Of a stretch of DNA of 34,882 nucleotides, positions 1-34,882 are shown one piece after another (the stretch's first letter is position 1; each line of letters begins with the position of its first letter). The notes under the pieces were generated by a model that did no database searches, had not been told where the DNA came from, and was given only the letters and a program-made list of their open reading frames with translations. The translations under genes and the position numbers were made by a program. Source of the DNA: Anaerolineae bacterium (GTDB lineage: Bacteria > Chloroflexota > Anaerolineae > Anaerolineales > Villigracilaceae); NCBI GenBank assembly GCA_022616105.1, contig JAKEFL010000150.1, forward strand, positions 1 to 34,882. Direction: 5' to 3'.

Positions 1-900
1 AAGATTGTCTCGGACTATGGCTTCTCGCACATGAACGCGCAGGTCAGCCATCAGGCGACGTGGAAGAAATCCGTGACTGAGGTCTATCGCGCCGCGTCCA
101 TCCCCTTCGAGTGGACAATGACCTTGATGGAGGAATGTCAGGAAGTGGGTATTGACTATTTTTCGTCACCGTACGATTTCGCCGCAATTGATTTCCTTGA
201 CCAGTATGTGCCTGTCTATAAAGCGGGTTCTGGCGAAATTGACTGGATCGAAGCACTGGAACGCATGGCAAGCAAAGGCAAACCGTTCTTTGTCGCGACG
301 GGCGCGTCCACGATTGGCGAGGTGCAGAAGGCGGTCCATGCGATTTTGAAAATCAACAAACAGCTTGTACTGATGCAATGTAACACGAATTACACCGCCA
401 GCCCGAATAACTATGACCATTTACATTTGAATGTTTTGAAGACTTATGCCACGATGTTCCCTGATGTGATTCTGGGACTCTCCGATCACACCCACGCTGT
501 CGCTCCCGTTCTCGGCGCGGTGACATTAGGCGCGCGCGTCATCGAGCGTCACTTCACCGATAGCAACGACCGCGAAGGTCCCGACCACAAGTTCGCGATG
601 GACCCCGACAAATGGGCGAGAATGGTCGAAGAGACGCGTCTGCTCGAACGCGCGCTTGGCTCCTCTGATAAGTTCATTGCAGAGAACGAAATTGATACTG
701 CGGTTGTACAACGCCGCTGCCTGCGCGCCGCGCGTGACATCCAGGCTGGCGAAGTCTTCACGCGTGACATGATCGATGTGTTACGTCCCGCCACAGTTGG
801 AGCAATCAAACCTGATCAGATTGAGAATGTGATCGGAACAAAAGCATTGATTGATATGCCATTGGGTAAGGAATTACGTTGGACGGATCTTGGCACGTAA
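1..900 (+). CDS. NeuB/SpsE-family sialic-acid-type synthase with C-terminal SAF domain (5' truncated by window edge)
   Basis: Frame 1 is open from base 1 (KIVSDYGFSHMNAQ...). Motifs: DYFSSPYDFAAIDFLD, YKAGSGEI, FVATGAS, LMQCNTNYTA, LGLSDHTH, ERHFT and a SAF-like tail RRCLRAARDIQAGEVFTRDMI. Confidence 0.9.
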   Translation, partial: KIVSDYGFSHMNAQVSHQATWKKSVTEVYRAASIPFEWTMTLMEECQEVGIDYFSSPYDFAAIDFLDQYVPVYKAGSGEIDWIEALERMASKGKPFFVATGASTIGEVQKAVHAILKINKQLVLMQCNTNYTASPNNYDHLHLNVLKTYATMFPDVILGLSDHTHAVAPVLGAVTLGARVIERHFTDSNDREGPDHKFAMDPDKWARMVEETRLLERALGSSDKFIAENEIDTAVVQRRCLRAARDIQAGEVFTRDMIDVLRPATVGAIKPDQIENVIGTKALIDMPLGKELRWTDLGT

Positions 901-906
901 AATTAA

Positions 907-964
907 GCCACAGAGTCACGGAGACTCTGAGATTAAAAAAACTCCGCGACTCTGCGTCTCTGTG
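907..964. repeat. Imperfect inverted repeat of the GCCACAGAG...CTCTGTGGC type
   Basis: gccacagagtcacggagactctgag ... ctccgcgactctgcgtctctgtggc; the arms are imperfect reverse complements. Confidence 0.75.
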
Positions 965-972
965 GCAAAGTT

Positions 973-2124
973 ATGAGAATTATTTATTTTAGTAAAAACT
1001 ACACCCCTCACGATTATCGCTTTCTGTCTTCATTATCAAAAACGAAGCATGAGATTTATTATTTAAAGCTTGAGGCAAACCAACGCCAGGTGGAAGATCG
1101 CCCTGTGCCTTCCAACGTTCAGCAAATCTTATGGGCAGGCGGACAGCGCGAGTTTCGCTGGAGTGACCTCCCTCGTTTGACTTTCGACTTTCGACGTTTG
1201 ATGAAGGAAATCAAGCCTGATCTGATCCACGCAGGCCCGATACAAACTTGCGCGTTCATCGCCGCGTTGAGCGGATCTCGCCCCATCCTCACGATGTGCT
1301 GGGGATATGATCTCGTCCAGGATGCAGATCGCAATTCATGGATGAGATGGGTGACGCGCTACACATTGAAACGAAGCGCGTACTTTGTCAGTGACGCGCA
1401 ATTCACGCGCGATAAGGCTGTGATGTTTGGAATGAACCCTGAAAAAACAGCCATCTTTCCATGGGGTGTGGACATTAAGCATTTTGCTCCAAATCGAAAA
1501 TCGCCAATCGTAAATCGTCAATCCAAAATCGTAAATCGTAAATCGTCAATCCAAAATCGTAAATCGATCACTTTGTTTTGCAATCGCACATGGGAAGAAA
1601 TCTATGGTGTGGATGTTTTGGCGAAGGCATTTGTCAAAGTCGCGGCGAGTAATCCGAATGTAAATCTTGTCCTGCTGGGTGGAGGCTCGCAGGGAGCGCG
1701 CATTCGTCAGATCCTGATGAACGGAGGCGTGATGGACAGAGTCCATTTTGGAGGGCAGGTCTCTTATAATGATCTGCCGCGCTGGTATCAAATGGCTGAT
1801 ATTTATATCTCACCATCGCATGTGGATGGCTCATCTGTCTCATTGATGGAGGCGCTCGCATGTGGCGTGCCTTGTCTGGTTTCAGATATTCCAGGCAACA
1901 AGGAATGGATTATCGAAGGCGAAAACGGCTGGTTGTTTCGTGATGGCAACGCGGACGATCTTGCTGATAAGATATTGCATGCAATAAAAAATCGCAAGTC
2001 ACTTAAGAAAATTGGCGAGTCTGCTCGAAGCACCGCAGAAGGTAGAGCAGATTGGAAGAAGAATTTTGGTAAACTTCTTAAAGCATATGAGAAAATCATG
2101 TCATTGCGAGTTGCTTCGCGCTGA
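973..2124 (+). CDS. Glycosyltransferase family 4 (GT-B)
   Basis: FPWGVDIKHF, LLGGGSQ, ADIYISPSHVDGSSVSLMEALACGVPCLVSDIPGNKEWI are typical GT4 motifs. Confidence 0.88.
   Translation: MRIIYFSKNYTPHDYRFLSSLSKTKHEIYYLKLEANQRQVEDRPVPSNVQQILWAGGQREFRWSDLPRLTFDFRRLMKEIKPDLIHAGPIQTCAFIAALSGSRPILTMCWGYDLVQDADRNSWMRWVTRYTLKRSAYFVSDAQFTRDKAVMFGMNPEKTAIFPWGVDIKHFAPNRKSPIVNRQSKIVNRKSSIQNRKSITLFCNRTWEEIYGVDVLAKAFVKVAASNPNVNLVLLGGGSQGARIRQILMNGGVMDRVHFGGQVSYNDLPRWYQMADIYISPSHVDGSSVSLMEALACGVPCLVSDIPGNKEWIIEGENGWLFRDGNADDLADKILHAIKNRKSLKKIGESARSTAEGRADWKKNFGKLLKAYEKIMSLRVASR
1490..1569. repeat. In-frame heptanucleotide (AAATCGT/CAATCCA) repeat array inside the GT4 ORF
   Basis: aaatcgtcaatccaaaatcgtaaatcgt occurs twice in tandem (28 nt = 4 x 7), with one degenerate copy upstream. 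Translates as NRKSPIV-NRQSKIV-NRKSSIQ-NRKSITL. Confidence 0.9.
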
Positions 2125-2160
2125 GCGGAGCGAGTGAAAGCCGAGCGAAGTCGAAGCGAC
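2101..2160. repeat. Half-copy of a TCATTGCGAG...GAAGCGA dispersed element
   Basis: tcattgcgagttgcttcgcgctgagcggagcgag...gaagtcgaagcga; shares its 10-bp end with the element at 2999-3150. The GT4 ORF terminates inside it (SLRVASR*). Confidence 0.6.
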
Positions 2161-2167
2161 AGTAATT

Positions 2168-2995
2168 ATGAAACCACGAGTGATTGCCATCATCCAGGGA
2201 CGCATGAGTTCATCCCGTTTGCCAGGGAAGATCCTCACAGACATCGCGGGACAACCCATGCTGCAACGCGTCTTCATTCGGACCTCGCGGTCTGCCACCG
2301 TTAATGAGACCATTTTTGCCACCACAACAGACGCGTCCGATGACCCCGTTGCGGAATACTGCGACTTCAGCGGAATCCCCTTTACACGCGGCAGTCAGTT
2401 CGACGTGCTGGATCGTTACTATCAAACTGCGAAGCAAGCGAAAGCGGATGTCGTTGTGCGTATCACTGCGGATTGTCCCGTTATTGATCCTGAGTTGATT
2501 GATACTGTAGTGAATAAATTATTGGAGACTGGACGCTTTGCGTGGAGATTTGATTTCGTTGCGAATCGACTCCCACCTCCATATCACCGCACATATCCAA
2601 TTGGATTGGATGTCGAAGCATGTATGTTTGATGTTTTGGAAAAAGCATGGAAAGAAGCCAAAGAGCCTCAACACCGCGAGCACGTCATGCCTTACTTTTA
2701 CGAAGATGTAAAACTGATCACTGATAACCGATCACTGCAATCTGGAACGTCCCCGCGCGGATTCAACATCGCCCTCCTCCATCACACTACCGACTTCGGC
2801 GATTACCGCTGGACTGTGGATACCCCCGAAGACTTGGAATTCATGCGGCAGGTCTATGCTCGGTTCAAAGGTCGCGATGATTTTGCATGGAAGGAAGTGC
2901 TGGATTTAGTTCACAATGAACCTGAGTTGATGGAAATCAATGCGGGCATAAAGCATAAAACTTTGAAAGATGTTGATAAAAAGGCCCTCAAATGA
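2168..2995 (+). CDS. SpsF/NeuA-like cytidylyltransferase (acylneuraminate or 3-deoxy-sugar CMP transferase family)
   Basis: N-terminus VIAIIQGRMSSSRLPGKILTDIAGQPMLQRVF (RxxSxRLPGK nucleotidyltransferase motif), ITADCPVIDPELID, DYRWTVDTPEDLEFM. Confidence 0.88.
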   Translation: MKPRVIAIIQGRMSSSRLPGKILTDIAGQPMLQRVFIRTSRSATVNETIFATTTDASDDPVAEYCDFSGIPFTRGSQFDVLDRYYQTAKQAKADVVVRITADCPVIDPELIDTVVNKLLETGRFAWRFDFVANRLPPPYHRTYPIGLDVEACMFDVLEKAWKEAKEPQHREHVMPYFYEDVKLITDNRSLQSGTSPRGFNIALLHHTTDFGDYRWTVDTPEDLEFMRQVYARFKGRDDFAWKEVLDLVHNEPELMEINAGIKHKTLKDVDKKALK

Positions 2996-2998
2996 TCT

Positions 2999-3150
2999 CG
3001 TCATTGCGAGACCGAAGGGCGAAGCAACACCTGCACTCCCTGGCACTGTGCGGCTTAAGCCGTACCAGGGCAAGTGTGCGCCAGGTACAAGTGTCTCCAA
3101 CCTCGTAAGGGGATTGCTTCGTCAGCAAAGAACGCTTCCTCGCAATGACG
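2999..3150. repeat. MITE/REP-like palindromic element with 12-bp terminal inverted repeats
   Basis: cgtcattgcgag (2999-3010) is the perfect reverse complement of ctcgcaatgacg (3139-3150). Interior has CCTGG...CCAGG enclosing CGGCTTAAGCCG. Confidence 0.85.
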
Positions 3151-3174
3151 GACTGGTTACTGATTACTAATGCA

Positions 3175-4140
3175 ATGCCTCTGATCACTCTCTTCTCCGC
3201 TCCCAAACCTTTCACAGATCCACACATCGCGATGATTCAACGCAACGCGATCAAATCGTGGACTCTGCTCTCCGATGTCGAAGTCATTCTTCTCGGCGAA
3301 GAGACAGGTCTGGCTGAAGCCGCGCGGGAATTGGATGTGAAGCATATCCCGAATGTGACACGCAATACAAACGGCACGCCGCTTATTTCGTCCATGCTTC
3401 AACTCGCGCGCCAACACAGCAACAGTAACCTGCTCTGTATTATCAATGCGGACATGATTCTTATGCCCGATTTTGTTGAAGCCACACGTAGGTCACGTTT
3501 GTCGCGAAGCATCCCCGCAAGGGGGCAACGTGACAAATTTGTTCTCCTCAGCCAACGCTGGGATTTGGATATTACGGCCCCACTCGATTTCGTCGAAGGG
3601 TGGCAGCGCCAGCTTGAATCCACTGTCAGAACGCAGGGCCAGCTCCACCGTCCCGCGGGAAGCGATTTTTTCCTTTTCCCAAAATCCTGCTATCACAACA
3701 TCCCCGATTTTGCTATTGGCCGCGCGGGCTGGGACAACTGGATGATCTACAAAGCCCGCAAGGAAAAGTGGCCCGTCATTGACTGCACGCCGTCAGTCAT
3801 GATCGTGCATCAGAATCATGATTACAGTCACTTGCCTGGCGGAAAGCCGCATTACGAACACCCAGATACAAATGAGAACATTCGTCTCGCGGGTGGACAA
3901 GCTGCAGTTCGTTACACAATTTTGGATTCAACACATCAATTGACCGAAGGTAGTAAGATCGTGCGCCCGAAGATGTCCTATCTGCGCTTTATGCGTAAGG
4001 TGGAATTATTTCTGCGCGCTATTTTCTTTTTCCTGCCTGATGATATGATTGAAAACGTGGTTCGTCCAAAAAGATGGAAGAAGAGAATACAAAAAATATT
4101 CACAAACCGTAAATCCAAAATCATAAATCGCAAGTTGTAA
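3175..4140 (+). CDS. Putative glycosyltransferase (GT-A-like; DxD-type NADM)
   Basis: MPLITLFSAPKPF...NLLCIINADMILMPDF; start at 3175 preferred over 3145 because 3145 lies within the terminal repeat. Confidence 0.65.
   Translation: MPLITLFSAPKPFTDPHIAMIQRNAIKSWTLLSDVEVILLGEETGLAEAARELDVKHIPNVTRNTNGTPLISSMLQLARQHSNSNLLCIINADMILMPDFVEATRRSRLSRSIPARGQRDKFVLLSQRWDLDITAPLDFVEGWQRQLESTVRTQGQLHRPAGSDFFLFPKSCYHNIPDFAIGRAGWDNWMIYKARKEKWPVIDCTPSVMIVHQNHDYSHLPGGKPHYEHPDTNENIRLAGGQAAVRYTILDSTHQLTEGSKIVRPKMSYLRFMRKVELFLRAIFFFLPDDMIENVVRPKRWKKRIQKIFTNRKSKIINRKL
3489..3535. repeat. In-frame palindromic insertion in the glycosyltransferase ORF
   Basis: gtcacgtt (3492-3499) / aacgtgac (3527-3534) inverted repeat enclosing gcgaagcatccccgcaaggggg; encodes RRSRLSRSIPARGQRD. 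Confidence 0.75.
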
Positions 4141-4146
4141 ATCGAA
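4105..4146. repeat. NRKS-type heptanucleotide repeat at the 3' end of the ORF
   Basis: accgtaaatccaaaatcataaatcgcaagttgtaaatcg; encodes the C-terminus TNRKSKIINRKL*. Same family as 1490-1569. Confidence 0.7.
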
Positions 4147-4159
4147 TGGAGCATTTTCA

Positions 4160-5176
4160 ATGCAAAGGCAAAATTACAGCCTCGCCTGGAACCAAATTAG
4201 CGTTGATTATGTCGTACCTGTTCTCATTGCACTGGGAAGCGCCATCATCCTTTTCGTCAGAGTGGCGCCGATTGGAGCAAACCCCGAAAGCGATACCCAC
4301 AGAACTTTTTATTCCCTGACAACAGGCCTGGAAAACTACTACGACTTCAAAACAGCCTGGAAATCGAGACTGTTCTCCAACAGCCTTTCTGCAGTTACGG
4401 CGCATTTCAGTAACTGGTTGCTTGCAAAAACTTCAGTCCCGGTTGTCAGATCCCCTGGGGAATTGACCATTGCTTTGTGGACTGCCGGCTGGTTCACTTT
4501 ACTTTCCTTCCTGCTCATATGGTTTTTCAAACGCCGCTCCGCTTTTTATATATTTGGGACACTGGCCGGAATATCTTTTGGATACCTTAACCGTTTGCAC
4601 ATGGCGGTTAGAGTCTACCCGTGGGATTTGCCCCCGCTCTTCTTTTTTACCTTATTTTTGGTGCTCTTTGTGCAAAAAAAATATTGGTGGATTTTTGCGC
4701 TTGTCCCGTTGAGCATTGGGTTCAAAGAAACGACCCTGATTCTTTGTTCTGTTTTCCTGTTTTCTGATCTGCCCTGGAAACAACGGCTGGGGATGTTCAT
4801 CGGTTCTATTGCCCTCTCCATGGGCATAAAAATTATCATTGATACCTTTGTCCACGCGCCATTATTTTTCACAATGGAAACGCGAGTAGATGGTGAAAGC
4901 GCGAACAGTCTTTATTTTTGGGCAAATCTTTACAATTTGAGGGATATTTTGCCATTTTTTATTAATGCCGGAACATTGATTGCTCTTTTCCTTCTGCCAA
5001 ATACACATAAAAATATTTTTACCCTGAAAGTGATCGCCATTCTGTTCATTCTAGGCAATATGCTCTTTGGAAATATTATTGAATACCGTATCTGGTTTGA
5101 AATGATACCTTTTGCGTTATACGCGATGGACGTAAATATTTATGGCGACCCATTGTATGCTGAAACATCCCCTTAG
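4160..5176 (+). CDS. Polytopic membrane protein of unknown function
   Basis: Long ORF with many hydrophobic segments (VVPVLIALGSAIILFV, FTLLSFLLIWFF, LFFFTLFLVLFV, etc.) inside the polysaccharide cluster. Confidence 0.75.
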   Translation: MQRQNYSLAWNQISVDYVVPVLIALGSAIILFVRVAPIGANPESDTHRTFYSLTTGLENYYDFKTAWKSRLFSNSLSAVTAHFSNWLLAKTSVPVVRSPGELTIALWTAGWFTLLSFLLIWFFKRRSAFYIFGTLAGISFGYLNRLHMAVRVYPWDLPPLFFFTLFLVLFVQKKYWWIFALVPLSIGFKETTLILCSVFLFSDLPWKQRLGMFIGSIALSMGIKIIIDTFVHAPLFFTMETRVDGESANSLYFWANLYNLRDILPFFINAGTLIALFLLPNTHKNIFTLKVIAILFILGNMLFGNIIEYRIWFEMIPFALYAMDVNIYGDPLYAETSP

Positions 5177-5193
5177 AGAGCACAGATAAACAC

Positions 5194-6141
5194 ATGCGTA
5201 AAGGTCAGAACCCTGCTAAATTTGTCAAAGACGTAGCCCACCCAGAGCGGATCACGGTCACGTTGCTCAACTACATCCCCTTCCTAAGCGGATTCTACGC
5301 CGAGACTCTCGATGTGCTGAAAGTTTGCATGGAATCAATGAGAACAGACGCGGGCCTGCCGTTTGACTTGATGGTCTTCGATAATGGCTCATGTGAGGAA
5401 GCGCGCGACTTTCTGGTGAATGAAAAAGAAGAAGGACGAATCCAATATTTGATCCTCTCCGAGAAAAATGTTGGCAAGGGCGGCGCGTGGAATGTGATCC
5501 TGGCAGGCGCGCCTGGTGAGATTATTGTCTATACAGATAGCGATGTTTTGTTTTCTCCGAAGTGGCTTTCACGCTCTGTCGAAATTCTCGAAACATTTCC
5601 GAATGTCGGCATGGTGACCGCGCGTCCGTTTCGCACGCCGCCTGAGTTTTACGAAAGCACGCTTGCATGGGCACGCAATAACGCTCATCTGCAAGATGGA
5701 CAATTCATTCCGTGGGAAAGATTCCTCGAATTTAATCTCTCGCTTGGGCAGACCGAGGAAGAGAATAAAAAAGTTTACGCAGAGACGAGAGACTGGAGAA
5801 TTGTTTATGATGGTGTAACGGCAATGGCTGGTGCGTCGCACTGGCAATTCACCACCTATAAATCCAAGCTGCAACAATTCCTGCCATTTGACATGGACAA
5901 GCCTATGGGACAAGTCCGCCAACTGGACAAGCGCATGAACGACGCAGGCTTGTTGCGATTAATGGTCTCTGATCCACTGGCGATGAACATGTCAAACACA
6001 CTGGGCTATCTGCGCGGCGAGTTGAAAGGCGGAAATAAAAAGAAGCATGTTTCGTTTGGAAAACGAGTTGCAGAGTTATCTCCAATCAAGAAATTATTAT
6101 TGGCAATTTACAATAAGATTTTCAAAATGTATTATGAATAG
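5194..6141 (+). CDS. Glycosyltransferase family 2
   Basis: ERITVTLLNYIPF...FDLMVFDNGSCEEARDFL...LSEKNVGKGGAWNVIL...IVYTDSDVLF: GT2 fold with a DSD motif. Confidence 0.88.
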   Translation: MRKGQNPAKFVKDVAHPERITVTLLNYIPFLSGFYAETLDVLKVCMESMRTDAGLPFDLMVFDNGSCEEARDFLVNEKEEGRIQYLILSEKNVGKGGAWNVILAGAPGEIIVYTDSDVLFSPKWLSRSVEILETFPNVGMVTARPFRTPPEFYESTLAWARNNAHLQDGQFIPWERFLEFNLSLGQTEEENKKVYAETRDWRIVYDGVTAMAGASHWQFTTYKSKLQQFLPFDMDKPMGQVRQLDKRMNDAGLLRLMVSDPLAMNMSNTLGYLRGELKGGNKKKHVSFGKRVAELSPIKKLLLAIYNKIFKMYYE

Positions 6142-6153
6142 AGGATTGGCTCC

Positions 6154-6173
6154 CGGCGGCATCCTCGCCGCCG
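6154..6173. terminator. GC-rich hairpin between convergent genes
   Basis: cggcggc-atcctc-gccgccg (7-bp stem) between the convergent GT2 and ABC ATPase genes; no strong T tract. Confidence 0.4.
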
Positions 6174-6213
6174 CCTTGAAAAGCCGAAGGTGGACGGCGG
6201 CTAAAGCATGTTT

Positions 6214-6990
6214 TTATTTCCCTGATTCAGGCAAAACCAACGGAATATCCAAAAACGGATGCTTGACTACCTGCACAGGCAGGCAATAGGCTTCTGCGAT
6301 CAATTCTGGTTGTAGAACTTCCTTCGGTTTCCCTATTGCTTTGATATTTCCTGCGACCATGAGGGCGATTCGATCTGCATAATGCGCGGCAAGATTCAAA
6401 TCATGTAATGCGATCAGCACCGCAAGGTTATCCTTGTGCGCGAGTTCATGGACCAATTCCAATAAGCTGACTTGATACTGCAAATCAAGATGTGCCGTTG
6501 GTTCATCGAGCAACAGAATTGGTGTCGTCTGACACAGTGCACGCGCTAACAAGACGCGTTGCTGTTCCCCGCCTGAGAGTTCGCCCACGCGCCGTTCCGC
6601 GAAAGGAAGCGTGCTCACGCGGGAAAGTGATTGACGGGCAATCTCCTCGTCTTTTTGTGAAGGTTGACCGAGAAATCCAAGATAGGGCGTGCGTCCGAAC
6701 AGAACCGTTTCCCAAACGGTATATGCTGGAGGCAGGGAAACGGCTTGGGGAACGGTGGCAACATATCGTGCGCGTTGAATCGTTGAGAGCGAAGCGAAGT
6801 CATCCCCATTCGTGTGGACATGTCCGCTTGCGATAGGAATCACCCCGCTCACCGCGCGGATCAAAGTGGATTTGCCCGCGCCGTTCGGTCCGATCAGCGC
6901 GAGGATTTCTCCGCTTTGCACATCCAGTGAAACATCGTGCAGGATGCGGCGGGGGCCAAAGTCAACGGATAGGTTTTGGATCTTGAGCAT
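6214..6990 (-). CDS. btuD: ABC transporter ATP-binding protein, cobalamin/siderophore (FecE/BtuD) type
   Basis: Walker A GPNGAGKST, signature LSGGEQQRVLLARAL, Walker B ILLLDEPTAHLD; in the B12 operon. Confidence 0.92.
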   Translation of the reverse strand: MLKIQNLSVDFGPRRILHDVSLDVQSGEILALIGPNGAGKSTLIRAVSGVIPIASGHVHTNGDDFASLSTIQRARYVATVPQAVSLPPAYTVWETVLFGRTPYLGFLGQPSQKDEEIARQSLSRVSTLPFAERRVGELSGGEQQRVLLARALCQTTPILLLDEPTAHLDLQYQVSLLELVHELAHKDNLAVLIALHDLNLAAHYADRIALMVAGNIKAIGKPKEVLQPELIAEAYCLPVQVVKHPFLDIPLVLPESGK

Positions 6991-7001
6991 TTTATTTTTA
7001 T

Positions 7002-7135
7002 ATCGGTGGTTGAGTAGGGTCGAGCGATAGCGAGATCCGTATCGAAACCACCTGTTTGATTCAAACCTAATATTCTTTGATTACTACTGGTCTCGATACG
7101 TCCCGCGACGAGCATGCGGGACTACTCGACCAGCG
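7002..7135. repeat. Dispersed palindromic element, family 2 (copy A)
   Basis: atcggtggttgag (7002-7014) and ctactcgaccagcg (7122-7135) both recur at 21633-21759; ends ggttgagtag/ctactcgacc are inverted with one mismatch. Confidence 0.75.
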
Positions 7136-7143
7136 AAGTTTCT

Positions 7144-7677
7144 TTAAAAAATCAAATACCAATACAACGCAATTTCATTTGTGGATGGATTGAGTCCTTT
7201 GTACGCATGTGTATCAAATCCGCGTAACTCAAAGCCGCAACTTTCGTAAAGACGGCAAGCAGGGACATTGTTATCCTGAGTCTCCAAAGTGATGCCCGGG
7301 AAGCTTTGTTGCTTTGCCCATTCAATAGCTTTAGTAAGCAATGCTCGTCCAACACCCATCCCTCTGAATTCTGTGTCCACAGCCAACTCTTCAATATACG
7401 CAAACTTATTCCACCAGGGAACGATCTTGATTTGCCCAGCAGGTTTTCCATCCACATCAGCGAAGAAAATGACCTTTTGCGGGTTGTCAATGAATGTAGT
7501 GTAATCTTCAGCGTCGATGGAGAGTATTTTTTCGTATGGCTCAACCGTGACCATAGAATAACTCAACCGGTTCTCTTCAAGATGAAGTACAAGTTTTGAA
7601 TTCACCACGGAGTTGCGGTTGAACTGATCCACTTGATGGATGCTTTGCGGATCCATTTGACGGATTTGAATTTCCAT
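7144..7677 (-). CDS. GNAT family N-acetyltransferase
   Basis: IEELAVDTEFRGMGVGRALLTKAIEWAKQ...ITLETQDNNVPACRLYESCGFELRG. Confidence 0.9.
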   Translation of the reverse strand: MEIQIRQMDPQSIHQVDQFNRNSVVNSKLVLHLEENRLSYSMVTVEPYEKILSIDAEDYTTFIDNPQKVIFFADVDGKPAGQIKIVPWWNKFAYIEELAVDTEFRGMGVGRALLTKAIEWAKQQSFPGITLETQDNNVPACRLYESCGFELRGFDTHAYKGLNPSTNEIALYWYLIF

Positions 7678-7686
7678 AAATGCCTT

Positions 7687-8229
7687 TCATCCTTTGACGA
7701 CCATCGGGATGCCCGCCACCATGAAGATGACTTTACCCGCTTCACGCGCGAGACGCTGGTTTGCCCAGCCCAGCCAGTCGCGATAGACGCGCCCCATCTG
7801 ATACGGCGGGACAAGTCCCAGTCCCACTTCGTTTGAGATGATAATCCAATCCTGTTTTCGTCTGCGGATCGCGACGATCAATTCTTCCACTTCTTTTTGA
7901 ACAGCCAGCTTGAATGGTGCTTCGTCCACCAGATCGTCTTTCACAAATTGCATCAGTAAATTAGAGATAAGCAAAGTTATACAATCCAGAATAACTACCT
8001 CCGATTTTATTCGCTGCACATGAGATGCAACATCAAGCGGGATTTCAAGCGTGTCCCAATCAACAGGTCGCTCCACACGATGCTTTTGGATGCGCGCGGA
8101 CATCTCTTCATCCAATGCCTGAGCGGTGGCGAGAAAGGTCACAGATTTGCCAGATTCTTCCGCGAGGCTTTGCGCATAAGAGGATTTTCCACTACGTGCA
8201 CCACCGAGGATGAGAGTGAAGTTTGACAT
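7687..8229 (-). CDS. cobU: Adenosylcobinamide kinase / adenosylcobinamide-phosphate guanylyltransferase
   Basis: LILGGARSGKSSYAQSLAE P-loop, FLATAQALDEEMSARIQKHR, ISNEVGLGLVP, YRDWLGWANQRLA. Confidence 0.95.
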   Translation of the reverse strand: MSNFTLILGGARSGKSSYAQSLAEESGKSVTFLATAQALDEEMSARIQKHRVERPVDWDTLEIPLDVASHVQRIKSEVVILDCITLLISNLLMQFVKDDLVDEAPFKLAVQKEVEELIVAIRRRKQDWIIISNEVGLGLVPPYQMGRVYRDWLGWANQRLAREAGKVIFMVAGIPMVVKG

Positions 8230-8230
8230 A

Positions 8231-8980
8231 TTATGAAATCGTAAAGAAAACCAATGTAAGCATCTCGACTAGTGTTGTGACTGTTCCATAAATATCGCCT
8301 GTGAGACCAGAAAGTAATCTCATCGCATAAAAGGCAACCAGAAGACCAATCATTGCCGCGCCAAGCATCAGGAGGAATCCAATCCAGCCAGATATCAGCC
8401 ATGCTGTGCTTCCTGCAATGAGTGTGGCAAGGATAACTTCCCGTACTCTTACATTGCGTTTCATCTCAATGCCAAGCCCATCTTCGCGCGCATAGGGGAA
8501 GAAATAAATAACAAGCGGCGAAGCCCAACGTCCAAGTGTAGTTGAAAGCATCAGAGCAGAAAACAGGCTTGTGTTGAGCGGAGGCGAAGCATCTGAAATA
8601 GACTGAAGCGCAGCATATTCCGTCAGCAAAACCAAAATTCCGCCTGCAGCGCCGAACGCGCCCATGCGCGAATCCTTCATGATTTCCAAACGGCGGTCGG
8701 GAGTCCAGCCGCCGAACAAGCCGTCGCACGTATCCATGAAACCGTCTAGGTGAAATGCGCGTGTGAAAATGACCCATGCAAACAAAGTCAACGCAGCAGA
8801 GACGGGTGTGGGAAAAATCAATTGCGCCGCATAGTTCACAACATATAGCGATGCACCTAATACAACGCCTACTAATGGAAACCATCCCACCGCGCGTCCC
8901 ATCTCTTGTGAAGTGAACATGCGCTTGATGAGGGTTGGAGAGATTGTCAGGAATTGAAACGCGGCAATAATTGAGACCAT
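8231..8980 (-). CDS. cobS: Adenosylcobinamide-GDP ribazoletransferase
   Basis: AFHLDGFMDTCDGLFGG...RLEIMKDSRMGAFGAAG...LTGDIYGTV; membrane protein next to cobU. Confidence 0.95.
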   Translation of the reverse strand: MVSIIAAFQFLTISPTLIKRMFTSQEMGRAVGWFPLVGVVLGASLYVVNYAAQLIFPTPVSAALTLFAWVIFTRAFHLDGFMDTCDGLFGGWTPDRRLEIMKDSRMGAFGAAGGILVLLTEYAALQSISDASPPLNTSLFSALMLSTTLGRWASPLVIYFFPYAREDGLGIEMKRNVRVREVILATLIAGSTAWLISGWIGFLLMLGAAMIGLLVAFYAMRLLSGLTGDIYGTVTTLVEMLTLVFFTIS

Positions 8981-8991
8981 ATTATTTTTCT

Positions 8992-9089
8992 AAACACGAA
9001 GAGCACAAAGGACTCAAAGGTTTGTAAAATTGCACAACCAATTACTCCTTTTGAATTTCCTTCATGCACTTTGTGTCCTTTGTGTTTAA
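8992..9089. repeat. Imperfect inverted repeat (AAACACGAAGAGCACAAAGGAC / ...GTCCTTTGTGTTTAA)
   Basis: aaacacgaagagcacaaaggac ... cactttgtgtcctttgtgtttaa in the cobT-cobS intergenic region. Confidence 0.65.
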
Positions 9090-10150
9090 TCACTTTTCTC
9101 ACTCACACCTGCTTCATCGAACGTCGCCATCTCGCGCAAAATACGCGTTGAGGCTTCGATCAAATGAAATGCCAGTGCCGCGCCTGTTCCCTCGCCGAGA
9201 CGCATGTTCATATCGAGCAATGGATTCAAGCCCAGCCATTCGAGCATCAATTTGTGTCCGCGTTCCTGCGAGACATGCGCGGCGATCATATAATCACGCG
9301 TAGCAGACGCAAGAGCAACAGCAATCATCGCCGCCGCAGTGGATATAAACCCATCGACAACTACGGGTTTGCGATTTGCCGCGGCTGCCAATATCACGCC
9401 AGCCAATCCACCGATCTCAAAACCTCCCACCTTTGTAAGCACATCAAGCGGATCGTTTCCATTTGGTTTATTGACATCCAACGCACGCGCAATCACAGCG
9501 ATCTTCCTTTTCAATCCTTCATCATCCACACCTGTGCCGCGCCCCGCGATATTTTCGGGAGGCTGATTCATCAATGCGCACGCAATTGCCGCAGCTGGAG
9601 TCGTATTGCCAATGCCCATATCTCCCGTTGCAAGGATGTCTGCGCCGCGTGCGATTTCCGCTTCGGCGATTTCGATTCCTCTTTGGATGGATTCTTCCGC
9701 CTGCTCAGGCGTCATCGCGGGACCTTGAGCCAGGTTCGCCGTTCCCGAGCCGATTCTGCGCTCGAGTAGGTCACGCTTCAAGCGTGACCTACTAATTTCA
9801 CCGGCAATACCCATATCCACAACTACTACCCGCGCATTTGCCTGACGCGCCAATACATTGATCGCCGCGCCGCCTCGTAAAAAGTTGGACACCATCTGCG
9901 GTGTGACCTCAGCAGGATACGCGCTCACACCTTCACGTGTCACACCATGGTCAGCCGCCATCACAATGACAGTCTTACGTTCCACCGAAGGAAGCGGATT
10001 CGCGGTGATCCCAGCGAGTTGAATCGAAAGTTCCTCCAACCGACCTAAACTCCCACGTGGTTTGGTCAATGTATCCTGACGCGCCCGCGCAGATTCCATA
10101 GCTGCATGATCGAGAGGTTTGATTTGCTTAATAGTTTCTTCAAGTTCCAT
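9086..10150 (-). CDS. cobT: Nicotinate-nucleotide--dimethylbenzimidazole phosphoribosyltransferase
   Basis: RQDTLTKPRGSLGRLEELS, VIVMAADHGVTREGVSAYP, MLRGGAAINVLA-like segment, TGDMGIGNTTPAAAI. Confidence 0.96.
   Translation of the reverse strand: MELEETIKQIKPLDHAAMESARARQDTLTKPRGSLGRLEELSIQLAGITANPLPSVERKTVIVMAADHGVTREGVSAYPAEVTPQMVSNFLRGGAAINVLARQANARVVVVDMGIAGEISRSRLKRDLLERRIGSGTANLAQGPAMTPEQAEESIQRGIEIAEAEIARGADILATGDMGIGNTTPAAAIACALMNQPPENIAGRGTGVDDEGLKRKIAVIARALDVNKPNGNDPLDVLTKVGGFEIGGLAGVILAAAANRKPVVVDGFISTAAAMIAVALASATRDYMIAAHVSQERGHKLMLEWLGLNPLLDMNMRLGEGTGAALAFHLIEASTRILREMATFDEAGVSEKSD
9765..9793. repeat. In-frame perfect palindrome inside cobT (14-bp arms, 1-nt centre)
   Basis: agtaggtcacgctt-c-aagcgtgacctact; encodes SRSRLKRDLL on the minus strand. 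Confidence 0.95.
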
Positions 10151-10172
10151 GGAATCCTCTTGCAGAGTTGGA

Positions 10173-10210
10173 GATTGCTTCGTCAGCCCTTCGGGCTTCC
10201 TCGCAATGAC
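10173..10210. repeat. Half-copy of the TCATTGCGAG element
   Basis: gattgcttcgtcagcccttcgggcttcctcgcaatgac matches ggattgcttcgtcagcaaagaacgcttcctcgcaatgacg at 3111-3150. Confidence 0.75.
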
Positions 10211-10213
10211 ATT

Positions 10214-10747
10214 TCAAAACTCAATCCCTGGCTGAGCCTGGATTCCCTTTTGATAGGGATGCTTCACCTCCAACATTTCTGTCACCAGATCTGCGTACTC
10301 GATCAGCGCTGGAGGTGCATCGCGTCCGGTGATGATGAGATGCGAATCTTCGGGCTTGTTTGCTTTCAACCATTCAATGACCTGGTCAGTATTCAGCCAG
10401 CCATAATGCAGCGTGTATGTAAATTCATCCAGGATGATCACATCATAATTTCGGCTGGCGATTTTTTCCTTTGCAATCTCCCATCCGTTGATTGCATGCG
10501 CAATCGTCTCATCCATATCTTTGGATGTCCATGTGAAGCCATCGCCCGTGGTAAACCAGTCAATGCCAAGTTTTTTCGCGGCTTTGATCTCGCCCCATTG
10601 ACCTGTCTCCGCTTTGATGAACTGTACCACGCAGATTCGAAAGCCGCGTCCCCAGGCGCGCAGCAATATTCCAAACGCGGATGTGCTCTTGCCTTTGCCA
10701 TTACCGGTATTGACAATGACCAGTCCTTTTTTGACCTTCCTATTCAT
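10214..10747 (-). CDS. cobO: Cob(I)yrinic acid a,c-diamide adenosyltransferase (CobO/BtuR type)
   Basis: [77 protein letters not shown]. Confidence 0.95.
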
Positions 10748-11573
10748 TTTCCTTTTTGCTCCAAATCTTCTGAATGGAATTGCTCAACCATTGTGCTGTA
10801 TCCATCATGGATGGGCCATCATGAATGAGATTGTGATTGGGTTGTATATCTGCCTGAATGATCGGAAAGTCCCAGCCGCGTTCGGCTTGTAGAGCGGCAG
10901 GGTCTATTGGATACTGAGGTTCCGAATAGATGAGAAAAATATCGGGATTTATCCTTTTTACTTCATCGAGGTCAAGTATCAGATAACCATTGCGAATATG
11001 TCCAAAAATATTTTCTCCACCCGCGGTTTCGATCAGGTCGTGGACGAAGGTGAGTCCACCTGTCATGCGGGCGTGTTTGCCGAACCAAAGTTCGGTGTAG
11101 ATGCGAGGCTTGGAGATTGGCCCATTGGTCTTGAGGTCAAGGAAGATGCGATTCCATTTATGAGTCAGGGCGCGGGCGGCAGACATATCATCCACTAACG
11201 CACCGAGCGCCATCACGTTTTCCAAAATCCCATGCAAGCTGTTGGGTAGCGGTAATGCATACACGGGAATACCTTGCTTTAATAGTTTGCGTGCCAGCCC
11301 GCGCTGAACACCAGTAGTGATGAGAAACAGATCAGGCTGGACAGCGCGGAGCTGCCTTTCATCCACCGACAGGTAATCGCCGACGATGGGAACCTGCAAG
11401 TTGGGAACAAAGTTCGGACACCAGGAAGAGATAGCCGCAATAGAGTCGCTGTATCCCATGTGGACGAGTGCTTCGGTTAGACCTGATGCAAGACTAACGA
11501 TGCGGCGAGGTTTGACAGGCAATTCAACGAACGTGCCAAGAGAGTCACAATACACGCGCAGGGTTTCGCTCAT
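10740..11573 (-). CDS. BtuF-like cobalamin/siderophore binding-fold protein with no apparent signal peptide
   Basis: [27 protein letters not shown]...LFLITTGVQ; start set at [13 protein letters not shown] (11573) rather than the upstream ORF Met. Confidence 0.85.
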
Positions 11574-11581
11574 ATGATGCG

Positions 11582-12571
11582 TCACCAAAGTCCCTGTGTT
11601 TTGGATCGTCGCAATACCCATAAAAAGAATGGAGCGCCTGCCAATGCAGTGACAATACCAACAGGTAATTCCTGTGGGGCAAGCACAACACGCGCAATGA
11701 CATCCGAGACCAATAATGCTGTCGCACCGCTCAGAATGGATAAAGGGAGTAGACGCCTGTAATCAGGACCAAACCAAAGCCGCGAGAGATGTGGGACGAT
11801 CAGTCCGATGAATCCAATGATTCCAGAAAAAGCTACGGCGGAAGCAGTTGCCAGCGAAGCGGAAATCAAAATGATCCGTTTGGTGCGCGTGACATCCAGA
11901 CCAAGCTGTTGTGCCTGTTCATCGCCAAATTGAAGCAGGTTCAAGGCATGTCCGTTCAATAGTATCGTTCCAAGACCAATAAGCAGATAAGGTAACATCG
12001 CCAGCGTGAATGTCCATCCCAGTTGGGTCGAGCCTCCCATCAACCAGCTCATCGCCCGCCTCAATTCCCCATCCGAGCGGAGCATAAGGAACGACATCAA
12101 TGAAGTGGCAAACGACGAGATTGCCACGCCTGCCAGGATCAAATTGGTGATGGGCGCGGTTCGTCCCACGCGCGCTAGAAAATAGACAATCGACACTGTT
12201 AGCAACGCGCCGATAAATGCCGCTAACGGAATCGCCATTAATCCCCAAAATGTGTAGGGCCATTTGACCGTCATGGCAATAACTGCGCCCAAGCCTGCGC
12301 CCGAGGCAATACCGATCAAAAATGGATCTGCCAGTGGATTGCGAAACAAGCCCTGATACGCCGCGCCGCTTCCACCCAGTGCCATGCCTGTCAGCGCGAT
12401 CAACACGGTGCGCGGCAGACGGATTTTCCAGATAATATGACGCGCCAATTCCGTTCCGCGTCCCTGAATGGCGGCAAGAATTTCGTCAAATGGAATAAAT
12501 ACCGAACCAATTGCCAGACTTAGCAACAAAGCGAGAAACAAAAAGAAAATGAAGATCAGCAATGGACGCAT
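11582..12571 (-). CDS. btuC: FecCD/BtuC-family ABC transporter permease
   Basis: IWKIRLPRTVLIALTGMALGGSGAAYQGLFRNPLADPFLIGIASGAGLGA; GFIGLIVPHLSRLWFGPDYRRLLPLS. Start reassigned to MRPLLIFIFF (12571); the longer ORF overlaps btuF. Confidence 0.93.
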   Translation of the reverse strand: MRPLLIFIFFLFLALLLSLAIGSVFIPFDEILAAIQGRGTELARHIIWKIRLPRTVLIALTGMALGGSGAAYQGLFRNPLADPFLIGIASGAGLGAVIAMTVKWPYTFWGLMAIPLAAFIGALLTVSIVYFLARVGRTAPITNLILAGVAISSFATSLMSFLMLRSDGELRRAMSWLMGGSTQLGWTFTLAMLPYLLIGLGTILLNGHALNLLQFGDEQAQQLGLDVTRTKRIILISASLATASAVAFSGIIGFIGLIVPHLSRLWFGPDYRRLLPLSILSGATALLVSDVIARVVLAPQELPVGIVTALAGAPFFLWVLRRSKTQGLW

Positions 12572-12580
12572 GGAATTAGT

Positions 12581-12618
12581 AAACAGATATACAAGTAGAT
12601 CTACTTGTATATCTGTTT
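12581..12618. promoter_or_regulatory. 38-bp perfect palindrome in the btuF-btuC intergenic region
   Basis: aaacagatatacaagtaga|tctacttgtatatctgttt, 19-bp arms with no spacer, ending about 10 nt upstream of the btuC start. Confidence 0.9.
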
Positions 12619-12632
12619 TTCCAGATTTCTTT

Positions 12633-13553
12633 TTATGGCGTTGGCACCAATTCGGGATGCAGGATCGCCAACAAATCTTCCAATCCATCCACCAAACGCG
12701 GACCCGGGCGGCTGGCAAGGTTGTCATCAAAGGGAAAAATTTTTCCTTCCTTTACAGCAGTCAGATCACTCCAACCTGCGCGCGCACCAATCGATTCGAC
12801 CGTCACACCAAAGGCCGTATCGCCCAAAATGATGAAGTCAGGGTCTTGCGAAACGATCTCTTCCACGCTGATCTGCGCAAATTGATCACTCAATACACCG
12901 CCGATGTTCACGCCGCCTGCCATGGTGATCATTGTATCCATGAACGTGCCGGGGCCTGTCGTCCAAGGCTTGACAGGGTCGGTGCCGTCAATTTCATAGA
13001 AAGCTGTTGGCTTTTCAGTGACGCCAGCGACTGCCGCCTCCACGGCTTCCACGCGCTGGGTCAACGATTCGACCAGTGCCGTCGCTTCCTCTTTGTGACC
13101 AGTCATTGTACCCGCAAGTTCAAGTTGATCGAACATATCCTTGAAGCTGACGGGGTTTGCAAAGTAATACACCGCGATGCCCAAATCCTCTAGAGACTTG
13201 ACCTGTTCGGGTGTATTGATCTCTGCGGCAACCACCAAATCAGGTTCAAGCGCAAGGATGGCTTCAGTGTTCAAATCACTAAATGTGGAGCCAATGCTTG
13301 CCACGTTTTGTGCCTCCACAGGGTAGTCTGAAAAGTCATCCCGACCCACAACCTGCGAACCAGCGCCCACTGCAAAGAAAACTTCAGTGAGCGACGGCGC
13401 AAGCGAGATCACACGCTGTGCGGGTCCTTCAAGTTTGACCTCACGACCAAGTCCATCTGTAAAGGTCAATGCCGCGGGTGTGGGTGTAGCTTGAGGTGCA
13501 CACGCAGCCAGCAGTACAAGTAGTAAAGTGAAAAGTAAGGTTTTTCGTAACAT
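12633..13553 (-). CDS. btuF: Cobalamin/iron-siderophore ABC transporter substrate-binding lipoprotein
   Basis: Lipobox signal MLRKTLLFTLLLVLLAACAPQ; GLGREVKLEGPAQRVISLAPSLTEVFFAVGAGSQVVG. Confidence 0.92.
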   Translation of the reverse strand: MLRKTLLFTLLLVLLAACAPQATPTPAALTFTDGLGREVKLEGPAQRVISLAPSLTEVFFAVGAGSQVVGRDDFSDYPVEAQNVASIGSTFSDLNTEAILALEPDLVVAAEINTPEQVKSLEDLGIAVYYFANPVSFKDMFDQLELAGTMTGHKEEATALVESLTQRVEAVEAAVAGVTEKPTAFYEIDGTDPVKPWTTGPGTFMDTMITMAGGVNIGGVLSDQFAQISVEEIVSQDPDFIILGDTAFGVTVESIGARAGWSDLTAVKEGKIFPFDDNLASRPGPRLVDGLEDLLAILHPELVPTP

Positions 13554-13566
13554 GTTCTTCTCCTGG

Positions 13567-13592
13567 GTAGCAACGACTTAAGTCGTTACTAC
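13567..13592. repeat. 26-bp near-perfect palindrome next to the btuF ribosome-binding site
   Basis: gtagcaacgactt/aagtcgttactac, one mismatch. Confidence 0.8.
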
Positions 13593-13601
13593 AGTATTAT
13601 G

Positions 13602-13630
13602 GGAATCAAAATCCCCAGCCGAAGCCGGGG
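13602..13630 (-). terminator. Putative riboswitch expression-platform terminator with UUCG loop
   Basis: Minus strand ccccggc-ttcg-gctgggg followed by attttgattcc. Confidence 0.6.
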
Positions 13631-13679
13631 AGGTTGGAGAGGCTCGCTTTGCGCCGAACAGCGTCGTCCTCCACCTCCT

Positions 13680-13860
13680 TTCCGCGAGGGTGTGGTGAAC
13701 CGACCAGAGCGGGCGACCTGACTTCATTAGTTGGATAGTTACATAGTCTGATAGTTTTGTAGTTCAACCACCAAACTACCCAACTATGTAACTATCCAAC
13801 TAAATTCACAGTTGCGCGACAGTGCTGGACTCACACCAGCTTCGCCGCTTGCTGATCGTA
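13680..13860 (-). ncRNA. Cobalamin riboswitch controlling the btuF...btuD operon
   Basis: Minus strand reads GGCGAAGCTGGTGTGAGTCCAGCACTGTCGCGCAACTGTGA-[variable stem-loop]-GAAGTCAGGTCGCCCGC, matching the conserved core and B12 box of the B12-element; lies upstream of B12 transport/salvage genes. Confidence 0.88.
13727..13803. repeat. Octanucleotide-periodic palindrome (21-bp perfect stem) in the riboswitch variable stem-loop
   Basis: ttagttggatagttacatagt (13727-13747) / actatgtaactatccaactaa (13783-13803). 8-nt phasing: ttggatag ttacatag tctgatag ttttgtag ttcaacca ccaaacta cccaacta tgtaacta tccaacta. Confidence 0.92.
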
Positions 13861-13877
13861 TTTGAATTGTTTGTATT

Positions 13878-15110
13878 TTATGCCGCGTTCACACGAAAGT
13901 CAATGACTGAATTTTTCGCGCGTAAGAGGATGACAGTGATTACAATCGTTACAAGAATCAACGAAATATTCCCGGGGCGGCCAAAGAGTGCAATCATAAA
14001 CGTTGGGGTGAGATAACACACGATCACAACGATCTTTTGGGTTAGATTGCTTTTTGTATTGATAAGAACTGTAAACGGAACCAGCAGCAGGATGAAATCG
14101 TAGTTGTAAAGATAGGGACTGACAAGTAACGTGATTAATAATGCTGACGTAAGAAATAGTGCAGGTGATTTCAACAATGTATTTCGAATCGAATAAAACA
14201 TTACGCCAAAAATAATCAGCAATCCCACGGCGATAAACATTGCTTTGGTAAGCGACCCGTCGAAGAACCACCTCGACAGCCATACAGGCAGACTGGCACA
14301 TTCCGAGCATGACGAAACGTTCCCTTCACCTTGATAATTCAACAGCATTTTCGGATACGCAATAGGCCATGCAGGGTCTGCGATAAAGCCAACGATGAAA
14401 AGGAAGCCTCCCGCGATCAAAATGGATCGGATCGCGCGCCGCCCGAACCCTTCGACTGGCGATACATCGCCGCTCAGGGCAAGCCTGCTTCTGTTTACAA
14501 TCAAATACAGCAACGCCGAGAGCAGAATCAGCGCGCCGATATGCGGCTTGAATGTCAATAGAACTACGCCAAGAGTAGTCAATGCGGCATTCTCTTTCCG
14601 CAATGAATAAATCAATAACGATGTGCCAAGCAGCACAGGGAAACTATATTGCCCGACAGATAACGCTCCCAAAACGGGCAAAAAGAACAACGCGAGAGGG
14701 AAGGCAATCAATCTCAACCGCCCTTCCCACCCGTCCGTGAGAAACCAGATGGAGAAGAACAGCATAAGGAGATTAATTTCAAACCATAATGTCCCTGCGG
14801 CTTTAGCGGGCAGAAGCCCAAGATAAAACGTGCTGAGCGCATACCAGGGCGGATATGGAAAGCGCGCCAAAAAGAATTTTTCGGGAGGCAGACCAGATGC
14901 CTTTACTGCGATGGCTTCCACTGCTTCAAGATCGTAGATGGGAACGCGGTTCACCAACGCTAAATCTGTGTTGTAGATCGCGCTGAAATCAGAGTGGACA
15001 GGAAGCGAATTGGGAACGTAAAGGGCAACTACGAGCATGAGGGTGGCAATTACACCAAATAAAACAAATCCCCTCACGGCAGTCATCGTTGCCGGTTTCG
15101 TTGAAGTCAT
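13878..15110 (-). CDS. Polytopic membrane protein, GT87/DUF2029-like
   Basis: FPYPPWYALSTFYLGLLPAK, LGALSVGQYSFPVLLGTSLLIYSL, LGVVLLTFKPHIGALILLSALL. Start likely 15110 (MTSTKPATM). Confidence 0.7.
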   Translation of the reverse strand: MTSTKPATMTAVRGFVLFGVIATLMLVVALYVPNSLPVHSDFSAIYNTDLALVNRVPIYDLEAVEAIAVKASGLPPEKFFLARFPYPPWYALSTFYLGLLPAKAAGTLWFEINLLMLFFSIWFLTDGWEGRLRLIAFPLALFFLPVLGALSVGQYSFPVLLGTSLLIYSLRKENAALTTLGVVLLTFKPHIGALILLSALLYLIVNRSRLALSGDVSPVEGFGRRAIRSILIAGGFLFIVGFIADPAWPIAYPKMLLNYQGEGNVSSCSECASLPVWLSRWFFDGSLTKAMFIAVGLLIIFGVMFYSIRNTLLKSPALFLTSALLITLLVSPYLYNYDFILLLVPFTVLINTKSNLTQKIVVIVCYLTPTFMIALFGRPGNISLILVTIVITVILLRAKNSVIDFRVNAA

Positions 15111-15145
15111 TGAAGGAATTGTAACTAAAATCCACAAGCTGGCAA

Positions 15146-15154
15146 TGTTATAAT
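15146..15154 (+). promoter_or_regulatory. Extended -10 promoter (TGtTATAAT) for hicB
   Basis: tgttataat about 27 nt upstream of the hicB ATG; no convincing -35. Confidence 0.5.
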
Positions 15155-15180
15155 CAACGGGACGAAAGAAGGAGCAATAC

Positions 15181-15405
15181 ATGGTAATGCAGTTGAAGAT
15201 TATTGTTGAAAAGCATTCTGACGGTTATGTTGCCTATCCGCTCGGGCTTAAAGGAGTTGTAGTTGGCGAGGGCGATTCCTATGAAGATGCTCTCAATGAC
15301 GTGAAATCTGCCATTCATTTTCATATCGACACATTTGGGCATGAAGTTTTTGAAGAGGGAGAGGTGCTGGAAGCCTTCGTTGCTGAAGCGGGGGTTACCG
15401 TCTGA
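15181..15405 (+). CDS. hicB: HicB-like antitoxin (short form)
   Basis: QLKIIVEKHSDGYVAYPLGLKGVVVGEGDSYEDALNDVKSAIHFHIDTFG, immediately upstream of hicA. Confidence 0.88.
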   Translation: MVMQLKIIVEKHSDGYVAYPLGLKGVVVGEGDSYEDALNDVKSAIHFHIDTFGHEVFEEGEVLEAFVAEAGVTV

Positions 15406-15644
15406 TGGCTAAATTTCCCGTGGATGCTCCAATTGATAAAGTCATCAAGGCTTTTGAAAAATTGGGGTTCCGTCTTATTCGGGAAGGTAATCACATTGCT
15501 ATGCTTCGTGAAAATCCAGATAACACCCGTATGCCGCTTACCATGCCTAATCATCGCAGGATAAAGGGCTCAACTCTACGCACTATTCTGACTCAGTCCG
15601 GAATCTCTCGCGATGAGTTTTTAGACATTTACGAGAAACTGTAA
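15405..15644 (+). CDS. hicA: HicA/YcfA-family mRNA interferase toxin
   Basis: KVIKAFEKLGFRLIREGNHIAMLRE...MPNHRRIKGSTLRTILTQSGISRDEF; GNH catalytic His present. Confidence 0.93.
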   Translation: MAKFPVDAPIDKVIKAFEKLGFRLIREGNHIAMLRENPDNTRMPLTMPNHRRIKGSTLRTILTQSGISRDEFLDIYEKL

Positions 15645-15647
15645 GGT

Positions 15648-18083
15648 ATGGGGGTCACCACAGACCATTCCACTCCCGCAACATCGCGGTTACAAGAGCA
15701 ACTGACCACACAGCTTCCACTGATGTGGTTTTCGCTTGCGTTTCTCGCGGGGATCATTTTTGGCAGTTTGGTCTCACTGCCGCTTTGGGCACGGCTGGTT
15801 TTAGCAGGTGTATTTCTTGTTCTTGCTTTCGTCACACGCATTTTCCAAAAACAGTTTACTTTTCAATTTCTATCCTTCATCCTTCATCCTTTCTACTTCA
15901 TCCTTCTCTTTTCTCTCTTCCTCGGCGCGGCGCGTTATCAACTCTCCATTCCCAAATTTGACGCCTTCCATATTGCCTTCTTTAACGACCGTGACTTTGA
16001 CTTGCTTATCACAGGGACATTGATCGAACCTCCCGATTATCGTGATAACTATACAAACTTGCGTTTAAGCGTGAGCGCGGTGGATACAGGTGATGGCGAT
16101 CTTTCTGCAAGCGGTTTGCTCCTCGCACGAGTCTCAAACAACCAGACCTTCCAATATGGAGATATCCTGCGCCTGCGCGGAAAATTAGTAACCCCCCCAG
16201 AGAACGAAGAATTCTCTTATCGTGATTATCTTGCCGCGCAGCATATTCATTCATACATGTCCACTGCCAAAGTGACAGTCTTGCCAGATAAGGGAGGCAA
16301 CCCAATATCTTCCGCCTTGTATGCGATCAAAGAGAAATCACTCAACAATATCTATCGCATGTTCCCAGACCCTGAATCATCCCTGCTCGCGGGGATTCTG
16401 CTGGGCGTGGATACAGGTTTGACTCGTGAACTGCAACAAGCCTTCAAGAATACAGGCACCGCACATATTATCGCCATTTCAGGTTTTAACATCAGCATCA
16501 TCGCCGGGATTTTCTTCGCCTTCTTCAGCCGCTTCTTCGGTGAGCGTCGCGGCGCAGTCGTAGCAATCCTCGGAATCGCGCTCTATACATTTGTTGTCGG
16601 TGCAGATGCGGCAGTGGTGCGCGCCGCGATTATGGGAAGTCTTGCATTATTTGCAAAACAGGTGGGTCGCCGCCAGTTCGCGTTGAACACCCTGCTTGCA
16701 GTTGCCTTTGTGATGACTCTATGGAACCCATTATTGGTCTGGGATGTCGGTTTTCAACTTTCATTCTTTGCAACGCTCGGTCTTATCTTATATGCAGATC
16801 CATTTTCACAGTTTGCGGATCAGGTCATTAGAAGATATTTTCCAGCATCTACTGCTGAGCGTTTCGCCGAACTTTTTTCAGAATTCGTTTTGCTTACACT
16901 CGCCGCGCAGTTAACGACAATCCCGATTATGGCTTATCACTTCCAGCGCATTTCACTCGTCTCTTTTATTGCCAATCCGTTCATCCTGCCCGCGCAGCCT
17001 GCAGTAATGATCCTTGGCGGCTTGGCCGTCCTGCTGAGTCTGGTGTGGCTTCCGCTTGGTCAGATCGTGGCGTGGATCACGTGGCCCTTTGTCGTTTACA
17101 CGATCCGCATGGTGGAAATATTTGACCGCGTGCCGCATGGAACTCTTTTTCTTGGGAAGTTCTCCATCTGGTTTGTGATCTTGTTCTACGCGGCGCTTCT
17201 TTTCGTGACTTTTGGCGGATCCCGTTTAAAAGAGTGGTTCCAGTCTGCGAAACGGGATCAGCTCAAGGTCCCGGCGGGAAGCGGACTTGTCGTCCTGGCG
17301 TTGGGCCTGTTACTGATCTGGCGCGTCGCAGTCTCGATTCCCGATAGACTCCTGCACGTCACATTTTTGGATGTTGGTTCTGCAGATGCTGTGTTCATCG
17401 AAACGCCATCGGGAAAATTTATATTGGTCAATGGCGGACCCAGTGTGACGACTCTTTCAGATGAATTGGGGCGAAGAGTGCCTGCGTTCAATCGCAAACT
17501 GGACTGGCTTATTGTCGCCGCCACAGAGGAGGACCAGGTTGCTGCACTGCCGCGCGTGATCGAACGCTATCCGCCAGACGCTGTGTTGTGGAGTGGCAAT
17601 GAGCAGGGATCATTCTCTGCCCGCGTGCTGGACGACTTCCTGACGTTGCAGGATATTCCAGTGACGCTTGCCGAACCGGAGCAAGTGTTGGATTTGGGTG
17701 ACGGCGCGACATTGCAGGTGCTAACAACGGGCCCACGCGGCTCAGTGCTGCTGTTGGAATATAAAAATTTTCGCGGGCTTTTGCCGATCGGGATAAGTTT
17801 TGAAGCAATGGATGAATTAAGAAATGGGACCAGCGTTGGACCCGTGAGCGTGTTGTCGCTTGCTGACTCTGGATACGCTCCCTCAAACCCACCTGAATGG
17901 ATCACCAATTTGAATCCAGAGTTGATCCTGCTGAGTGTGGAAGCGGGAGACAGGGACGGGTTGCCAGATGCTGAAACGCTGGAGACAATCAAAGATTATT
18001 CATTACTGCGCACGGATGAAAGCGGCTGGGTTGAGATCTCTACAAATGGAGAACAGATGTGGGTGAATGTGGAGCGTCAGTAA
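15648..18083 (+). CDS. comEC: ComEC/Rec2-family DNA uptake protein
   Basis: GILLGVDTGLTRELQQAFKNTGTAHIIAISGFNISIIAG, GADAAVVRAAIMGSLALFAKQVGRRQFALNTLL, VWDVGFQLSFFATLGLILY; C-terminal MBL-like domain (degenerate). Confidence 0.94.
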   Translation: MGVTTDHSTPATSRLQEQLTTQLPLMWFSLAFLAGIIFGSLVSLPLWARLVLAGVFLVLAFVTRIFQKQFTFQFLSFILHPFYFILLFSLFLGAARYQLSIPKFDAFHIAFFNDRDFDLLITGTLIEPPDYRDNYTNLRLSVSAVDTGDGDLSASGLLLARVSNNQTFQYGDILRLRGKLVTPPENEEFSYRDYLAAQHIHSYMSTAKVTVLPDKGGNPISSALYAIKEKSLNNIYRMFPDPESSLLAGILLGVDTGLTRELQQAFKNTGTAHIIAISGFNISIIAGIFFAFFSRFFGERRGAVVAILGIALYTFVVGADAAVVRAAIMGSLALFAKQVGRRQFALNTLLAVAFVMTLWNPLLVWDVGFQLSFFATLGLILYADPFSQFADQVIRRYFPASTAERFAELFSEFVLLTLAAQLTTIPIMAYHFQRISLVSFIANPFILPAQPAVMILGGLAVLLSLVWLPLGQIVAWITWPFVVYTIRMVEIFDRVPHGTLFLGKFSIWFVILFYAALLFVTFGGSRLKEWFQSAKRDQLKVPAGSGLVVLALGLLLIWRVAVSIPDRLLHVTFLDVGSADAVFIETPSGKFILVNGGPSVTTLSDELGRRVPAFNRKLDWLIVAATEEDQVAALPRVIERYPPDAVLWSGNEQGSFSARVLDDFLTLQDIPVTLAEPEQVLDLGDGATLQVLTTGPRGSVLLLEYKNFRGLLPIGISFEAMDELRNGTSVGPVSVLSLADSGYAPSNPPEWITNLNPELILLSVEAGDRDGLPDAETLETIKDYSLLRTDESGWVEISTNGEQMWVNVERQ

Positions 18084-18137
18084 GAGCGGCGCTTTCTGGC
18101 TTGTCAGGTGTTATATTTAAGTCAGTCGTTTTTGCGT

Positions 18138-18164
18138 TCTGTCCGCAGTTGAACTGCGGACAGA
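18138..18164. repeat. 27-nt palindromic hairpin downstream of comEC
   Basis: tctgtccgcagtt-g-aactgcggacaga, 13-bp perfect arms. Confidence 0.8.
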
Positions 18165-18198
18165 GCCAACAGAAGTGTTTAATCAGAGGAGTTGGATA

Positions 18199-18600
18199 AT
18201 GAGCGAACTTATGATCACTACTTCACAGGTTCAAGGCGAGGTGTCGGTGACAATTTTTCACTTGAAAGGTCATCTCCATGGAAGCACTGAAAATCAGCTT
18301 CTTGACCGGGTTCGTCAATCTCATGAAGATGGGTCGAAACATGTTTTACTCGATTTGTCAGAATTGGATGTTCTCTCCAGCGCGGGCTTGCGCGCGATAC
18401 ACAGCATCTTTAATTTACTCACGCCGCCAGGCGATGTTGAGGTGATCCGCCAGCATCGCGAAGAGCCGTATAAATCCCCTTATGTGAAACTGGTCAGCCC
18501 AAATCCTGATATCTACTATATATTGAACATAACTGGCTTTCTGCAGAATCTGCTGATTTACAATAACATGGAAGCCGCAGTCAATTCATTTGCCGCGTAG
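18199..18600 (+). CDS. STAS-domain protein (anti-sigma factor antagonist-like)
   Basis: VSVTIFHLKGHLHGSTENQLLDRV...HVLLDLSELDVLSSAGLRAIHSIF; SD agagga upstream of ATG 18199. Confidence 0.88.
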   Translation: MSELMITTSQVQGEVSVTIFHLKGHLHGSTENQLLDRVRQSHEDGSKHVLLDLSELDVLSSAGLRAIHSIFNLLTPPGDVEVIRQHREEPYKSPYVKLVSPNPDIYYILNITGFLQNLLIYNNMEAAVNSFAA

Positions 18601-19707
18601 AGAGTTCAGCGCCTTTACGAATGTCCCGACCATTTTTTCGATATTGATTTCCTCCTTGACGATCCGATACGACTCTTCCCCCATCGTTCGCAGGCGCGCT
18701 ACATCCGATAGCGCGTCTTTCATTGTGGATAGAAGCGTGTCAAAGTCGTCAGGCGGGATCTGCCAGCCGTTTTCTTTGCGGACCAAATCATCCTGTGTGC
18801 CATCGCCTTGCGCGACGATGACAGGGAGTCCATAACTCATCGCCTCCTGCACAGCCAGCCCGCCGGTTCCAGGCAGGACGAAGAGGTCTGCTTCCGTAAA
18901 ATAAGGTTTTAGCTCAGCCCCATGCTTTGCTCCAACAAATTCTGTAGCCGGGTAAATTTCACTCGCGAGTGATTCAAGCGCGTCGCGTTCAGGTCCGTCT
19001 CCGACGATGACGAGGCGTGGCTGTGATTCCATTTCCGCGCAGGCGCCCAGCAAAAGATCCACATTTTTACGGAATTGCAGGCGCCCAACGAAAAGGATGC
19101 AAGGTTGAGCCTGCCCTGACTGGCGAAGCCGTGTCGAAGGGTTGAAAGTTTTTGGACGATCTGGCATGAGCCAGGCTGGCGCGGGAGAAACAGAATTATG
19201 TGCGACGAAAAGGTTATCCAGCGGAAACCCCTCTCTTGCATATTCGTCCGCGCCGCGCTGGCTGTAACAGATCATCGCGTCGAATTGCCTCAGGAAGGCT
19301 AGTCTTCCCTGCTGGCGCAAGCCGCGAACAGGTGGCGAACCCAATCCCCAGCCAATGACTGGTTTGTTTTGTTTATGCATCCACTTCACCGCAGAAGGTG
19401 TGGAGAGATAACGCGGATTGGCTTCCACGATCAATGCGTCGGGATTCCATTCTTTCAGCCAATCTGTCAGTCCGCGTTGATAACAGAGATAGAGTGAACC
19501 ACCAAACAAATGAATGTTGTGATCCAGCCTGTAATAAGTGATCCGCAATTTGTCGGTGGTGGTGATGCCTTCACTTCGTCTTGGCAAACCAGTAAACAGA
19601 CTCATCCCACCTTCGCAGGCAGAGTTGAGCAGTTCAAAGAATGGCACGCGATAATTTGGTAGCACACGTTGTTGCAAGGCAAGCTTGCCGTGAAAGATGG
19701 TTTTCAT
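18586..19707 (-). CDS. Glycosyltransferase family 4
   Basis: ILFVGRLQFRKNVDLLLGA, LVIVGDGPERDALESLA, ADLFVLPGTGGLAVQEAMSYGLPVIVAQGDGTQDDLV. Confidence 0.88.
   Translation of the reverse strand: MKTIFHGKLALQQRVLPNYRVPFFELLNSACEGGMSLFTGLPRRSEGITTTDKLRITYYRLDHNIHLFGGSLYLCYQRGLTDWLKEWNPDALIVEANPRYLSTPSAVKWMHKQNKPVIGWGLGSPPVRGLRQQGRLAFLRQFDAMICYSQRGADEYAREGFPLDNLFVAHNSVSPAPAWLMPDRPKTFNPSTRLRQSGQAQPCILFVGRLQFRKNVDLLLGACAEMESQPRLVIVGDGPERDALESLASEIYPATEFVGAKHGAELKPYFTEADLFVLPGTGGLAVQEAMSYGLPVIVAQGDGTQDDLVRKENGWQIPPDDFDTLLSTMKDALSDVARLRTMGEESYRIVKEEINIEKMVGTFVKALNSLRGK
19103..19147. repeat. In-frame repeat-like insertion in the GT4 inter-domain linker
   Basis: Minus strand cccttcgacacggcttcgccagtcagggcaggctcaacc encodes NPSTRLRQSGQAQP between the two GT-B domains. 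Confidence 0.6.
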
Positions 19708-21158
19708 AAGATCGGCTTGCAACGCGTGAATATGACCGCGTCCTTATCGCGATATTGTTCGCACCATTCGCCTGAGGCTTCAACTGCCTGCACGAGAATT
19801 AGCTGTGAATGTAAGGAGAGCAGCAATAAATTGATCCTGTCTTTATCAAGCAATGATTCCCATTGAGGTCGCGCGGAGGAGATCATTTGATACTTGCCCC
19901 AATGTTCGGGAGGGTAGGCGTTGAAACGGTTGTCAATCCATAAGAGACGGGAGGGTAACGCGAAAGAGAGATAGCTGCTGAATGTGTATTCCGCGAAAAG
20001 AGGTCCCGGTAGATCAGGATGTCCCTCAAGCCATTGAGTTGCCGCAATAGGCGTGGTTGCTTCATGGTAAGGAGGCGGGCTATCCTTCCACCAGGATTCG
20101 CGGATGCCGGGTAACATCATCAATGGTAACACCAGTATCAACCCTGACAGAATAAAGTTGAAAGTCGGTTTTGAATTTGCAGGGACCGACTCGCGCCTGA
20201 ATGACTTTAGTAGCTCAGTAAGCAAGGCTCCGCTCAATACTGTCATGATGAACATAAACCATATCACATAACGTAAACCCGAAAGAGCAAGCCACCCGAA
20301 GCCGAGGAACCATATCCATTCCAATGAAGATAAACGGCGCTGTGAAAGTGCAACAAGAGGAATGAAAAGTAAAAGCCAGCCAAAAAAGATATTCATCTGC
20401 CAGCCTGCATTTACAGGTGGCTGCCATTCTGTTGCATACAATTGATCGGAAGGGGAAGCCAGCATATCGGGAACAAACTCCCAGACAAATATACCGCGTG
20501 GATTGATGAATGTTGCTACAAGAGATAAGCCAAGCCAGATGGCAAGTTTTTTGCGATCTCCCGCGCCAAATATTAGAGCTGACCCCATCAAAACAAAAGC
20601 CAATATAAAAGAGCCATGCAGGTTTGCCCATAACAGGCTCGCAATTGGCAGTATCCATAGTGATTTATCGCGTCCATTGTGCCAATGCCATAACACGAAA
20701 AAGGTGACAGCAAACAACGGGTATGCAAATATCTGTGGCCGCATCGACCAGTTCATACTGCTGGATAATCCCAGAAGGATGATGAGAAGTGTAGCGAGTT
20801 TAGGTTCTGTGCCTGCATCATGTGTGAGCATCCAGATCAAGCCATAAGCAATGGCAATGGAGATTCCTCTTAATAGATAGGTAAGTGTCGCGCCTCCCGC
20901 ATTATGTGCCAGCCAGAAAATTACAGCTGAGAGCCAGGGTTGATAAAAAATTGGCCTGTCAGGATAGGTATAACTCAAGGTATCAACTGTTGGCACTGTG
21001 CCTGATTCGATAATGTCCTTTCCAATCCGCACATACCACCAGTAGTCATGAGGCGTAATCGACAAAAATAGAGCAATGGGCAATAGAACGAGCAGCGCCA
21101 GACTGAGCCAGAGAAAATCATAACTATGGGAATAGTGATTGCCCATCTGCCAGACCAT
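19704..21158 (-). CDS. Polytopic membrane protein, possible PMT/GT39-like
   Basis: 484 aa with about 10 hydrophobic segments; ITPHDYWWYVRIGKDIIESGTVPTVDTLSYTYPDRPIFYQPWLSAVIFW. Confidence 0.7.
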   Translation of the reverse strand: MVWQMGNHYSHSYDFLWLSLALLVLLPIALFLSITPHDYWWYVRIGKDIIESGTVPTVDTLSYTYPDRPIFYQPWLSAVIFWLAHNAGGATLTYLLRGISIAIAYGLIWMLTHDAGTEPKLATLLIILLGLSSSMNWSMRPQIFAYPLFAVTFFVLWHWHNGRDKSLWILPIASLLWANLHGSFILAFVLMGSALIFGAGDRKKLAIWLGLSLVATFINPRGIFVWEFVPDMLASPSDQLYATEWQPPVNAGWQMNIFFGWLLLFIPLVALSQRRLSSLEWIWFLGFGWLALSGLRYVIWFMFIMTVLSGALLTELLKSFRRESVPANSKPTFNFILSGLILVLPLMMLPGIRESWWKDSPPPYHEATTPIAATQWLEGHPDLPGPLFAEYTFSSYLSFALPSRLLWIDNRFNAYPPEHWGKYQMISSARPQWESLLDKDRINLLLLSLHSQLILVQAVEASGEWCEQYRDKDAVIFTRCKPIL

Positions 21159-21162
21159 TTGC

Positions 21163-21609
21163 CTATTTGCTTATTTGCTCACTTGGAATATGCGGCGCTT
21201 GCCAGGCTGGGGATTTATGTACATGGACGACTTTCCACGCGCCACCTTGTTTAATCATCACGCGGCTCTCATTATGAGATGCCACCTTCACACCTTCAGG
21301 AGATGCCGTGCTGATTAACAACGTATAACTTGCGATGGCTGTATCACCATAGACTTGAATACGCAGATTGGACAGATCGAATCGTGTCGGAGATTTCGCT
21401 TTGCCCTCCGAGCCAAAGACTGTGCCACGCTCGGCATTGGAGGTCATCATGAATTCGTGAAAGTGAAGCCCATCAATGCGATGAGGTGTGATCCACCATT
21501 CGTAGAGGGTCAGGTCTTCGGCGGTGGTTTCAGCGTAAGTCAATGTGTCATTATTCTGTATGGATTGTAAATGCTTTTTCAGAAATGTGATGATCTCATC
21601 GTTGGACAT
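21163..21609 (-). CDS. SnoaL/NTF2-like (DUF4440-type) protein
   Basis: MSNDEIITFLKKHLQSIQNNDTLTYAETTAEDLTLYEWW...IASYTLLI...SRVMIKQGGAWKVVHVHKSPA. Start at 21609. Confidence 0.82.
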   Translation of the reverse strand: MSNDEIITFLKKHLQSIQNNDTLTYAETTAEDLTLYEWWITPHRIDGLHFHEFMMTSNAERGTVFGSEGKAKSPTRFDLSNLRIQVYGDTAIASYTLLISTASPEGVKVASHNESRVMIKQGGAWKVVHVHKSPAWQAPHIPSEQISK

Positions 21610-21632
21610 AATGACTCCTGTTTCCAAATAAC

Positions 21633-21759
21633 ATCGGTGGTTGAGATGCAAGCAGTCAAAACCACCAGTAAGCAAAGGAATTTTGTTACAAGACTTCTTT
21701 TACTGCCATGCTGGTTTCGATATGGCGACGAGAGAGTATCGCCGCCTACTCAACCAGCG
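21633..21759. repeat. Dispersed palindromic element, family 2 (copy B)
   Basis: atcggtggttgag ... ctactcaaccagcg, same ends as 7002-7135. Confidence 0.72.
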
Positions 21760-21761
21760 GA

Positions 21762-22769
21762 TTATTCCAATAAAACCTTGAGATATTCATCCACCATTTT
21801 ATCCAAAGCAAATTCAGATTCAGCACGCTTGCGCGCGGAATTGCGAAAGCGCGTTTGATCTTCCAAAACCTCCGCAGCTGCATTTGCCAGCGTGGGAATA
21901 TCAGGTTTTTCCAGCTTCCACTCATTCGCGCCATAAGGAACGATTCTGCCGGCATTACCTTGAACGATCTCGGATAGTGAACCTGTATCGAAGCCAATCA
22001 CGGGCAGGCCACAAGCCAATGCTTCGATGACTGAGTTCGGGCATGGCGGATTTACTTCTGAGGAAAATAAAAGATGTGATGAACGCATGAGCCATGGAAT
22101 TTGCTCGCGAGGGATTGCGTTCATAAATTTGATGCGAAAAGCATTCTGGTGCTTCAATTTGTTTTGTGTATGAGAGTCTACGCGGCCAACAATAAATAAT
22201 TCGATTTTGAATTTATTTGAAAGAGCATGAGAAAGCTTGACGGCATGATGTAACCCTGAATCCAAACCACCAGCCAGACTTCCCTCCACGACCAGGAGGC
22301 GAATATGCTGAGATGGGCGTTCATGCAAACCATCGGGTGTGTATCTGCTCAGATCAACCCCGTTCAGAATCACTGATGAAGGAACGCGTGCAATGCCATA
22401 CCAGTCCTCCCACCAGCGTTTGATGAATTGACTTTGGTAAATTACGTGGTCAGCAAATCTTGCGCGAATGAAAGAGAGATTGGCATTTCCATAAATCGCG
22501 CGAATAGTATAACGAAACCCCGCCCAGCGAACTCGATGCACCCAGTTGATGCCATCGAGTCGCTGCACGATACGCGTCCCGCGCCGCCTCGCTTTCCATA
22601 ACGGAAGCAGGTTCTTCGTCCCCGCGAGAACGAGAATGGCATCCGCTCCTTGTGATGGATCATAGGTCACATCCACACCGCGCGCGCGCAATCCATCTTC
22701 AAACTTGAGTCGGAAAGATGCAACTCCAGCAAGCCCATCCACTCGGGGTACGATGCAAATGCGGGGCAT
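21762..22769 (-). CDS. Glycosyltransferase family 4
   Basis: VPSSVILNGVDLSRYTPDG, LLFSSEVNPPCPNSVIEALACGLPVIGFDTGSLSEIVQGNAGRIV. Confidence 0.9.
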   Translation of the reverse strand: MPRICIVPRVDGLAGVASFRLKFEDGLRARGVDVTYDPSQGADAILVLAGTKNLLPLWKARRRGTRIVQRLDGINWVHRVRWAGFRYTIRAIYGNANLSFIRARFADHVIYQSQFIKRWWEDWYGIARVPSSVILNGVDLSRYTPDGLHERPSQHIRLLVVEGSLAGGLDSGLHHAVKLSHALSNKFKIELFIVGRVDSHTQNKLKHQNAFRIKFMNAIPREQIPWLMRSSHLLFSSEVNPPCPNSVIEALACGLPVIGFDTGSLSEIVQGNAGRIVPYGANEWKLEKPDIPTLANAAAEVLEDQTRFRNSARKRAESEFALDKMVDEYLKVLLE

Positions 22770-22789
22770 GAGTTAATTATACTTTCCCA

Positions 22790-22913
22790 CGTCATTGCAA
22801 GCCGTCCTGAGCGGAGCCGCCGTTCCGAGCGTAGCGAGCGCGGCGCAGTCGAAGGAGGGCGAAGCAATCCCCAACATGATGTTGGAGACTGCTTCCCATA
22901 GGTCGCAATGACG
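22790..22913. repeat. TCATTGC-type palindromic element
   Basis: cgtcattgc (22790-22798) / gcaatgacg (22905-22913); internal ccaacat-g-atgttgg; shares gcgaagcaatcc with related copies. Confidence 0.75.
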
Positions 22914-22952
22914 TAATAAAGGATTCTGTGGTTAAATTGAACTGGAGGCCGA

Positions 22953-24350
22953 ATGACCAAACCCGATCCTGAATTTGTCGCCTTCCTCAGGGCGTATCCT
23001 GCATATCCGACCACAAAAGTTATTGACGATCTTCGCGCCGTTGAGTATGCCCGCCTCGATCTCGGTGGGCATATTTATCTTGATTACACAGGGGGCGGGT
23101 TATATGCCGAATCACAGTTGCGTCAGCACAACCGTTTGCTTGCTGAGCATGTCTTTGGCAACCCACATTCAAGCAACCCCACTTCATACGCGGCAACGCA
23201 GCTTGTGGAACATGCCCGCGAATATGTGTTGAAATTTTTCAATGCTGATCCTGATGAGTATCTTGCAATCTTCACGCCCAATGCAAGCGGGGCATTGAAA
23301 TTAGTGGGCGAATCTTATCCGTTTCCGGGCGGCCGTTATTTGTTGACATTTGACAATCACAACTCCGTGAACGGGATTCGTGAATTCGCGCACGCGCGCG
23401 GAGCAGAGGTGACATACATCCCGGTTGCATTACCCGATATGAGAGTTGACGCTTCACAACTGGACCGCGAGTTGGCGCGGCTTTCAAAGAACGGAAACAA
23501 CCTATTTGCCTATCCTGCGCAATCCAACTTTTCATCTGTTCAGCATCCTCTTGAATGGGTAGAGAAAGCCCATCAACAAGGCTGGGATGTTTTGCTTGAT
23601 GCAGCTGCTTATGTTCCCACCTGCCAGCTTGACTTGAGACAGATCAAGCCTGACTTTGTCCCAATCTCATTTTATAAGATGTTCGGTTACCCAACCGGGC
23701 TCGGCGCATTGATCGCTCGTAAAGAGGCTTTGGGGAAATTACACCGTCCCTGGTTCGCAGGTGGAACGATCACTGTGGCATCTGTCATGGGAGATAAATA
23801 TTACATGGCAGATGGCGCCTCCGCTTTTGAAGACGGAACGATTGATTATCTAAATATCCCCGCAATTGAAATCGGTCTCAAGCATATCGAGTCAATTGGT
23901 TATGATGTGATTCACGAACGCGTTCACTCGCTCACGGGCTGGCTGTTGGATAACTTGACTGCAATGAAACATGAAAATGGGGTTCCCCTTGCGCGTGTTT
24001 ATGGACCTATCACTACTGAGGGTCGCGGAGGCGCGGTAACAGTGAATTTTTATGATAAGGACAACCAGTTGATTTATCATCGCTTGATCGAACAACAAGC
24101 CAATAAAGCGAACATCTCGTTGCGTACAGGCTGTTTCTGCAATCCGGGTGCCGGGGAGGTTGCCATGGGGGTTTCGCGGGTGGAACTGGATGTGTGCTTT
24201 ACAAGCCCGGGCCATGAAGAACGTCTCTCCCAGGACGATTTCCGCATGTGTTTTGACGGTAAATCCATGGGAGCGGTGCGTATTTCCGTGGGCATGGTCA
24301 CAAATTTCAATGATATACAGGGATTCCTGTCGTTCGCGAGGGGACTATAA
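22953..24350 (+). CDS. Class V aminotransferase, molybdenum-cofactor-sulfurase (MOCOS)-like
   Basis: HIYLDYTGGGLYAESQL, ISFYKMFGYPTGLGALIARKEAL (PLP Lys), RTGCFCNPGAGE motif. Confidence 0.85.
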   Translation: MTKPDPEFVAFLRAYPAYPTTKVIDDLRAVEYARLDLGGHIYLDYTGGGLYAESQLRQHNRLLAEHVFGNPHSSNPTSYAATQLVEHAREYVLKFFNADPDEYLAIFTPNASGALKLVGESYPFPGGRYLLTFDNHNSVNGIREFAHARGAEVTYIPVALPDMRVDASQLDRELARLSKNGNNLFAYPAQSNFSSVQHPLEWVEKAHQQGWDVLLDAAAYVPTCQLDLRQIKPDFVPISFYKMFGYPTGLGALIARKEALGKLHRPWFAGGTITVASVMGDKYYMADGASAFEDGTIDYLNIPAIEIGLKHIESIGYDVIHERVHSLTGWLLDNLTAMKHENGVPLARVYGPITTEGRGGAVTVNFYDKDNQLIYHRLIEQQANKANISLRTGCFCNPGAGEVAMGVSRVELDVCFTSPGHEERLSQDDFRMCFDGKSMGAVRISVGMVTNFNDIQGFLSFARGL

Positions 24351-24402
24351 TCCTGAGCCTTACTTACAAGGAAATTCATCTACAATTCTTACGTAACCAG
24401 CC

Positions 24403-24430
24403 TTGACTTTCTCCCTTATTTGTGTATAAT
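24403..24430 (+). promoter_or_regulatory. Sigma70-type promoter of rpoC
   Basis: TTGACT (24403-24408) - 16 nt - TATAAT (24425-24430). Confidence 0.82.
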
Positions 24431-24450
24431 TTCCCTTGTTGGATGAATTA

Positions 24451-24536
24451 AAACTGAGTAAAAACATCGCAAGCGCTTGAGAGATACTCTCGAAGCGTTT
24501 GCTTTAGTTTGTCTCTGGCATAACCCAAACAGAGAC
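24451..24536 (+). promoter_or_regulatory. Structured rpoC 5' leader with two hairpins
   Basis: gcaagcgctt-gagag-ata-ctctc-gaagcgtttgc, flanked by aaact/agttt; then gtctctg(12 nt)cagagac followed by a T-rich tract. Confidence 0.6.
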
Positions 24537-24573
24537 CTGCTCTTTTCAATTATTTTGTTAAGGAGAGGACCTA

Positions 24574-27500
24574 GTGGAAACCAAGGGATTGACTGCACTC
24601 CGTATCAGTCTGGCGTCCCCCCAAACGATCATGTCATGGTCATATGGTGAGGTGCTCAAGCCGGAAACGATCAACTACCGCCGCTTGCGCCCCGAAAAGG
24701 ATGGCTTATTTTGTGAAGCTATTTTTGGGCCTCAGCGCGACTGGCAATGTTATTGCGGTAAATACAAGAACCCCCGTTACAAAGGCATCGTCTGCGATAA
24801 GTGCGGCGTGGAAGTGACACGCGCGGCTGTACGCCGTGAGCGTATGGGGCATATTGCTCTGGCTACGCCTGTTGCACATATCTGGTATACGCGGCGCATC
24901 CCATCCTATTTGGGCATGCTGCTCGATATTTCGCGTCGCAACCTCGACCGCGTTCTTTACTTCGCGCAATATATCGTCACTTATGTGGATGAAGAAGCCC
25001 GTAATAAAGCTCTCAAGCGTATTGAAGATGAGATCTCTGTCACAGAGCGCGAGCAGGCTGCGGGTATCAATGCCAAGATCGCAGAGGTCAAAACCAATCG
25101 CGATCACACCTTAGGTAACATCAATCAGAAGCGAGCCAGCCTTGAACAGGGTTATGATGAAGTCATCGCCGAAAAACTAGATCCTGTTATCAAAGAGGGT
25201 CAAAAGCTTGAAAAATTGCTTCAAGGTCAAATGGGCGAACATGCCAAGAAGGCTGTTGTCTTTGAGTTAACCGATGAGAAAATCCTCGATGCGGGCGATA
25301 AAGTTGCCGCCAAGCATCTGACCATGGTGCAGAAGATCGTTCAGAAGAAACTCGAAGCGGTCGAAAACGAATTGAAGGACCAGCGCGCCAAGGAACTTGA
25401 AGACCTCAAAATGGAAGCGGGCAGGGTCAAGGCTGATGCTGATATGAAAATGGAAGCCCTTCGCTCCCAACTTGAGGATCAGGCTTCTGCTTCATCCAAC
25501 CAGTCATCGCGAATGCGGGATGAATTGCTGGAACTGCGCCCCTTCACCTTCATCAGTGAAATTCGTTATCGTGAACTCAAGCAGCGCTGGGGACAGGTCT
25601 TCCGCGCAGATATGGGTGCTGAAGCTTTCTATGATATTCTCGAACGCCTTGACCTGGATAAACTCTCTGTTGAATTGTGGCACGAGGTCCGCACAACCAA
25701 GTCAAAGCAGAAGCGCAAGAAAGCTACGACTCGTTTGAAGGTCGTGGAAGCTTTCCGTCGCTCGGGCAATCGCCCCGAATGGATGATCCTGACTGTTCTT
25801 CCGGTCATCCCACCCGATCTGCGGCCCATGGTGCAGTTGGATGGCGGGCGCTTCGCAACGTCTGACTTGAACGATCTCTATCGCCGTGTGATCAACCGCA
25901 ACAACCGCTTGAAGAGATTGCTCGAACTCGGCGCGCCGGATGTTATCATCCGCAATGAGAAGCGTATGTTGCAGGAAGCTGTTGACAGCCTCATTGACAA
26001 TTCACAGCGCGGAAAAGCCCTCAGCCGACGCGGGCGACGCGAGCTCAAGTCTTTGAGTGACATGCTCAAAGGCAAGAAGGGACGCTTCCGCCGCAACCTG
26101 CTGGGCAAACGCGTGGATTACTCTGGTCGTTCTGTGATCGTAGTAGGTCCGCAGTTGAAACTTTATCAGTGTGGTCTGCCCAAGAGCATGGCGCTTGAGT
26201 TATATCGTCCATTTGTGATTGCACGTCTCGTACAGAATAATTATGCGGCAAATGTGAAGGGAGCGCGTCGCTTGATTGAACGCAACCGTCCGGAAGTTTG
26301 GGAAGCCTTGGAAGGTGTGATCGGTGATCGCCCTGTTTTGCTCAACCGGGCACCCACGTTGCATCGTCTTGGCATTCAGGCATTTGAACCAATCTTAATC
26401 GAGGGTTCAGCCATCCAATTGCATCCACTAGTTACCACTGCGTTCAACGCAGACTTTGACGGCGACCAGATGGCTGTTCACGTTCCGCTCTCACAAAAGG
26501 CTGTGCAGGAGGCGCGTGATCTCATGCTCGCTTCAAAGAACCTGCTCAAGCCCGCGGACGGTGAGCCGATCATCTCGCCTTCGAAGGATATGGTGCTCGG
26601 CGTCTATTACCTGACAATGGCGCAAAAAGCGAATCACAAAGGTGATGGACGTGCCTTTGCAGATATAGACGAAGTTGAAATGGCTTATATGCTTGATCAG
26701 GTGGAAGTCCACTCTGAGGTCAAGCTGCGTGCGAAGACCTGGTATAACGATAAGGGTGATCGCCTGTCCGAATCTGAAACTCGTGTCATCGATACGACTG
26801 TTGGGCGTGTGCTTTTCAATCGTATTCTGCCTGACGAAGTTCAATTTGTTAACGAAAAACTGGACAAAGGCGGCGTAAAAGACCTGATCGCCGATGTCTA
26901 TGAATTATGCGGCCAGGAAAAGACCACTGAAGTAGCAGACAAAATCAAAACGCTTGGCTTTGAATATGCCATGAAATCAGGCACCACACTCGCAGTGGCA
27001 GACATCTCCATTCCACCGGAACGTAAGGGCATTATTGATGAAGCCCTCAAGCAGGTGGAATTGGTGCAGCGCGACTTCCGTCGCGGTCTGTTGACCGAGC
27101 AGGAAAAGAACGAACGTGAGATCGAGATCTGGCAGGGCACAACCGAACGCGTGGCAGATGCGGTAAAGAAACATATGGATCCGGATGGCAATCTCTCCAC
27201 AATGGCATCCTCAGGCGCGACCAAAGGTGGTTTCTCGACCATTTCGCAGTTGGCTGGGATGCGTGGACTCATGGCTGACCCGTCTGGGCGCATCATACCA
27301 ATGCCGATCCGCTCAAACTTCCGCGAAGGACTTACCGCGCAGGAATACTTCATTTCAACACACGGCGCGCGCAAAGGTCTTGCGGATACCGCGCTGCGTA
27401 CAGCGGACGCCGGCTATCTGACGCGCCGCCTCGTCGATATCGCGCAGGATATCATCATCAACGAACACGATTGTGGTACACACGATGGCGTGTGGATCCG

Positions 27501-28821
27501 CAAGCGTGATGATGTTGCCGGTCAGTCATTGAGCAGCCGTCTTTACAGCCGTTTGCTGGCTGAAAACGTCATTGACCCAAAGACTGGCGAAGTCATCGGT
27601 GAGTACAACGATATCATCAACCAGGAATTGGCTCGCAAGATCGCAGCCGCGGGTGTTGAAGAAATCAAGGTCAGGTCTGCGCTTACCTGCGAATTGCAGC
27701 ATGGCATTTGTTCCAAGTGTTACGGTCTCGATCTGGGACGTGGCGCAATGGTGGACCTCGGATCTGCAGTCGGTATTGTAGCCGCGCAATCTATTGGTGA
27801 GCCTGGCACGCAGTTAACGCTCCGCACCTTCCACACTGGTGGTGTTGCCGCTAGTGGTGCAGATATCACAACCGGCCTCCCGCGCGTAGAAGAACTTTTC
27901 GAAGCGCGCAAACAGCCAAAAGGTGAAGCGGTTGTCGCCGAGATCAGCGGCACCGTTCGGGTCAACCAATCAGAAAAATATGCTGACTTGCGCGAGCTAA
28001 CCATCGAACATAGCGAACTCGTCAGTGATGAATACAGCATCCCTGAGGACTGGAAGTTCGCGGTCAAGGATGAGGCGGAGGTCAAGGCTGGTGATGTGCT
28101 GGCAACCCAGGGCGACGCGAAGATCGTTGCCCAACATGGCGGCCGCGTCCGCGTTGAGAAGAAGGAACGGAAGGTCATTGTCTCCTATGATCAGCGTGAA
28201 GAAGTCTCCTATGAGATCCCGACCACGTCCCGTCTTCTGGTCAAGAACAATGAAAAGATCGAAGCAGGGCAGCCGCTCACAGAAGGCTCGCTCAACCCAC
28301 ATCGAGTGTTGAAGATCCAGGGACGTGAAGCCTGCCAGATGTATCTGATGACCGAAGTGCAAAAAGTGTATCGCTCGCAAGGGCAGAATATTCACGATAA
28401 GCACTTTGAAGTCATCATCCGCAAGATGATGAGCAAAATTCAGGTCACCCGCCCTGGCGATACCAAGTTCCTGCCCGGCGATGCAGTGGATCGTCTTGAG
28501 CTTCGCAAGGTCAACGAACAATTGCTTGCTGAAGGCAAACAGCCCGCTAAATTCTCTGAGGTTCTGCTCGGCGTTACCAAGGCATCCCTCAGCACCGATT
28601 CGTTCCTCTCTGCATCCTCCTTCCAGCACACGATCAAGGTGTTGGCGGGCGCGGCCATCGGTTCCACGACCGACCCGCTCTACGGCTTGAAAGAGAACGT
28701 GATCATCGGCAAACTCATTCCGGCTGGTACGGGCTTTATACACGGCCGCTTCGCAAACGAGGAAGGCAATGGCAATTCCTCGCAGTGGACGGAAATTTCA
28801 GACGCAACTGCGGCTGACTAA
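24574..28821 (+). CDS. rpoC: DNA-directed RNA polymerase subunit beta'
   Basis: GTG start with SD aggagag; Zn finger CYCGKYKNPRYKGIVCDKCGVEVT, catalytic NADFDGDQMAVHVPLS, CELQHGICSKCYG. Confidence 0.98.
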   Translation: METKGLTALRISLASPQTIMSWSYGEVLKPETINYRRLRPEKDGLFCEAIFGPQRDWQCYCGKYKNPRYKGIVCDKCGVEVTRAAVRRERMGHIALATPVAHIWYTRRIPSYLGMLLDISRRNLDRVLYFAQYIVTYVDEEARNKALKRIEDEISVTEREQAAGINAKIAEVKTNRDHTLGNINQKRASLEQGYDEVIAEKLDPVIKEGQKLEKLLQGQMGEHAKKAVVFELTDEKILDAGDKVAAKHLTMVQKIVQKKLEAVENELKDQRAKELEDLKMEAGRVKADADMKMEALRSQLEDQASASSNQSSRMRDELLELRPFTFISEIRYRELKQRWGQVFRADMGAEAFYDILERLDLDKLSVELWHEVRTTKSKQKRKKATTRLKVVEAFRRSGNRPEWMILTVLPVIPPDLRPMVQLDGGRFATSDLNDLYRRVINRNNRLKRLLELGAPDVIIRNEKRMLQEAVDSLIDNSQRGKALSRRGRRELKSLSDMLKGKKGRFRRNLLGKRVDYSGRSVIVVGPQLKLYQCGLPKSMALELYRPFVIARLVQNNYAANVKGARRLIERNRPEVWEALEGVIGDRPVLLNRAPTLHRLGIQAFEPILIEGSAIQLHPLVTTAFNADFDGDQMAVHVPLSQKAVQEARDLMLASKNLLKPADGEPIISPSKDMVLGVYYLTMAQKANHKGDGRAFADIDEVEMAYMLDQVEVHSEVKLRAKTWYNDKGDRLSESETRVIDTTVGRVLFNRILPDEVQFVNEKLDKGGVKDLIADVYELCGQEKTTEVADKIKTLGFEYAMKSGTTLAVADISIPPERKGIIDEALKQVELVQRDFRRGLLTEQEKNEREIEIWQGTTERVADAVKKHMDPDGNLSTMASSGATKGGFSTISQLAGMRGLMADPSGRIIPMPIRSNFREGLTAQEYFISTHGARKGLADTALRTADAGYLTRRLVDIAQDIIINEHDCGTHDGVWIRKRDDVAGQSLSSRLYSRLLAENVIDPKTGEVIGEYNDIINQELARKIAAAGVEEIKVRSALTCELQHGICSKCYGLDLGRGAMVDLGSAVGIVAAQSIGEPGTQLTLRTFHTGGVAASGADITTGLPRVEELFEARKQPKGEAVVAEISGTVRVNQSEKYADLRELTIEHSELVSDEYSIPEDWKFAVKDEAEVKAGDVLATQGDAKIVAQHGGRVRVEKKERKVIVSYDQREEVSYEIPTTSRLLVKNNEKIEAGQPLTEGSLNPHRVLKIQGREACQMYLMTEVQKVYRSQGQNIHDKHFEVIIRKMMSKIQVTRPGDTKFLPGDAVDRLELRKVNEQLLAEGKQPAKFSEVLLGVTKASLSTDSFLSASSFQHTIKVLAGAAIGSTTDPLYGLKENVIIGKLIPAGTGFIHGRFANEEGNGNSSQWTEISDATAAD

Positions 28822-28832
28822 AAAGATTTCGC

Positions 28833-28866
28833 TCGGGGCAGGTCTGAGACCTGCCCCGAACTTTTT
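28833..28866 (+). terminator. Intrinsic terminator of rpoC
   Basis: tcggggcaggt-ctgag-acctgccccga followed by actttttatg. Confidence 0.88.
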
Positions 28867-29748
28867 ATGACGTACCCACGGATTTCAAAAAAACCAGAGG
28901 GACAACCGACTCGCGGGAAGACTGCTTCGAATCGACTCCGCCGCGTCGACAACTTCATCCTGCTCTATGAGCCCTCGCTTCTCACACGGACTGATGGCTT
29001 GTTCGCCGATTCGATGTTCGTTGACCTGGGCTACGGCTTCGACGCGCGGACCACGCTCGAGAGCGCGACGCGTTTCAGGCGCGTGAATCCTGATTTGCGG
29101 GTATTGGGCGTTGACATAGATAAAGAACGTGTGGAAACTGCATTGCCTTTTACAAATGAAAAGACCTTTTTTCGTCTGGGCGGATTCAATCTGCCATTGC
29201 AGGAAGGTGAGCACGTCCGCTTGATTCGTGCATTCAACGTTTTGCGCCAATACGAAGAAAAAGATTTTGTGCCTGCCTATGATAGACTTGCTCAACATGT
29301 TCTCCCCGGTGGATTGATGATCGAAGGGACATCGAATCCGTTTGGGAGCATTTGGGTTGCGAATGTGATAAGAAGGACTTTGGAGTCTGACAGCTTGCTG
29401 TCAGGAAACCAGAAGCAAGCTTCTGGACTCCAAAATTGGAGAATTGAGGCATTAGTCTTCAGCACGAATTTCCGAACAGGATTTGATGTGGAAGAATTTC
29501 AAACAATTCTGCCAAAAAACCTGATCCACCATGTGGTAAAAGGCGAACCGATTTACGATTTCTTTGAAGCGTGGAAGCAATGCGCTGCGGAGACGTCTCC
29601 GATGAAAACTTACGGCACAAGGCAATGGTTTATTGCTGCCGCTGAACGAATGGCAGAGCAAGGATATGCTGTTGCATCCCAGCGGAAATGGCTGTCAAAA
29701 GGATTCTTAATCTGGAAGTTGAATGACAGGAACAAATTCCAGGAATGA
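28867..29748 (+). CDS. Class I SAM-dependent methyltransferase-like protein
   Basis: MFVDLGYGFDARTTLESATRFRRVNPDLRVLGVDIDKERV, HVLPGGLMIEGTSNPFG. Confidence 0.72.
   Translation: MTYPRISKKPEGQPTRGKTASNRLRRVDNFILLYEPSLLTRTDGLFADSMFVDLGYGFDARTTLESATRFRRVNPDLRVLGVDIDKERVETALPFTNEKTFFRLGGFNLPLQEGEHVRLIRAFNVLRQYEEKDFVPAYDRLAQHVLPGGLMIEGTSNPFGSIWVANVIRRTLESDSLLSGNQKQASGLQNWRIEALVFSTNFRTGFDVEEFQTILPKNLIHHVVKGEPIYDFFEAWKQCAAETSPMKTYGTRQWFIAAAERMAEQGYAVASQRKWLSKGFLIWKLNDRNKFQE
29379..29434. repeat. Three-way-junction palindromic element inside the methyltransferase ORF
   Basis: tttggagt[ctgacag-cttg-ctgtcag]gaaa[ccagaag-caag-cttctgg]actccaaa; outer 8-bp stem plus two 7-bp hairpins. Confidence 0.92.
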
Positions 29749-29817
29749 AGCGTCGTCCTGTGAAGATGACCCCGTTTTGGGCATCATGATTTCAGTTGTT
29801 GACCGAAAGGAGGAGAC

Positions 29818-30696
29818 ATGCTGAAGTCCAACCCGATCCTTTTATTGGCTGCTGTCTTGTTGATCGTGTCGCTCGCTTGTGTTTTGCCCAGCACTGTTAC
29901 ACCAGATCCAAATTTTATTAACACGGCCATTGCGCAGACCATCGCCGCGGGTGTGACCCAAGCCGCCCTGTCAGACGTACCCATCATCCTGGAATCCCCG
30001 ACTGTTGTACAAACGTTTACACCGGAATTGCCAACTGCTGCGCAAACGCCAACAGAAACCCTAACACCGACGCCTGTTTTTACGTTCACCCCGCTCGTGC
30101 CATTCATCAGTGTTGCTGTGGCTACAAACTGCCGCGTGGGTCCCGGCAGGCAATATGACAGGGTAGGCGCATTGCTGGTAGGCGAGCTCGCCGAAGTATA
30201 TGGCCGCGATCCCACTGGGGCTTACTGGTATATCCGCAACCCGGATTCGAGTCCGGAATTCTGCTGGTTGTGGGGTGAGTATGCCACTCTGGTGGGAAAT
30301 ATCGCCATCCTTCCGGTTTATACGCCTCCACCAACACCCACGCCAGCGCCTGATTTTAAAGCAATTTATGTTGGCAAGGATACCTGTACAGGTTGGTGGG
30401 TGGAGTTCGAGCTGGAAAATACCGGTGGAATATCCTTCAAATCCATTTCTCTCACTGTGAGAGATACGGCAACAAATACCATCCTTTCAATGTACGCGGA
30501 CGGTTTTACAGATAGAGACGGTTGTCCCGATTCGGTGACAAGAGATAACCTGAATCCCGGCGCTGTCCGCACAGTGAGCTCGCCCGCCTTTGCATATGAC
30601 CCGGCTGGGCATAGCATTCGCGCCACGATCACTTTATGTTCAAACACTGGGCAAACAGGGATATGTGTATCGAAGGTGATCAATTTCACTGCATAA
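29818..30696 (+). CDS. Lipoprotein with Thr/Pro-rich linker and SH3b-like domain
   Basis: Signal LLIVSLACVLPS; TPTETLTPTPVFTFTP linker; NCRVGPGRQYDRVGALLVGELAEVYGRD. Confidence 0.8.
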   Translation: MLKSNPILLLAAVLLIVSLACVLPSTVTPDPNFINTAIAQTIAAGVTQAALSDVPIILESPTVVQTFTPELPTAAQTPTETLTPTPVFTFTPLVPFISVAVATNCRVGPGRQYDRVGALLVGELAEVYGRDPTGAYWYIRNPDSSPEFCWLWGEYATLVGNIAILPVYTPPPTPTPAPDFKAIYVGKDTCTGWWVEFELENTGGISFKSISLTVRDTATNTILSMYADGFTDRDGCPDSVTRDNLNPGAVRTVSSPAFAYDPAGHSIRATITLCSNTGQTGICVSKVINFTA

Positions 30697-30702
30697 AACG
30701 AA

Positions 30703-30727
30703 AAGGGCAGGCTGTGAGCCTGCCCTT
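30703..30727. terminator. Bidirectional intrinsic terminator
   Basis: aagggcaggct-gtg-agcctgccctt followed by cgtcttt, between convergent genes. Confidence 0.85.
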
Positions 30728-30732
30728 CGTCT

Positions 30733-31893
30733 TTAATCAACAGCAAGAATTAGATCGTTGACCTCGTATCCCTCCACCGTTTCATTGCGAATGATGCTGG
30801 GCCCGCTTTCGATGCGAAGGCCCGGGACTTGCAAGATTTTATTGATGAAAACGTCTGTCTCTGCCAGGGCGAGATGTTCGCCCGCGCAGCGATGTGGACC
30901 TGAACCAAATCCTATCAGGGAGCGATAGATTCCCTTTTCCAATTTGCGATGTCCATGAAGTTGCGTTGGTGACTCGCGCACAGCCTTCGAATCTACATTG
31001 ACATCATAGACATGAAACGTGATTTTTTCACCTTCAGGAATGGTGACTTCCTTCTCATCACTCATCACAGTGACTGGCTCGTGCGTTCTGCGATACAGCT
31101 TTCCGATCACAGGTTCGAGGCGCAGGATCTCATTCAAGGCTTCATAGCGCGCGCTAGTATTATCTGAGGTCATGATTTTGTGGAACTTTTCGTCTCTCAT
31201 ACAGTGCAGCAAAACAATGCAAATGAATTCCTGGGTGGTGGCCATCCCCGCCGCAGCGTAGACAACACATTCTACCCAGATATCAAGCGGACGTTTCCCT
31301 TTTGAAAGCATATAAGACACAACATCGTTTTGAGGAGACTTGCGCCTGCGTGAAATGGCCGGCATCACATCGGCAAGTAGAAATGCGAAGCGGCGATAAT
31401 GTCCCTGCAGGATCTGAAGCTTTTGGGTAATAGGATTGCTTGAAAGTGGAGGGGAGTGGAGCATGTCATCCAGGCGGCGGATCATTCCTTTTGTAGGTTT
31501 CAAACCAATCACAGCCGATGCGACCACTGTTGCCATGCGTCTGCTCAATTCCCTGAGGTTCGCACACTTCTTTGATTGTAACTCAGTCATGATCTCATCT
31601 GCTGTTCTCTCGATGAGCGGCATATGCGATTGCTGAACTGTAGTAGGACTAAAGAATTTGGCAATCGCAGCGCGGGACTGCCGATGAGGCTCGCCGTGCT
31701 GATAAAGCACCGCGTCAAAACCGGACTTGCGAAGATCTTCCGCGTTAAATCCTTCCTGGATCAGTTCCTCCTTTAAGATGTCGCGGGCTTCTGTATAACC
31801 GCGCACATGCCAGGTTCCAGTAGAGTCCCTTTCGATGCGGGGGTCGGTTTTGTAGGGGGCAGGAACCGTTCGTGAATCATTTTCCAAAGACAT
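30733..31893 (-). CDS. Cytochrome P450
   Basis: Heme-binding loop FGSGPHRCAGEHLALAE, I-helix-like AAAGMATTQEF, YEALNEILRLEPVIGKLYRRT (ExxR). Confidence 0.93.
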   Translation of the reverse strand: MSLENDSRTVPAPYKTDPRIERDSTGTWHVRGYTEARDILKEELIQEGFNAEDLRKSGFDAVLYQHGEPHRQSRAAIAKFFSPTTVQQSHMPLIERTADEIMTELQSKKCANLRELSRRMATVVASAVIGLKPTKGMIRRLDDMLHSPPLSSNPITQKLQILQGHYRRFAFLLADVMPAISRRRKSPQNDVVSYMLSKGKRPLDIWVECVVYAAAGMATTQEFICIVLLHCMRDEKFHKIMTSDNTSARYEALNEILRLEPVIGKLYRRTHEPVTVMSDEKEVTIPEGEKITFHVYDVNVDSKAVRESPTQLHGHRKLEKGIYRSLIGFGSGPHRCAGEHLALAETDVFINKILQVPGLRIESGPSIIRNETVEGYEVNDLILAVD

Positions 31894-31925
31894 TTAGATA
31901 TCTCTCCTAGTTTTAAATATCGCCT

Positions 31926-32024
31926 ATTATAGTCATAATTACGGAGTGCCGCGCATGTTTCACATGCGTATCTAAACTTGAACTTTGAGTTTTACGGAGT
32001 GCTACATAATTATGTAAACTTGAA
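31926..32024 (-). promoter_or_regulatory. Putative P450 promoter/operator with two tandem units
   Basis: Minus-strand TATAAT at 31926-31931; ttacggagtgc at 31939 and 31992; aaacttgaa at 31974 and 32016; central palindromes cgcatgt-ttc-acatgcg and tacataattatgta. Confidence 0.65.
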
Positions 32025-32100
32025 GTCTAGATTTTGGCTTACAAAGCAATTCAAAAGTCTACTTATTGATGAGACAAACAGTAAATAAAATTCGGTTCTC

Positions 32101-32129
32101 TTGACGGTATTCCCCTTTCGCCATAAGAT
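32101..32129 (+). promoter_or_regulatory. Promoter of the second lipoprotein
   Basis: TTGACG-17 nt-TAAGAT. Confidence 0.75.
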
Positions 32130-32148
32130 TATTCCGCCAAGAGGAGAC

Positions 32149-32997
32149 ATGCGCACAACCGTTTTCCAGCTTTTTTGTTTACTGACAACCGCGGTATTGG
32201 TCGTTTCAGCCTGCAACCTGCCCAGCAGCAACGCCACTTCCGAAATTGCACCACAGACAGAGCAATCCACCGCAAATGCCACAGTAACTATTGAATTGAC
32301 AGCCACACAAACTCAAGTAGTGCCTACCGAAACAGTAACGGTGACAGCCACCGAAACGCCGCTTCCAGAACCAAGCGCTACTGCCACCATTGAAGTTCCA
32401 GTCGCCGAGGTAGTGCGCGAGAGCAACTGCCGCATTGGCCCCGCTGGGAATTATGATCTGGTAGCCACCTACCAGCCCGGGCAGATGCTCGAAATCGTCG
32501 CCAAAGACCTGGGAGCAGGTTACTGGTTTGTCAGAAACTCCGAAAAGCCCGAAGAGCAATGCTATCTGTTGGCGCAGAACATCACCATCAGTGGAGATAC
32601 ATCGGCTTTGCCAAAATTCACCCCGCGGCCTTCGCCTACCGCAGCCCCGTATTTCAACGTCGACTTCAAAAAAATTGACACCTGCGAGGGAGAGGATTTT
32701 GCCCTTTTTGACGTCGAGAATGTTGGCAGCGTCCCGTTTCGTTCGTACTATATCAAAGTAACAGACCAGAAGGTCAGCAAATCGGTCGAACAGGTGCTCA
32801 ACGCCTTTGATTTGCGCGTCCGCTGTGTCCTGGCTAAAAATATTGCCCCACTCAATCCTGGTGAAGCTGGTTATGTTTACAGCCCGCAATTCAAATGGGC
32901 GGCGACTGGGAATAAGTTACGAGCCGTCATTATGCTTTGCACTGAAAAGGATCTGAAAGGTACTTGCGTCACGCAGAGCCTGGACATGAATCCATAG
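32149..32997 (+). CDS. Lipoprotein with SH3b-like domain, paralogous to 29818-30696
   Basis: MRTTVFQLFCLLTTAVLVVSACNLPSS lipobox; ESNCRIGPAGNYDLVATYQPGQMLEIVAKD; start 32149 with SD gaggag. Confidence 0.82.
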   Translation: MRTTVFQLFCLLTTAVLVVSACNLPSSNATSEIAPQTEQSTANATVTIELTATQTQVVPTETVTVTATETPLPEPSATATIEVPVAEVVRESNCRIGPAGNYDLVATYQPGQMLEIVAKDLGAGYWFVRNSEKPEEQCYLLAQNITISGDTSALPKFTPRPSPTAAPYFNVDFKKIDTCEGEDFALFDVENVGSVPFRSYYIKVTDQKVSKSVEQVLNAFDLRVRCVLAKNIAPLNPGEAGYVYSPQFKWAATGNKLRAVIMLCTEKDLKGTCVTQSLDMNP

Positions 32998-33014
32998 AAT
33001 AACCAACGTTACTT

Positions 33015-33066
33015 ATGATCCTGCCTCTTTCGTTCTCATAAAGAAAGACGAAAGAGGCAGGATCAT
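33015..33066. terminator. Long hairpin, terminator-like
   Basis: atgatcctgcctctttcgt (33015-33033) / acgaaagaggcaggatcat (33048-33066), 19-bp perfect stem. Confidence 0.7.
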
Positions 33067-33076
33067 TTAAGGGCAC

Positions 33077-33105
33077 TTGACGGCTTCCCTCTTTCGCCGT
33101 AAGAT
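33077..33105 (+). promoter_or_regulatory. Promoter of gyrA
   Basis: TTGACG-17 nt-TAAGAT; spacer closely similar to that at 32101-32129. Confidence 0.78.
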
Positions 33106-33240
33106 TATCCTACTATATAGAACATTAATTCACACAATGAAGCTTCGCCGTGAAGATTCACTTTTTCCTACGGGGAAACTGCCTTTCACTTTCAATCTTC
33201 ACGTCCTTAAGATTCTTTGGTGGATGGAAAAGGATTTCAC

Positions 33241-34882
33241 ATGGAACTCGGTTTAATTCGAAAAATAGACATTGATAATGAAATGCAGCAGGCATATCTT
33301 GATTACGCCATGTCTGTGATCGTGGCGCGCGCACTGCCCGATGCACGCGATGGACTCAAGCCTGTGCAGCGCCGCATCTTATACGCGATGTATGACATGG
33401 GGATACGCGCAGACTCAGCATATAAGAAATCTGCTCGCATCGTAGGTGAAGTGTTGGGTAAATACCACCCGCATGGTGACTCAGCGGTCTATGAAGCGAT
33501 GGCACGCATGGCGCAGGATTTTTCCATGCGCACCTTGCTCGTGGACGGACAGGGTAACTTCGGTTCAGTGGATGGCGACCCACCAGCCGCGATGCGTTAT
33601 ACCGAAGCGCGTCTTACTTCTGCTGCGCTCGACATTTTGTTTGACCTCAATAAGAATACAGTTGATTTCAATCCCAACTTTGATGACACATTAACAGAGC
33701 CAGGCGTCCTCCCCGCGGCGTTGCCGAATCTTTTGGTCAATGGCGCGACGGGTATTGCCGTCGGCATGGCAACCTCCATTCCGCCGCATAATCTTGCGGA
33801 GGTCATTGACGCCATCGTCTACATGCTCGAGAAGTACGAAAAACTCGATGATGTTGATGTTGAAACATTGATGGAGTTCGTGCAGGGACCCGATTTCCCA
33901 ACAGGTGGGCTGATCGTGCAGGAGAAGGACCAGGAAGGAATCGAAGCTGCATACGGGTCGGGACGCGGGCGTATCACAGTGCAGGCGAAGGCCCACGTCG
34001 AGGAAATGGAACGAGGCAAGAATCGGATCATCGTCACTGAACTTCCGTATATGGTGAACAAGTCCAGTTTGATCGAGCGCATTGCAGATTTGGCGCGTGA
34101 AGGCTATCTCGAAGGCTTATCTGATCTGCGCGATGAATCAGATCGTCACGGTATGCGCATCGTACTGGAAATGACGAAGAATGCAGATCCCGAAGTCGTG
34201 CTGCGCGAACTATATAAACGCACACCCATGCAGACCACGTTCAGCATTAATCTGTTGGCGCTTGTGGACGGAGAGCCGCGTACGTTAACGCTGAAGCAGG
34301 CACTGCGCGTCTATATCGAGCACAGGCTGACAGTCATAAAAAGACGCGCTGAATTCGAGCTGGATAGAGCCAGACAACGCGCACATATCCTTGAGGGATA
34401 CCTCATCGCCTTGAAGAATCTGGATGAAGTGATCAACATCATCCGCTCCGCCTCGGACGTTGAGACTGCGCGCGCCAAACTGATGAAGCGCTTCAAGCTG
34501 ACAGAGATCCAGGCGACCGCGATCCTTGACCTGCAATTGCGCAGGCTCGCAGCGTTGGAACGCAAGAAGATCGAGACTGAATACAAGGAAGTGAGCGCGC
34601 TCATCAAACAATTGACTGACTTGTTGAAATCGCCAAAAAAGATGCGCGGTGTTGTGGCGGAAGAACTACTGAAAGTAAAAGAACAATATGGTGATCGGCG
34701 CCGCACTCAGATCGTGAACCTGTCTGCGAACGGTAAGACCGCCAAAACACTGACTGCAAGAGATCTGCTGCCCGAGCAACAAGTTTGGATCGGCGTGACC
34801 GAGGATGGCTTGGTCTCGCGTACGCATGACGATAAGCAACCAAAACACTCAGGCAATGACGCACCTCGCTGGCTGGTGAAGG
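33241..34882 (+). CDS. gyrA: DNA gyrase subunit A (3' truncated by window edge)
   Basis: [64 protein letters not shown] (active-site Tyr). Confidence 0.96.

Follow-up and report, generated by a model that had tools for sequence, protein, structure and literature searches.

A 56-bp palindrome inside a methyltransferase-like gene of an Anaerolineae bacterium is probably a REPIN-like mobile element of a family linked to RAYT genes in related genomes

The window analysed here, a stretch of 34,882 nucleotides from an Anaerolineae genome, carries a 56-bp Y-shaped palindrome within a methyltransferase-like gene. This palindrome belongs to a dispersed family of elements with covarying stems, it is an in-frame insertion relative to orthologs of its host gene, and elements of the same family bracket RAYT genes in relatives. 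We consider it very probable that the window copy is a REPIN-like non-autonomous mobile element, likely mobilised by a RAYT, that landed in frame in this gene. We call it REPIN-like because the same elements flank RAYT genes in related genomes; its mode of movement and its present mobility we infer.

Results

The element reads TTTGGAGT CTGACAG-CTTG-CTGTCAG GAAA CCAGAAG-CAAG-CTTCTGG ACTCCAAA (Table 1). An earlier note, made from the letters alone, had described a 56-nt unit that stays in frame, with an 8-bp outer stem around two hairpins of 7 bp each, one looped by CTTG and the other by CAAG; the sequence confirms the stems and loops, and the open frame TLESDSLLSGNQKQASGLQN confirms the rest. 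DNA folding likewise agrees with the three-way junction proposed there, which is the minimum for the 76-nt stretch as single-stranded DNA at -16.7 kcal/mol (mean of shuffles -8.1, z = -3.7, with 1 of 200 shuffles equally good). A long hairpin joining both halves (the centroid) has nearly the same energy, as one would expect of halves that are inverted copies of each other. With RNA energy parameters, too, stable hairpins form. In each unit TYT-GGAG-T precedes a hairpin of 7 bp whose tip is GCTTGC, and two units stand inverted around a short spacer. Nearly all copies have TYTGGAGT or something close to it as their head, and not the GTAG or GT(A/G)G of REPIN/REP-RAYT systems. Since the element is an inverted doublet, hairpin 2 is hairpin 1 reversed and the loops are complementary; kissing loops or a special loop complementarity were rejected, as inverted symmetry accounts for the match.

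Table 1. Positions in the window of the palindromic element, its parts and its host gene
Feature	Positions	Strand	Basis
Host gene: methyltransferase-like protein, 293 aa, with in-frame insert TLESDSLLSGNQKQASGLQN	28867..29748	+	ORF
56-bp Y-shaped palindromic element (inverted doublet of the GGAGT-hairpin unit)	29379..29434		DNA fold, covariance model, dispersed copies
Left outer arm TTTGGAGT, head of REP-like unit 1	29379..29386	+	sequence; near-invariant over 164 pooled element ends
Hairpin 1, 7-bp stem, loop CTTG	29387..29404	+	sequence, fold, covariation
Spacer GAAA between the two units	29405..29408	+	sequence; length and sequence vary among copies
Hairpin 2 (inverted unit 2), 7-bp stem, loop CAAG	29409..29426	+	sequence, fold, covariation
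Right outer arm ACTCCAAA, pairs with 29379-29386, head of inverted unit 2	29427..29434	+	sequence, covariation

Copies of the unit elsewhere in the source genome (G000, 88% complete), for which the earlier note had advised a search, are numerous. A plain DNA search with the 76-nt query finds eight further places at E < 0.001, the best at E = 2.4e-11, and about 27-29 distinct places match a covariance model. The element is not a product of chance because other copies match at E values down to 2e-11 and the model recovers this many places. The model was built from six copies, two of these in both orientations. As the element is almost identical to its reverse complement, each place usually scores on the two strands alike. 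The window copy receives 77.5 bits on the plus strand and 72.6 on the minus strand, scores that are partly circular because the model includes it; the 2.4e-11 DNA match is free of this circularity. By model and pattern searches, the only means by which copies were located, the source genome holds about 22 full copies and several degenerate or half copies; the palindrome occurs there some 25 times. Standard copies span 51-59 bp, longer ones with an enlarged hairpin or spacer reach 83 bp, and in a few cases half units stand alone. Among 60 relatives, 19 have model matches in a patchy pattern, with tens of copies in some congeners and zero in others; G001, G006, G016 and G092 each carry tens of copies (about 47 in G092). 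A phylum sample of 301 genomes yielded only eight with matches at E < 1e-6, seven of them in the source genome's own taxonomic family. On one G001 contig (L107, G001:C89, about 1435-1555) two near-identical elements stand in tandem before an oxidoreductase-like ORF.

The stems covary across copies. Among 61 copies of standard length, the six central pairs of the hairpins are of Watson-Crick type in 57-61; shuffled data reach about 22-31. This contrast is to be read with the caveat that the copies are related and shuffles overstate their independence. The hairpin-base pairs and outer pair 7 exceed all shuffles, outer pair 2 lies above the shuffled mean yet within the shuffled range, and at individual pairs three or four Watson-Crick types are seen. 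The family thus combines many dispersed copies with inverted doublets, a spacer, hairpins and compensatory change, as REPINs do.

RAYT proteins, the REP-associated tyrosine transposases, are HUH single-strand endonucleases. A RAYT in G006 was noticed through its flanking GGAGT-headed hairpins and was used as a query across 120 relatives, where the flanks of matches were then inspected. Elements at C21:37976-38029 and 38600-38660 of G092 bracket a RAYT at 38096-38569, and G055, G075 and G059 each have one model match within about 80 nt of a RAYT, so that RAYT genes are flanked by the same units in all four genomes, in G092 on both sides. The RAYTs of G092, G055, G075 and G006 score above the NCBIfam REP_Tyr_transpos cut-off. 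In G075 the element upstream of the RAYT (L250, G075:C15:64-118) has an open frame continuing into the RAYT ORF. These RAYT genes, together with the dispersal, the covarying stems and the empty ortholog sites, support the earlier suggestion of a cruciform-forming, REP/RAYT-like mobile repeat.

The source genome itself gave a divided answer to the suggestion that a RAYT be sought there. It has a RAYT-like gene (L186, G000:C300:5628-5960 plus flanks), which forms a separate REP-RAYT unit flanked by GTAG-tagged hairpins GTCACGT...ACGTGAC at 1383-1401 and 1972-1990, but no cognate RAYT was found among its eight Y1 loci (best model match 11 bits, E 0.31), none of which is bracketed by the element. 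Nor was a cognate RAYT found in the incomplete assemblies of the element-rich G001, G016 and G018. The presence of a Y1_Tnp gene (PF01797) as such was discarded as an explanation; it occurs in 56 of 60 relatives with no obvious match to element content.

The host protein matches Pfam methyltransferase profiles below cut-off only. Orthologs occur in 24 of the 60 relatives and most are without the insert, including the distant ones and many close ones; some congeners have other extra sequence at the same place. The net gain is 45 nt (15 codons) over the common ortholog length, less than the 56 nt of the element, and therefore some host sequence has been replaced or lost. The copy is an in-frame coding insert, apparently tolerated and presumably neutral for the protein. 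Of the earlier view that this is not ordinary coding sequence, the mobile repeat stands, but the segment is also coding. Conservation at the protein level with stems broken by synonymous changes would have spoken against mobility; the opposite was found, the segment being absent from most orthologs.

Other copies behave similarly. In-frame inserts relative to empty sites in congeners occur in purB, secA, a zinc alcohol dehydrogenase (Zn-ADH) gene, a glycosyltransferase (GT2) gene and a heparinase-like gene, and several inserts, that in the methyltransferase-like gene included, replace some host codons and are not pure additions. In alignments with solved adenylosuccinate lyases, the purB product matches along its length except for a gap at the insert. 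REPs are extragenic by definition; here 55 of 87 copies from 12 genomes lie inside long ORFs by a lenient ORF rule, with host genes confirmed by Pfam for nine. All three element frames are stop-free in about 80% of copies, and intragenic copies use them 34/16/4 times (p = 6e-6), or 27/13/4 after orthologous sites recognised by eye are dropped (p = 1.7e-4). The favoured frame encodes LESDSLLS...QAxxLQ and the rare one a peptide with Trp and Cys, a bias that may reflect selection against poorly tolerated peptides. Element length modulo 3 did not differ significantly between copies inside and outside ORFs (p = 0.16). Flanking preference is mild (A at -2 in 60%, C or T at -1), and an empty site that is clean and has near-matching flanks was not found: flanks of about 89-98% identity lead into different sequence at the site. 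A precise target site read from G001 against G006 was rejected for this reason, the slot being occupied by other sequence.

Different palindromes occupy the same slots in different species. The Zn-ADH slot holds the element in the source species and in G016, a doublet of the sister CTCCCG class in G006 (L154, G006:C42) and a hairpin of a third class in G008; about 24 nt of the G006 doublet are identical to the REP beside that genome's own RAYT (L243, G006:C129). The slot in a CYTH-domain gene holds the element in the source species and in G001 (L101, G001:C87) and a AGACCTCCGAGGTCT palindrome in G006 (L285, G006:C111); the surroundings of the site are about 89% identical between G006 and G001. 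Similar exchanges are seen at the purB and methyltransferase slots, some involving only weak palindromes by folding. These may be hot slots visited repeatedly or old inserts that were overwritten, and the data agree with both.

Elsewhere in the window, positions 1491-1567 of a glycosyltransferase-like ORF hold a heptamer-like tandem repeat (AAATCGT, 28-bp period) encoding NRKSPIVNRQSKIVNRKS, and the ORF at 3145-4140 ends with a peptide similar to NRKSPIVNRQSKIVNRKS.

Discussion

How the family spreads can be sketched from its build. We envision that two inverted REP-like units with a short spacer fold into a Y as single-stranded DNA and that the recognised form would be the single-stranded hairpin, with RAYTs of the clade present in related genomes as the likely mobiliser. 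The window copy would have landed in a linker of the methyltransferase-like gene that tolerates changes of length, and, with the reading frame kept, it may have been retained as a protein-neutral net insert of roughly 15 residues. The copies in the source genome are probably now orphaned.

A different account, which we judge unlikely, is that the element is a selfish repeat like the Rickettsia palindromic elements (RPEs), spreading independently of RAYTs, for example by ectopic gene conversion or template switching, with RAYT proximity secondary. RPEs do offer parallels in their in-frame insertion in conserved genes, their occupancy of orthologous sites and the presence of different families at one site (PMC3767692), and no cognate RAYT was found in the element-rich G000, G001, G016 and G018. 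However, elements bracket or adjoin RAYTs in four genomes, against a background of a handful to about 47 copies per 2-4 Mb genome, the unit architecture is of the REP/REPIN type, and the intragenic doublet of G006 matches the REP of the resident RAYT. We give very little credence to the idea that template switching during replication corrects quasi-palindromes, so that covariation would reflect mutation and not selection on a mobile form. Where two species carry elements at one site, both arms have changed together, and template switching is described as homogenising the arms of inverted repeats (PMC8604942), but dispersal, shared heads, shared loop sequence and RAYT linkage would be left unexplained; as an added process it is compatible with RAYT-driven movement. 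That the stems were kept as a regulatory mRNA structure whose function explains their conservation is similarly improbable: the hairpins are stable with RNA energy parameters, but the genes that hold copies are unrelated, the copies sit at internal positions and in three frames, most orthologs lack them, and mobility alone explains the shared structure.

We hypothesize, tentatively and with somewhat less than even confidence, that the same insertion-tolerant protein loops serve several independent RAYT-linked REP families as landing sites and that these families replace one another at the same codon position across species. In that case the in-frame palindromes of RPE type and the REPINs moved by RAYTs would be a single phenomenon, one that steadily supplies this lineage with new stretches of protein. 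In its REPIN-like build, its linkage to RAYTs in relatives and its mostly intragenic location, the present family connects REPs with RPE-type in-frame palindromes, for which the literature surveyed names no established mobiliser. The G006 dehydrogenase doublet, matching the REP of its resident RAYT, makes RAYT insertion of repeats into coding sequence testable.

The kind of element is already known, since REPINs, intragenic REP dimers and RPE in-frame inserts have been described; a literature search on double-hairpin elements returned nothing useful. REPINs consist of two REPs in inverted orientation, show compensatory changes and are linked to RAYTs (PMC3116915); the present family resembles those of Pseudomonas fluorescens in its inverted doublet and spacer, its compensatory changes, its tens of copies or more per genome and, in relatives, its bracketing of RAYT genes. 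It differs in its head (TYTGGAGT, not GTAG/GTGG), in a spacer of only about 4-5 nt in standard copies, in its mostly intragenic location and in a source genome without a detected cognate RAYT. The GTAG REP of that genome's own RAYT-like gene (GTAG GTCACG...), whose tagged hairpins flank the gene, also differs from the element in sequence. Some Pseudomonas REPs combine a GGAG head with a AGCTTGCT core (GTAGGAGCCAGCTTGCTGGCGAA), as here (PMC2817692). Intragenic GTAG/CGTC REP dimers inserted in ORFs encode 20-30 amino acids, and GTAG repeats have been reported in Chloroflexi (PMC3733652); the present family differs from these in its GGAGT tag and in sharing its intragenic sites with other palindrome families in congeners. 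RPEs are palindromes in frame in conserved protein genes, with different groups at orthologous sites across species (PMC3767692), and the in-frame insertion of the present element inside conserved protein genes is alike; compared by description, RPEs differ in measuring 100-150 bp and in belonging to Rickettsia and Wolbachia, against copies of 51-59 and up to 83 bp here. What is new is the GGAGT tag, the lineage (Anaerolineae-type Chloroflexota) and the mainly intragenic location, together with the presence of different palindrome families, some of them RAYT-linked, in the same protein loop of different congeners.
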